This document shows positions 1-64,000 of a stretch of DNA of 64,000 nucleotides, in pieces. The translations under genes were made by a program, and so were the position numbers. Every line of letters starts with the position of its first letter. Positions within the stretch are counted from its first letter, which is position 1. Origin of the DNA: Erinaceus europaeus. Lineage: Eukaryota > Chordata > Mammalia > Eulipotyphla > Erinaceidae. The notes beneath the pieces are model-generated. The model had not been told where the DNA came from. It worked only from the letters and a program-made list of their open reading frames with translations, and did not search any database. Location of the stretch: NCBI RefSeq assembly GCF_950295315.1, contig NC_080171.1, positions 90,393,016 through 90,457,015 of the forward strand, in the 5' to 3' direction.

Positions 1-80
1 CTCGAACCTGGATCCTTATGCAGGTCCTTGAGCTTTGCGCCCCCTGCACTTAACCTGCTGTGCTACTGCCCGATTCCCTT
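1..80 (-). mobile_element. Young tRNA-derived SINE, head only (cut by window edge)
   Basis: Read on the minus strand, this is the 5' tRNA-like head of the young SINE family seen complete at 27680-27983. The A-box region (about 55-72) and the B-box region near position 1-8 are recognisable. The rest of the element lies outside the window. Confidence 0.8.
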
Positions 81-139
81 TACAATTAAATTTTTAACTT
101 GCTCTCTTCTATAGCTTGTGTCTTTTTTCTGTCTAAAAA

Positions 140-345
140 TCTTTTTTTTTTTAATTTTTAGTTTTTTTGAATAGGGACACAAATAAGTTGTGAAGGAAGG
201 AGCAAAGAGGAAGAGAAACAGAGATACCTGCAGCCCTGCTTCACTGCTTGTCAAACCCCACCCATGCAAGTGGAAAGTGGAGGTTTGAACACAGGTCTTT
301 AGCATGGTAATGTGTGCACTGAACCAGGTGTGCCACCTCCAGGTT
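140..345 (-). mobile_element. Older tRNA-derived SINE
   Basis: On the minus strand the order is a tRNA-like head, a segment ending in a diverged B box, a CT-rich body and an A-rich tail (T-run at 140-165). It belongs to the older, more diverged branch whose head reads like cctggtggtggcacacctggtt. It is separated from the SINE at 1-80 by a short AT-rich stretch. Boundaries are approximate. Confidence 0.7.
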
Positions 346-597
346 TCCTCTGCTGCAAGTCTTTATAGTGTTAAAGGTTGTCTAGGCTCTTCCAAGATTA
401 GAAAATAGGACTTACTCATGCCCAAATATTTACAGGACAATACTTTACTGAAAGTACATAGTTATTTAGTTCTATGAGGAAATAGGGGCAGAGGGTGTTA
501 GGTGAGTCTGCATAACTCAGGTATGAAGGCATAAAAGTTCCCTTGTTTAATGGAACAAATGTCATGTTCTCATACAAAATTATCAGTTAGGTTACTT
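346..597. other. No recognisable feature
   Basis: This is AT-rich sequence with no repeat, splice-like exon or long frame that I can support. Confidence 0.4.
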
Positions 598-1375
598 CTA
601 TTCCTTGGCCATGGTAAATAACCCAGCTATAAATATAGGGATGCACTATATTAGTGCTTTAATGTTCTTTGGATATATGTCTAAGAGTGGAGCAATACTA
701 GCTCACAAGGTACATCCATTTTATGTGTTTGAGGACGACTCTCCATACTATATTTCCTATATGGGCTGCGCCAATTTGCATTCATACCAACAGTGCAACA
801 CAGTTCATTTTTCTCCACATGCTCACCACCTCTTGTCATTTACCATTTTACTGATGTAAATCATTCTCACAGATGTGAGACAGACACTTGATCTTGTCTT
901 AATTTGTATTGTTCTAATGATAAGTGAACTGGAGCATACCTTCATTTATCTGTGGGCCATATGTATATTTTCTTGAGAAAACTGCAACCTAAATGCATTC
1001 CCACAGATGACTGGGTAAAGAAGCTACCGAATATATACTCATATACTCACTCGATGGAATACTACTCTGCAGTTAAAGAAGATAATATTGTGTCCTTGGG
1101 GCAAAATGGATGTAACTAGGGGTGACTATGCTTAGTTAAATAAGTAAGGAAATAAATATAACTACCACATGGTTTCACAAGTATGTTAAATCTAGAGAAT
1201 TGAATCATGTGAGGTTGCAAGAAAGATAAACATATTATCTCTATGACTTTATAATTATGATAGCTATTGAGCTGAGGTAGGAGTCACAGAAATCTGGTCT
1301 TCAGTGTGGTGTGGAACTATGCCCCTGTAACCTCATAATCTTATAAATCAGTACTAAATCACTAATAAAATATAT
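598..1375 (+). mobile_element. Old L1 3' end with 5' inversion
   Basis: Positions 598 to about 980 are the reverse complement of the L1 ORF2 C-terminal region. From about 980 the sequence is forward L1: ORF2 C-terminus with a VEYYSAVKEDN-like stretch near 1055-1090, then 3' UTR ending in AATAAAATATATTAA. This inverted-then-direct order is the usual twin-priming product. Many substitutions and stops show it is old. Confidence 0.65.
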
Positions 1376-1971
1376 TAATTTAAAATTAATACAAGCTTTA
1401 AAACTGAGATGAAAAAATTTTTTTTCAATAAAATGATAATGTTCCAAAAGATTCCCATTCCAAGCATGGACTAGAAAGATAAAATACACTGAATTTCCTC
1501 AACATTAGTTGGAATTATGAATAGCTGGAAGAGTGAAATAAAAACTAATCTATTGGGTGTAGAGAACGAGATGGATCTGCTGGGAGATGAAATAGGAGCT
1601 AATACAGATATTCTTTGGACACATTAGAAAACTTGACTTTTATACCAAATTCATTGGAGACTCACAAAAACACCTTGAAGAGAATAATTTGACTTCTATT
1701 TTTGAAAAATTATTCTGGGTTCAAAATGAAGTAATGGAAAGCTAGACTGTGGTGTGTATACATAGGGGAGAGACCAGATAGAGATAACTGGAATTATCTA
1801 GACAAGGGGTGGATTAATAGTTGAGACTAAGTTTGCATTAGTAAGGGTGGGGGAAAGGTTACTAATTATCTTAAAGTCCTTAATTAAGTACCTGTAGTTT
1901 CCTAGTGTATCATAAACTCTATGACCTTTATAAAACAAGAAAAAATGCTCATTGCTATTATTTCTATTAAG
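1376..1971. other. Mostly unannotated, possible ancient repeat at 1560-1850
   Basis: Positions 1560-1850 vaguely resemble a widespread ancient mammalian repeat (phrases of the type gagaccagatagag...attatctagacaagg), but too weakly to name. The rest shows nothing. Confidence 0.25.
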
Positions 1972-2214
1972 GATTTAATAATGATTGACAAGATTATGGG
2001 ACAAAAGTAGTACAATTCTATGCAATTTCCCGCCATCAGAATTCCGTATCCTATCCCCATACATTGGAAAGTTTCCTATTTTTTGTTCCTCTGGGAGTAT
2101 GAACAAAATTTTTTTTATCAGGTACAGAAGGTGGAAGGTCAGGCTTCTGTAATTGTTTCTCCACTGAACATGGACATTGGCAGGCCACTCCATACCTTAG
2201 TGGGATGCTGTTAA
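1972..2214 (-). mobile_element. L1 3' end, minus strand
   Basis: The reverse complement matches the L1 3' terminus seen at 55181-55445 and 33370-33600: the segment with the conserved GGATAGGATA-like run, the GGGAATTG...GTAC motif and the final ATTATTAAATC. It is an old, 5'-truncated copy. Confidence 0.75.
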
Positions 2215-2454
2215 TTATTGTTAAGCCAACAGGCAGTCTCTTTTTCAGTATATATTTACCACAATAGTCAAATACATGCTAAAGTCACATACTGTTATTT
2301 ACATAGCCCCCATCTCCCAAGTGGGAGAACATGGCTAAACAATCAACAAAAAACCCAGATCTATTCCCTGTGTGATTATTTTCAGTTCAAAAAAAAGTGG
2401 CTCTTCTCATTTGAAGAGCTACAAGTTGAGCAGAAACTGCAGAAAGTATATTTG

Positions 2455-2580
2455 AATTATCAATATTTATTGGGAACTTACTATGTACCAGCACGTTTCT
2501 CCATGCCAGTTCATTTAGTTTTTATAGAAACTCTGTGAATGTAGATAAGATTGTCCCAATCTAGAAGGGGGGAAAAAAAG
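2455..2580 (+). mobile_element. MIR-like fragment
   Basis: A tttattgggaacttactatgtacc motif is followed by a tail of the form ttatagaaactctgtgaa...attgtccc, as in MIR-type CORE-SINEs. It is diverged and its edges are approximate. Confidence 0.45.
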
Positions 2581-3164
2581 TGCTGAGATGGAGAGATTCT
2601 TTCAAAGCTGTACACTGGGAAATGGGAGCAAAGTGGAGATGGAACCCCATACTCCCTTGGGCCTCTTATTATTTCATTCCACACAATTGGAAACACCATG
2701 TTTTTCATCAAAATGTTGCACTCATATATATATGAAAGTATTATCTTTCAGAGACACCAAAATTACTTAAGGAAATTAGCCTTAATGTGCCTTGGTGATA
2801 GGATTTTAAAATGTTTTTATTAGAGTAGTTTTATTTAGGGAAAATACTGCTTAAAAAAAAAGATAACAAAATGTATGTGTATAAAGACATGGAACAACCA
2901 GTCCACAACATTTAAAGAAAAATAATTAAAAGAAATAAATTAGAGCAGGGAATTTTTTTTCTTAAGTGAACTATTCCACCCCTGGACTTAAAAGGGAGAA
3001 AGTAATTTCTATCAGTATCAGTAATTCTTAAACATGTGATGTTTTATAGATCTCTAAAAATACAAAGGCCACTGCAGACTGTTCCCTGCATAAAACATAA
3101 AATTTAATAGAGAACTACCTCTTTTTTTTTTCCTAAGCATAATCCCAAGATGAAAACCCCAGGC
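2581..3164. other. No recognisable feature
   Basis: AT-rich sequence with short A and T runs. I see no supported gene or repeat. Confidence 0.35.
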
Positions 3165-3245
3165 CCCTAAAGAGGGAGATTGCTCAATCATACGGCACAT
3201 GCCTTGCATACATGAGACTCTAGGTTTGCTCACCAGTATTAGATA
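3165..3245 (+). mobile_element. Old tRNA-derived SINE fragment
   Basis: An agggagattgctcaat head and a catgccttgcatacatgagactc segment match other old SINE heads in the window (for example 58933-59105). It abuts the 5' end of the foreign LINE copy 1. Confidence 0.5.
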
Positions 3246-3670
3246 ATATACGCGGATATCTTCGCCCACCCTGTTCAACGCTTGACGTCTCGTCACCCAA
3301 TCTGGTCCCCTACGCCTGCACTGAACTTCTCTGTTCCAGTCTCTTGGAAACAGAGTTGGCAGTCAGCTGAGGTAAAGAGCAAACACCTCATCACAGACCC
3401 CTGCAAGCATCAACCCGGCTTTGACCTAGCACGTTATGATTGGGCTCTCCTCAATTGCTACCGAATAGGCCATGGCCGGTGCACCGCTATTTCCATCGCT
3501 GGGGAGCCAAAGATGACCCGAACTGCCCCTGCAGCTACAGACAGACTATGACCCACATAGTCAACGACTGCCACCTCTCCAGATTCAAAGGAGGTCTCGA
3601 AACTTTACATCAGGCTCAACCTGATGCTGTTGACTGGCTACAGAAGAAGGGCAAACGCTAGAAGAAGAAG
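3246..3670 (+). mobile_element. Foreign LINE copy 1: 3' end of a non-L1 non-LTR retrotransposon
   Basis: This 5'-truncated copy codes for the C-terminus of a non-LTR retrotransposon polymerase and aligns with 17876-18586 and 45263-45510. Visible landmarks are a PVSWKQSWQSAEV stretch, LITDP, QPGFDLARYDWALLN, a CxC...H...C knuckle (NCPC...THIVNDC) and the terminus WLQKKGKR followed by TAG at 3659-3661. The frame breaks near 3490, where one base is missing compared with copy 2. Copy 1 keeps a segment of about 24 bp (near 3378-3402, encoding the LITDP part) that copy 2 lacks. The last 111 bases up to the stop are identical to copy 2. The TAG runs straight into AAG repeats, so there is no 3' UTR. 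No clear target duplication is visible. The motif style is that of arthropod-type Jockey/I/CR1-like elements; the exact clade is not settled. Confidence 0.8.
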
Positions 3671-3806
3671 GAGGAGGAGGAGGAGGAGGAGGAGGAGGAG
3701 GAGGAGGAGAGAAGAAGAAGAAGAAGAAGAAGAAGAAGAAGAAGAAGAAGAAGAAGAAGAAGAAGAAGAAGAAGAAGAAGAAGAAGAAGAAGAAGAAGAA
3801 GAGGAA
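3662..3806 (+). repeat. (AAG/GAG)n microsatellite grown from the LINE tail
   Basis: AAG units directly after the LINE stop codon pass into GGA/GAG units (about 3669-3709) and then a long AAG/GAA run to about 3802. Copies 2 and 3 have only about three AAG units here, so the run in copy 1 has probably expanded since insertion. Long frames through it (poly-Glu, poly-Ser) are artefacts. Confidence 0.9.
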
Positions 3807-4189
3807 AAGGACAAATAGATCATTATTTTAAATGATGGAATGGTGCTCTGAGTAATTCATTGAATCGTATTAACCCAGACTCAGTTTACAATAGGAACGA
3901 CATGTATTTCTCTCACATATTCAGTCTAATTAGAGGATGATAAATCTACACTAGACTTCACTGAGAAATATTTACAGCCTCCCTCCCCCATTTATCACTT
4001 CCTTTCTAGAACCAGTGAGCTAGCCTAAGCATATGCCTCTCTGGAGCAATGCAGAAATTTAAGAAAGTCAGTGGAAACACATGAAACCTTTTTAATGGTC
4101 TGCATGGAACCAGCACACTTACATTTTATGGACCAAAACAAGTTACAAAGCCAAAAACAAGTTAAAGGAATAGGGAAATACATTGCATT
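3807..4189. other. No recognisable feature
   Basis: I see no gene or repeat I can name. Confidence 0.35.
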
Positions 4190-4765
4190 ATGTTTCTCTG
4201 TGTAACATATTGCCACAAAACAGCAGCTTAAAATTACACACATTAATTATCTCATAGTTTCTGTGGCTCAAGTCCTGGGCAAGGCTTAGCTACCTTCTCA
4301 GAAAGGCTGTAATTAAGGTGTTAGTGAATGCTTCACACTCACGCAGGAGCTCCACTGATGATGAATCCACTTCCAAGATCACACAGGTTATTGGAAAAGT
4401 TCATTTTCTTGTGACCCTAAGTCTAAGGACTTCAGTTCCTGATTCAGCTCTTAGATGTTTTCCATAGGCCCTTATCAAATGTGCTCCCTCTACAGGCATT
4501 TACATACTTAATAGTGGCTTATTTGTTCAACGTCAGCAATGGAAAGAGTCTACATCATGTGGAAACAAATTATTTGGAGTTTTATGTGAGGTAATCACAC
4601 AATTATATTCACATTGGAATCATACCCTAATATCTTTGCTATGTTCTGCTGGCTGGAAACAAGTTATAAATCCTCTCCACTCTCAACAGGAAGGCAAGCA
4701 CAAAGTATTACAGATAAGGAAGTAGGATCTTGGGAGTCACCTTCCAGTCTGCCATAACCCCTTTT
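4190..4765 (+). mobile_element. Ancient mammalian interspersed repeat (family not named)
   Basis: Its opening (cttaaaattacacac followed by attatctcatagtttctgtgg, then gggcaaggcttagct) and its end (caccttccagtctgccataacc) match a widespread old mammalian repeat type. I cannot say from memory whether it is an LTR or a DNA transposon. A shorter relative may lie at 26805-26870. Confidence 0.5.
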
Positions 4766-6349
4766 GAATGAAAAACTTCCAGATCATATGACAAAGGGTA
4801 TTGATAGAGAAAAAGGAAAAGGTCTATCTACTATCATATTAGATAGTAGCAGGAAAATTGTGAAAAGACAAGTTAGCTAGGAAAAAAAGAAAATCCTCTC
4901 AGAGGAGTTGATATCTGGACTGATCAGTAAATAAACCAAGGAGATATATGAGCAAAGCAATCGCAAATTTTTAGAATTTGGAAATTGTGAAAAAAATGCA
5001 CATTCACTGAAAATGAAAAATATATATGTTTTAAAATAGACTTGCTCAATCTATTCTCAAAAGATGGCCCAGGCCTTTCCTAATATTCCAATTAAATTGA
5101 CTGCTTAAATTGCTGTTCCAGAAACCTGTCTTCCAGACAAAGGGTACCAAGTAGCTAATGAGGTGAGGAGAAGATCATGAGAGGAAATGCCAGGAGTTTA
5201 TGGCCGATGAATCAATGAATCATTTCTCTGTCTGTGATGTGCACAGAGCAGGAGAGAGTGAACATAAAAGATACAGGGTTTGAGGGAGTCTCCACAGAGA
5301 CCGCAAATGCTGGAGATCATGGCAAGTCATGATTATGAATGAAGACGGTTTCTCAGCCTATGGTGGGTAAATGAGTTGAAGGCTGAGCAGCAGGTTAATT
5401 TACTGAACCAGAGGATCTGACCACCACTTAACTAAAGAAGCAATTTCATCAAAGAAAAAACTGGCCATTTAACAAACAAGCAAAATACCCCAAAACTCAA
5501 GTAGTTCTTTCTGTATGCCATGTAGCCTAGAATTCTAAATTATTGACCTATGAAATGGGAAGATTGGAATGAGGAGTTCAAAGGATAACAGCAGTGTGTT
5601 CCGTGACTCTTCTATGAAGTAGCAGTGATTGTGAGTTTTTTACATTTCTATTAAACTTGCCTTAAGCTTAGTCATACTGCCCTGTATAACTGTAGTACAA
5701 TTTCTTTAAGTGATCAAAGATAACAGTGACTTGCAGCTTCTATGGGAAGTTCTAAAAGTTCTTTTCAGCACTCAACAATTCCACTCAAAGCTTGGTGCAG
5801 TGCAAGATTTCAATAAAAAGATTATAATTATTATCATTAATTGTATCATTTTATCATTGTTTTCAAGATGGTAAGTCCAGCCTACCTGAAAAAGCCATTC
5901 ATTAAAATGTCTTCAGTCCATGATTTTACAACCAATTTAGTGAATTCTTATCAAGAATCCAAAGAAGGTGAATGACCCTAGCTTATATCAGTAGTATATT
6001 TGTAAATTAGTAAATAAGGACTAGTTCCATATAGTCCCAGATATTAGTTACTACCTGATAAACATAAATGAATGGTGTTTATATACAAGTATAAAATGTA
6101 CTGACTACAATGCTTCTGATTATTTCATTTTCTCTCCATATTGGCCCTCAGGAGTGTCACCAGCTATCTGAAAACAAAACATTCCTATTTAATATTACTT
6201 GGTAGGCTATCTGAAGGTGGAGGTAGGAGTGCTAGTTCCACTAATTTATATGTAAAAGAAAAAAAGAGTTTGAACATATCCAGAGTCAAAAAATGGCATG
6301 ATCACAGAATAAATGAAATTTTTCTCTTCAGGGAGGTAGCTTTAGGGAT
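4766..6349. other. Apparently unique AT-rich sequence
   Basis: About 1.6 kb without a convincing repeat, exon or RNA gene. The frame at 6141-6392 has no recognisable motif and runs into the L1-A 5' UTR, so I do not call it a gene. Confidence 0.35.
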
Positions 6350-6364
6350 AAAGAAAAGAATATG

Positions 6365-7013
6365 CGGGGGTTTCCGGAAGACGGCGGACTGAGAAGCTGT
6401 TAGTGGCTTGAGCTCTGATCACATCTTTGGAAACGGTAGGATTTTCTGCCTTTAGTAGGCCAGTCAATAAGGGGTCCTAGCGGTGACACCAAGGAGGTGA
6501 CTATAACTTAATTTGGGTTAAGAATTAGAGTAGAGGTGGCGCGGACTAGCGGGCAGGCTGCTCCAGACTTCCCAGGCGGCGGCAGGCAAGGCGGGTGCAA
6601 CAGGCACTGTCCTCGGCCTGGGGAAGGCAGCTCCTCCACCGGTTGCAGAGCACTGCTGGGCGGCCGGCAGAGCACCAGGAGGGAGCACTGTAGCTTGGGG
6701 GCTTTCTCTTGGGAGTCTCCGGGGACCCCCATGACCCTGAGGGCAGATCCGAGGACATCCTTGAGTACAGCTCTCATTGTGCTCCAAAAGAACTTGGAGT
6801 TAGTTTTTATTTTTGAGAAATCCTTTAAGAAAGCTTTGGGGAGGGGTTTTCCCGGAAGATGGTGGACTGAGAAACTGCTAGTGACTGAGCTCTGACCACA
6901 TCTCCTGGAAACGGAAGGATTTTCTGCCTTTAGCAGGCCAGCCAATAAGGGGTCCTAGCGGTGACACCAAGGGAGTGACTATAACTGAATTTGGGTTAAG
7001 AATTAGAGTAGGG
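6365..7013 (+). promoter_or_regulatory. L1-A 5' UTR: one full and one partial tandem monomer
   Basis: A unit beginning gggtttccggaagacggcgg at about 6369 recurs at about 6845 as ggttttcccggaagatggtgg, a period of about 478 bp. The second unit passes into the ORF1 leader after about 170 bp. Each start carries a GGAAGAYGGYGGACTG motif like the YY1 site at the start of primate L1s. The middle (6535-6760) is far more GC- and CpG-rich than its surroundings. Tandem monomers are the promoter design of mouse-type L1s. Promoter function is inferred. Confidence 0.7.
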
Positions 7014-7184
7014 AAAAAAGGGGAAAAATTATTTTTTCTTCTTCCTTTTAATTTTCAAGCATACCTCCTACCCACGTGCCCCCCCCATAACCAGTCCCTG
7101 GGGACCAGCTTCTAGCAGGGGAGAGGAGCTCCTTTTCTTTACCAAATTCCTGTCCCACCAGGGAGTATCATTAATTCTAAGTCT

Positions 7185-7609
7185 ATAATAGAAGAATACT
7201 TCTCAGACCTGAATAACAGAAAGGACATCAAGATTCAAGAGGCCCAGAGAGTACCAAACAGAATCAACCCAGACCTGAAGACACCAAGACACATCATAGT
7301 CACAATGAGAAGAAGTAAGGATAAAGAAAGGATCCTAAAGGCTGCAAGAGAGAAAGAAAAAGTCACATACAAGGGAAAACCCATAAGATTATCTGCATAA
7401 TTCTCCAGCAAACTCTAAAAGCCTGAAGGGAGTGGCAAGATATCTATCGAGCCCTGAATGAAAAAGGGTTTCAACCAAGGATAATATATCCTGCTAGACT
7501 TTCATCCAAACTAGATGGAGGGATCAAAACCTTCTTAGATAAACAACAGTTAAAGGAGGGAACCATCAATAAGCTGGCCCTGAAAGAGGTTCTAAAAGAC
7601 CTCTTATAA
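7185..7609 (+). pseudogene. L1-A ORF1 remnant (C-terminal part)
   Basis: L1 ORF1 makes the RNA-binding trimeric chaperone of the L1 ribonucleoprotein. Only the end of the RRM and the C-terminal domain remain here: conserved stretches include RINPDLKTPRHIIVTM and KERILKAAREK, and the frame ends KDLL at TAA 7607-7609. The start codon, the coiled coil and most of the RRM were lost in the deletion at about 7184. A further frame break lies near 7400. The interval to the ORF2 ATG is 60 bp, as in L1-B and L1-C. Confidence 0.85.
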
Positions 7610-7669
7610 ACAAGAACATCACTATAATACTTGCAATATATCAGAGCAAACAAAACTTTTTTTTGAACA

Positions 7670-10600
7670 ATGGCAGTACAATACATTAAATCCTTAATAT
7701 CAATAAATGTCAATGGCTTAAACTCACCCATGAAAAGACACAGGGTGGGGGGATGGATCAGAAAACATAACCCAACCATATTCTGCTTGCAAGAATCTAT
7801 CTGTCACAACAAGATAAACACAGATTTAAAGTGAAAGGATTGAAAACTATCATACAGACTAACGGACCACAAAATGGGCAGGAACAGCCATTCTCATCTC
7901 AGACATGATAGATTTTAAATTAAATAAAGTAAAAAAAAGATAGGCAAGGACATTACATAATGATCAGAGGGTCAATCAGCCAAGAAGACTTAACAATTAT
8001 TAACATCTATGCACCCAATGAGGGACCATCTAAATAGATTAAGCAACTACTGAAAGAATTTCAAAAACACATCAATAGTAATACAATAATAGTGGGAAAC
8101 TTCAATACCCCACTCTCACACTTAGACAAAACAACAAAGCAGAGAACTAATAAAGATATAAAAGAATTGAATGAAGAGATTGACAGACTAGACGTCTTGG
8201 ACATTTTCAGACTCCTCCACCGCAAAAAACTGGAATACACCTTCTTTTCAAATCCACATAACACATACTCTAGGATAGACCACATGTTAGGCCACAAAGA
8301 CAGCATCAATAAATTCAAGAGCACTGAAATCATCCCAAGTATCTTCTCAGACCACAGTGGAGTAAAACTAACATTTAACAACAAACAGAAAATTATTAAA
8401 AGACACAGAATTTGGAAACTAAACAACATGCTCCTTAAGAACCACTGGGTCAGAGACTCACTCAAACAGGAAATTCAAATGTTCCTGGAAACTAATGAAA
8501 ATGAAGACACAACCTATCAAAACATTTGGGACACAGCTAAAGCAGTACTGAGAGGGACAGTTATAGCCATGCAATCACATATTAAACACCAAGAAGAAGC
8601 TCAAATGAACGACCTTACTGCACACCTCAAGGACTTAGAGGAAGAGGAACAAAGGAACCCTAAAGCAACCAGAAGGACAGAAATCACTAAAGTTCCAGCA
8701 GAAATAAACAACATTGAAAATAAAAGAACCATACAAAAGATCAATGAAGCCAAATGTTGGTTCTTTGAAAGATTAAACAAAATTGACAAAGCCATAGCCA
8801 GACTCACCAAACAAAAAAAAACAGAAGACTCAAATTAATAGAATTGTAAACGATGGAGGAGATATCACAACTGACACCACAGAAATCCAGAGAATCCTGC
8901 GAAACTTCTATAAAGTCTATATGCCACCAAGCTAGAGAATCTGGAAGAAATGGAACAATTCCTAGAAACATATGCCCTTCCAAAACTGAACCAAGAAGAA
9001 CTACAAAACCTAAATGCACCAATCACAGACAAAGAAATTGAAACCGTTATTAAGAATCTCCCCAACAACAAAAGTACTGGACCAGATGGCTTCACAAATG
9101 AATTCTACAAAACTTTCAGGAAACAGTTAATACCCATACTTCTCAAGCTATTCCATAAGATTGAAGAAACAGGAATACTCCCTTCCACCTTTTATGAAGC
9201 CAACATCACCCTGATACCAAAAGCTGATAGGGACAGAACAAAAAAGGAAAACTACAGACCAATCTCTGATGAACATTGATGCCAAAATATTAAACAAGAT
9301 CTTGGCCAACCGGATACAGCAACATATCAAAAAGATTGTTCATCACGACCAAGTGGGATTCATCCCAGGAATGCAAGGCTGGTTCAACATCCATAAGTCA
9401 ATCAATGTCATTCACCACATCAATAAAAGCAAAGCCAAAAACCACATGATTATCTCAATAGATGCAGAGAAAGCCTTTGACAAAATCCAACACCCATTCA
9501 TGCTAAAACCTCTACAAAAAATGGGAATAGATGGAAATTCCTCAAGATAGTGGAGTCTATATATAGCAAACCTACAGCCAACATCATACTCAATGGACAG
9601 AAGCTGAAAGCATTCCTCCTCATATCAGGTAATAGACAGGGCTGTCCACTGTCACCGTTACTCTTCAACAAAGTATTGGAAGTTCTTGCTATAGCAATCA
9701 GGCAAGAGAAAGAAATCAAAGGAATACAGATAGGAAGGGAAGAAGTCAAGCTCTCACTATTTGCAGATGATATGACAGTATACATACAAAGACCTAAATA
9801 ATCCAGCAGAAAATTACTGGAAATTATTAGGCAATATAGCAAGGTATCAGGCTACAAAATCAATGTACAAAAATCAGTGGCATTTCTTTATGCAAACACT
9901 ATATCTGAAGAAGAAGACATCCAGAAATCACTCCCCTTTACTGTTTCAGCAAAATCAATCAAATACCTAGGAATAAAGTTGACCAAAGAAGTAAAAGACT
10001 TGTATGCTGAAAAGTATGAGTCGTTACTCAAGGAAATAGAAACTGATACCAAGAAATGGAAAGATATCCCATGCTCATGGACTGGAAGAATAAATATCAT
10101 CAAAATGAATATTATCCCCAGAGCCATATACAAATTTAATGCAATACCCATCAAAGTTCCACCAAGCTTCTTTAAGAGACTAGAACAAACACTACAATAA
10201 TTTATCTGGAACCTGAAAACACCTAGAATTGCCAAAACCATCTTGAGGAAAAGAAACAGAAATGGAGGCATCACACTCCCAGACCTTAAACTATATTATA
10301 AAGCCACCATCATCAAAAGAGCATGGTACTAGAACAAAAATAGGCACACAGACCAGTGGAACAGAACTGAAAGCCAAGAAATAAATCCCAACACCTATGG
10401 ACATCTAATCTTTGATAAGGGGTCCCAAAGGATTAAATGGAAAACAGAGGCTCTCTTCAATAAATGGTGCTGCGAAAACTGGGTTGTAACATGCAGAAGA
10501 ATGAAATTGAACCACTTTATCTCACCAGAAACAAAAATCAACTCCAAATGGATTAAAGACCTAGATGTCAGACCAGAAACAATCAAATACTTAGAGGAAA

Positions 10601-11491
10601 ACATTGGTAAAACACTTTCCCACCTACACCTCAAGGACATCTTTGATGAATCAAACCCAATTGCAAGGAAGACTAAAGCAGAAACAAACCAATGGGACTA
10701 CATCAAATTGAAAAGCTTCTGCACATCCAAAGAAACTATTAAACAAACAGAGAGACCCCTCACAGAATGGGAGAAGATCTTCACATGCCAGACATCAGAC
10801 AAGAAACTAACCACCAAAATATATAAAGAGCTCAGCACACTTAGCACCAAAAAAGCAAATGACCCCATCCATAAATGGGCAGAGGATATGAACAAAACAT
10901 TCACCTCAAAGGATATCCAAAAGGCTAACAAACATATGAAAAACTGCTCTAGGTCACTGATGGTCACAGAAATGCAAATTAAGACAACACTAAGATACCA
11001 CCTCACTCCTGTAAGTATGGCATACATCAAAAAGGACAGCAGCAACACATGCTGGAGAGGTTGTGGGGACAGAGGAACCCTTTTACATTGCTCGTGGGAA
11101 TGTAAATTTGTACAGCCTCTGTAGAGAGAAGTCTGGAAAACTCTCAGAAGGCTAGACATGGACCTTCCATATGATCCAGTAATTCCTCTCCTGGGGTTAT
11201 ACACCCAAGGACTCCATAACACCCAACCAAAAAGAGGTGTGTACTCCTATGTTCATAGCAGCACAATTCATAATAGCTAAAAACTGGAAGCAACCCAGGT
11301 GCCCAACAACAGATGAGTGGCTGAGAAAGCTGTGGTATATATACACAATGGAATACTATGCAGCTATCAAGAACAATGAACCCACCTTCTCTGACCCATC
11401 TTGGACAGAGCTAGAAGGAATTATGTTAAGTGAACTAAGTCAGAAAGATAAAGATGAGTATGGGATGATCCCACTCATCAACAGAAGTTGA
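7670..11491 (+). pseudogene. L1-A ORF2 (endonuclease and reverse transcriptase), decayed
   Basis: ORF2 encodes the AP-like endonuclease, the reverse transcriptase and a C-terminal Cys-rich domain used in target-primed reverse transcription. The ATG at 7670 aligns with the ORF2 starts of L1-B and L1-C. The longest open stretch (8092-8838) holds the second half of the endonuclease, including SRIDHMLG and SDHSG. The RT catalytic FADD is at 9760-9771. A one-base deletion near 9533 shifts frame, and a TAA at 10198-10200 stops it; both are shared with L1-C, and the TAA also with L1-B. Downstream the same frame stays coding-like (10501-11124) and ends in a Cys knuckle of CX3CX7HX4C form at about 11050-11103, then a TAG at about 11121. 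The final frame ends GMIPLINRS at 11491. Confidence 0.9.
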
Positions 11492-12842
11492 TTAAGAAGA
11501 TCTGAAAGGGAAACTATAAGCAGGATCTGATCAATTTGTAAGTAGGGCACCAAAGTAAAAACCCTGTGGTGAGGGGTAGACATGCAGCTTCCTAGGCCAG
11601 TGGGGGGTGGGAGTGGGTGTGAGGGATGGGTCACAGTCTTTTGGTGGTGGAAATGGTGTTTATGTACCTTCTAGCAAAATGTAGACATATAAATCACTAG
11701 TTAATTAATATGAGAGGGGGAAAATCAATTGTATGTCTCAAAGTTTCTCAAAACACAAACTGAATCTTTTTAATATATAGGCTGTGTATTTGATATGCGG
11801 ACTCTCTCAAAAGCCTAGACCAAGTAGATTAGAAGCATCCAATAGCAGAGCTATATACAAGATACTGGATACTGTACAGCAAACCATAACAAAAGGACTT
11901 TTCAAAGTTAACCCAATTACCAAATAATGTGATGATAACATTAGCTATCGATTGTCTTTTTGAACCCTAAGACAGCAGGAACCTCACATCTCCACTATAG
12001 AGCCCCTACATCCCCCAGTCCTGGAACCCTTGGATAGGGCCCACTTTCCCATATGCCTCTCCCAATCCATACCAAATAATATTGCATCCGCCAATCACAA
12101 CCTAACCAACGCAACGATTGCCACCTCAACATGCTTCACCTCAGACTGTGTCCAGAGACTTCACGTGTGGAATGACAACCCTTCAGCTTCATTACTCGGG
12201 TGAGACCTTTCCTTTTATAGTACACTCTAATTTCATCTCAGGTGGTTCACTTCCTAACAAAGTCCCATAACCTAGATATACACCACTGTCTGTGAGAGAG
12301 AGCTTATGTTCACACGTATCCATAAACTACTGCAAAATATATACCTGAAAGCAGAAGTACACTAGAGTTTGCAATGAGTACCTCCCTAACACTTCCTCTC
12401 CACTATTCCAAGCTTTGGGTCCATGATTGCTCAACAATTTGTTTGGCTTCGTATGTTAACTCTCTTTTCAATCACCAGGTTCCAGATGCCACCAGGACGC
12501 TGGCCAGGCTTCCCTGGATTGAAGACCCCACCAATGTGTCCTGGAGCTCCGCTTCCCCAGATACCCACCCTACTACGGAAAGAGAGAGGCAGACTGGGAG
12601 TATGGACCGACCAGTCAATGCCCATGTTCAGCGGGGAAGCAATTTCAGAAGCCAGACCTACCTTCTGCAACCCTCAATGACCCTGGGTCCATGTTCCCAG
12701 AGGGATAGAGAATGGGAAAGCTATCAGGGGAGGGGGTAGGTTATGGAGATTGGGTGGTGGGAATTGTGTGGAGTTGTACCCCTCCTACCTTATGGTTTTG
12801 TTAATTAATCCTTTCTTAAATAAAAAAAGAAAAGAAAAGAAA
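11492..12842 (+). other. L1-A 3' UTR and first A-rich tail
   Basis: The 3' UTR includes a G-rich tract (about 11600-11632) and the subfamily-specific end ggtggtgggaattgtgtgg...gtacccctcc, then CTTAAATAAAAAAAG. The same end is found in L1-B, L1-C and L1-D. Confidence 0.85.
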
Positions 12843-12888
12843 GTAAACTGGAATATTCAAAATAAACACTTCACTTAAAAAAAAAAAA
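12843..12888 (+). other. L1-A 3'-transduced segment with its own poly-A
   Basis: Between the first A-rich tail and the second poly-A (12877-12888) lie 34 non-L1 bases containing AATAAA at 12860-12865, 11 bases before the poly-A. The target duplication begins only after the second poly-A, so the segment came in with the element from its source locus. Confidence 0.75.
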
Positions 12889-12904
12889 GAAAAGAATATG
12901 CATG

Positions 12905-13082
12905 AATGAGGCCCCTTATTTGCTCCTCAGCACGTCATATGCTGGTAAGACACTGGATGCTTTCTGTCCCTGTCTTCCATGAAATTAGAAGATATATCTT
13001 TTTTTTTTTCTTAAAGAACGTTCTACTTCCAGATAGCAGTGGAAACTTATAATGCAGACCTATTATATGAATGTGTACATGA
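12905..13082. other. No recognisable feature
   Basis: A short T-rich interval next to L1-A with nothing I can support. Confidence 0.3.
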
Positions 13083-13135
13083 ATGAATAGATATGGATGG
13101 ATGGATGAATGAATGAATGAATGAATGAATGAATC
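13083..13135 (+). repeat. (GAAT/GGAT)n microsatellite
   Basis: GGAT units pass into GAAT units, a simple tetranucleotide array. Confidence 0.9.
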
Positions 13136-13214
13136 AACAACTAAAATACCTTTGCTTTCTCTGAAAAACTAGAAGCATTGGTTTTCAGAACAAGGCAAAA
13201 TTGCAAAATTTAGA

Positions 13215-13385
13215 ATCACTGATTTCAACTTTGGGTTTAGCATTATTCTGGGTCCTATGTGAAAGAGACTGCCCTAGACATTGAAAATAAAGGGAAGAAA
13301 CATAAGCCCTCCCCTCAAAGTACTGCTGGCTTGGTAGAGAGATAAAAGGTAATCAACTGCTATTAAGCATGCAAGACAAACAATA
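13215..13385 (+). mobile_element. Ancient mammalian repeat fragment (unnamed)
   Basis: It resembles the old repeat whose phrases run ...cctagacattgaaaataaa...cctcccctcaaagtactg...; related pieces are called at 30596-30760 and 63135-63660. It is strongly diverged. Confidence 0.35.
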
Positions 13386-14059
13386 CCAGTAATGATGTGT
13401 GCTATTGATTGGGTATCCCCTAAGTGCCTGTCTCTTATATGCAACCTCTTATTTCAAAGTGCTGCAGGGAAAATGAAAAAGCTCTACAACTACAGAGGAG
13501 GGAGAGACCTGCTTCACCTCATTCCTAGATTTGCTTTATTCACCTGCATAAACAGCTGCTTTCTCTGGGAGTGAATGGCTATTTGCAGATACAGGAGGCA
13601 GGGGCTTGTGGAGCTTCAGCCAGAGAAGCTTGTGATCAAACATAAAGTGTTGAGACAGAGCTTTCTTCTAGCCAGAGAAACTGAGGCAAAGAACTTAGAG
13701 TTGTGTTGGTCTTCTTCATTTTCTAGTCCAGAAAGAATTGTTATTTGTGAATCTGGCATTCTTCAGACCTAACCATATAAAGTCTATGGCAAAGCCATCT
13801 GTATTTCCTTTCTTGGAAGTTTAAAAACACTGACATTCAGGAAAACACTTCTTCATGCTTATTAATGACAGTGACTCAATTTCTATTTAGTTGTTCAATA
13901 TTTCCCTCTTCTAACATCAGCTATTACATGCTTTGCTAACCACCCAATTGAAAACACACACACGTATGTGTGTGTGTGTGTGTTTGTGCATGCACTCCAG
14001 ACAACTTTCAGTGACTATCTGTAGTTCATGTAAGCAAACCAAAATGGCATCTCTCCGAA
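13386..14059. other. Apparently unique sequence, short (TG)n at 13960-13985
   Basis: Two consecutive open frames (13392-13574 and 13575-13772) show no motif, no coding-like relatives in the window and no splice-site logic I can defend. A TG microsatellite preceded by CA units sits at about 13955-13985. Confidence 0.35.
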
Positions 14060-14322
14060 AAGACCTATGCATAGCAATATTCAAATAAGCACAGTTTGTA
14101 ACAGACTAAATTTGGAAGTAACCCAGATGGCCAACAAAAAATGAATGGCTAAGGGAGTTGAAGTACATATACAAAGTGGAGTACTATGTGCTGTTAAAAC
14201 AATGAAGTAATCTCATTTGCAATATCTTGGTCAGAAATAGAAGGCATCACGATGAGTGAGATAAACCAGAAAGAGAAGCTCAGTACCAAATTATTTCCCA
14301 GAAGTTGGACTTAAGAACAAAA
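14060..14322 (+). mobile_element. Old L1 ORF2 C-terminal fragment
   Basis: The order aatattcaaataagcacag, aaatttggaagtaacccag, gtggagtactatgtgctg, gatgagtgagataaaccag follows the L1 ORF2 C-terminal region, as in L1-A at 11250-11470. It is heavily diverged. Confidence 0.7.
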
Positions 14323-14326
14323 AACA

Positions 14327-14503
14327 GTGGGAGTCGGAGGTAGTGCAGCAGGTTAAGCGCACGTGGCGTGAAGCGCAAGGACTGGTGTAAGGATCTCAGT
14401 TCAAGCCCCCAGCTCCCCACCTGCAGGGGGCTTTGTTTCACAGGTGGTGAAACAAAGTGGAATTGGCTCACTCATTTCCACTTCCATTTCTTCTTGCTTT
14501 ATA
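14327..14503 (+). mobile_element. Young-type tRNA SINE, 3'-shortened
   Basis: The head gggagtcggaggtagtgcag, the A-box and B-box segments and the ccccacctgcagggggc region match the SINE at 27680. The CT-rich body is short and diverged. It is inserted in or next to the old L1 piece. Confidence 0.8.
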
Positions 14504-14504
14504 A

Positions 14505-14662
14505 AAAAGTTCACATTTATTTATTTTCATGAGAGAGTGCAGAACACTGCTTAATTCTGGTTATGGTGGTCTGGGGATTGTACCTGCTAACTATGAGATC
14601 TCAGGCATAACAGTCTGATATCCTACCTCTGCTATCTATCTTCCCAGACCTCCAGATTTTCA
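14505..14662 (-). mobile_element. Old tRNA-derived SINE, minus strand
   Basis: On the plus strand: ATTTATTTATTTT tail complement, gagagagtgcagaacactgc, a ggggattgtacctg B-box complement and a ctcaggcata segment. The same family recurs at 40846, 41060, 43700 and 45600. Confidence 0.6.
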
Positions 14663-14726
14663 TCTTCCCAATACATAATTAGGATTTTTATTTAAATTCC
14701 AATGAAGGATAATTTTTGCTTTTTTA

Positions 14727-14942
14727 ATTTAAAAGTTTTTACAATCTTTATTTCTTTACTGGATGGAAACAGCCAGGAATCAGGAAGGAAGAGGGTGATA
14801 GAGAGGGAGAGACACAGACACTGCAACACTGCTTCATTGCTTGCAAAGATGCCCCCCTGCATGTGGGGATCAGGGACTCGAACTGTGGTCCTTGTGTATT
14901 CTGACATGTGCATTCAACCAGGTGTGCCACCACCAGGCCCCA
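14727..14942 (-). mobile_element. Older tRNA-derived SINE, minus strand
   Basis: The T-rich tail complement, a gagagggagagacacagacac body, a cccctgcatgtgggga segment and a head complement ending ccaggtgtgccaccaccaggccc define a nearly complete copy. Confidence 0.8.
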
Positions 14943-15454
14943 CGGATGAATTTTTCTATGAGTCTCTAAAGAATTCAGGCACTGTTGAGAAGTAAGTGTA
15001 TGAAGGGAAATCACAAAATGAAGATCATTCTGTAAATTTGACACATTAGGGAGAAAACAAATATTATGAAACAGTATTGTTTCATAGCAGAATAAGAGAG
15101 AAACTAGTAGAACATACATGCTGGCTGATAAATTCAAAAGTTTCTTTGGGTTCTCAACATTAGCAACAATCTCTACCTTGCTAATATCATAGCTCATCAT
15201 ACTAGAACAAACAACAAAATTTGGCCCAGTTGTCCACTCCTTAAGAACTCTCTTTCTCTACCTTCTAGAACTTTCTACTTACATAACCTCAAATTTTTCA
15301 TTCTTCATGACTGGCAACTCTTACCCTTAACCATACATATTACATTCTCCAGCCTTCAAATCTGCTTTCCCTACCATGACTATTATGACTCTCATCTTCA
15401 TAAAGGACTCCCCAATTCTTTTGCTAATGTCAAACCTTAAATTCACCTTATCTT
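14943..15454. other. No recognisable feature
   Basis: This stretch, with a TC/CA-rich half from 15220, contains no repeat or gene I can support. Confidence 0.3.
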
Positions 15455-15612
15455 AGGGATTATTCAGTGGTTCACATGGCAAAGTGCATGGTTACCATGC
15501 AAGGGAACCTGGGTTAAAGTCCCTGCTGGTCTGTACCTGTAGAGGAAAGCTTCAAGAACAGTGGAGACTTGCTGCAGATGTCTCCCCTAGCCTTCTCTTT
15601 ATATATATACAC
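15455..15612 (+). mobile_element. Old tRNA-derived SINE
   Basis: The segments tcagtggttcacatggcaaag, accatgcaagggaacctggg and ttgctgcagatgtctccc follow the order of the SINE families here. It directly precedes the L1-B target site. Confidence 0.55.
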
Positions 15613-15640
15613 CAGGAATATTAGAATATTTTGGCACTGA

Positions 15641-16871
15641 AGATGACAACTTGGAGGCAGCTGCTGGCATGAGTTCCAACAACAACTGCTGGATAGAGTA
15701 GGATATTTGGCTGTCAGCAGGATGGTGACTAAGGGGTCTTCAGTGTGACAACAAGGAGATGACTATAACTCAATTTGGGTTAGAAAATAGAGAAAAAAGA
15801 AAGGAAATTTTTTATTATTTCTGAAGTGCACCCTATAACCAGACCCCAGGGACTGAAGAGCTGCTACTAGTAGGCTCCCCACTGAGCTTTTTTTCTTTAT
15901 CAAGATTCCTGGCTCACCAGGGGTGTGATTCCAATCTTTTTCTTTCTGATTCCCTTTGCTCTTTTTTGTTTGTTTGTTTGTTTCTAAGTGGCTCAAGCTC
16001 AATTGGAGTGACAATATAATTGACCAAACAGAGCCTCACCCTGCCTGGGAAAGATTACCTGGAGGTATTTTGTTGTTGTTGATGTTGTTGTTGTTTTAAA
16101 ATTGGCTGTCTTTGCTCAGGCTGCCTGAGCCAATATGGATCCATCCAACCTCCAGAAAAACTTTTAGGGTTGTTTTACACTGTTCTATTTAATTATTACT
16201 ATTATATATATGTGTGTCCATTTCCTACCCTCCTTCAGGTTTACCAAAATTAAATTTTAGTATATTTTCCATTGCTAAATGACTGGGTGTCCTATCCATT
16301 GTGAGAGGAACTTGTTTCACTCTACCTACCTCCTCTATCCACTCTCCTCCTTTTCCCTCCTCCTAGCTAATTAAAAAAAAGAAAAAGAAAAAGAAAACTC
16401 CTTCTTTTCGCTGCTCTTTTCTTCTTTTTCCTCATTCTTGTCTTCATTTCTTCCTTCCTCCTTCTGAATTCACTGATACTCATTTGTGAATTATTTTGGG
16501 GAAGAAATCTGTCTCAGAGTGGACTCTCATTGTGTGTGTCTCTTCTCTACTTCCCTTTCTCCTCTTGCTATCCTAGAATTTACAGTGGACAGTAGATTTG
16601 CATAATTGTTTATTCTTCCTATCCCTTTTTTCCTGTCCTGTCTCTTTTTCATTTGATTTGGTTGCTTTTTTTTTTTTTTTGGACAGGAGGCATTATTTGG
16701 CTAAATGGTATTGGTTAAACTGCTTCAATCCCTGATTCAGTTACTATAGTAATTTCTGAGGTTGGTGACTGCATTTGTCATAAAGGTATTTAGTATAGTG
16801 TGGCTTGTACTCAAAACACAACAACTGGAGAACAAGAGAACATAAAAATAAAAACATATCAATAAAAACAA
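15641..16871 (+). promoter_or_regulatory. L1-B 5' UTR and ORF1 leader
   Basis: The start is a diverged form of the L1-A monomer 3' part: ggggtcttcagtgtgacaacaaggagatgactataac aligns with 6472-6510. Then comes a T- and C-rich leader with GTTT and TTG tandem units, up to the ORF1 ATG at 16872. No complete GC-rich monomer is present. Confidence 0.65.
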
Positions 16872-17791
16872 GTGGATAAACCAAGAGCAAATAAAACTGC
16901 TACTACAGTGAATGAAGACAGGAGCCCAGCAGAAACTACAAATCAGTCAGAAGTAACCATAGATAAGAAAAGTATGCAAGCAATAGTAAATTTAATAATC
17001 ACAGAAATGAAAACAACTTTGGAGGAAAGGGCTAGCAGAATTAAGGAAAAAACAGATGAGACCCTCAAGGAAAATACTAACTACCTTGAGGCAATTAGGG
17101 AACTGAAAGCTGAAATAGCTGAACTGAAGAAAGAAGCTGAGGGAAGGGAAAGCAGACTAACAGAATCAGAAAACAGAATTAGCCAGACAGAGTATGAGCA
17201 AGAGAAAACTAAGAAAGAGGTAAAAGAGCTCAAAAAGAGATTGAGAGATACAGAAAACAACAACAGAGAGATATCGGATGATCTCAAAAGAATTAACATT
17301 CATATAATTGGTCTGCCAGAGGAAGAAAGAGAGGAAGGGTAAGTAAACATTCTAGAAGAAATTATAAAGAAAACTTCTTAGACCTGAACAACACCAAAAA
17401 GGACGTTAAGATGTAAGAGGCCCAGAGAGTGCCAAACAGAATCAACCCGGACCTGAAGACACCAAGACACATAATATTTACAATGAAAAAAAGTAAGGAT
17501 AAAGAAAGGATCCTAAAGGCTGCAAGAGAAAAACAAAAAGTCACATACAGGGGAGCATCTATGAGACTATCAGCAGACTTATCCACACAAACTCTAAAAG
17601 TCAGAAGAGAATGGCAACATATGTATAGAGCCCTACATGTAAAAGGGTTTCAACCAAGGATAATATATCCTGCTAGACTTTCATTCAAACTAGATGGAGG
17701 GATAGGGATCAAAACCTTCTGAGACAAACAGTTAAAGGAGGCAACCATCACAAAGCCTGGCCTGAAAGAGGTTCTGAAAGACCTCTTATAA
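16872..17791 (+). pseudogene. L1-B ORF1
   Basis: The first 156 codons from the ATG at 16872 are open. After a polar N-terminus there is a long heptad-rich coiled coil (about residues 45-125: repeated E, K, L, as in IRELKAEIAELKKEAE), then the start of the RRM (RDTENNNREISDDLKRINIHIIGLPEEE). A TAA at 17341-17343 (GAA lost after GGG) ends the frame. Further indels near 17370-17415 follow, and the C-terminal domain resumes in another frame (17429-17722: RINPDLKTPRHIIFTM...), ending at TAA 17789-17791. ORF1p coats L1 RNA as a trimer; this copy is dead. Confidence 0.85.
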
Positions 17792-17875
17792 ACAAGAACA
17801 TCACTATAATACTTAAAATATATCAGAACAAATAAAAAACTGTTGAATAATGGCACTACAATACATTAAATCCAT

Positions 17876-18586
17876 CTTCTTCTTCTAGCGTTTGCCCTTC
17901 TTCTGTAGCCAGTCAACAGCATCAGGTTGAGCCTGATGTAAAGTTTCGAGACCTCCTTTGAATCTGGAGAGGTGGCAGTCGTTGACTATGTGGGTAATAG
18001 ACTGTCTGTAGCCGCAGGGGCAGTTCGGGTCGTCTCTGGCTCCCCAGCGATGGAACATAGCAGCACACTGGCCATGGCCTGTTCGATAGCGATTGAGGAG
18101 GGCCCAATCATAACGTGCTAGGTCAAAGCCGGGTTGACGCTTGCAGGTTACCTCAGCTGACTGCCAGCTCTGTTTCCAAGAAACTGGAACAGAGAAGTTC
18201 AGTGTAGGTGTAGGGGACCAGATTGGGTGACGAGACATCAAGTGTTGAACAGGGTGGGCGAAGATATCCGCGTATATTGGCAGGTCCGGTGGAGCGTAGA
18301 CGTGGGAAATGAACTTAGATGATGCCGCATCCCAACGAATATCTGGCGGGGCGATGTTGCTAAGAACTGGCAGCCATGGAACCAGGGTGGAACGGATGGT
18401 TCCAGAAATTATCCTCATGGAGGAATATAATTTGGAATCGACCAAGTGGACATGGGGGCTACGGAACCATACTGGGGCACAGTATTCTGCAGTGGAATAG
18501 CATAATGCCAGAGATGATGATCGTAGTGTGGAAGCGCTCGCGCCCCATGAGGAGATGGCCAGTCTTACAATGATGTTATTCCTCCA
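17876..18586 (-). mobile_element. Foreign LINE copy 2, inserted in L1-B with TSD
   Basis: The 711 bp insert interrupts L1-B ORF2 and is flanked by TAAATCCAT at 17867-17875 and 18587-18595, so it came in after L1-B. On the minus strand one frame stays open across the whole insert to TAG 17885-17887 (about 230 codons). It reads RNNIIVRL...SWGASASTLRSSSLALCYS, EYCAPVWFRS, RIISGTIRS, PWLPVLSNIAPP, QPGFDLARYDWALLNRYRTGH, a CxC...H...C knuckle (NCPCGYRQSITHIVNDC), GGLETLHQA and WLQKKGKR. This is the region after the RT fingers/palm of Jockey/I/CR1-like elements as I know them from arthropods and other invertebrates. Endonuclease and RT catalytic motifs are absent because of 5' truncation. The tail is only AAG units after TAG. 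It is the youngest-looking coding sequence in the window. Confidence 0.88.
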
Positions 18587-20960
18587 TAAATCCATAATAT
18601 CAATAAATGTCAGTGGCTTAATCTCACCCATTAAAAGGCACAGAGGGGAGGATGGATCAGAAAACATAACCCAACCATATGCTACTTGCAAGAATCCCAT
18701 CTGACACAACAAAATAAACACAGACTTAAAGTGAAAGGATGGAAAACTATCATACAGGCTAATGGACCACAAAAAAAGGCAGGAACAGCCATCCTCATCT
18801 CTGACACAATAGATTTTAAATTAATAAAGTAGTAGAAGATAGGCAAGGGCATTACATAATGATTAGAGGATTAATCAGCCAAGAAAACAACAATTATTAA
18901 CATCTATGCACCCAATGAGGGACCATCTAAATATATCAAATAGCTAATTAAAGAACTACAAAAATACATCAATAGTAATAGAATAATAGTAGGAGATTTT
19001 AACACCCACTGTCACACTTAGATCAATAAAGCAGAGAATCAATAAAGAAATAAGACAAGTAAATGAAGAGATAGACAAACCAAACCTCCTGGGTATTTTA
19101 AGAGTTCTTCACCCCAAAAGCTGGAATACACATTCTTTTCAAATCCACACAACACATACTCAAGGATAGACCACATGTTAGGCCACAAAGACAGCATCAA
19201 CAAATTCAAGAGAACTGAAATCATCCCAAGTATCTTCTCAAACCACAGTGGAGTAAAGATAACATTTAACAACAAACAGAAAATTATTAAAAGACACAGA
19301 ATTTGGAAACTAAACAACATACTGCTTAATAACCACTGGGTCAGAGAGACACTCAAGCAAGAAATTCAAATGTTCCTGGAAACAAATGAAAATGAAGACA
19401 CACACTATCAAAATATTTGGGACACAGCTAAAGTAGTTTTGAGAAGGAAACTCATAGCCATGCAATCACATATTAAAGAACAAGAAAACGCTAAAAAAAA
19501 AAAAAAAGCTACTTACTGCACACCTTAAGGACTTAGAAGAAGAGGAGCAAAGGTACCCTAAAGCAACCAGAAGGGCAAAAATCACTAAAATTAGAACAGA
19601 AATAAACAACATAAAAAATAAGAGAAACATAGCAAAGAACAATGATGCCAAACATTGGATATTTGAAAAATTAAACAAGGACTTTTGTTCTTGGGGAGAT
19701 TCTTAATAAGGGTTTCATTCTTTGTCTGTGATTGGTGTTTTTAGATTTTGTAGTTCTTCATGGTTCAGTATTGGAAGGGCATATGCTTCTAGGAATTCTT
19801 CCATTTCGTCCAGATTTTCTAGCTTGGTGGCGTATAGTTCTTCATAGAAATTTCACGTGATTTTCTGGACTTCTGTGGTGTCAGTTGTGATATCTCCTCC
19901 ATCGTTTACAATTCTATGGATTTGAGTCTTCTACCTTTTTTGTTTACTGAGTCTGGCTAGGGATTTGTCAATTTTGTTTTATCTTTCAAAGAACCAACAT
20001 TTGGCCTCATTGATCTTCTGTATGGTTCTCTTATTTTCGATGTTGTTTATTTCTGTTATAATTTTAGTGATTTATGTCCTTCTGGTTGCTTTAGGTTTCC
20101 TTTGTTCCTCTTCCTCTAAGTCTTTGAGGTGTGCAGTAAGGTCGTTTATTTGACTTTTTCTTGTTGTTTAATATGTGATTGTATGGCTATGAGTTTCCCT
20201 CTCAATACTGCTTTAGCTGTATCCCAAATATTTTGATAGGTTGTGTCTTCATTTTCATTTGTTTCCAGGAACATTTGAATTTCTTGCTTGAGTGACTCTC
20301 TGACACAGTGGTTGTTAAGGAGTATGTTGTTTAGTTTCCAAATTCTGTGTCTTTTAATAATTTTCTGTTTGTTGTTAAATGTTAGTTTTACTCCACTGTG
20401 GTCTGAGAAGATACTTGGGATGATTTCAATGCTCTTGAATTTATTGATGCTATCTTTGTGGCCTAACATGTGGTCTATCCTTGAGTATGTGTTGTGTGGA
20501 TTTGAAAAGAATGTGTATTCCAGTTTTTTGGGGTGAAGGGCTCTGAAGATGTCCATGCAGTATAGTCTGACAATATCTTCATTTAATTCTTATTTCTTTG
20601 TTGATTCTCTGCTTTGTTGATCTGTCTAATTGTGAGAGTGGGGTGTTAAAATCTCCCACTATTATTGTATTACTACTGATGTAGATGAGTGGCCGAGAAA
20701 GTTGTGGTATATATATATATATATATATATACACAATGGAATACTATGCAGCTACTAAGAACAATGAACTCAACTTCTCTGACCTATCTTGGTCAGAGCT
20801 AGAAGGAATTATGTTAAGTGAGCTAAGTCAGAAAGATAAAGATGAGTATGGGATGATCCCACTCATCAACAGAAGTTGAAAAAGAAAATCAGAAAGGGAA
20901 ACTAAAGGCAGGATCTGACTAAATTGAAAGTAGGGCACCAAAGTAAAAACCCTGTGGTGA

Positions 20961-21030
20961 GTGGGGGGGGGGGTGGACATGCAGTTTCCTGGGCTGGCAG
21001 GGGTGGGGGTGGGGGTGGGAGGGTGGGATG
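20961..21030 (+). repeat. G-rich tract in L1-D 3' UTR
   Basis: Several runs of three or more G (12 in a row at about 20962-20973, then repeated GGGTGGGGG units at 20999-21028) could fold as a G-quadruplex. L1 3' UTRs of other mammals carry similar tracts. Folding is inferred. Confidence 0.6.
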
Positions 21031-21053
21031 GGACACAATCTTTTGGTGATAGG

Positions 21054-21133
21054 AATGGTACCTAATAGGAACCTATTAAACTGTAGTAATATAAATGGTA
21101 CCTAATAGGAACCTACTAAACTGTAGTAATATA
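21054..21133 (+). repeat. 40 bp tandem duplication in L1-D 3' UTR
   Basis: The unit starting aatggtacctaatagga occurs twice head to tail (21054-21093, 21094-21133) with one mismatch. L1-A and L1-B carry a single, diverged version. Confidence 0.85.
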
Positions 21134-24100
21134 AATCACTATTCAATTATTATGAGAGGGGTAAAATAGATTGCATGTCTAACAAAGGGACTTTTCAAAG
21201 CTAACCCAATTACCAAATAATGTGATGATAATAGTAACTATCCATTGTCTTCTCAAACCCTAAGACAGCAGGAACGTCACATTTCCACTATAGAGCCTAA
21301 ACTGCCCCCAGTCCTGGGACCATAGGGTAGGGCCCGCTTTCCCGTATGCTTCTCACAATTCTTATCAAATAATATTGCATCTGCTGACTGCAACCTAATC
21401 AATGCAACGAGTGCCACCTCAGCATGCTTCACTTCAGACTGTGTACAGAGACTTCAGGTGTGGAATGACAACCCTTCAGCTTCATCATTCAGGTGAGACC
21501 TTTCCTTTCATAGTATTCTCTAACTCCATCCCAGGTGGTTCACTTCCTAACAAAGTCCCAAAACCTAGATATAGACTAGGTTCCAGGAGTAGAGCATATG
21601 TTCACATGTATCCATAAACTAAGGCAAATATATACCTGAAAGCAGTAGTAAACTAGAGTTTGAGTGAGTACCCCCCAACACTTCATCTCCACTATTCTAA
21701 CCTTTGGGTCCATGATTCTTTAACAGTTTGTTTGGCTTTGTATGTTAACTCTCTTTTCAGCCACCAGGTTCCAGATGCCATCAGGATGCCGGCCAGGCTT
21801 CCCTGGACTGAAGACCCCACCAATATGTCCTGGAGCTCCGCTTCCCCAGAAACCCACCCTACAAGGAAAGAGAGAGGCAGACTGGGAGTATGGATCGACC
21901 AGTTAACACCCATGTTCAGCGGGGAAGCAATTACAGAAGCCAGACCTACCACCTTCTGCAACACACAATGACCCTGTGTCCATGCTCCCAGAGGGATAGA
22001 GAATGGGAAAGCTATTGGGGAGGGGATGGGATATGGAGATTTGTTGGGGGGAATTGCGTGGAGTTGTACCCCACATCCTATGATTTTGTTAATGTCTCCT
22101 TTCTTAAATAAATAAATTAATTAATAAAAAAAGAAAAATTAAACAAGATTGACCAACCACTAGGCAGACTCACTAAAATAAAAAAGACTCAAATTAATAG
22201 AATTGTAAACGATAAAGGAGGTATCACAACTGACACCACAGAAATAAAGAAAATCATGCAAAACTTCTATGCCACCAAGCTAGAAAATCTAGAAGAAATG
22301 GAAGAATTTTATAAACATATGCCCTTCCAAAACTGGACCAAGAACTACAAAACCTAAATACACCAATTACAGACAGAGAAATTGAAACAGTTATTAAGGA
22401 TCTCCCCAACAACAAAAGTCCTGGACCAGATGGCTTCACAAACAAATTCTACAAGACCTTCAGGAAACACTTAATAACCATAATTCTAAAGCTTTTCCAC
22501 AAGGTCAATGACACAGGAACACTCCCTATCACCCTCTATGAAGCCAACATCACCCTGATACCAAAAGAAGATAGGAACACAGCAAAAAAGGAAAAGTGTA
22601 GACCAATATCTCTGATGAACATAGATGACAAAATATTAAACAAGATCTTGGCCAATAGGATACAGCAGCATATCAAAAAGATTGTTCATCACAACCAAGT
22701 GGGATTCATCCCAGGAATGCAAGGCTGATTCAACATATGTAAGTCAAACAATGTCATTCACCACATCAATAAAAGCAAAGCCAAAAACCACATGATTATC
22801 TCAATAGATGCAGAGAAAGCCTTTGACAAAATCCAACACCCATTCATGCCCAAACTCTACAAAAAATGGAAATAGTCGGGAAATTCCTGAAGATGGGGAA
22901 TCCATATATAACAAACCTACAGCAAACACAATACTCAATGGACAAAAGCTGAAAGCATTCCTCCTCATATCAGGTAATAGACAGGGCTGTCCACTGTCAC
23001 CATTACTCTTCAACAAAGTATTGGAAGTTCTTGCCATAGCAATCAGGCAAGAGAAAGAAGTCACAGGAATACAGATTGGAAGGGAAGAAGTCAAGCTCTC
23101 ACTATTTGCAGATGATATGATAGTATCCATAGAAAAACCTAAAGAATCCAGCAGAAAACTACTGGAAGTTATTAGGCAATATAGCAAGGTATCAGGCTAC
23201 AAAATCAATGTACAAAAATCAGTGGCATTTCTCTATGCAAACACTATATCTGAAGAAGACATCCAGAAATCACTCCCCTTTACTGTTTCAGCAAAATCAA
23301 TAAAATACCTAGGAATAAAGCTGACCCAAGAAGTGAGAGACTTGTATACTGAAAACTATGAGTCGCTATTCAAAGAAATAGAAACTCATACCAAGAAATG
23401 GAAAGACATACCATGCTCATGGATTGGAAGAATTAATATCATCAAAATGAATATTCTCCCTAGAGCCATATACAAATTCAATGAGATACCCATCAAAGTT
23501 CCACGAAGCTTCTTTAAGAGAATAGAACAAACACTACAATAATTTATCTGGAACCAGAAAACACCTAGAATTGCCAAAACTATCTTGAGGAAAAGAAACA
23601 GAAATGAAGGCATCACACTCCCAGATCTTAAACTATATTATAAGGCCATCATCATCAAAACAGCTTGGTGCTGGAACAAAAATAGGCACACAGACCAGTG
23701 GAACAGAATTGAAAGCCCAGATCTAAACCCCCACACCTATGGACATATAATCTTTGATAAGGGGGCCCAAAGTTTAAATGGAAGAAGGAGGCTCTCTTCC
23801 ATAAATGGTGCTGGGAAAACTGGGTTGTAACATGCAGAAGAATGAAACTGAACCACCTTATCTCACCAGAAACAAAAATCAACTCCAAATGGATCAAGAA
23901 CCTTTATGTTACATCAGAAACTATCAAATACATAGAGGAAATCATTGGTGGAACACATTCCCACCTAAACCTCAAGGACATCTTTGATGAAACAAATCCA
24001 ATTGCAAGGAAGACTAAAGCAGAAACAAACCAATGATTACATCAAATTGAAAAGCTTCTGCACAGCCAAAGAAACTATCACACAAAGAGACCCCCTCACA

Positions 24101-24812
24101 GAATGGGAGAAGATCTTCACATGCCATACATCAGACAAGAGAGTAATAACCAAAATATACAAAGAGCTCAGGAAACAAACAAAAAAGCAAATGACCCCAA
24201 TGGGCAGAGGATATGAACAAAACAGTCACTTCAGAGGAGATCTAAAAGGCTAACAAACATATGAAAAACTGCTCCAGGTCGCTGATTGTCAGAGAAATGC
24301 AAATAAAGACAACATTGAGATACCACCTCACTCCTGTAAGAATGGCATACATCAAAAAGGACAGCAGCAACAAATGCTGGAGAGGTTGTGGGGACAGAGG
24401 AACCCTTCTGCACTGCTGGTGGGAATGTAAATTGGTCCCGCCTCTGTGGAGAGCAGCCTGGAAAACTCTCACAAGGCTAGACATGGCCCTTCCATATGAC
24501 CCAGTAATTCCTTTCCTGGGTATATATCCCAAGGATTCCAAAATGCCCAACCAAAAAGATATGTGTACACCTATGTTCATAGCAGCACAATTCAAAATAG
24601 CTAAAACCTGGAAGCAACCCAGGTGCCCAACAGCAGACGAGTGACTGAGAAAGCTATGGTATATATACACAACGGAATACTACGCAGTTATTGAGAACAT
24701 GAACCCACCTTCTCTGACCCATCTTGGATGGAGCTAGAAGGAATTATGTTAAGTGAGCTAAGTCAGAAATATAAAGATGAGTATGGGATGATCCACTCAT
24801 AAACAGAAGCTG

Positions 24813-26161
24813 AGACTGAAGAACAGAAAGAGAAACTAAAAGTAGTATTTAATTAAATGCAGAGTAGGGCACCAAAGTGAAAACCCTGTGTTGAGTGTGA
24901 GGGTGGACATTAGGCTTCCTGGAGTGGCTGGGGGTGTGGGAGTGGGTGGATGGAATGGGACATAGTCTTTTGGTCGTGGTAATGGTGTTTATGTACACTC
25001 CTATTAAAGTGTAGTCATATAAATCACTATTTAATTAATATGAGAGGGGAAAATTGATTGTATGTCTCAAACTTTTTAAAGCACAGACTGAGTCTTTAAT
25101 ACATAGGCTGAGTCTCTGATATGTTGACTCTCTCAAAAGCCTAGACCAGGGAGAACAGAAGCAACTAGTGCTGCAGCTATATACAAGATGCTGGGTATTA
25201 TACAGCAAACCCTGACAAAGGGACTTTTCAAAGTTAACTCAATTACCAAATAATGTGACGATAATAACTATCCATTGTCTTCTTGAACTCTAAGACAACA
25301 TGAACCTCACATTTCCACTATAGAGCTTATATTTTCCCCGTTCCAGAAACTTAGGGTGGGGCACACTTTCCTGTATGCTTCTTTCAATTAATATCAAATA
25401 ATATTGCATCTGCCTATCACAACTTAGTCAATACAATGAGTGCCACCTCAGCATGCTTCACCTCAGACTTCAGGTTTGGAATGACAACCCTTTAGCTTAA
25501 TTACTCAAGTAAGACCTTTCCTTTCATAGTATTCTCTAATTCCATTCCAGGTGGTTCACTTCCTAAGAAAGACCTAAAACTTAGATATAGACCAGGTCCC
25601 CTGAGATAGAGCATATGTTCACACGTAACCATAAACTAGGGAAAAATATATACCTGAGAGCAAAATTACACAATAGTCTGCAGTGAGTACCCCCCCCAAC
25701 ACTTCATCTGCACTATTCCAGCCTTTAGGTCCATAATTGTTCAACAATTTTTTTTTGGCTTTGTATGTTAACTCTCTTTTCAGCCACCAGGTTCCAGATG
25801 CCAGCAGGATGCCTACCAGACTTCCTTGGACAGAGGACACCACCAATATGTCCTGGAGCTCTGCTTCCCCAGAGACCCACCCTAATAGCCAAAGAGAGAG
25901 GCAGACTGGGAGTATGGACTGACTAGTCAAGGCCCATGTTCAGCGGGGAAGCAATTACAGAAGCCAGACCTTCCACCTTCTGCACCCTATAATGACCCTG
26001 ATTCCATACTCCCAGAGAGATAAAGAAAGAATAGGAAAGCTATCAGGGGAGGGGATGGAATATAGAGATCTAGTGGTGGGAATTGTGTGGAGTTGTACCC
26101 CTCCTATCCTATGGTTTTGTTAATGTCTCCTTTTTTAAATAAATAAATAAATAAATAAATT
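24813..26161 (+). other. L1-B 3' UTR and first A-rich tail
   Basis: The order of blocks is the same as in L1-A (11492-12842), more diverged, ending ccttttttaaataaataaataa at about 26161. Confidence 0.8.
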
Positions 26162-26371
26162 AAAGTGGGGTTAGATGCTTTTAAGCTAGACTTGTGGGTA
26201 TGTCTTGCTCTTGCTCCTTGCCCATGTGAGTAATGTCTCTGATTCATTCTCTCTCTCTTTCTCTCTCTCTCTCATATTCCCTCTCTCTCTCTCTTTCTCT
26301 TCATGTGTACTCCAACATGTGAGTGCTCTCAATTTTCCCGAATAAAGTTTAAAATTCTTGAAAAAAAAAAA
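26162..26371 (+). other. L1-B 3'-transduced segment, possibly ending in an LTR poly-A signal
   Basis: About 200 non-L1 bases lie between the L1 tail and a second poly-A (26361-26371), followed by the target duplication. The segment has a CT microsatellite (about 26250-26300) and AATAAA at 26341-26346, 14 bases before the poly-A. The cccgaataaagtttaaaattcttg end resembles an LTR R/U5 end, but that is only an impression. Confidence 0.7.
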
Positions 26372-26389
26372 AGAATATTCTGGCACTGA

Positions 26390-27184
26390 TCCTCAGAAGT
26401 AATTATGGTTGAAAATAAAAAAAATCTCTTGAATTTTACTGTATTACATCAGAAAATCCCATTAATTCTAACTTTAAAAACAGAACCTGGATAGTCCACA
26501 CTATTATCATAGTTTACTCAGACAAAAGTAATTGTCTCCTCATATTTGCCTCCTACTTATTCTTGTTCATTTTCAACTGTCCACATAATTATAGGGATTA
26601 TTATGTAAACCCTAATGCCATGGTTCCTGATAAATCTGTTTGGTGATGTTACTGAAAATTCAGAGTAAATTCAAATTTCTCATCATAACCTATTATTATT
26701 GTAAGTAACCTCATCGATCTCTTCCCTCTATCATCTAGTCCCAGTATCACTCTAGAGTATACTTGGTTTTAGACTTACTGATAAACAACAGTGATCTTCC
26801 ATCACTGCACAACAAATTATTCTATAAACTGAAAGTTTAAAACAATGATAAATACTATATTCTTTGAAGAGGGGCAGAGGTGTGGACTTTATCTGAAGCA
26901 TCCACCTCTTCAAAAGTGTGCCCCCACTATCACACAGAATATATTAACGGAAATAGCTCAGGGATGCAGTCTAAGATCTGGAGTAGAGGACAATTAGATG
27001 GAGATCAGTCTCTTGATTTACAATCTCCTTAAAGTAGTCCAGTTTGCTCTTCTCTGAATTCATTGTACCATGTACAGAGTCTGACCCATGGTATATACTG
27101 TGAGTTTTCAGAAATAGATGATGACAAATCTGTTTTGTGAAGAACCCCCAGCCTTAGCTTACTTCACTTCTTCACTACTACCAT
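26390..27184. other. Mostly unique, possible ancient repeat at 26805-26870
   Basis: The phrase acaaattattctataaac...gtttaaaacaatgataaatac resembles the start of the ancient repeat type at 4190. The rest shows nothing. Confidence 0.3.
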
Positions 27185-27300
27185 TACTGATAACAGCAAT
27201 AATGAGAACCTTTATATCAATACTGCTTACTGAGTGTTAGGCTTTGTACTAAATATTCTATGTACTTACTATATCCTTAACACTCCTATTTTTTTTTTCA
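27185..27300 (+). mobile_element. MIR-like fragment
   Basis: The segments tactgcttactgagtgttaggctttgtactaaatat and ctatatccttaacactcct fit the 3' half of MIR-type elements. Confidence 0.4.
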
Positions 27301-27664
27301 TGAGTCTTCTGTAACTCAGTGATTCATTGTCAAAAGTGTTGCTGTACTATTTGCTTCTTGGCAATAACAGAATCTACCCACCTTCAAGAATAAGAGGCAT
27401 AATGTGTAGGCTCTTTCATCTTCTAGGGGCAGTCAAGCTTAGAAATGAAGCTTAGAAATGAATTAGAATGCCTTGGTTCAGAGGAATGGGATAGAGGATT
27501 GGAGGGAGAAAGAGAAGTTGTCTTAGTAAAATAACCTACATATAACTTTATTTTTATCTTAATGCATTATTCCAAAAAAACATCAACCACTGATTTATCT
27601 ATAAGTGAGGTGATATGTGGAATTATACAGGGTTTATGAATCCTAACTATTACCTAGTAACATT
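27301..27664. other. No recognisable feature
   Basis: I see nothing here that I can support. Confidence 0.3.
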
Positions 27665-27679
27665 TAAATAATATATACC

Positions 27680-27983
27680 GGGAGTCGGGCTGTAGCACAG
27701 CGGGTTAAGCGCAGGTGGCGCAAAGCACAAGGATCGGCATAAGGATCCTGGTTCGAGCCCCGGCTCCCCACCTGCAGGGGAGTCGCTTCACAGGCAGTGA
27801 AGCAGGTCTGCAGGTGTCTATCTTTCTCTCCTCCTCTCTGTCTTCCCCTCCTTCTCTCCATTTCTCTCTGTCCTATCCAACAACGACAACAACAATAATA
27901 ACTACAACAATAAAAAAAAACAGCAAGGGCAACAAAAGGGAATAAATAAAAAATAAAATATTAAAAATAAATAAATAAATAAA
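27680..27983 (+). mobile_element. Complete young tRNA-derived SINE
   Basis: This is the best copy of the family that points to hedgehog. It is flanked by taaataatatatacc at 27665-27679 and 27984-27998. The pol III A box (gtagcacagcggg, 27692-27704) and B box (GGTTCGAGCC, 27750-27759) are intact. Then come the ccccacctgcaggggag segment, a CT-rich body, the cctatccaacaacgacaac stretch and an (AATA)n tail. Pol III transcripts of this type depend on L1 proteins for movement, which is inferred from the A-rich tail and the TSD style. Confidence 0.93.
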
Positions 27984-28029
27984 TAAATAATATATACCTA
28001 TATCCTCTGGAGTTGAAAATACACTTAGT

Positions 28030-28285
28030 CTTTTGCTAACCACAAATACATATACAAGAATGCCAGTAACATTATCATTTGTAATACTCCAAAACTGGTA
28101 TATACTCAGTAACAGAAGACTACTTACATGAATTGTGATGTATTAATTCAGTGTAATAACGTACATACAAAATTGGACAAACCACTACCATATCTTCCAT
28201 ATCATCAGAGAACATCACAAATGTAATGTGAAGCCAGGCACAAAAGTATGCCACATATTTACATGAAGTTTAAAAACAAGAAAAA
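28030..28285 (+). mobile_element. Very old L1 3' fragment
   Basis: The order aatgccagtaacattatcattt, aaaactggtatatactcag, gaattgtgatgtattaattcag, gtgaagccaggcacaaaag and tttacatgaagtttaaaaacaag follows ancient (L1M-type) ORF2 C-terminus and 3' UTR. Confidence 0.65.
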
Positions 28286-28313
28286 AAGATGTCCCTGTTG
28301 CAGCAAGACAGAA

Positions 28314-28440
28314 TAGCAGGATGGCAAAATACCAGTAGCTCACCTGGATAGTGTACCTATTTTTTCATGTGTGGCTCCAGGTTCCAACTTGGCATCTGTA
28401 TTGGAGGAAGCTTCCATGCCACCTGTATTTCCATCTATCT
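28314..28440 (+). mobile_element. Old tRNA-derived SINE
   Basis: A ccagtagctcacctggatag head, a gtggctccaggttccaac B-box-like stretch and a gaagcttccatgcc segment match the old SINE order. Confidence 0.5.
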
Positions 28441-28840
28441 TAAAATGACATCAAAAATTGAAAAATACCATTCAATGACAAACAATAAACAGTTAAAGTA
28501 GTTAATTACAGGATAGCTATTAGCCTGGAGCAGAATGGATAGGAGTGAATTGTAGGATGAGACACATAGATGTTTTAGAGGAACCAGATAGGGGGAATTT
28601 TTTTTGCTCTGCACACACAATGTGTTGACTTTGTGAAAATAAGGTGTTATATATTCTGCCTATTCACCTTTATGTAAATCTTCTGTAGTTTATTAAACCT
28701 TTACTTATAATAATACATGTCCAGTTTTAACCTCAAAGATCATTATCCGTATGTGGTAGGGATACATATGGGCCAGAAATTAGTTATTTCTGAAAGCTCT
28801 CTAGGTGATTCTAATGTGAAGCCAGTTTGAAATCTACTAA
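28441..28840. other. No recognisable feature
   Basis: AT-rich sequence with nothing I can name. Confidence 0.3.
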
Positions 28841-28945
28841 TGCTTTGGTGAAACAGAACTGGGTTTAAGTTACGGCTCTGAACTTGTAAATATGACTTTA
28901 AGAAAGTCAGTCCAGCTCTTCGAGACACTTTCTTCCTTGAAAAAA
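28841..28945 (+). mobile_element. MIR-like fragment
   Basis: The pattern ctctgaacttgtaaatatgac...agaaagtca...cactttcttcctt parallels the MIR core (ctctgcc...ctgtgtgacc...aagt...ctcagtttcctc). Confidence 0.45.
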
Positions 28946-29071
28946 ATTATTTTTAGCACAAATCTCACACATACAAAGTCAAACAAAGTAATACAGAATA
29001 AAGGCTTAGTACACTCATGACATCAAAAAGATTTTTAAAGCACGCTGTGATCACTAGTTAATATTCAAAAT

Positions 29072-29268
29072 AAGGGGTCAGACAATGGCATACCCACTTG
29101 TGTGTACACATTACCATGTTCAAGGACCTGGGTGCAAGTCTCCACCTTCAGGGGAATTTTTATACATGGTGAAGTAGGATTGCAAGTGTCTCTCTTTTTT
29201 ACCCTCTCTGACTTCCTCTCCCCTCTCAATTTCTCTCTGTTTAACAAGTTTTAAAAAAAGAAACAAGG
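29072..29268 (+). mobile_element. Older tRNA-derived SINE
   Basis: The segments ggtcagacaatggcatacc, accatgttcaaggacctggg, a CT-rich body and an A-rich tail give a nearly complete copy. Confidence 0.75.
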
Positions 29269-29357
29269 AAAGAAAAGAATAAGGAATGAAAGAGAAAATG
29301 GCTGTCAGGAGCAGTTGGTTGCTTATTCAGGCATCAAGCCCAGGAAATAAATGCATG

Positions 29358-29360
<3 letters not shown>

Positions 29361-29403
<43 letters not shown>

Positions 29404-29446
29404 GTTATAGAAACATGATACATACATATATATATATTATATATAT
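29361..29446 (+). repeat. (TG)n followed by (TA)n
   Basis: An uninterrupted TG run at about 29363-29400 is followed by TA-rich repeats at 29420-29446. Confidence 0.95.
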
Positions 29447-29460
29447 AACAAAAAGTTGTA

Positions 29461-30080
29461 CAAGATTAAAATGCAAGTATTTATAAGCTCTGACCCAGAT
29501 CTTCTAGATTGTAAAGTCACTATTTTCATGTTTGTTTCAGTATAATGTGCTGTCTCAAGGTTTCTGAGCCAATCCTTTGAAGGAACTATAACCCTGAGAG
29601 CAAAGAAGAGAGGCCTTGTTCTTTAATCACTGGGTGTTGATTAGGTTTGATTGCATGTTCCATGGTTATTATTGATCTGGAGAATGATTGATGGTCACTG
29701 GTTGTCACTGTCTCATCTTTGCTATAATTGCATGAAATATTTGTCGGGGTTGAGCACCTCTTACTCAGATGCATTAACAATAATTTCCCCAAATGTGTTC
29801 CCTTAAAAGAGATTGAATTATTTCCAAAGGTCCCAGGCATCTTCTTTGCAGTACAGAAAAAAAGTGCATCCATAAATTACCCAATTGACACAGATGGGGA
29901 CCTGAATGGCAGAACAGTCTGCTGCAAATTCTTCTTCTCAGACACATTCTGGCTAGTGGCAGGGCTGGCTGATACTCTAGGGGTTCTTCATGGCCACACA
30001 TGAGTGTGGCAGGTGGCTCCTCTTAGAGAAGGAAATGGGCAGGTCTTTAGAATCTGACAGAAGTGACTCAGGAAACTTGC
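29461..30080. other. Apparently unique sequence, no repeat recognised
   Basis: About 620 bp of fairly complex sequence with no transposon signature. Overlapping frames on both strands (29728-30003 plus; 29586-29873 and 29774-30001 minus) have no motif. It could be conserved non-coding DNA or a very old repeat. Confidence 0.4.
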
Positions 30081-30081
30081 A

Positions 30082-30082
<1 letters not shown>

Positions 30083-30149
<67 letters not shown>

Positions 30150-30150
30150 G
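30083..30150 (+). repeat. (TA)n microsatellite ending in (TGTA)n
   Basis: A simple AT dinucleotide run with a few TGTA units at its 3' end, directly before a SINE body. Confidence 0.95.
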
Positions 30151-30335
30151 TTTCTCTCCCCACCACCTCCCCAATCCTCTCAATTTCTCTCTGTCCTATC
30201 CAATAAAAAAAATAGAACAAATGGTCCCCAGGAACAGTGGATTCATAGTGTTGGCACTGAGCCCCAGCGATAACCCTGGAGGTAAAATAATAACAACAAC
30301 AACAACAATAATAGTAAATAATTATAAGCACCTAT
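30150..30335 (+). mobile_element. SINE 3' half
   Basis: The CT-rich end, ctctgtcctatccaataaa, a caggaacagtggattcatag segment and an (ACA)n tail are present; the tRNA head is missing. Confidence 0.7.
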
Positions 30336-30365
30336 TGTGTATCAAAAACTATAGTAAGCAGTAAG

Positions 30366-30480
30366 GGTCAGAGCTCTAGAGGTGCAATCGGTTAGCGTGT
30401 GGTACTTATACAGCAGTAAGAGTCAAATAGTGGACAACACTAGAGTCTTGTTCTCTGCTTATATCTATGGCTGAAAGTGG
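30366..30480 (+). mobile_element. Old tRNA-derived SINE fragment
   Basis: ggtcagagctctagaggtgcaatcggttagcgtgtgg looks like a diverged tRNA-type head with an A box, followed by a degraded body. Confidence 0.4.
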
Positions 30481-30595
30481 GTAGGAATCAGGACAGAAAT
30501 TAATGAAAGAAGAGTACAAAGATATAATGATACTCTAATGCTTTTATAATATAATGTATGCTTAAAATATAATAAACATTTTAAAGAAAAAACAA

Positions 30596-30765
30596 AAGAT
30601 TAATTTAGCTTCTATGTGTGGATTATCAGGAGAGGTTTCCCTTGAGAACATGAGAGGAAGTGATATATTTCAGCTAAAATTTCTAGTGGAAGTTAAATCT
30701 AACTAGACATAGGTCATTTTGGAAAGCATTACAGTCAGAGGTAACAGTATTTGCAAAGATCCTGA
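30596..30765 (+). mobile_element. Ancient mammalian repeat fragment (unnamed)
   Basis: Phrases such as caggagaggtttcccttgag and gtaacagtatttgcaaagatcctgaat match an old repeat type also seen at 63135-63660. Confidence 0.4.
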
Positions 30766-30772
30766 ATCTTGG

Positions 30773-30775
<3 letters not shown>

Positions 30776-30800
<25 letters not shown>
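30776..30800 (+). repeat. (CA)n microsatellite
   Basis: A short uninterrupted CA run. Confidence 0.9.
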
Positions 30801-30805
<5 letters not shown>

Positions 30806-31856
30806 GTCATACATCTGTAATAACAAAATAAGGCTAATACACATGTTTGGAGAAAAAAAGAAGGGGAAATATGGATTTTATTTTTAAATGTGTTCTTGGC
30901 AATATTTCCCACCTATATGTTCTTCTCTAACACATATTGTTAAGAAATACTTAGTTTTTCAACCTACAACCTCCTATCTCTGAAATATTAGTGAGTTCTA
31001 TAATTGATCAGTATGAAAGAGGGTCATTTTGAGTGAGATTTCTGCTTCTTATCACTTAGAAATAAATTTAAACAGAAGTGTGACTATTATGAGATTATCA
31101 GATTTTGGGTTCCTGATAGGTGAAACACTATGGAGTAAAACAGGGATCAACACACCTTGACATAATAGATATGCCCTAACCATGATTAAAAGCAATCTGT
31201 ATCTATACTGGAAATTAATTCTCCACTACACTCCAGATAATGTAATATAGATCAGAAACACAACTCATCTAAGATCTAAATCAATGTTTAAAGTACCCTA
31301 AATCAGTGTCTCCAAAAACTAGAAAACAAAGTACAGATTTTGAGCTATAAAGTTTGAGAAGGTTGGTTTTAAAGCAGTAGACAAATAGGACAAGCGTGTG
31401 GAAGTGAAGGGATAGGGCACAAATGAGAAGAAAAACTATTCAGAACTTGATAGAGCAAGAAAATTCATAGCATCTTTTGTGTTTGGCAGAAACTCAAAGT
31501 CAAAAAAGAGAATGGGAAAGGTTGTAGTAGAAAAACTTAAGTTCTCTGATTGGAAGTGATTAACATAGGAAGCTGGCAACTGATATGATTGGTTAAAAAA
31601 CAAATTTGGCTTTTTCTGATCAGCCTTGATGTGAGAACAAAACCATTTGAGGCCTATTGTTGTAGAGGTGGTTCAGCCTCCTAGAGTTCTATTTTTCTGT
31701 GTAGTCTTTATTAGTTACATTTTCAGTATCTCGGGCAGCATGGTACAAGGTGAGTTTGCAGGAATAGACAAAGCAGCAAGTCTCATCGCTTTAAGAACTT
31801 TATACTACTTTAAGGCTTTTGCTCTATATAAGCTAATTGAAGTTTTTTATTCTTTT
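30801..31856. other. Apparently unique AT-rich sequence
   Basis: About 1 kb with no feature I can support. A frame starting at 31647 runs into an L1 fragment and a GT microsatellite and is not a gene. Confidence 0.35.
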
Positions 31857-31959
31857 TTCCTTTTCAATTTTTATTTAGATAAAGGAAACACTGTCAAAAA
31901 CCATAGGCTAAGAGGGGTACAACTCCACACAATTCCCACCACCAGAACTCCGTATGAAA

Positions 31960-31960
<1 letters not shown>
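31857..31960 (-). mobile_element. L1 3' terminus, minus strand, about 100 bp
   Basis: The run aagaggggtacaactccacac followed by aattcccaccacca is the reverse complement of the L1 3' end seen at 12765-12790. The poly-T side is at about 31860. Confidence 0.8.
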
Positions 31961-32011
<51 letters not shown>

Positions 32012-32012
32012 C
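31961..32012 (+). repeat. (GT)n microsatellite
   Basis: A GT run of about 50 bp lies between two L1 pieces of opposite orientation. Confidence 0.95.
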
Positions 32013-32059
32013 AGCATTATGGATATCTATATGGAAGAAAGGTGAATTGAAATTACCAA

Positions 32060-33630
32060 ACAAAATATTCCATTGAGAAGCAACTAAGTTGATGCAACCA
32101 GTACCACCTTGCCCTGTTTCACTTCAGACTGTGTCCAGAGGCACCAGGCCTGAGATGTCAACCCTCTATCTCCAGTACTCCAGTGAGGCTTTTCTAACTC
32201 AGGGGACACCCTAGTTCCACTTAAGGTGGCACACTTCTGAACAAAGTTACAGAACCTAGATATAGACCAGGACCCATGAGATACGGCACATGTACCCTAA
32301 GTTAGGGGAAATATATACCTTAAAGCAAAAGTGCACAATAGTCTACAGTGACTCAATAAGGACAGCAAGCAAGTAGAAAGACCTAAAAAAGACACCACAA
32401 AGTACTTAATCAAATATTTTCTACTTAGACCTAGATACCCTCCTATCCTACCTCCTACTTCAATTCTCACAATCCCTCTAAAGACTAATCTTGTCAGATA
32501 AAAGAAGGAGTACAAAAGCTGGATAAGGGCAAGAGACCAGCACACTTTAATGATGGACTTTTTGTTCACCACCAGCCCGCACCACCATCTTGGACCCTAG
32601 TCAGGGAATCCTTGGATTCCTACAGAGATATGATGGACCTAGACCTCTCATAGCTCCCTCTCTCCACTATCACTGGTCACTCTCATCAGAACCATCATCA
32701 TTAGCCTTCTTGTGAGCCTCTACATGACCTTGCTCTCAACACAGAACAGCAACGGTTAGGGGTTAGGGACTGTCTCTCTTTCCCAAGGGAGGCTGTGTCA
32801 ACCTACTATGCCACTCGAGGAAGACTAGTCCAAAAATGAGTGCAGCCTAGAATGTTTCTAGCCATGACCATGAACTGCAAGCTCAGATTGTCAGGGGTGC
32901 AGAGATTACAAAGGCTTCTGTGCTAAATATGAGTTGATATGAGCACCAGGTAAGATTGAAGGGGTTTGTAGTTAATGTTATTTATATACTTTCCTCACAT
33001 TTGGGAGCTATTCTCTGCTCTGATCTAGCTTTCTTGTCCTATTCTCAACTCTGACACTGTCTTCCCATACAATATTTTTAGCCCACCTACATGTTAGCTA
33101 TCAAACTCAGGCAAAAATTTCTGAAGACATAGGCCCCTTGGAATATACCCAACATAGACTTCCTGCCTTCTTCCCACACAAAGACCCTTAATTCCATCTG
33201 TTTTATTCTCACTTTTAGGTTCTGGATTATTAAACATTTTGTCCTGCTTTATATCTTATTGATTTTCAGCCACCAAGTTGCAGACATTACCATGACACCA
33301 TCCTGAATTCCCTAGGCAGAGGACCTCATTATTGTTCCCTGAAACCTTACCTGTCCAAAGCCCTACCCCACGAGGGAAAGATAGAAACAAGATAGGGATA
33401 TGGATCCACCTGCTAACATCCATGCTTAGTGGAAAAGTAATTGTAGAAGCCAGATCTTCCATCTTCTTCACCCCATAAAAATTTTGGTTCATACTCCTAG
33501 AGAGATAAGTAATGACTCTTCCAATGGAGGGGATAGGATATGGAACTCTGATGTTGGGAATTACATGGAATTGTACCCCTCTTATTCAACAGTTTTGTTA
33601 ATCATTATTAAATCACTGATAAAAAAAGAA
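32060..33630 (+). mobile_element. Older-subfamily L1 3' UTR
   Basis: From gatgcaaccagtaccacc onward the blocks follow the 3' UTR order of L1-A and L1-B, but with an extra segment of about 0.8 kb (about 32370-33240). That segment also occurs at 53620-54000 and 43476-43697, so it marks an older subfamily with a longer 3' UTR. The element ends ttattaaatcactgataaaaaaag. Confidence 0.75.
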
Positions 33631-33714
33631 TCAGAGTAACTATCAACATCAGTAAAAATACAGCTAACACTTGTTAAATATAAATTATGTGGTAGTTAAT
33701 ATAAAAGATCATAT

Positions 33715-33872
33715 GTACATTTATTTATTTATTTATTTATTTTGATATATAGGAAAAGAGCATGTGAGAGACCGCAGCACCAAAGCTTCCTTCTGTGTAG
33801 TGAGGGCCAAGTTCAAACCTCGGTCATACACAAACAAAGCTTCACACCATGCAACAGAACTATCTCGCCAGC
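33715..33872 (-). mobile_element. Old tRNA-derived SINE, minus strand
   Basis: (TTTA)n tail complement, gagagaccgcagcaccaaagc, gttcaaacctcgg and aactatctcgccagcc complete the order of the old minus-strand family. Confidence 0.55.
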
Positions 33873-34095
33873 CTTGTACCCCTATGTTCATAGCTGCATT
33901 TATAATATTTAAGGAGTTGAAGTAACCTAAAAACTTAAATACCCATTGATGGAATTTTTAAAAAAAGCTATGGGACATATGCGTAATGGAATACTCCTCT
34001 GCAATTATGTTATTTGGGACAAATGAATGGAACTGGAGGTGATATGTAGACAGAGAAGCTAAGATTTAATTTCTCAAGAGAGAGGCAAGGGTTAA
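33873..34095 (+). mobile_element. Old L1 ORF2 C-terminal fragment
   Basis: tgtacccctatgttcatagctgc, attgatggaa and taatggaatactcctctgcaa match the L1 segment at 11240-11370. Confidence 0.7.
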
Positions 34096-34124
34096 CTTCT
34101 TAAATGAAGAAAACTGCCTTTGAG

Positions 34125-34335
34125 GGGCCAGGTGGTGGTGCATCTGGTTAAGCACACACACATTACACTGCTCAGGGTCCTATGTTCAAGTCCCTGGTCC
34201 CCATCTCACCTTTAGGGGGGAAGTTGCACAAATGGTGAAGCAGGGCTGCAGATGTCACTCTCTTCCTCCCTATCTCACCCTCTCAACTTCTCTCTGTCTC
34301 TACCCAATAAAAAAGTAAATAAAAATATTTTTAAA
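34125..34335 (+). mobile_element. Older tRNA-derived SINE, near complete
   Basis: The head ccaggtggtggtgcatctgg, the gttcaagtccctgg B-box region, a CT-rich body and ctacccaataaaaaag tail are all visible. Confidence 0.85.
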
Positions 34336-34499
34336 AAGAAAACTTTGACAACACCCCCCCAGCATAAACAGGGCTTTCTACTGTTGTAATCAAAGTGACC
34401 AGCAACCTTAGGATATGCTACTTCTACCTAAGAGTCTACAAATTGTAGTCTCTCTCTCCCCTTCTCTCTCCTCCCACCTCTCATCTCTCTATATCTCTC

Positions 34500-34550
34500 A
34501 TATTTCTCTCTCTCTCTCTCTCTCTCTCCCTCTCTCTCTCATATTTCTCT
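34500..34550 (+). repeat. (TC)n microsatellite
   Basis: TC dinucleotide run with minor interruptions. Confidence 0.9.
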
Positions 34551-34617
34551 ATCACCAGAGTTATCAGTGGGGATTCGCTGTACGCACTACAAATACACTG
34601 CTCACAGTGGCGATTTT

Positions 34618-34793
34618 TTCCCTTTCTATTTATTATTAGTATTAAGTAGGACAGAAGAGGTCAGAGATAGAGGAAGAGAAAGGTAGACACCTGCAGACCT
34701 GTTTTACTGTTTGGAGAGCAGGCTCAGACAGACCCATGTTTTTGCACTTGGTAATACATTCACTTAACCAGGTGCTCAGCCCCCAGCTTTAGT
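34618..34793 (-). mobile_element. Older tRNA-derived SINE, minus strand
   Basis: attattagtattaag tail side, gaggaagagaaaggtagacacc body and a head complement ending aaccaggtgctcagccccc. Confidence 0.75.
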
Positions 34794-34807
34794 CTCTTTA
34801 TACAGAC

Positions 34808-34842
34808 AAAAAAAAAAAAAGAAAGAAAGAAAGAAAGAAAGA
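34808..34842 (+). repeat. A-run and (GAAA)n
   Basis: Twelve A followed by GAAA units. Confidence 0.9.
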
Positions 34843-35031
34843 CCTGTTAAGCACATTGCTCTGAGATACTCTGGGGGTGTTGACAATTGTATAAAAGAGC
34901 GAGTGCCACTGGGCTCAGGGCTTAGTCTCTTTTTTAGATATAAGTCTACTGAGCCTGCTGGCATTAAATAAACACTGTTTCCTGCATTAAAATCTGGGGT
35001 GTCCTATCTCTCTGCCCAAGAATCCAATGAC
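34843..35031 (+). mobile_element. LTR fragment (endogenous retrovirus-like), non-coding
   Basis: A TATAAAA box at about 34892 is followed about 80 bp later by AATAAA (about 34967), then a tail ending ...aagaatccaatgaca. This TATA to poly-A spacing is that of a U3/R/U5 boundary. The 5' part is missing, and there is no coding sequence. Confidence 0.5.
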
Positions 35032-35057
35032 AGTATTGGTTTGTAAAGTTAGAATGT

Positions 35058-35395
35058 GAGGGGGAGGGATGGTGGTGCACCTGGTTAAGAACACATATTA
35101 CTATGTACAAGGACTTGGGTTTGAGCCCCCACTCCCCACCAGCAGCAGGGACGTTTCACCAGTGTAGCAGGTCTGCTGCTGTCTATGTTTCTCTCTCCCC
35201 CTCTATCTTCCCTTCCTTCTCAATTTCTCTCTTTCCTATCTAATAAAATAGAATTTAAAAATAGAAAAAAAAAATGGTGGCCAGGAGCACAAGATTCATA
35301 GTCTAAGCACCAAGTTCCAGCAATAACTTTGGAGGCAAAAAAAAGTAAAGTAGAAATAAAAAATAATTAATTAATTAATTAATTAACGAAGAAGG
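35058..35395 (+). mobile_element. Older tRNA-derived SINE with long tail
   Basis: Head gagggatggtggtgcacctgg, CT-rich body, ctttcctatctaataaaatag, then a ggccaggagcacaagattc segment and an ATTA-rich tail. Confidence 0.8.
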
Positions 35396-35863
35396 AGAAA
35401 GACAACTACCAGATGCTTCTGCTCATATGTGAAACATAGAGAACTGAAACACCTGAACTTGTAAAAAGAAAAAAAAAAGTAGGCAGACTCTGTGTAAGAC
35501 TGTGAGAACTATTATTGGGCAATAGGAAACTTGAGGAATTTTTCTGTCCAAGAATGCATCAGGAGTGGTCTGGGAGGTGGCACAGTGGATAAGGCTTTGA
35601 ATTCTCAAGCCTGAGACCCTAAATTCAATCCCCAGCAGCACGTGTACCAGAGTGATGTCTTGTTATTTCTCTGTATCCTATAATTTCTAATGAATGAATA
35701 AATAAAATCTTCAAAAATGCATTAGGACCTTTCTGACAACCCAGTATTTTGATAGTTATCATGGAGGTAGACAGAACTCTGGAGGTTGGTGGGTGAGGTG
35801 TGGAACTATATCCCTGTAACCTCATAACTGTGTCAATCATTAATAAACCAATTAAAAAACATG
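35396..35863 (+). mobile_element. Old L1 3' end, split by a SINE
   Basis: The segments 35396-35564 (gcttctgctcatatgtgaaac...) and 35716-35863 (ggtgtggaactatatccctg...cattaataaacc) are one L1 3' end; the SINE at 35565-35715 sits between them. Confidence 0.65.
35565..35715 (+). mobile_element. Old SINE inserted in an L1, with TSD
   Basis: The flanks AATGCATCAGGA (35553-35564) and AATGCATTAGGA (35716-35727) differ at one base. The head ggtctgggaggtggcacag and the short body fit a tRNA-derived SINE. Confidence 0.75.
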
Positions 35864-35924
35864 CAAACTATATGCCAGACTATTCATTGTATGCTGTGTT
35901 GCTTAAACTTCAAGCCAACTTTCT

Positions 35925-36045
35925 ATAATTAATAATATTAGTACCAATCTACATATGAAGAAACTGAGGTTCAGAGAGTCGCAGGGTTGTGTTTAAATTT
36001 AGATTTCACAGCTCCAGCACAGAGATTCAGGCAGGATCTCCACTA
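35925..36045 (+). mobile_element. MIR fragment
   Basis: tatgaagaaactgaggttcagagag is a close match to the MIR core (gaggaaactgaggc.cagagag). Confidence 0.65.
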
Positions 36046-36089
36046 TATTATACATATTGGTACCCCAGAGCAAGGCAGAGTAAAATGCT

Positions 36090-36250
36090 TACCTGATTTT
36101 TTGTTGTTGTTTTATCTGTCATCAGGGCTTCACCGCATTGGGTTGACATTTCCAGACAGAAGGAAAGAGATAGAGGAAGGGAGGGAGGGAAGGACAGGGG
36201 CATCACATTCTGAAACTTCCCCTTAGTGCCTTGGGGGCAGGGCTTGTGTC
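36090..36250 (-). mobile_element. Old SINE, minus strand
   Basis: Tail complement ttttttgttgttgttttat, a GAGA-rich body (36160-36195) and a degraded head complement. Confidence 0.45.
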
Positions 36251-36840
36251 TGGATTGCTGACAGGTTCAAAATCAATGGTACAAACCAGATGAAATATCT
36301 TCAGCCCCTTAGTCACTGATCACTGAAATAAACTTCCTTATGTCTTTTCCCCAACCAAATCTATGTTTTATCCTAAAACAAGGAGTGGACCTTTGGATCA
36401 GAGGACCCAAATATAAAAAAGAAGATGCCTGTGGTGTCCAACACTCCCAATTCACAGATCCTGTCTAACTTCAAATCACCAGCAGCAAAGCATAAAGAAC
36501 CCAAATTTGGAAACAAATGAATTTCTCAGCTGCAGCCATTGCCCGTCTGTGGCCCCTGCTGGTGCACATGCATACAGATACAGGCATATATGCCTCTGCA
36601 TACGCCCTGAGGTAGGTACAGCACGTGTGCATTCTTTTCAGTTCTGCAGAAGCAGCAGATGGATAATTGCAGCCCCTAAATGCCTAATCTGCTCTCCGGG
36701 ACACGGGCAGATTTCTGAGCCAACAAACTTAATTGAACTTTTTATTCCAGCTGGAAAAGGTTACAGAGTTGCTGCGCACACAGCAAAGGCAGAATGAAAA
36801 GGTCAGCGGCTCAGTCCTCTTTGTAATGGATTGACCAAAG
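36251..36840 (+). other. Apparently unique, GC-richer block around a candidate exon
   Basis: No repeat is recognised. Sequence complexity and CpG content are higher than in the neighbours, which would suit a conserved intronic element. It contains the candidate exon at 36751-36801. A frame at 36507-36797 overlaps in another phase and shows no motif. Confidence 0.4.
36751..36801 (+). CDS. Candidate 51 bp in-frame microexon (coiled-coil-like)
   Basis: The segment lies between a good acceptor (pyrimidine-rich ttgaactttttattccag, ending at 36750, with a branch-point-like cttaat about 20 bases upstream) and a GT donor (AAAAG|gtcagc at 36801/36802). It is exactly 17 codons and reads LEKVTELLRTQQRQNEK in phase 0, a charged, helix-forming, protein-like peptide. 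If not spliced, the frame stops about 11 codons later. Short in-frame exons with conserved flanks are typical of neuronal microexons. I cannot name the gene, no second exon was found in the window, and the donor is weak, so this could be chance. Confidence 0.35.
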
Positions 36841-37007
36841 GCATATTGTTTTGTTTTCTTTTTCTTTCTTTAAAAAAAAACCTCTTATATCCACTGGGTT
36901 GTAAAACTTCATTAGCCTAGTTAAACTTCCCTCTCCCTACATTGAAAAGTTTACAGATTATGCTTATTATGAGCAAGCTCATCAGAAAGCTTGTGAAAAA
37001 CCCTCAC

Positions 37008-37140
37008 TCTAAAAGGGCTAGGAAGTTATCTCACATGGATAATGTGCCTGCTTTTTTCTGTGCACCACCCAGGCTTCAGCCTCAACATCCCCCCTCCCCC
37101 CCCCCACACACATACTACCCTGGAAGAATCTTTGTGCTTT
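37008..37140 (+). mobile_element. Old tRNA-derived SINE fragment
   Basis: gctaggaagttatctcacatggataatgtgcctgc has the style of the old SINE head; a C/CA-rich stretch follows. Confidence 0.45.
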
Positions 37141-37216
37141 AGTATCTTTTCTTCTTATTCCTCTGTTTCTCTCTCTCTGCCTGAAACAGCTCAAAGCAGT
37201 GTAACCCCTGTGCCTA

Positions 37217-37218
<2 letters not shown>

Positions 37219-37260
<42 letters not shown>
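37219..37260 (+). repeat. (CA)n then (TA)n
   Basis: An uninterrupted CA run with a short TA end. Confidence 0.95.
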
Positions 37261-37384
37261 GCATGCAAAAGAAAGGTCCTGAGGCATGAAACTTTTTTAA
37301 AGGTGTCTAAAACTCTTCAGGTCCTATAGATTATCTGTAAAAGCACATCTGAACTTTAGCATGTGTACAGATAATCTTAAAAAT

Positions 37385-37610
37385 AGGTAGTGGGGTACCT
37401 GGTGGTGGCTCCCCTGGTTAAGGACATATATTAAAGTGTGTAAGGACCTGGGTTGGAGCCCCCAGTCCCCACCTGCAGGGGGAAAGCTTCACAGGTGGTG
37501 AAGAAGTGTTGCAGGTGTCTCTCTGTCTCTCTCCCTCTCTGTTACCACCTTCCCTCTCAATTTCTGACTGTCTCTATCCAACAAAGTTTTTTTTTTTTTT
37601 TTTAAAAAAA
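37385..37610 (+). mobile_element. Older tRNA-derived SINE
   Basis: tacctggtggtggctcccctgg head, gttggagcccccag, CT body, ctatccaacaaag and a T/A-rich tail. Confidence 0.85.
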
Positions 37611-38705
37611 GGAAAAAGTAGAGAGAATCTGTAAAATGATGCATTTTTCAGCTAGAAGATCTAAGATACAGTTTGGTAGCTTTAATTATCAGTCTTGTAT
37701 GGTATATGGTACATGTGCATAAGATAACATTGTGCAGTGTATTAAAATTTGCTAATCAAGAACTTAACTTTTGTCACCCCCAGAAAAGGTCAAGGTGTGA
37801 GGTGATAAAATGTGTTAATTAACTTGATGTGGGAGTTCTTTCACACTTGTAACAAATCACCACATTGTAAACTTTAAATAGTTTGCAATTTGCCAGTTAC
37901 AACTCAGTAAAAACAGCCTGAGGGGCAGGGAGGAACCAGCAATGATGCAAAGCAATAGAGAGATCAAAAGAAAGACTCACTCTAAAAAAACAGTGGAAAG
38001 ATGGGTAGGTTCTGTAACATTTTAAGAAGTCCATTAGAAGTTCCTGTGTGGTTTGTCTATAGATACATAACCTGGAGGCATTGAAGTTGGGCCTTTAACA
38101 CTGAGTAGGATTTGAATATGTTTTAGTGGGGGCAGGGTAGAGGACATTGAATTCTACAAAGAGCTAAGAATATTTTTTAGCTTAAAAGATGAGAAAATTT
38201 TGAGAAACATGATTACTGTCATCAAATACCTGAAATACTGCAGAACAGGGATTAATCTTTGTCATTGCAATTCCAAGGGAAAGAACCAGAAGTCATGGGA
38301 GGGGGTGCAGCTTTGACACAATATAAGAAATCACTATAATGCTTCTAATAATTTAAATGGGAATGGACTATTGCCTGATGTAGTTAGGTCCCTGCCATTT
38401 GGTCCTGTCCAACCTGACTGGGAAGCCACTTAATGGAGACTGTAAAGCAGACTAAGGCAATATATAGAAAGCTGAAGTAGATAATTAATTTCATAGGAAT
38501 CTATATTAGTACTCAGTAAGTGTCAAAATAATATATCCCTTGATTTTCTGGTCTTATTTCCAGTAAGATTTCTCAAATGAGTACCTCCTGACCTAATACA
38601 TAGTCTTATAGTAGATTTTGATATGTTCTGCTTGCTTCCAAGTTAGCCTGATTTTAAATACATTTTCCATTATGTCACATAATGGAAACCACATAATCTA
38701 CTTTA
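37611..38705. other. Apparently unique sequence
   Basis: About 1.1 kb with no repeat, exon or RNA gene I can support. Confidence 0.35.
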
Positions 38706-38791
38706 GGGGTTAGAGAGGCAGCTCACTGGGTAGTTCAGGTACCTTGCCATGCATATGGTGCAGATCACAGGAAGCTTAAGGGCCATAGTCT

Positions 38792-38846
<55 letters not shown>

Positions 38847-38970
38847 TCTCTCCCCTCTCCCTATGAAAATATGTCCCTGGGTCAGGGAGATTACAAAGCT
38901 GTTTACATAGCAGATGTTGATATCTGAGGCTTGGAGATAATTGGTTGAATTCCTGGCACTACTATAAGTC
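38706..38970 (+). mobile_element. Two old SINE pieces around a (TC)n run
   Basis: Heads ggttagaggcagctcactggg-like (38706) and ggtcagggagattacaaagc (38880) follow the old tRNA-type pattern. A TC run of about 55 bp lies at 38790-38850. Confidence 0.5.
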
Positions 38971-39224
38971 ATAGTTGAGCAGTATTCTGGTAAGAATAAG
39001 AGAAGAAATGTATATGTATTATTTTAAAGATAGATATTACCTCACCAAAGTGGTAGAAATTATTTTCTGCTTAATGTATATAACTTTTTTTTTCATTTTC
39101 TGTAAAATAAATGTCATCCTCTTTTGAATGACATGCAAAGACCCCATGCCTTAGATACCATTCATCTTATAGATCTTAATTTTTCCACTCCTTTCCTCCA
39201 ATAAAAGTGGCTGGTTTCGGGAGG

Positions 39225-39412
39225 GTACCTACAGTGGTGCACCTTGTTAAGAACACATAATGACATGCTCAAGGACCCAGGTTTGAGCTCCCACACCCCA
39301 TATGCAGTGGGAATGCCTCACACTTGGTGAAGCAAGTCTACAAGCTCTATCTTTCTCCCTATTTATCTCCCCTTCCCCTCTCAATATCTCTCTGTCCTAT
39401 CCAATAAAGCAT
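39225..39412 (+). mobile_element. Older tRNA-derived SINE, 5' part, split by an LTR
   Basis: The head gtacctacagtggtgcacc through to ctgtcctatccaataaagc is intact. The tail resumes after the LTR at 39878-39935 (aaaaaaaatgaccaccaaaagcag). Confidence 0.8.
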
Positions 39413-39416
39413 AAAG

Positions 39417-39873
39417 TGTTAGGTTCCGTAATCCAAGAAATTCACCAAGAGACCAGGATGATGTAAAGACAAAGAGCTTTATTTACTAGCCCAGGATAGG
39501 GCTAGGGCTGAGAACCCACAGCTGTATTGGGTGCTCAACCCTGATTACAATTTCTGCTGGTCTTAAGTAGGGTTTAGGACAAAGGGGCTACGTGACAAGC
39601 ATCATGCCAGTTTAGTTAAAAAGTTTTCCCAAGCCATAGCAGGAGGAAGCAGGGGTAGGGGCTGCGACTTTTGGTTATCTCCCCTCCTGCTAGGTCAGCA
39701 GGATGTAGCAGGTTGGGGAGTTGCCTTTGTTAATTGTCTCCCCTCAGCAGGAAATGTTTCCTTAACAGATTCTTGTCAAAACAAGTAGTTTACTGCCTTT
39801 CCAGGGGGCCCATTTTCTCGAATTTTACTTTTTTAACCCTTTTATTTCTGGAACAACATTTTACCTTCTAACA
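39417..39873 (-). mobile_element. Solo LTR of an endogenous retrovirus, non-coding
   Basis: The unit begins TGTTAGGTTCC and ends CCTTCTAACA, a TG...CA terminal inverted repeat. It is flanked by AAAG at 39413-39416 and 39874-39877, a 4 bp duplication as in many gammaretrovirus-like (ERV1) elements. On the minus strand AATAAA lies at about 39479-39484, and the R/U5 end reads ...cttggtgaatttcttgg. No gag, pol or env remains, so it is probably the product of LTR-LTR recombination. Confidence 0.75.
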
Positions 39874-39877
39874 AAAG

Positions 39878-40279
39878 GAAAAAGAAAAAAAATGACCACC
39901 AAAAGCAGAAACACACACACAAAATAACTCTTGAATTTCCGGGAAAAAGCAGAATGATTATGACAGAAGGAAACATGAGTGATCAGGAGTAAAATAAAAT
40001 GATGGTAATGGGACTAGAATTTTGACAGAGAATGTAGTAAAGCTTATATATGTACAGATCTATGAAGCTGAAGTATATACACTACTCTAACCTAATGATA
40101 ACTCAATATATTTATTATAAAATATAAACAAAATTTTTACATAAAATATAAAATATTAGTAAATATAGTAAATATAATAAATAAGTCACTTGTTAAAGAG
40201 ACCGTAGATTCAGATGCATTTAAGAGGGAAATAGGCACCACGTGAGCAAACTTGGTAAAGTGGATACTGGGGAAAATGG
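39878..40279. other. SINE tail remnant, then AT-rich sequence
   Basis: The first about 60 bp are the tail of the split SINE. The rest (ATAAA-rich, 40100-40190) shows nothing else. Confidence 0.4.
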
Positions 40280-40299
40280 AGAAGCAATAGTAATCTAAT

Positions 40300-40332
40300 T
40301 TTCTTTCTCTCTTTCTTTCTTTCTTTCTTTTT
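40300..40332 (+). repeat. (CTTT)n microsatellite
   Basis: CTTT units flank the SINE on both sides (see 40673), as if the SINE landed in, or duplicated, a CTTT array. Confidence 0.85.
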
Positions 40333-40672
40333 TTCCTCCAGGGTTATTGCTGGGCTCGGTGCCTGCACCCTGAATCCACTGCTCCTGGAGGCCATTTTTC
40401 CCCCTTTTGTTGCCCTTGTTGTTGTAGCCTTGTTGTGGTTATTATTATTGCCATTGTTGATGTTGTTCATTGTTGGATAGTACAGAGAGAAATGGAGAGA
40501 GGAGGGGAAGACAGAGAGGGTGAGAGAAAGATAGACACCTACAGACCTGCTTCACCTCCTGTGAAGGGACTCCCTTGCAGGTGGGGAGCGGTGGCTCAAA
40601 CCAGAATCCTTACATCTGTCCTTTTGCTTTGTGCCACATGCGCTTAACCCACTGCGTCATCGCCCGACCCCC
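40333..40672 (-). mobile_element. Young tRNA-derived SINE, complete, minus strand
   Basis: From tail to head on the plus strand: ccagggttattgctgggctcgg, ttgttgcccttgttgttg, GAGA-rich body, gactcccttgcaggtgggg and cttaacccactgcgtcatcgcccgacccc. It includes the extra 3' domain (gctcctggaggcca) missing from shorter copies. Confidence 0.88.
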
Positions 40673-40711
<39 letters not shown>

Positions 40712-40845
40712 CTCTTTCTCTCTTTCTCTCTTTCTTTTTTCTTTCTTTCTCCCTCCTCCCTTTTTCCTCCTCCACCTCTCCCTCCTTCCCCTCCTCCTCC
40801 TCTACCTCCTTCTCTCCCTCCTCTTCCTCTTCATCTTTTTGTATA
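40673..40845 (+). repeat. Pyrimidine-rich (CTTT/CTCC)n tract
   Basis: CTTT units pass into TTCCTCC-type sequence. The long Ser/Phe/Leu/Pro frames through it are low-complexity artefacts. Confidence 0.9.
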
Positions 40846-40970
40846 TTACCAGAGCACTGTTCAGCTCTGGTTTATGATGATGCGGGAGATTGAACCTGAG
40901 ACTTTGGAGTCTCAGGCATGATAGTTTCTTTGCATAACCATTATTCTATCTACCACTGCTTATGATCTCA
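40846..40970 (-). mobile_element. Old tRNA-derived SINE, minus strand
   Basis: agagcactgttcagctctgg, gggagattgaacctgag, ctcaggcatgatag and cataaccattattctatctacc are the family landmarks. Confidence 0.7.
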
Positions 40971-41059
40971 TTTTCTCCACTCTGTCATATTATTCTGGTA
41001 ATATATGTAGGATGTGATTCCAGTATTTCTACATATTTTTTCAAATGAATATAAAATCC

Positions 41060-41218
41060 AGATTTTTTAAAAGATTTTATTTATTTATGAGAAAAACAGG
41101 AAGAGAGAGAAAGAACCAGACATCACTCTGGCACATGTGTTGCTAAGGACAGAACTCAGGACCTCATGCTTGACAGTCCAAAGCTTTATCACTGCACCAC
41201 CTCCCAGACGACATATAA
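41060..41218 (-). mobile_element. Old tRNA-derived SINE, minus strand
   Basis: attttatttatttatgag, catcactctggcac, gacagaactcaggacctcatg and cactgcaccacctccc mark it. Confidence 0.65.
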
Positions 41219-42624
41219 AATCCAGATTTTTATAGCAAACCTAATTTAAAATAATCTATGATGCAAATGCAGTAGTTGGACACAGCTCATAAATTTCTGT
41301 TTTGCAACCTCTGTTGAAAGGTTTTGTGTTTCTCTTTTGGCCTATGTGTTATACACCTTCTATCCCCATCAGCACAAATACAAATATGAGTGGGTCACAC
41401 ATTCTCTATCTCCAGGCAGTGGTGAGCAGAAAAGAAATATGCCAATGAAGGTTTAGGACTACAAGTGTATTTAGCTCAATTTATCTCTAATTGTACAAGA
41501 GTAAGCATATCTCATTTCCTGTGCCTCACTTTCTTCAGCTAGTATGTGGGCATCTTAATTTTTATTCTGTATATCACAAAAACTATGAAAAATAAGTGAT
41601 ATAAGGAAAGTAAAATTGCCTTGAAATGAACAAAACCTTTGTAGACTGAAGGCAGCAAAACCTCATTTGATATAGTTAACAGGAGGCTAAGAGGTCCACA
41701 CTATACTTCCTAATGGGCTAGTTCTGCCATCAGGGTAAAAATGAGGCCATTTTCCAGCAAGAAGTTCTTCTGTTTCCTATAAATACCTTGGTTCAATATA
41801 AGCTGGCTCACTGAGTGGAGTAAAAAATTGATTGATAATTGGTTTCTCAATCTGGAGATGAACTGAAAGGACACATGTGGTTCTTTCCCAAACCAATGGC
41901 TTAACCCTCGTTTACTATATCTCATGTCCTCTTACACACAGCTCTGACAAGCAGCAGGAATTCTTGTCAATTGCTGTTTTCTCTTATCTTGGAAAAATAA
42001 AAATATATAAGAGAATCTAACTTCATGAGCATGTTGCTCGCAGTGAAGTTACCGGAATGGACTCTTTTGTTTCATGGTTTCAATGAGAAACAGAGATAAA
42101 TCCTTCTTAGATGGGAAACAGTGTTTACCAGCAATTCAAATACTACATATAAACATATTAAAGTCTATAAAACAGGGTGGCGAAATGCAGGAACTTGAGA
42201 GTTGCTCATAGTGTATATTTACTCTTGTTTTCCTTATAAGACCTTGTGGTGCCCGCTGAAATATAACTTTGTAGCATTTCCAACCAATAGGGGGACTCTA
42301 TTTCCCCTTTCTTTGAATACAGGTTGTCCTTGTGATTGGAATTATCATTAGAATCTTGGGTGAGTGGTGCTAATAACTCCAAGCATAAATGTTAAGATAA
42401 CTTGAAGCAGGTTCTTCTAGTGCCTGCTATTTCTTCCTCTCTCTCTCTTCCTATTCCTCTTACTTTTCCAATTTTTTCAGTTTCTTCAATCCCTGCACTT
42501 TGATTCTTCCTCCTTCAGAACCCAAATCCCAGTCTCTTTTTTAGGTCAGGTCAACATTTTATTTACCATGCCTTCTGTTTCTCTTTCCATAAGATCCATT
42601 GACCTACATAGTGACATACCAGTA
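41219..42624. other. Mostly unique, possible ancient repeat at 42240-42440
   Basis: A run with ttcctttgaat...gttgtccttgtgatt-like wording at 42240-42440 resembles an old mammalian repeat. Otherwise I see nothing. Confidence 0.3.
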
Positions 42625-42800
42625 GAATTTATTTGTTTATTTATTTATTTAGTATGGATAGAGACAGGGAGAAATTAAGGGTGAAGCAGGAGACTGAGAG
42701 AAATACCTGAAGCATTGCTACACTTCTCCTGAAGCTTCTCCCTGCAAGTGGGGCCAAGGGCTTGAACTTGAGTCCTTGTATACTGTAATGAATGTCCTTG
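42625..42800 (-). mobile_element. Older tRNA-derived SINE, minus strand
   Basis: (TTTA)n tail side, gagacagggagaaatt body, ctccctgcaagtggggcc and a degraded head complement. Confidence 0.7.
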
Positions 42801-43026
42801 AAGTAGATGTATACTGTATCATGCTCCAGTAGCAATTTCTTAATGTAATCACCATATGCTAGCCCAGAAAAGGAATGTTGCTGTTCAACCTTTCAAGTAT
42901 TTGAAATACATAGTTGGCCAATAATAGTGCTTCTTTCTTCTTAATCCAGCGGAAGCCAACAATCTTGGAAGCAGCTCCAGTAAGAACACAATAACAACAA
43001 ATACTACGTTTCCTAGGAGAGTATCT

Positions 43027-43165
43027 GAAGTCTCTGTATAGTAGGTCCATCCTCACAAAAACCTCATGAGGCAAGTGTTCTTATGATTCTAATTTTGAAG
43101 ATGAAATAACTAAAACACAGCAAGAGTAGATACATTATTTAAAGTTAGACATGGTCAATAACCTA
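43027..43165 (+). mobile_element. MIR fragment
   Basis: cctcacaaaaacctcatgaggcaag and ttgaagatgaaataactaaaacacag follow the MIR core. Confidence 0.6.
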
Positions 43166-43192
43166 GAAAACTCAGACAAGACTTCAGCTTTA

Positions 43193-43395
43193 GGGGCCAC
43201 GTGGTAGCATACCTGGTTAAGTGCACACATTATCATGCACAAGGACCCAGGTTCAAACTCCTGGTCCCTACCTGCAAGGGAAAAGCTTCACGAGTGGTGA
43301 AGCAAGGGCTGCAGGTGTTTCTCTGTCTCTCTCTTCCTATTTCTAGCTCTCTCTATCCAATAATGAGTAAATAAAGATTAAGAAATATTAAAAAA
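43193..43395 (+). mobile_element. Older tRNA-derived SINE
   Basis: ggggccacgtggtagcatacctgg head, caggttcaaactcctgg, CT body and tatccaataatgag tail. Confidence 0.85.
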
Positions 43396-43475
43396 GACTT
43401 AGGCTTTAAAGTTTAGCCCTAGAATCAGTGCCCCTAATAACTATACTCTTTTATATTTTTAATTTATATTTAAAA

Positions 43476-43697
43476 AATGGAAATATTGACAAGATCATGG
43501 CCACAGAATGGGAGCTCAGACCTACAGGGAAGCATAGGTTACATAGGCTCTTGTGCTGAATATGAGCCCCAGATCAAATCAATGGGGTTTACAGTTAACA
43601 ATATTTATATACTTCTCCCATATTTGGGAGCTACTCTTTTCCCTTATCCAGCTTTCTAGTCCTTTTTCCAACTATGACACAATAATCCCAGACAATA
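43476..43697 (+). mobile_element. L1 3' UTR fragment, old long-UTR subfamily
   Basis: gggagctcagacctacaggg, gctgaatatgagccccagatc and catatttgggagctactc match 53695-53850 and 32870-33030. Confidence 0.75.
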
Positions 43698-43699
43698 TC

Positions 43700-43890
43700 T
43701 TTATTTTATTTTAATGAGACATAACGAGAGGGAGGGAGATGGAAAGGGAAGGTGGGAGAGAGGGGAGAAGACCTCAGAGCACTGCTAAGCTCAGATTTGT
43801 GGTAATCTTGGGAATTGAACCTTGAATCTTGTAACCTCAGGCATGAAAATCTTTTGCAGAACCATTATGCTGTTTCCCCAGCCCTATCAC
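43700..43890 (-). mobile_element. Old tRNA-derived SINE, minus strand
   Basis: TTTATTTTATTTT tail side, cagagcactgctaagctcag, gggaattgaaccttg and cctcaggcatgaaaatc. Confidence 0.7.
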
Positions 43891-43969
43891 CATAATTTTA
43901 AATAAATGATCACTAGGATTAATACTAGGAGTTAGTGCATGAACAATTCACTATTTCTAGCAGCATATT

Positions 43970-44176
43970 CTCTCTCTGTCTCTCTCTCTCTCCTCTCTTT
44001 ACTGAGTAGAAAAATAGAAATTGAGAGGGGAATCAGATAGAGAGACACTTGCTCCTAGCACTGTTTCAACACCCTTGAAACTTCTTCACAGCAGAATGGG
44101 ACCAGGGACTTGAACTCAGGTCCTCACACATGGCAATGTGTCTACTTTGCCAGGTACTTAACTGCCCAGGCCCCAC
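43970..44176 (-). mobile_element. Older tRNA-derived SINE, minus strand
   Basis: A TC run, gagaggggaatcagatagagag body, ccagggacttgaactcaggtcc and a head complement ending cccaggcccc. Confidence 0.75.
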
Positions 44177-44319
44177 TATGGTATTCTAAATGAACATCCC
44201 AGAATTTTTTTGCATTTGAATTTGGAAGAAATGATGAATGTGATGAAACCTATTTGTTCTTCTGATTATAGAACACTGTTGTTGAAAGATAATTTGGGGG
44301 ATATATCCCATTGAAGTGC

Positions 44320-44650
44320 CTGGTTTACAGATGAAGGAATTGAGGTCAAAAAACATCAAGCAGTTTGTCTAAGATCAAGATATTTTGAAACTATGTTTAG
44401 TGGATATTAAATACATTTCAGGGATTCTGAATCCTGATTATAGTGGTCGGATAACCCTCACAACATCCAATTTTTCTTGCATGTTTCTATGAGTCAGATA
44501 TAATGTCAAATAGTTTACAGGTATCATGTCATTTAATTCACAGAAAATTTTGGGAAAAGAAAAATGAGGCTCGGAAGAGTTAAAGTCACATAGTTTACGG
44601 CATGAGTAGAGATTGTGATCTGCTTCTGGATGACTCCAAGCCTCCCGAGT
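44320..44650 (+). mobile_element. MIR fragments
   Basis: gtttacagatgaaggaattgagg (44325) and atgaggctcggaagagttaaag (44565) are MIR core matches, probably two diverged copies. Confidence 0.55.
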
Positions 44651-44914
44651 TTAACTACCATGAAACACAAGATGATAAGGTCAGGCTCTCAATGAAATCA
44701 TGCTGCTGGCTCTGATTGAGAGGAAAGCTGAGATTTGTTGTTTCTTTACAAATTCTTTCATCACTGCCTGAACCCTGAGAAGTTTGAGGTCTCACCCCAC
44801 TGAATTTCCCAGATTGAAACAGAATAAAATCCTGAACTTTGAAGAGGAAGATGTCAAGGAGAAGAAACATTTGGAGAGATATATCAATTTCATATCTTAA
44901 AAAAAATATGTGTT
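44651..44914. other. No recognisable feature
   Basis: Nothing I can support. Confidence 0.3.
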
Positions 44915-45065
44915 TGCAAGGCAGGGTAGTGGCTCAGCAGGTAAAACATATGGAGTCCATGGGTGTGACTCTGGATTTAATCTCAAGCCTCACATAAGAG
45001 AACAATAAACACAAAATAACTGAAGCTCCATGCATGTGGAATTAGACTTTGCTCTTTATTTCCCT
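44915..45065 (+). mobile_element. Old tRNA-derived SINE
   Basis: gggtagtggctcagcaggtaaaac head and a degraded B-box region; a second small fragment may follow at 45085-45160. Confidence 0.45.
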
Positions 45066-45262
45066 AAAAAAAAAAAAGTAGGGTTTCATAGCCACAGTGG
45101 TGAAATACATAAACAATACACTGTTATGCTTGATAACTCAGTAACTCAGTAAAGAAAAAAAAAACTACCTGTGACTGAGATAACTTTCAGTCAACCTCAA
45201 TATTTGACATGGTACTAAAGTGAAGTAAAATGCTGTGTAACAGTTACATTTATATACTGCAA

Positions 45263-45510
45263 CCTAGCACGTAATGATTGGGCCCTCCTCAATCACTATC
45301 AAACAGGCCATGGCCGGTGCACTGCTATGTTCCACCGCTGGGGAGACAGAGACAACCCGAACTGCCCCTGTGGCTACAGACAGACTGTGACCCACATAGT
45401 CAAGGACTGCCACCTCTTCAGATTCAAAGGAGGTCTCGAAACTTTACATCAAGCTCAACCTGACACTGTTAACTGGCTACGGAAGAAGGGCAAACGCTAG
45501 AAGAAGAAGA
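45263..45510 (+). mobile_element. Foreign LINE copy 3, with TSD
   Basis: This is the shortest copy, flanked by ACTGCAA at 45256-45262 and 45511-45517. It starts at the codon region for LAR.DWALLN and runs to TAG 45498-45500, then AAGAAGAAGA. The correct frame holds the CxC...H...C knuckle (NCPCGYRQTVTHIVKDC) and ends with KKGKR. Over the last 111 bases it differs from copies 1 and 2 at seven positions, so it is a separate, somewhat older or differently sourced insertion. Confidence 0.85.
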
Positions 45511-45599
45511 ACTGCAATCAAAGATATGTTCCAGAAAATTAAAATGGAAACTCCTTAAAGTAAAGAGTACTGTTTTTACTATTTAAAATGTAATTATTA

Positions 45600-45762
45600 A
45601 AAAAAAGTAATTATTATTATTATTATTATTACTTTTAACCAGAGCACTTCTGAGCTCTGATTTGTGGTGGTGCTAGTGATTAAACCTGGGGTCTTTAGTG
45701 CCTCAGATATGAATATCTTTTTTTGCATAGCTGTTATGCTATCTCCCCAACTCAAGAGTATT
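45600..45762 (-). mobile_element. Old tRNA-derived SINE, minus strand
   Basis: (ATT)n tail side, agagcacttctgagctctg, gattaaacctggggtc and gttatgctatctcccc. Confidence 0.7.
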
Positions 45763-46272
45763 GCTTTTTCTTCTCTCCTGTCAGACCTTATAAGCCTATT
45801 TTGGATACTAACCACAACTCTTGATTCAAAAATTAAAGGTTTGTAATGCTTTCAAAGCCAATTTTCTATTCAAAAGATGTGAATAAAAAGAATTTCTAAG
45901 ATCAAAGTGATTTTCAAATTAAAAATATCCTAATTTCAAGTTCAGCAAGCACTATAATAATGCACAGAAGTTGAACCAAAGGTGAAATGAATGAACAACA
46001 ACAACAAAAAAGATAAGCTGTTTCTAAGCATAATAGTTAGATCTAGATTTGGTATAAGGGTAGTTAGAGGTCAACTAATCCAACTTCAGAACTGGTCTTT
46101 AAACCGTTATCATCTTTCAAAGTAACCCAGGTAAGCACTGGAGCAGATGTTTTCCAGGTAATTTTTGGTGAAAACAACCAGTGCTTTCTAAAGCATTATT
46201 TTCTCTCAAATCTAGCTTCAACCCACTTTTAGAAATAATTAAAATATAATCTCTCTAATAGTAGGCTGGCAT
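45763..46272. other. No recognisable feature
   Basis: AT-rich sequence without a supported repeat or gene. Confidence 0.3.
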
Positions 46273-46282
46273 GATTTAAATA

Positions 46283-46564
46283 CATCTTTTAAAAAAATAT
46301 TTATTTATTTATTTATTCCCATTTGTTGTTTTTATTGTTGTAGTTATTATTATTGACATCGTTGTTGTTGGATGGGACAGAGAGAAATGGAGAGAGGAGG
46401 GGAAGACAGAGAGAGGGAGAGAAAGACACGTACAGCCTTGCTTCACTGCCTGGGAAGCGACTCCCCTGCAGGTGGGGAGCCAGGGGCTCAAACCAGGATC
46501 CTTATGCTGGTCCTAGCTCTTTGTACCATGTGCTCTTAACCTGCTGTGCTACTGCCTGACTCCG
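46283..46564 (-). mobile_element. Young tRNA-derived SINE, minus strand, with TSD
   Basis: GATTTAAATA flanks it at 46273-46282 and 46565-46574. Tail (TTTA)n, ttgttgttggatgggacagag, GAGA body, gcgactcccctgcaggtgggg and tgctgtgctactgcctgactcc give a near-complete element. Confidence 0.9.
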
Positions 46565-46804
46565 GATTTAAATATATTTTCTAAAAAGCCCAGTTGTCTG
46601 AATTTTCAGTTATTTTCCATAGATGGTTCAGTGTTGTCATTCAGTATTCTTCCCCTAGTCAGAAAACATTATTCTTGATGGGAGGAAAGACTACAAGGGA
46701 GAAATTTATCCCAGATTCTACAGAGCATCAAGTCCCTAGCTATTCCAAGAGTGCTAATTTCTAAGCTAAGAATATTTCAGAAGGCATTTAACCATGACTA
46801 CTTA

Positions 46805-47015
46805 GTATCTTCAGAATCACAGAACCATAACCAGTCAATGCTGGAAGGGACCTTAAAGTTAATTTTGTTCTGGATTCTCATTTTGCAGATGGAGAGATAG
46901 AGAGTTAAGTGACTTGCCCAGGGTCACACAGCTGGCTAATGGCAAGGCTGGGCCTAAGTCCTAGTTCTCCAAATTCTCGGTGACATTCTCTGCGTACTCC
47001 CCCCTGCTGCCTCCT
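46805..47015 (+). mobile_element. MIR element
   Basis: ttgcagatggagagatag, gttaagtgacttgcccagggtc and acacagctggctaatggcaagg are strong MIR core matches; it ends near ctgctgcctcc. Confidence 0.85.
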
Positions 47016-47827
47016 CAAGCTGTTCTTCTGTTTCAAAATGAACTATAGCATTTTTTTCAGTAACCAGATTCTGGAAATAGGGCATCTTCCTTGCCCTATA
47101 TATCTAATATTCTTTAGTTATTTCTTTCTTTATTTTATTTTATTTAAGAAAGGATTAATTAACAAAACCATAAGGTAGGAGGGGTACAACTCCACACAAT
47201 TCCCACCACCCAATCTCCATAACCCACCCCCTCCCATGATAGCTTTCCCATTCTCTATCCCTCTGGGAGCATGGACCCAGGGTCATTGAGGGTTGCAGAA
47301 GGTAGAAGGTCTAGCTTCTGTAATTGCTTCCCTGCTGAAAATGGGCATTGACTGGTCGGTCCATACTCCCAGTCTGCCTCTCTCTTTCCCTAGTAGGGTG
47401 TGTCTCTTGGGAAGCTGAGCTCCAGGACACATTGGTGGGATCTTCAATCCAGGGAAGCCTGGCCATCATCCTGGTGGCATCTGGAACCTGGTGATTGAAA
47501 AGAGAGTTAACATACGAGGCCAAACAAATTGTTGAGCAATCATGGATCCCAAGCTTGGAATAGTGGAGAGGAAGTGTATCACTGCAAACTGTAGTGTACT
47601 TCTGTTTTCAGGTATATATTTTGCAGTAGTTTATGGATACGTGTGAACATAAGCTCTCTGTCACAGAAACTGGTGTGTATCTAGGTTATGGGACTTTGTT
47701 AGGAAGTGAACCACCTGAGATGAAATTAGAGTGTACTATAAAAGGAAAGGTCTCACCCGAGTAATGAAGCTGAAGGGTTGTCATTCCACACGTGAAGTCT
47801 CTGGACACAGTCTGAGGTGAAGCATGT

Positions 47828-48838
47828 TGACACCAAGGAGGTGACTATTACTTAATTTGGGTTAAGAATTAGAGTAGGGAAAAAAGGGGAAAAAAAAAAG
47901 GAAAAAAAAATTTTTTCATGCTTTTAATTTTCAAGCATACCTCCTTCCCGCCCCCCATTCCATAACCAGTCCTTTTCTTTACCAAATTCCTGTCCCACCA
48001 CAGAGTATCATTAATTCTAAGTCTATACGCTTCTGAAACCTCTGGCCTTTTTTCTTTCTAAGTAGCCAACCCCTCCCCACCTCACCCCACATAGCTAATA
48101 ATTAAAAATAAATACATTAAAAAAAACAACCCTTTCCTTTCACTGCCCTTTTATAACTGTTCTTTTTCTTATCTTTTTCTTTTTTCTCTCTCTTTCTTTT
48201 TTTTTCTTTTTCTCATTCTTGTCATCCCTTCTTCCTTAATCCTACAACTTCCAAAGTCACTACCACCAGCCCCCACACCAACAAACAGTGTGCTTCTTTG
48301 AATTCACTGATACACATTTGGGAATTTCTTTTCACTGCTCTTTAATTACAGCTCTTTTTCTTATCTTTTCCCTTTTCTCTCTATTGTCTCTCCTTCTCTC
48401 TCTCTTTTTTTTTAATCTTGTCATACACTTCTTCCTTCTTTGCCTGTCTGAATTTGTGAATTATTTTGGGGAAGAAACCTGACTCAGAGTGGACTCTCTA
48501 TGTGTGTATCTCTGCTCAAGTTATCCTTGGCCCTCTTGTTAGCCCTAGAATATACAATGGATAGTAGATTTGCATAACTGTCTATTCTTGCTATCCTTTC
48601 TTTCTTTTCTCTTTCTTCACTGGGATTTGGTTACTATTTTTTCACAGATTGGAGAAATTGTTTAGCTAAATGGTAATGATTAAACTACTTCAATACTTGC
48701 TTCAGTTGCTACTGTAATTCCTGAGGTTGGTGAGTGCAATTGTCATAAAGGTATTTAGTACAGTGTTGCTTGTACTCAAGACACAACAACTGAGGAACAA
48801 CAGAGCATAAAAAAAAAGAAACACATAAATAAAAAAAA
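47828..48838 (+). promoter_or_regulatory. L1-C partial 5' UTR and ORF1 leader (in the inverted part)
   Basis: gacaccaaggaggtgactatt aligns with 6966 in the L1-A second monomer. The following T/C-rich leader is the part deleted from L1-A. The GC-rich monomer body and the YY1-like start are absent. Confidence 0.75.
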
Positions 48839-49732
48839 ATGGGTAGATCAAAAACAAATAAAACTGCTACTCCAATGAACAAAGACAAGAGCCCAGAAGA
48901 AACTATAAATCAGCCAGAAGTAACCATAGATAAGAAAAGTATGCAAGAAATAATAAACTTATTAATCATAGAAATGAAAAGAACATTGGAGGAAAGGAAT
49001 GGCAGTATTAGGGAAACAACAGTTGAGACCCCGAAGGAAAATACTGATTATCTTGAGACAATTAGAGAACTGAAAGCTGAAATAGCTGTAATGAAGAAAG
49101 AAGCTGAGGCAAGGGAAAGCAGACTAACAGAAGCAGAAAACTGAATTAGTCAGACAGAGGATGAGTTAGAGAAAACTAAGAAAGAGGTAAAAGAGATCAA
49201 AAGAGATTGAGAGACACTGAAAACAACAACAGAGATATATGGGATGATCTCAAAAGAAGTAACATTCGCATAATTGGCCTGCTAGAGGAAGAAAGAGAGG
49301 AAGGGGAAGCAAACATTCTAGAGGAAATAATAGAAGAAAACTTCTCAGACCTGAATAACAGAAAGGACATCAAGATTCAAGAGGCCCAGAGAGTACCAAA
49401 CAGAATCAACCCAGACCTGAAGACACCAAGACACATCATAGTCACAATGAGAAGAAGTAAGGATAAAGAAAGGATCCTAAAGGCTGCAAGAGAGAAACAA
49501 AAAGTCACATACAAGGGAAAACCCGTAAGATTATATGCAGACTTCTCCACTCAAACTCTAAAAGCCAGAAGGGAGTGGCAAGATATCTATCGAGCCCTGA
49601 ATGAAAAAGGGTTTCAACCAAGGATAATATGTCCTAGATGGAGGGATCAAAACCTTCTTAGATAAACAACAGTTAAAGGAAGCAACCATCACCAAGCCGG
49701 CCCTGACAGAAGTTCTGAAAGACCTCTTATAA
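48839..49732 (+). pseudogene. L1-C ORF1
   Basis: The ATG at 48839 opens 101 codons covering the polar N-terminus and coiled coil (IRELKAEIAVMKKEAEARESRL), ended by a TGA at 49142-49144. A frame break at about 49200 follows. The RRM and C-terminal domain continue at 49207-49665 (RDTENNNRDIWDDLKRSNIRIIGL, RINPDLKTPRHIIVTM, KERILKAAREK). A 17 bp loss near 49636 then breaks the frame. The ancestral end is KDLL, with its second-to-last codons damaged (TEVLKDLL) and TAA at 49730-49732. ORF2 starts 58 bp later. Confidence 0.88.
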
Positions 49733-49790
49733 ACAAGAACATCACTAGAATACTTGCAATATATCTGAGCAAACAAATTTTTTTTGAACA

Positions 49791-52700
49791 ATGGCACTAC
49801 AATACATTAAATCCATAATATCAATAAATGTCAATGGCTTAAACTCACCCATCAAAAGACACAGGGTGGGGGGATGGATCAGAAAACATAACCCAACCAT
49901 ATGCTGCTTGCAAGAATCCCGTCTGTCACAAGATAAACACAGACTTAAAGTGAAAGGATGTAAAACTATCATACAGGCTAATGGACCACAAAAAAGGGCA
50001 GGAACAGCCATTCTCATCTCAGACATGATAGATTTTAAATTAAATAAAGTAAAAAAAGATAGGCAAGGACATTACAGAATGATCAGAGGGTCAATCAGCC
50101 AAAAAGACTTACCAATTATTAACATCTATGCACCCAATGAGGGACCATCTAAATACATTAAGCACATACTGAAAGAATTTCAAAAATACATCAGTAGCAA
50201 TACAATAATAGTGGGAGACTTCAATACCCAACTCTCACACTTAGACAGATCAACAAAGCAGAGAACCAATAAAGATACAAGAGAATTGAATGAAGAGATC
50301 AACAGACTAGACCTCTTGGACATTTTCAGACTCCTCCACCCCAAAAAACTGGAATACACCTTCTTTTCAAATCCACATAACACATACTCTAGGATAGACC
50401 ACATGTTAGGCCACAAAGACAGCATCAATAAATTCAAGAGCACTGAAATCATCCCAAGTATCTTCTCAGACCACAGTGGAGTAAAACTAACATTTAACAA
50501 CAAACAGAAAATTATTAAAAGACACAGAATTTGGAAACTAAACAACATGCTCCTTAAGAATCACTGGGTCAGAGACTCACTCAAGCAGGAAATTCAAATG
50601 TTCCTGGAAACTAATGAAAATGAAGACACAACCTATCAAAACATTTGGGACACAGCTAAAGCGGTACTGAGAGGGAAACTTATAGCCATACAATCACATA
50701 TTAAACACCAAGAAGAAGCTCAAATGAACGACCTTACTGCACACCTCAAGGACTTAGAGGAAGAGGAACAAAGGAACCCTAAAGCAACCAGAAGGACAGA
50801 AATCACTAAAGTTCCAGCAGAAATAAACAACATCGAAAATAAAAGAACCAAAAGATCAATGAAGCCAAATGTTGGTTCTTTGAAAGATTAAACAAAATTG
50901 ACAAACCCCTAGCCAGACTCACCAAACAAAAAAGAGAGAAGACTCAAATTAATAGAACTGTAAACGATGCAGGAGATATCACAACTGACACCACAGAAAT
51001 CCAGAGAATCCTGTGAAACTTCTATAAAGAACTATATGCCACCAAGCTAGAGAATCTGGAAGAAATGGAACAATTCCTAGAAACCTATGCCCTTCCAAAA
51101 CTGAACCAAGAAGAACTACAAAACCTAAATGCACCAATCACAGACAAAGAAATTGAAACCGTTATTAAGAATCTCCCCAACAACAAAAGTCCTGGACCAG
51201 ATGGCTTCACAAATGAATTCTACAAAACTTTCAGGAAACAGTTAATACCCATACTTCTCAAGCTATTCCATAAGATTGAAGAAACAGGAATACTCCCTTC
51301 CACCTTCTATGAAGCCAACATCACCCTGATACCAAGAGCTGATAGGGACAGAACAAAAAAGGAAAACTACAGACCAATATCTCTGATGAACATTGATGCC
51401 AAAATATTAAACAAGATCTTGGCCAACCGGATATAGCAACATATCAAAAAGATTATTCATCATGACCAAGTGGGATTCATCCCAGGAATGCAAGGCTGGT
51501 TCAACATCCATAAGTCAATCAATGTCATTCACCACATCAATAAAAGCAAAGCCAAAAACCACATGATTATCTCAATAGATGCAGAGAAACCCTTTGACAA
51601 AATCCAACACCCATTCATGCTCAAAACTCTACAAAAAATGGGAATAGATGGAAATTCCTCAAGATAGTGGAGTCTATATATAGCAAACCTACAGCCAACA
51701 TCATACTCAATGGACAGAAGCTGAAAGCATTCCCCCTCAGATTGGGGACTAGACAGGGCTGTCCAATGTCACCATTACTATTCAACATAGTATTGGAAGT
51801 TCTTGCCATAGCAATCAGGCAAGAGAAAGAAATCAAAGGATTACAGATTGGAAGGGAAGAAGTCAAGCTCTCACTATTTGCAGATGATATGATAGTATAC
51901 ATAGAAAAACCTAAAGAATCCAGCAGAAAATTACTGGAAGTTATTAGGCAATATAGCAAGGTATCAGGCTACAAAATCAATGTACAAAAATCAGTGGCAT
52001 TTCTTTATGCAAACACTAAATCTGAAGAAGAAGACATCCAGAAATCACTCCCCTTTACTGTTTCAGCAAAATCAATCAAATACCTAGGAATAAAGTTGAC
52101 CAAAGAAGTAAAAGACTTGTATGCTGAAAAGTATGAGTCGCTACTTAAGGAAATAGAAACTGATACCAAGAAATGGAAAGATATCCCATGCTCATGGATT
52201 GGAAGAATAAATATCATCAAAATGAATATTCTCCCCAGAGCCATATACAAATTTAATGCAATACCCATCAAAGTTCCACCAAGCTTCTTTAAGAGACTAG
52301 AACAAACACTACAATAATTTATCTGGAACCTGAAAACACCTAGAATTGCCAAAACCATCTTGAGGAAAAGAAACAGAAATGGAGCATCACACTCCCAGAC
52401 CTTAAACTATATTATAAAACCACCATCATCAAAACAGCCTGGTACTGAAACAAAAATAGGCACACAGACCAGTGGAACAGAACTGAAAGCCAAGAAATAA
52501 ATCCCAACACCTATGGGCATCTAATCTTTGATAAGGGGGCCCAAAGGATTAAATGGAAAAAGGAGGCTCTCTTCAATAAATGGTGCTGGGAAAACCGGGT
52601 TGTAACATGCAGAAGAATGAAATTGAACCACTTTATCTCACCAGAAACAAAAATCAACTCCAAATGGATCAAAGACCTAGATGTCAGACCAGAAACAATC

Positions 52701-52817
52701 AAATACTTAGAGGAAAACATTGGTAAAACACTTTCCCACCTACACCTCAAGGACATCTTTGATGAATCAAACCCAATTGCAAGGAAGACTAAAGCAGAAA
52801 CAAACCAATGGGACTAG
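49791..52817 (+). pseudogene. L1-C ORF2, endonuclease intact-looking, RT broken, 3' part missing
   Basis: The first 366 codons (49791-50891) hold a full AP-like endonuclease with all expected residues: N13, E42 in LQESRL, D143/N145 in GDFN, D203 in SRIDHMLG and H228 in SDHSG. A 4 bp loss at about 50850 breaks the frame. RT pieces at 51065-51436 and 51470-51667 keep [10 protein letters not shown]. Stops arise from CGA to TGA (about 51015) and CAG to TAG (51434). A one-base deletion at about 51650 is shared with L1-A. FADD is at 51877-51888, and the shared TAA at 52315-52317. The element is cut at 52817, so the Cys-rich domain is absent. Confidence 0.9.
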
Positions 52818-52899
52818 TTCTTTCTTCTAATGAATGGGATGGGCCTGTTCTGATTTGAAATGCTTAGTCAGGTTATGGTTTAAAGAAATTATATGAAAG

Positions 52900-53395
52900 A
52901 AATATTTATGTATACATATGTTCATAGCAACACAATTTGTAATAGCTCAAATTTGGAAGCTAATCTTGTAACCAACGAGAGTAGCTAAGAAGGTTGTGGT
53001 AAATGAACAATAGAAGACTATTCACCTTTTAAGAATGTAGATGTCATCTTTTTCTCATCTTGGACAGAGCTTGAAGGAATCATGTGACATTAGTAAAACA
53101 GAGAAGGATGTATATCAATGATCACGCTCACAGGTGGAACTTAAGAAACAAGAGCAAAAAAAGAACACACAAAATAAAACTTGGACTATGTTTTGTGTAT
53201 TGCACCAAATCAAAGGATTCTGGGAAAAGAGGACTGGAGGAGGCAGAAGTTTGGTGGGTATCAGGAAGGTTTTGAGGTCCTGGTGCATGATGGTATGAAA
53301 GGACCTAAGTTTAGGGTGATAGTGTTTCACAGACACTTATCATAGGGAGAAGAAAATTGTACCCATGTGTGATCACCTGGACTATAATCCATTAT
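52900..53395 (+). mobile_element. Old L1 ORF2 C-terminus and 3' UTR
   Basis: atgttcatagcaacacaatttg, aaatttggaagctaatc, tcttggacagagcttgaagg and aattgtacccatgtgtgatcacc follow the L1 3' order of an older subfamily (compare 60030-60350). Confidence 0.75.
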
Positions 53396-53489
53396 CCACC
53401 CCAAAGTAAAATGGTCAAACAGAAGAAAGAGAAAATACATTTTGTGAAGGTGTTGAAGCAAGAGGGAGAAAGATCATAATACACTTCAC

Positions 53490-53584
53490 CACTTTATTTT
53501 TTTAATTATTTAATTATTCTGTTTATTTATTTGATAAAGACAGAAAGAAATCCAGAGAGAAGGGAGGTAGAAAGAGAGAGATGA
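53490..53584 (-). mobile_element. Older SINE, tail half, split by an L1
   Basis: TTTAATTATTTAATTATT tail side and gacagaaagaaatccagagag body. The other half of the same SINE is at 54511-54640. Confidence 0.7.
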
Positions 53585-54495
53585 CTCTTCATTGTTACTG
53601 GTCATTTCTATCAGGAACAATACAATAGACCCATTTGCTGTACCTGAGGAAGATGGGTCCTGATATTGGGGCAGCTTGGAATGTTCCTACTTATGACCAC
53701 AGAATGTAAGCTCAGATCTAAAGGGATGCTGAGGTCACATAGGCTCCTAAGCTGAATATGGGCCCCAGATCACATAAAATCAATGGGGTTTACAATCAAC
53801 AATATTTATACCCCTTTCTCATATTAGGGAGCTACTCTCTTCTCTGATCCATATTTCTGGTCTTTTTTCCAGTCATGACATCTTCTTCATAATCAATAAT
53901 TAGAATCCACCCACCTTCATATCAGATTTCAGGCTCAGACAAAACGAAACAAAACAAAAAAAAAACCTAGTATAGCCACAGACCCTTTAGACTATAACTA
54001 AAATATGCCTACTAGCTATCTACAAAATGGAGACCCCCTTCCCCCAACTATTCATCTGCACTATTCCAGACTTTTGGTCCATGATTGGCCAACAATTTGT
54101 TTGGCTTTTTATATTAACTCTCTTTTCAACCTCCAGGTTCCAAATGCTAGCATGATGCCAACCAGACTTCCCTGGACTGACAACCCCAACAATGTGTTCT
54201 GGAGCTCTGCTTCCCCTGAACCCCCACCCTACTAGGGAAAGAGAGAGGCAGACTGGGTGTATAAATCAATCACTCAACACCCATGATCAGCAGGGAAGCA
54301 ATTACAGAAGCCAGACCTTCTACCTTCTGCAGCCCACAATGACCTTGGGTTCATACTCCCAGAGGGATAAAAATAGGAAAGCTATAAGGCGAGGGGATGG
54401 GATACGGAGATCTTATGGTGGGAATTGTGTGGAGTTGTACCCCTCTTATTCTATGGTTTAGTCAATGTTTCCTTTTTATAAATAAAATAAAAAAG
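53585..54495 (+). mobile_element. 5'-truncated L1 inserted in a SINE, with TSD
   Basis: gaaagagagagatga occurs at 53570-53584 and 54496-54510. The insert has the long-3'-UTR subfamily blocks (53690-53850) and the standard end ggtgggaattgtgtggag...tataaataaaataaaaaa. Confidence 0.88.
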
Positions 54496-54510
54496 GAAAG
54501 AGAGAGATGA

Positions 54511-54640
54511 GAGAGAACTTCTTCACTGCTTCACCACTTGTAAATCTTTCCCCATGCAGATGAAGGCCAGGGACTTGATCCCTGGTCCTTGTGCATTTAC
54601 CATATGTGCTCAGCCAGGTGCACCATCATCTGGCCTCTAT
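54511..54640 (-). mobile_element. Older SINE, head half
   Basis: The body continues (cttcactgcttcaccacttg), then ccccatgcagatgaaggcc, gggacttgatccctgg and a head complement aggtgcaccatcatctggcc. Confidence 0.75.
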
Positions 54641-54644
54641 TTAG

Positions 54645-54735
54645 CCATTTTATTTATACTGGAGATCAAATTCAGGAACTCATGCATGCAAGACATGTGC
54701 TCTACCATTGAGTCATTGCACCAGTCTTCAGTGAA
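54645..54735 (-). mobile_element. Old SINE fragment, minus strand
   Basis: actggagatcaaattcaggaac, gtgctctaccattgagtcattg fits the old family's head complement. Confidence 0.45.
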
Positions 54736-54939
54736 ATAAAGAAGTGAAATCCAAGAAAATGTTTTACTTATTTTTCAATTATTTGTGCTTGATCTACTCA
54801 TTGTATACTGCAACAAGCAACTCTATTATATTTTATGAATAATCTTGGCAAATGATAAAAAGCATGACTCTCACATGAGATAAACATATGCCAGGTATTT
54901 TATTTGACACATGAATTAATGAGAGAACCAGGGCTCAGG

Positions 54940-55455
54940 AGGCAGAAAGTAGTGAAGTCATGGGCTTCTTGGAATATACCTAAAATAGACTTCCTAGTTT
55001 CTTCCAACATGAAGACCCCAAATTTCATCTGCTATATTCTTGTCTTTAGGTTCCTGATTACTAAACAATTTGTTCTGCTTTATATCTTAATGCTTTCCAG
55101 CTACCAAGTTGCAGATACTACCATGATGCCAACCTGACTGAGCAGATGACCTCAACAATCAGTCCTGGAACCCCACCTCACTAGAGCTGTACCCAGTTAG
55201 GGAAAGATAGCAACAGGCTGGGTGTATGGATTGACCTGCCAATGCCCATGTCCACCGGGGAAACAATTACAGAAGCCACATCTTCCACCTTCTGCTCCCT
55301 ATAAAGAGCATTGGTCCATACTCCCAGAGGGATAAAAAATAGAGAAGCTTCCAACTGAGTGAATGAGATGTGAAACTCTGGTGGTGGGAATTGTGTGGAA
55401 TTGTATCCCACAACCTTGTTGATAATTATTAAATCACTAACAAAATAAAATAAGA
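54940..55455 (+). mobile_element. L1 3' end
   Basis: From tcttggaatatacctaaaatag to ttattaaatcactaac it matches 33130-33620 block by block. It is 5'-truncated. Confidence 0.8.
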
Positions 55456-55845
55456 GTTTAAAGTGCACTCATAAGCAATCAGGAAGGTCATCATAGATGA
55501 TGAATAGATGTAAAGCTGATTAATATATATAAATAAATAACCAGTTTTTCTCTACTGGACACAGTTTGCATTTCTAGGGATAATAATTATCATTATTAAT
55601 TTTATTCAAATTACATAATGGTATAGTAACTCAAACACTGTAAATGCAGCTATAACCCAGACAGGCTAAATAGATAAGATATACCCCAATAGTCTTTCTT
55701 TTCTTTTCTTTCTTTTTTTCCCATTTCAAAGTCTTCCACACATTTCCTAACAGTCCCAAGTGCTGATAAGTTTCCCCTTATGACAATATTTATGAATTTT
55801 CCCAGAGAATCACACAAAGTCTGTCATTTACATTCCTTTATAGAA
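55456..55845. other. AT-rich sequence with a (CTTTT)n stretch at 55690-55725
   Basis: Nothing besides the pyrimidine run is recognised. Confidence 0.35.
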
Positions 55846-56045
55846 AAAAAGATTTATTTTATTTCTTCCTTTATTTCTTTCTTCTTTCTTTCTTTGCTTC
55901 CTTCTTTATCTCTTTATTCAAGGGTGAGTGAGAAGGAAAGAAAGCGAGGGCATCACTCATTTATATGCAATGCCAGGGATCACACTCAAAGCTTCATGCT
56001 TCCAAGTCCTACTCTATACCATTATGCTACATCCCTAGCTCCAAA
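55846..56045 (-). mobile_element. Old SINE, minus strand
   Basis: T-rich tail with CTTT units, aaggaaagaaagcgagggc, gggatcacactcaaagc and ccattatgctacatccc. Confidence 0.55.
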
Positions 56046-56204
56046 TATCCATCTTTTGACACACTCAGAGTGACTATTTGCATCCTTACTTCCTTTTGTG
56101 TGTGTGTGTGATTCATGATCAGTTCTCAGTTCTCACCAGTCTTCCATATTTAGGTCTCTCAACAAGCTGCCAAGATGTTAAGGGACTGGATTGAAGAGCT
56201 GGTT

Positions 56205-56345
56205 TCATCTTTCTTTTGTTTCTTTCTAGTTGTAAAAGTCATAACCTCTCTATAAGCCTCAGATTCCTCAACTATAAAATGTTTATTATGAATTCTCTGC
56301 CACAGGGTCTTTGTTTCTGAGATTCAAATGATGTTACAGAACGGT
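56205..56345 (+). mobile_element. MIR fragment
   Basis: ataagcctcagattcctcaac and tataaaatgtttattatgaa match the MIR core (gcctcagtttcctcatctgtaaaatg). Confidence 0.65.
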
Positions 56346-56539
56346 GTGATATTTCCTTGATCTAGTATTTTAGGGATGTGTAGCATAGTAGCACTTAGGT
56401 TTATCTATCAGAATAAGAGTTTATTAGAAGGAGTATGAAGGGCATATATCAATTCAAAAAAGTGAAATTATTCTGGGGAGTACAGTTATCTGCATCCAAG
56501 TGATACTATTACCATTTATAAGTTATCAAATAACAGCAG

Positions 56540-56725
56540 TGCTTATTATTAGTTACTTATTACATGCTAGGCACTGCGCTAAAAGTTTCATAGACATTAT
56601 TATTTTATCTTTAATACTAACTTTTGAAGTAGATATTTATTTATCTTCCTTTTATAAAAGAGAAGCAAAAGTGTCAACGAAGTAACCTTCTTAGGATTTC
56701 ATAGCTAGCAAATGCTGCTTCTAGC
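56540..56725 (+). mobile_element. MIR fragment
   Basis: ttacatgctaggcactgcgctaa, ctttaatactaac and cataagctagcaaatg-like segments follow the MIR 3' order. Confidence 0.65.
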
Positions 56726-57044
56726 ATTCAGATAAAGCTCTCTGTTAATAGAAAAATGCTTACCATTAATTACTGTGCAAAATGGGCTTATTGGAAAATG
56801 GCTGAAAATTAGTTGGAATGGTTGCTTGCTTGCAAATTCTCTTGCTGAGGTACACCTTCTATTTATACTTTCCCTAAGAATGTCATTAGATTATTTCTCA
56901 GTATTAACTATTGGGCATCTTTATTGTACAAAGTTTGGGCCAGTAACTTAAAAATGGGGACCTAATTTGTGTACATTGTGTACAAGACATTCTGTGGGTT
57001 CAAGAAATTCACCAGAGTCACTAAGAATACAGATTCCAGATTCT
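56726..57044. other. No recognisable feature
   Basis: Nothing I can support. Confidence 0.3.
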
Positions 57045-57330
57045 GAGGCTCTGGTGGGTCATGTACTTACCCAGTAGACTACACATGTTACCATGCAGGA
57101 AGACCCAGGTTAAAGCCCCAATTCCTGCCTACAGGGAGGAGGTTCAGGAGTGTTGGAGCATTGCTGTATGTGTCTCTATTTCTTTCTACCTACCCCTTTC
57201 CTTCTCAGTGTCTCTTTCTCTACAAAACTAAAAGGAAAAAAGACAAAAAGTGATGACTATAGAGGCAAGTGGACATTGTGCAGGCTCCACTTCCCAGCTG
57301 TAACCCTGGTGTCAAAACAAAACAAAGCAA
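57045..57330 (+). mobile_element. Old tRNA-derived SINE with tail
   Basis: ccagtagactacacatgttacc, caggttaaagccccaattcc, CT body and a ctgtaaccctggtgtcaaaac tail domain. Confidence 0.65.
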
Positions 57331-57359
57331 CAACAAAATATAGACTCTGGGATCTCACT

Positions 57360-57485
57360 GGGTTTGTATCACTCATTGCTCCAGGCCCTGACTCTTACCA
57401 TACATTAAATGTGACTCCTTGTAACTACGTGTCAACAACTTTACTGTAAACCATAGCTCCCTCAATAAAATGATAAAGTAAAAAG
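57360..57485 (+). mobile_element. Old L1 3' terminus
   Basis: gtgtcaacaactttactgtaaacc and ccctcaataaaatgataaag equal the end at 60280-60330. Confidence 0.75.
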
Positions 57486-57599
57486 GAAAAGAGGAGGAGG
57501 TGGAGGAGAAGATGATGGAGAAGGATAAGGAAACAATGGGAAAGAAGGAAAAGAAGAAGGTAAGGATGGGAAGGGAAGGTGAACATATGGAGTGAAAGA

Positions 57600-57735
57600 T
57601 AAAAGAAAGTGAGTCTTTAGACAACTTACTTATCTTTGTGCATGCCAATTTGCTAATATACAGGGTATTAGAAATAATAGCTACAGCATTGGATGATTTC
57701 AAGGAATCAGTGAAAAAATGTTAAGCACTTAGCCA
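57600..57735 (+). mobile_element. MIR-like fragment
   Basis: ctttgtgcatgccaatttgctaat, ggtattagaaataatagctac and agtgaaaaaatgttaagcac fit MIR. Confidence 0.5.
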
Positions 57736-58017
57736 ATCACTGCAAAATGATAACTATTATTATTAACATGAAGTTTTATATCAATATTAACAGAGAACAT
57801 TGCATGATGCATAGCAACTAATGCAAAAATAAATCGGCTGTTTAGTCAATGTCTTCTTTTTATAAATAAAAAAATAAATGGGCTGTATCAGATTTCCTCA
57901 AATAGTTATTGTGTAGGAATGAGGCATTGAGTCTTGATAGCCAGGCATCACTTCTTTTTTTATAAATCTCAAGAATATTAATAGGTTTGTTTTTGGACCG
58001 TAAACAAACGCTCTGTG
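57736..58017. other. No recognisable feature
   Basis: Nothing I can support. Confidence 0.3.
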
Positions 58018-58190
58018 GACTGTCAAGATAGTTCACTTGGATTGTGTGCCTTCTTTGACATGACCCAAGCATGACCCAGGTTCATTCCTGACCCTGCTGA
58101 ACTGAGGGAAGTTTCAGTGCTGTGGTGTCTTTCTCACTGTTTCTCTACCTCTATTTTTGCTTCTCTTTCTGAAAAACAAATTGAGTTAAA
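58018..58190 (+). mobile_element. Old tRNA-derived SINE
   Basis: ctgtcaagatagttcacttgg head, acccaggttcattcctgacc B-box region and a CT-rich body. Confidence 0.55.
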
Positions 58191-58224
58191 ATGTTGAAGT
58201 CCCAGTAATGACAATAAATGAATG

Positions 58225-58470
58225 TGTATTTTATGAAGTAAGAGTTTTTCTTCTCCTCCTTATTTTTCCTTTGTCATCCCCAGGGTTTCACTTCTCTAAG
58301 CCAACTCTTTCACATAGAAAAAGAACAAGATTCAGGGAATCTCTACTGGGAAAGGTACTATTGCAACAAAACTTTCTCCAATGTGTTGGGGGCTGTGTTT
58401 GAACTTGGGTCTTGTGCATGACAAAGCAGGTATTATCCACGTGAACTAACTTGCCAACTCAATAGAGTGT
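58225..58470 (-). mobile_element. Old SINE, minus strand
   Basis: catccccagggtttcacttc, gtttgaacttgggtcttgtgc and a head-complement-like ccacgtgaactaacttgcc. Confidence 0.45.
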
Positions 58471-58932
58471 TTTCAAGGGGGCAAAGGTAAACTTCCCAAA
58501 GTAGCATAAGTATAATAATGAAAAGTATAAGAAAGCTTTAGAAGGAATTCAGAAACAAGAGGTATATCTGGTTCCTGAAATATCAAGTCCAGAAAATATG
58601 ACTCCCTGTTTGCTCTTCAAGGTTGCTCATGTGTGTTTCTTCTGGCTTAGTTGGTTTCAAACTGTTTCCTCAGCCAACATTGTATGACCCCCATAATGTC
58701 TCACACACATTGGTATACTTAAGCCCTGTAATTCATAGGATCCTATCAAATTTTAGCTCATTGATCTGTCCAATTCTACATTTCTAGGAGAAAAAGTTGA
58801 AATGAAAAAGTTCAATTTCTAGGTTTTCTCTTTGATAGTAATCCTAACTTGTTCAATCAGCTTTGATATTAAGTACTCATTAATTTTTGGATGCCAACTT
58901 AACCACATATTCAAATTCTTTAAATTCCATAA
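58471..58932. other. No recognisable feature
   Basis: Nothing I can support. Confidence 0.3.
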
Positions 58933-59105
58933 AGTGGGCCTAAAGAGATAACTCAGCTGGCAGGGTACATGCCTTGCTATATATGTTACCCAGTTTGAAC
59001 TCTAGTACCCCAGAGAAGTTGTCATGAAACCAAAGGAAACTTCACTCCTTGTTACTTCTGCCTTTCTCTTCATTTCTCACTTTCTTAATAAAAAAATGAC
59101 CTAGA
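58933..59105 (+). mobile_element. Old tRNA-derived SINE
   Basis: gggcctaaagagataactcag and ctggcagggtacatgccttgc with cagtttgaactctagtacccc are A-box and B-box regions of the old family. Confidence 0.7.
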
Positions 59106-59869
59106 AGCAGTGAAATTATGCATGCACAAGGCCCTGAAAAAAAAGTCCATAAAGTTAATTGCCTTCAGACAAAAAAAAATAAGGGATAGAATTTTGACAA
59201 GTTAAGTAGATTCTCACTATAATTTAGTAATACTCTGGTTATTTACAGTTTGTCCATTTCAAATCCCAGGGAATTTTTTTTTACAGGTAAATGATTATGT
59301 TCTTCTATCCAAGAACAGAGTTTGCACATGCTGTTGTTAACAGCTCTGTGGCTGAGATGTTCCACTTATCCATTGCCCTAGGTGTTTTTAGGTGCTATCT
59401 TGGAGCTCAAGGCTTGGCTGTGTCTTGACTTTGCCCTCTAATATCACTGTGAATCAACGGTATATTTGTTTAATAGAATTTGACTCGAAAATAGACACAA
59501 GGGAGATTCGTGGTGTAAATATCTAGGGGCATTACTATTAATGTCATCCATTCAGCTGTTGGAAGAAGTGTGCTATTACTCTCCTCCCAGAGCATACATA
59601 TTGGAGCAAAGCATTCTGCTCAAACTCATTAAAACACCTTTATTTTCCTTATGCAAAGATAACTTGAAAGAATGACACTATATGCTGATTTTAAGAGGGC
59701 CACTGAAGGTTTAGGAATTTACTTAAGGGATAGGTTAAGATTCAGATTTTTGCAAAATGACTGTATGGGGTAGTAGGCTAAGTAAGGTAGTAATTTTAGT
59801 TTGAGCACTGAACTAATTGGCACAATTCCCGTATTTTAAGTGTGGCACAATTCCCATATTTTAATTGGA
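59106..59869. other. Apparently unique sequence
   Basis: About 760 bp with no repeat or exon recognised. Confidence 0.35.
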
Positions 59870-60010
59870 GGAACTTGAGAAAGACACTTCTGTAAATCTG
59901 AATTTTATCATGTGTGGAACTGGAGCAGTTTCCTTACAGTGGACTCCTGTGACTATCAAGAAGTTGACAGTTATGGAAATATGAAATACTTCAGGTCTGT
60001 TATCTCACTT
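59870..60010 (+). mobile_element. MIR-like fragment
   Basis: gaacttgagaaagacacttctg and ttttatcatgtgtggaactgg weakly follow the MIR core. Confidence 0.4.
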
Positions 60011-60029
60011 TGCCATTAGATAAAGTGAG

Positions 60030-60350
60030 GACCTGATAAAGAGAAGGATGAATACCATATGATCTCACTCACACAGAAAAGAAACAAGGCCAGAAAGGAA
60101 AAACATGAACTAAAACTTGAATTGAGTTTGGTGTATTGTCCCAAAGCAAGGGATTGTGGAGAAAGAGGAAAGGGAGAGGGCAGGGGAGGGTGTCCTGATG
60201 TATGATGATGGAAAAGGCCTGAAATGGGGTTTGGAATATTTGCAAATACCTATCAAAGGGAGATGAGAAATTGTACCCGTGTGTCAGCAACTGTACTGTA
60301 AACCATTAACCCCCAATAAAATGATAAAATAATAATTAAACATTAAATTT
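60030..60350 (+). mobile_element. Old L1 3' UTR
   Basis: ccatatgatctcactcacac, a GA/GGG-rich middle and attgtacccgtgtgtcagcaac...ccaataaaatgataaaataa. Confidence 0.75.
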
Positions 60351-60454
60351 AAAAAAGAAAATGTTGATCTTGGAAAATCAAGTGGTTTGATAGCTGTCAC
60401 ATAATTTGGTGCCATAACAGTAAAATTAATTTCTCTTTTTTTTTCAAATGATTT

Positions 60455-60730
60455 CTTTGGGGGGGGCTTAATGGTTTATTGTAAAGTTGTTGACCCTAGG
60501 TACAATTTCTCATCTCCTCACATTAGGTATCTGCAAAAACATTCTCACCCCTAACTCAGCTTCTTTTCCAACTTTGTGCATGGGAACCCCAGTGACCTCT
60601 CCATTCTCTCCTATATCTTCTGAGAGAAGCCAAAAGGTAAAGGAAAAATACTAGGTGATGTAATTTATAGGTGGAACTTAAGAGACAAGGAAGGTAAGTA
60701 AAACTCAAATCTCTTTAACTCTCATGCTAA
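60455..60730 (-). mobile_element. Old L1 3' end with 5' inversion, minus strand
   Basis: Positions 60465 to about 60610 are the reverse complement of the L1 end (compare 60240-60310). Positions about 60620-60720 are plus-oriented L1 (aggtgatgtaatttataggtgg). The layout suggests twin priming. Confidence 0.55.
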
Positions 60731-60859
60731 AATCAAAAAGAGCTATTTTTGAGAACCTAAGGACATATTGGTTATATGGCATTTATAACAGGGTAGATTT
60801 GTGATTGAGGGGCTTGAAATGTGATCTGTCTCAAGACTCCTTACATGCTATATGCATAA

Positions 60860-60985
60860 TGATATGTCAGTCCAGCTACTTAATTCTTATAGACATCAGT
60901 TTTCTTATATGAAAAATGAGTACACTGATTATGGAAGTTCAAAGAATTGTTATGAGTTAGAGAATGTGCATGTTTATGGGGAGTG
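60860..60985 (+). mobile_element. MIR fragment
   Basis: acatcagttttcttatatgaaaaatg and caaagaattgttatgagttagag parallel the MIR core. Confidence 0.6.
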
Positions 60986-61089
60986 TTTGGAATTCTAAAT
61001 AAAAATTAGTTTGTTGATAAACTTAAAGCAGTAGATGTTTGTAATAGATGATAATTGAGCTTTTATCATTTTAGATGCACTATTACTAT

Positions 61090-61218
61090 ATTTGTTTGAT
61101 ATGACGTAAAATTGAGAAAACAGAGAGGGAAAGAGAAAGAGAGACACCTGCACCTTTATCACTTGTCAAGCTTCTTCCCCTGCAGGTGGGGAGTAGGAGT
61201 TTGAACCTCCAAATAGAC
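61090..61218 (-). mobile_element. SINE fragment, minus strand
   Basis: GAGA body and cttcttcccctgcaggtggggag, then gagtttgaacctcc. Confidence 0.75.
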
Positions 61219-61299
61219 ACACTATAATCTAATCACAACAGGATTCTACCACTCTCCAACTACTTTGCATACTGTGTTGAATCTGACCTTGGTCCAGAT

Positions 61300-61560
61300 T
61301 CTCTCTTAATCTGGAATTTCTTCAAAACATGTTCTGCCTCTGAACCCCCCTTTTTGTCTTCTAAATTTTAATTCAAAAGTCACCATATTATTAAAATCCT
61401 CCCAAATCTATGTGGGTGATTCCTAACCCTGCATTACTGTTCACTGTTATTTTATTTAGAATGTCTCACTCTGCAGGCCTCTCTTGAAGAGAGATCCAAT
61501 TTACCAATATTATCTTTGTACTAAGTATAATTTCATATATAAAATTGGTACTAATCATTT
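61300..61560 (+). mobile_element. L2-like fragment
   Basis: tcaaaagtcaccatattatta, aaatcctcccaaatc and gtctcactctgcaggcctctcttg parallel the L2 3' end; diverged. Confidence 0.4.
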
Positions 61561-61689
61561 GTTAAATTGAAGCAAAAGTTGTTATTGAACTTGCAAGGTG
61601 TGAATTCTAGGGACACCTTTAGGATTTGGTTTCTGTCAATTCTCCAGATGTTACCGCTTGGGAGAAACAGAACTCTAAACTGACTACTA

Positions 61690-61910
61690 ATTACTCAAGA
61701 GTATTTGCTTTTTTCTTTTTGGGGGAACTGTTTCTCATCCTTACATGATTTTACTGTTTTATGCATTCAGATAGAGAGACAGTGAGAGAGGGAAAGACAC
61801 CAAGAAACTGGAGCTTCCCATGATGCCATAGTATTCCCATATAGTTCCAGGGCATGGGTCACTTTCTTGGCAGGGCATGCACACTGTCTGATAAACTACC
61901 TGGTGACAGC
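61690..61910 (-). mobile_element. Old SINE, minus strand
   Basis: T-rich tail side, agatagagagacagtgagagagg body and a degraded head complement. Confidence 0.5.
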
Positions 61911-62034
61911 CTACAAGTATATTTCTAATAATTTAGTTATAATGTACTGCACACATCACAAAGCAGCCATAGCTCTGTTACTTGCATAATAACTCCCAGA
62001 TGTTAATGCTTATGAGAATTCAATGAAGCAGCTT

Positions 62035-62180
62035 TTACTATTACCCCATGTTACAAATTGATACACTTGAGACTTAGAGAAGTCGGATGATTTGTCTGAG
62101 GTCTTACAAGTAATATATGATGAATTCTGGATTTTCCTCCATAGTTCAAACTTTTAACCACTATTTATACTCCCTCAGAA
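62035..62180 (+). mobile_element. MIR fragment
   Basis: ttactattaccccatgttacaa, gacttagagaagtcgg and gtcttacaagtaatatatgatg follow the MIR core. Confidence 0.65.
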
Positions 62181-63134
62181 TCATAGTAGTCCTCATCAAT
62201 TCCCAAAGCCTTAAAGGGAATTCAAAGCAAAGACAGCAAGCCTCCTTAGCCTACTTCCCAGTTTCTTGGAAGACAGCCACCCCTGGCTTGCTTTTTAAAC
62301 TGTGTACCCACTGTCCCACCTTCCTGTAATCCCAAGAGAGATTCAGCCAGAAAGTGCCTGGGCCAACCTGAGCTTAGACAGGAGGGCTAGAGCAAGAACA
62401 ATAAGAATGATGATGCTATAGTGAAATTTCCCTGCTATTTTGTCCTCACAGTAGAACATTAAGACACTGCAGGGACAGTAAAACAGTTCCCATTGCCCGT
62501 TTTTCTCTCTCTCTGTAATGTAGCCAGAGACTTAAATACGATTGAGTTAATCTTTGAAGAAAACAGAAAATACTGTAACAATAAAGGCCCTAACATGGTT
62601 ACAAATGAGAACTACTGCTCCCTTCTGCATTCTAAATTCTGAGGATAATTCTGCAGAGCTTCATTACCAGAGTATAATTGTGTTATAGAACTCTAAATCA
62701 CCCTGCTACACTTAACTGGCAATAACATTAAGATAGCGCAGATATTCATTTTAATTAAAACATAGCCTCAAACTATTTCCCTACTCTAAGAGGCAAAACT
62801 TTCTTTCCCCATTCCAAAAGAAGGGTTCATTTGTTAGCACATCTGTGTCCAGCAGTAGATAGGATATTGAAGCACAATTAGGAAATACCACTTGCAAGCC
62901 AAGACCAGTGAGGGTTTTACTGAGGAAGAAGCACACCAGGAAACCTGGTTTGGTTCGGTTTTCTTTTTTCTTTTTTTTTTTTTTTACTGATATCTGAAGC
63001 ACTGACAGTAGTAGTTAAAGAGAAAACTGAATCCCAATAATCAGTTCAAGAGTTATGAAAGTAAAAATTGGGATGTACTAACCCAGAGAGTAACAGAAAT
63101 TTTGGTAGCCCAGCAGTCTGCAAGAACTTTTCAC
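62181..63134. other. Apparently unique sequence, poly-T at 62966-62986
   Basis: About 950 bp with no transposon signature except a T run. Complexity is fairly high; this could hold conserved non-coding sequence. No exon can be supported. Confidence 0.4.
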
Positions 63135-63660
63135 TACCTATCATTCACTTAGCAAGTATTTAAAAGCACCATTGTGCTGTGCACTGAGAATGCAGTCATA
63201 TGTAGTATGTGATTCCTTCTTCAAATGGATTATAATTGAAAGAGGGAAGTTGACATGTAAATAATTAATTGCTTTACAAAATCCCCCATAGGAGAGATGG
63301 TGTGATATACATATCTTCTGTCAGGAGAGGACATTTGGGGGAAAATGTTGGAGTGCATGCAGGAGTTTTATAGACAGACAAGTGAATGGCATGCAGAGAA
63401 ATGATATGCTCATAGAACAGGCTTCTATGAAAGAGTCTAGCTTATCAGGGAAATTCTAAGTGGGTCAGTATTGTTGGAGTGTGATGTGTGAAACTTAGGG
63501 GGATAATACTGGTGAGACCCAAGATGTGAAGAATTTTTGGTGCATTGTCAAGGAGTTCAAATTTCATTCTACAGGGGAAGGAGAGTTTGGAAGATTTTTC
63601 TGAGAAGAATGAGAGTGATAGCAACATAACAACTGAGGTTGCGGTACAGATTTTGAAGCT
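63135..63660 (+). mobile_element. Ancient mammalian repeat (unnamed)
   Basis: attcacttagcaagtatttaaaagc, gtgctgtgcactgagaatgcag, and later caaggagttcaaatttcattctacag match a common old repeat type whose name I do not recall. Confidence 0.45.
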
Positions 63661-63789
63661 TGGTCTTCAAGACTTAAAGTTACATTTTTAGTCATAAGAA
63701 AATATGAATAAAATAACAAGAACAGCAATGCTAACATCTTTCTATTTGTGCATGTGTGATTCGGCAACAGTATTGTACTTAATTCTTAG

Positions 63790-63960
63790 GTGCTGCAGGA
63801 TTAGCATTCGCCCTTTTGCATCTGTGGAAACAGAGGCAGTGATAGGTTGAGGAAGTTGCTTACCACAATTACCCAGGTATGGTTAGGATTCAGATTTTGG
63901 CCTGTCTGATTTCCAGTCCTCTGTTCAGAACTGCAGCCATTCAGCAGATTTCTTCAGTGT
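63790..63960 (+). mobile_element. MIR fragment
   Basis: catctgtggaaacagaggcagtg, gaggaagttgcttaccacaatt and ttaggattcagattttggcctg match the MIR core and 3' part. Confidence 0.7.
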
Positions 63961-64000
63961 TGCTTATCAGTAGTCACTCTCTTCAGCATCCTATTTTTCC

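What the first reader, a model, noticed from the sequence alone, without database searches (positions are those of the whole stretch)
17876..18586. A second, arthropod-like LINE, recently active beside L1: candidate horizontal transfer
Seen: three 5'-truncated copies (3246-3670, 17876-18586, 45263-45510) share an open-frame C-terminus with SWGASASTLRSS, PWLPVLSNIAPP, QPGFDLARYDWALLN and a CxC...H...C knuckle. Copy 2 is open across 711 bp and carries a 9 bp TSD inside an L1. Copies 1 and 2 are identical over their last 111 bases. Known: native placental LINEs are L1, L2 and CR1/L3 relics, plus BovB in some lineages; BovB spread has been linked to ticks. From memory, these peptide motifs belong to Jockey/I/CR1-like elements of arthropods and other invertebrates. 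Inference: the element entered this lineage horizontally and was recently active.
Basis: partly seen in the sequence, partly recalled or inferred. Interest (0 to 1): 0.8.

Follow-up and report, generated by a model that had tools for sequence, protein, structure and literature searches.

The report
Known Vingi retrotransposon of hedgehogs
The odd second jumping gene in this hedgehog-like genome is real and still has coding copies, but it is almost certainly Vingi, known from hedgehogs since 2011 and already suspected then of having come in from another species.

Summary
The three copies are real: one non-L1 non-LTR retrotransposon, 5'-truncated, ending directly after the stop codon in a short repeat tail. 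Copy 2 sits in an L1 with a 9-bp duplication; its empty site is visible in two other L1 copies. In the host genome (2.72 Gb) the 3' end occurs 37,814 times. Full-length ~3.1-kb copies code for endonuclease and reverse transcriptase, with no RNase H found. Six of 20 sampled 3' ends are ~166-bp deletion forms. This fits Vingi-1 of hedgehogs (Kojima, Kapitonov & Jurka 2011; not held, known from memory and from citing papers). So a second, recently active LINE is right, but published. 'Arthropod-like' is not supported: the 11 named arthropod rows in the tree lie beyond a 100/100 branch; a coelacanth row and unnamed rows lie with the host element. Horizontal transfer is a published proposal, not shown here: the closest listed non-host protein is 61-63% identical, and Vingi relics in human allow vertical descent. 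Other mammals could not be searched.

The parts
3246..3661 (+). Copy 1: 5'-truncated Vingi C-terminus, frame broken by a 1-base deletion, keeps the 24 nt lost from copy 2; 3.4% from the majority of 19 genomic copies
3662..3806 (+). (AGA)n tail of copy 1, grown into a microsatellite of about 49 units
17867..17875 (.). Left target-site duplication of copy 2, TAAATCCAT
17876..17884 (-). Simple-repeat tail of copy 2, (AAG)3 read on the - strand, directly after the stop codon
17885..18586 (-). Copy 2: 5'-truncated Vingi C-terminus, 233 open codons plus stop, with a private in-frame 24-nt deletion; 2.7% from the majority
18587..18595 (.). Right target-site duplication of copy 2, TAAATCCAT
17501..18995 (+). 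Stretch of the L1 that hosts copy 2; with the insert and one duplication left out it aligns to two other L1 copies of the window
45256..45262 (.). Left target-site duplication of copy 3, ACTGCAA
45263..45500 (+). Copy 3: short 5'-truncated Vingi C-terminus, frame open to the stop codon; 6.3% from the majority, the most diverged of the three
45501..45510 (+). (AAG)n tail of copy 3
45511..45517 (.). Right target-site duplication of copy 3, ACTGCAA

Best explanation
The copies belong to Vingi, the non-LTR retrotransposon published from hedgehogs (Vingi-1_EE and relatives). The full-length element is about 3.1 kb with one reading frame: an AP-like endonuclease, then a reverse transcriptase, then a C-C-H-C knuckle; no RNase H found, almost no 3' UTR, and usually a short (AAG)n tail directly after the stop codon. 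It most likely moves by target-primed reverse transcription: the endonuclease nicks genomic DNA, the enzyme starts copying its RNA at the repeat tail, and it often stops early, leaving 5'-truncated copies between short target-site duplications. Shown here: domains, truncation, tails, duplications, an empty site, copy number. Inferred: the enzymology, and that ~166-bp internally deleted derivatives are moved in trans. How the family reached the hedgehog lineage (horizontal transfer or patchy vertical survival) is open.
For: Host genome: the 22-nt 3' end with up to 1 mismatch occurs 19,007 + 18,807 times, the pattern read backwards 0 times. All 46 matches scored (of 73,449 loose candidates) to a 1003-aa relative cover nearly its whole length, 5 of 46 without internal stop. 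The open 901-aa frame of L009 has PF14529 and PF00078 above cut-off and no RNase H family up to E = 1. Of relatives of 981-1019 aa, 8 of 8 scanned have endonuclease and RT families and none an RNase H. Exact flanking repeats of 8-12 bp in 8 of 20 chosen copies and of 9-13 bp in 9 of 20 sampled 3' ends. 6 of those 20 are internal-deletion forms, first ~110-135 bases joined to the last ~54-67, as recalled for Vingi-1N families; Vingi-1N3_EE with 311 copies under 1% divergence in hedgehog is in a table of PMC3183009. Hedgehog host: SINEs at 27680-27883 and elsewhere match the Erinaceus SINE as I recall it.
Against: No Vingi reference sequence (Repbase, Dfam) was at hand, so the name rests on host, architecture and the literature, not on an alignment. 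The original paper is not held. The host species is inferred from recalled SINEs and from the element itself, which is partly circular. No RNase H positive control was run. In 12 of 20 and 11 of 20 fetched places no repeat of those lengths was found.
Confidence: 0.95

Rival explanations
1. Horizontal transfer: Vingi entered the hedgehog lineage from another animal after it split from other eulipotyphlans and then amplified.
For: Called likely for hedgehogs in print (PMC3183009 passage; 2011 paper recalled). Large, low-divergence family. Among the 120 proteins listed the only one over 64% identical to P0159 is P0159 itself, which is 90.8% identical to copy 2 and so most likely from a hedgehog. 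RTE1_Sar in the shrew is a published precedent (PMC6542046, passages).
Against: No donor is near: best other listed protein 61-63% identical. Vingi traces in human (PMC5753468 and PMC9004415), Vingi in reptiles and Anolis mean the clade is old in amniotes. Absence from other mammals was not tested here.
Confidence: 0.55
2. Vertical descent with loss: Vingi survived in the ancestors of hedgehogs while dying out in most other mammals, then burst recently.
For: Human genome keeps Vingi relics, at least one pre-amniote; the one named vertebrate row, the coelacanth, is on the host element's side of the tree and the named arthropods are not.
Against: Needs many independent losses and long silent survival. 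Recalled from the 2011 paper: none in 33 other mammal genomes.
Confidence: 0.4
3. A specifically arthropod donor (for example ticks).
For: Vingi-like proteins occur in named arthropods: Cordylochernes, Phlebotomus, Cinara, two Callosobruchus, Diaphorina, Nilaparvata, Cyamophila. The origin of most rows beside the host element is unknown.
Confidence: 0.08
4. Contamination or assembly artefact.
For: None found.
Against: Copy 2 is nested in a host L1 with a duplication, and matches are spread over many chromosome-sized contigs.
Confidence: 0.01

Closest known systems
Vingi-1_EE / Vingi-1_AAl, Vingi clade of non-LTR retrotransposons (Kojima, Kapitonov & Jurka 2011, Mol Biol Evol 28:17-20; text not held, content recalled)
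   Same: Host, domain order endonuclease-RT, no RNase H, compact size, internally deleted derivatives, recent expansion
   Different: No difference found; sequence identity to the deposited consensus could not be measured
Vingi-like proteins of Latimeria (P0035) and of unnamed contigs P0217, P0219, P0145
   Same: Same side of the tree; P0217 61% and P0219 60% identical to P0159; P0219 has endonuclease and RT
   Different: No close identity; P0035 49% to copy 2; taxon unknown for the unnamed ones
Vingi-like elements of arthropods (pseudoscorpion, sand fly, psyllids, planthopper, beetles, aphid)
   Same: Same architecture where full-length (P0254 of Phlebotomus: endonuclease + RT, no RNase H)
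   Different: Separated from the host element by a fully supported branch; 40-49% identical
L1 of the same window
   Same: Target-primed style insertion, 5' truncation
   Different: Only 20-26% identity in RT and endonuclease stretches, apart from one 15-residue piece at 53%; different C-terminus
RTE1_Sar of the common shrew (PMC6542046)
   Same: A LINE in a eulipotyphlan for which horizontal transfer is argued, in that case with parasitic nematodes
   Different: RTE clade, a different element; that paper did not detect it in hedgehog (passages)

Membership tests
Vingi | AP-type endonuclease domain N-terminal to RT | tested here: met
   Host copy L009: PF14529 E 7.6e-10 and PF00078 E 6e-30; 8 of 8 near full-length relatives
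Vingi | No RNase H domain (recalled as the feature that separates Vingi from Ingi) | tested here: met
   No RNase H family up to E = 1 in L009, in P0159, or in 8 relatives; no positive control run
Vingi | Phylogenetic place as sister of Ingi in an RT tree | not tested
   No labelled Ingi, I, Jockey or Repbase Vingi sequences were available
Vingi | Hedgehog host | tested here: inconclusive
   SINEs match the Erinaceus SINE from memory; genome of 2,720,570,532 bases is unnamed
Vingi | Internally deleted non-autonomous derivatives (Vingi-1N) | tested here: met
   6 of 20 sampled 3' ends join the first ~110-135 bases to the last ~54-67
Vingi | Sequence identity to the Repbase consensus | not testable with these tools
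   Repbase and Dfam are not held
Ingi / I (RNase H-bearing) | RNase H domain after RT | tested here: not met
   no positive control run
RTE / BovB | Close match to BovB or RTE1_Sar | not tested
   No reference sequences at hand; no listed hit carries such a name, but most carry none
Arthropod lineage of this family | Grouping with named arthropod elements | tested here: not met
   11 of 11 named arthropod rows used are on the other side of a 100/100 branch; SH-aLRT 100 with 128 rows

The most novel reading that the evidence does not exclude
Hedgehog Vingi came by horizontal transfer not from an arthropod but from a donor in the coelacanth-side branch of the family (an unsampled vertebrate or other animal), and grew to about 38,000 recognisable 3' ends, with copies lacking any internal stop still present, so that a mammal may today host a mobile LINE other than L1.
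Probability: 0.3. Interest if true: 0.55.

Novelty: already known. Interest (0 to 1): 0.25.

Why it matters
LINEs other than L1 that were recently active are rare in placental mammals (from general knowledge), so hedgehog Vingi is a natural test of whether such elements arrive by transfer or by patchy survival. That case is in the literature since 2011. What is added here is a genome-wide count of 3' ends, full-length frames in the host genome, a first look at the share of small deletion forms, and the finding that the named arthropod relatives are not the nearest ones.

Tried and rejected
Looked for relatives with DNA context in viral contigs and in prokaryote genome contigs: pattern matches but no relative confirmed. 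Rfam and tRNA scan: nothing. Pfam on the copy 2 fragment alone: no family up to E = 1. Considered L1, BovB/RTE and CR1 as identity: L1 is excluded by the low identity; for BovB/RTE and CR1 no reference was at hand, and they are set aside on the literature match. Considered the 111-base identity of copies 1 and 2 as gene conversion: not followed up.

Limits. Dating uses 2.2e-9 per site per year, the rate used in PMC12026660 (passage); the hedgehog rate is unknown, CpG sites were excluded only, and the copies come from the best-scoring matches, so they lean young. L022 of the 20 copies fetched was left out because its 3' end was not found, leaving 19. The 20 places were every fifth of the 100 listed, all on contig C1 and all exact matches, so not a random genome sample; in one region (L038) the script read the neighbouring listed place instead of the intended one. 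For flanking repeats I dropped hits of 5-7 bp (L010, L016, L018, L022, L027; L036, L039) and one hit that is the element's own 3' end (L033); some accepted repeats begin with bases that may belong to the tail. For the trees, 177 proteins passed the length rule and were thinned at 80% identity to 127, plus the window copy. I labelled 11 arthropod rows; nine further named arthropod proteins of the listings (P0036, P0038, P0048, P0058, P0069, P0077, P0105, P0166, P0211) are not in the trees. The 48-row tree keeps 27 of the 34 unnamed inner rows, the 11 arthropod rows, the coelacanth, two host rows and 7 others, chosen by me. Copy 2 and the coelacanth row fill only 41% and 38% of its columns. Paper searches for the element or its donor.

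Full report
What was checked. Copy 2 has 233 open codons; 20 shuffles of the window gave at most 178. Copy 1 is frameshifted by one base, so only copies 2 and 3 are open. Copy 2 lacks 24 nt present in copy 1 and in 19 of 19 other genomic copies. Its duplication TAAATCCAT and the L1 around it are confirmed: joined flanks align across the junction to two other L1 copies of the window. Copy 3 has its own 7-bp duplication ACTGCAA. For copy 1 I saw no clear duplication in the printed flanks.

The family. The copy 2 protein finds 363 proteins at E <= 0.01; the 120 listed are at most 53% identical. Named ones include a pseudoscorpion, an aphid, a sand fly, a bean beetle and the coelacanth. A profile search brought P0159, a 582-aa protein from an unnamed 2072-base contig, 90.8% identical to copy 2. 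It has the RT and the residues lost from copy 2. Its first 20 residues read the element backwards, as after a 5' inversion or in a chimeric contig. A search with P0159 gave 2384 proteins at E <= 0.001, of which 120 are listed; the best after itself are 61-63% identical. Relatives of about 1000 aa carry endonuclease and RT families and no RNase H (8 of 8 scanned).

The host genome. The genome search answered. The window lies in a 2.72-Gb assembly. With the copy 2 protein, 150 matches were scored out of 40,076 loose candidates, at 93-96% identity besides itself; by my count of the listing 19 of 150 have an internal stop in the matched part. The 22-nt 3' end with up to one mismatch occurs 37,814 times, the pattern read backwards 0 times; this count includes deletion forms and misses more diverged copies. 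With the 1003-aa relative P0220, 46 matches were scored out of 73,449 candidates, nearly all spanning residues 14-1002, 5 of 46 without internal stop. Two fetched full-length copies, L009 and L024, have 9-bp duplications. L009 has an open 901-aa frame with endonuclease and RT families; the frame begins roughly 100 residues later than in the relatives.

How it works. Bodies end at the stop codon, followed by (AAG)n tails, short in nearly all fetched copies. Exact flanking repeats of 8-12 bp were found in 8 of 20 copies chosen for long frames or high score, and of 9-13 bp in 9 of 20 places taken at every fifth row of the listing. In the others no such repeat was found by the script, which needs an exact match and a well-placed 5' end. 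Of the latter 20 places, 6 are internal-deletion forms of about 166 bp and 14 match only a 3' part of L024, so look 5'-truncated. This is the anatomy left by target-primed reverse transcription; the biochemical steps are inferred from what is known of non-LTR elements.

Age. Distances of 19 high-scoring copies to their majority over the last 0.7 kb have a median of 1.7% (0.6-3.4%), with copy 2 at 2.7%, copy 1 at 3.4% and copy 3 at 6.3%. At 2.2e-9 per site per year these would be about 7.7, 12.3, 15.5 and 28.6 million years. Pairwise distances of the window copies give 12.2, 20.5 and 24.2 million years with all sites and 7.4, 14.6 and 14.8 without CpG sites. Rate and CpG effects make all of this rough, and the 19 lean young. 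The closest pair among the 19 differs by 1.5%, so the copies seen here do not themselves show activity today. The 14 truncated copies are 94.2-98.7% identical to the single copy L024. PMC3183009 lists 311 Vingi-1N3_EE copies under 1% divergence in hedgehog (passage), which points to later activity of at least a non-autonomous family.

Known or new. From memory, Kojima, Kapitonov and Jurka (2011) described Vingi-1 in Erinaceus and Atelerix, without RNase H, with 11 deletion families, absent from 33 other mammals, and suggested horizontal transfer while not ruling out vertical descent. The paper is not held. What I saw: its title in the reference lists of PMC5753468, PMC3183009, PMC3391268 and PMC3747384; the sentence calling hedgehog Vingi a likely horizontal transfer (PMC3183009); [quoted passage not shown] one pre-amniote Vingi fossil in human (PMC9004415); Vingi in locust, Heliconius and Anolis. 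All were passages, not whole papers. A 2025 study of the African hedgehog lists 4476 I-Jockey LINE copies and 47,737 unclassified LINE copies and does not use the word Vingi in its main text (PMC12026660, passages); whether any of these are Vingi was not tested.

Donor. In the 48-row careful tree the host element groups with unnamed P0145 and P0217 (bootstrap 99 / SH-aLRT 89), then P0147 (99/91). The coelacanth row is on the same side, and the 11 named arthropod rows used are on the other side (100/100). The quick 128-row tree gives the same split but puts P0158 next to the host element (SH-aLRT 88), so the immediate neighbour is unstable. Since the unnamed rows may come from any animal, the tree speaks against the named arthropods only.

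Verdict. An already known element, correctly spotted as foreign-looking and recently active. 'Arthropod-like' is not supported by the tree.

Noticed in passing
3660-3806: The tail of copy 1 has grown into a GGA/AGA microsatellite of about 49 triplets, while tails measured in most fetched copies are about 5-16 bases; L035 also has a 106-base purine tail.
   Followed up: no
3551-3661 and 17885-17995: Copies 1 and 2 show no difference in their last 111 coding bases although they differ at 20 of 392 sites overall; p = 0.0013 if random (computed with 402 columns), chosen after the fact. Gene conversion or uneven mutation could cause it.
   Followed up: partly
L009:1436-1521: Full-length copy L009 has 86 bases where copies L010 and L024 have 11, near the 5' end; may be a 5' variant or a later insert.
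   Followed up: no
L029, L039-L043: About 166-bp elements made of the first ~110-135 and last ~54-67 bases of the full-length element, with flanking repeats of up to 13 bp; 6 of 20 sampled 3' ends, so perhaps thousands in the genome.
   Followed up: partly
P0159, residues 1-20: The unnamed contig protein begins with 20 residues that read the element's own C-terminal region on the opposite strand, like a 5' inversion or a chimera.
   Followed up: no
12126-12841, 21419-22116, 25465-26150, 47121-47800, 54041-54501: A repeat of some 450-700 bp present in many copies in the window, probably the L1 3' end.
   Followed up: no
45603-45636: A 34-base stretch of TAT/ATT triplets beside copy 3 that is 82% self-complementary.
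   Followed up: no
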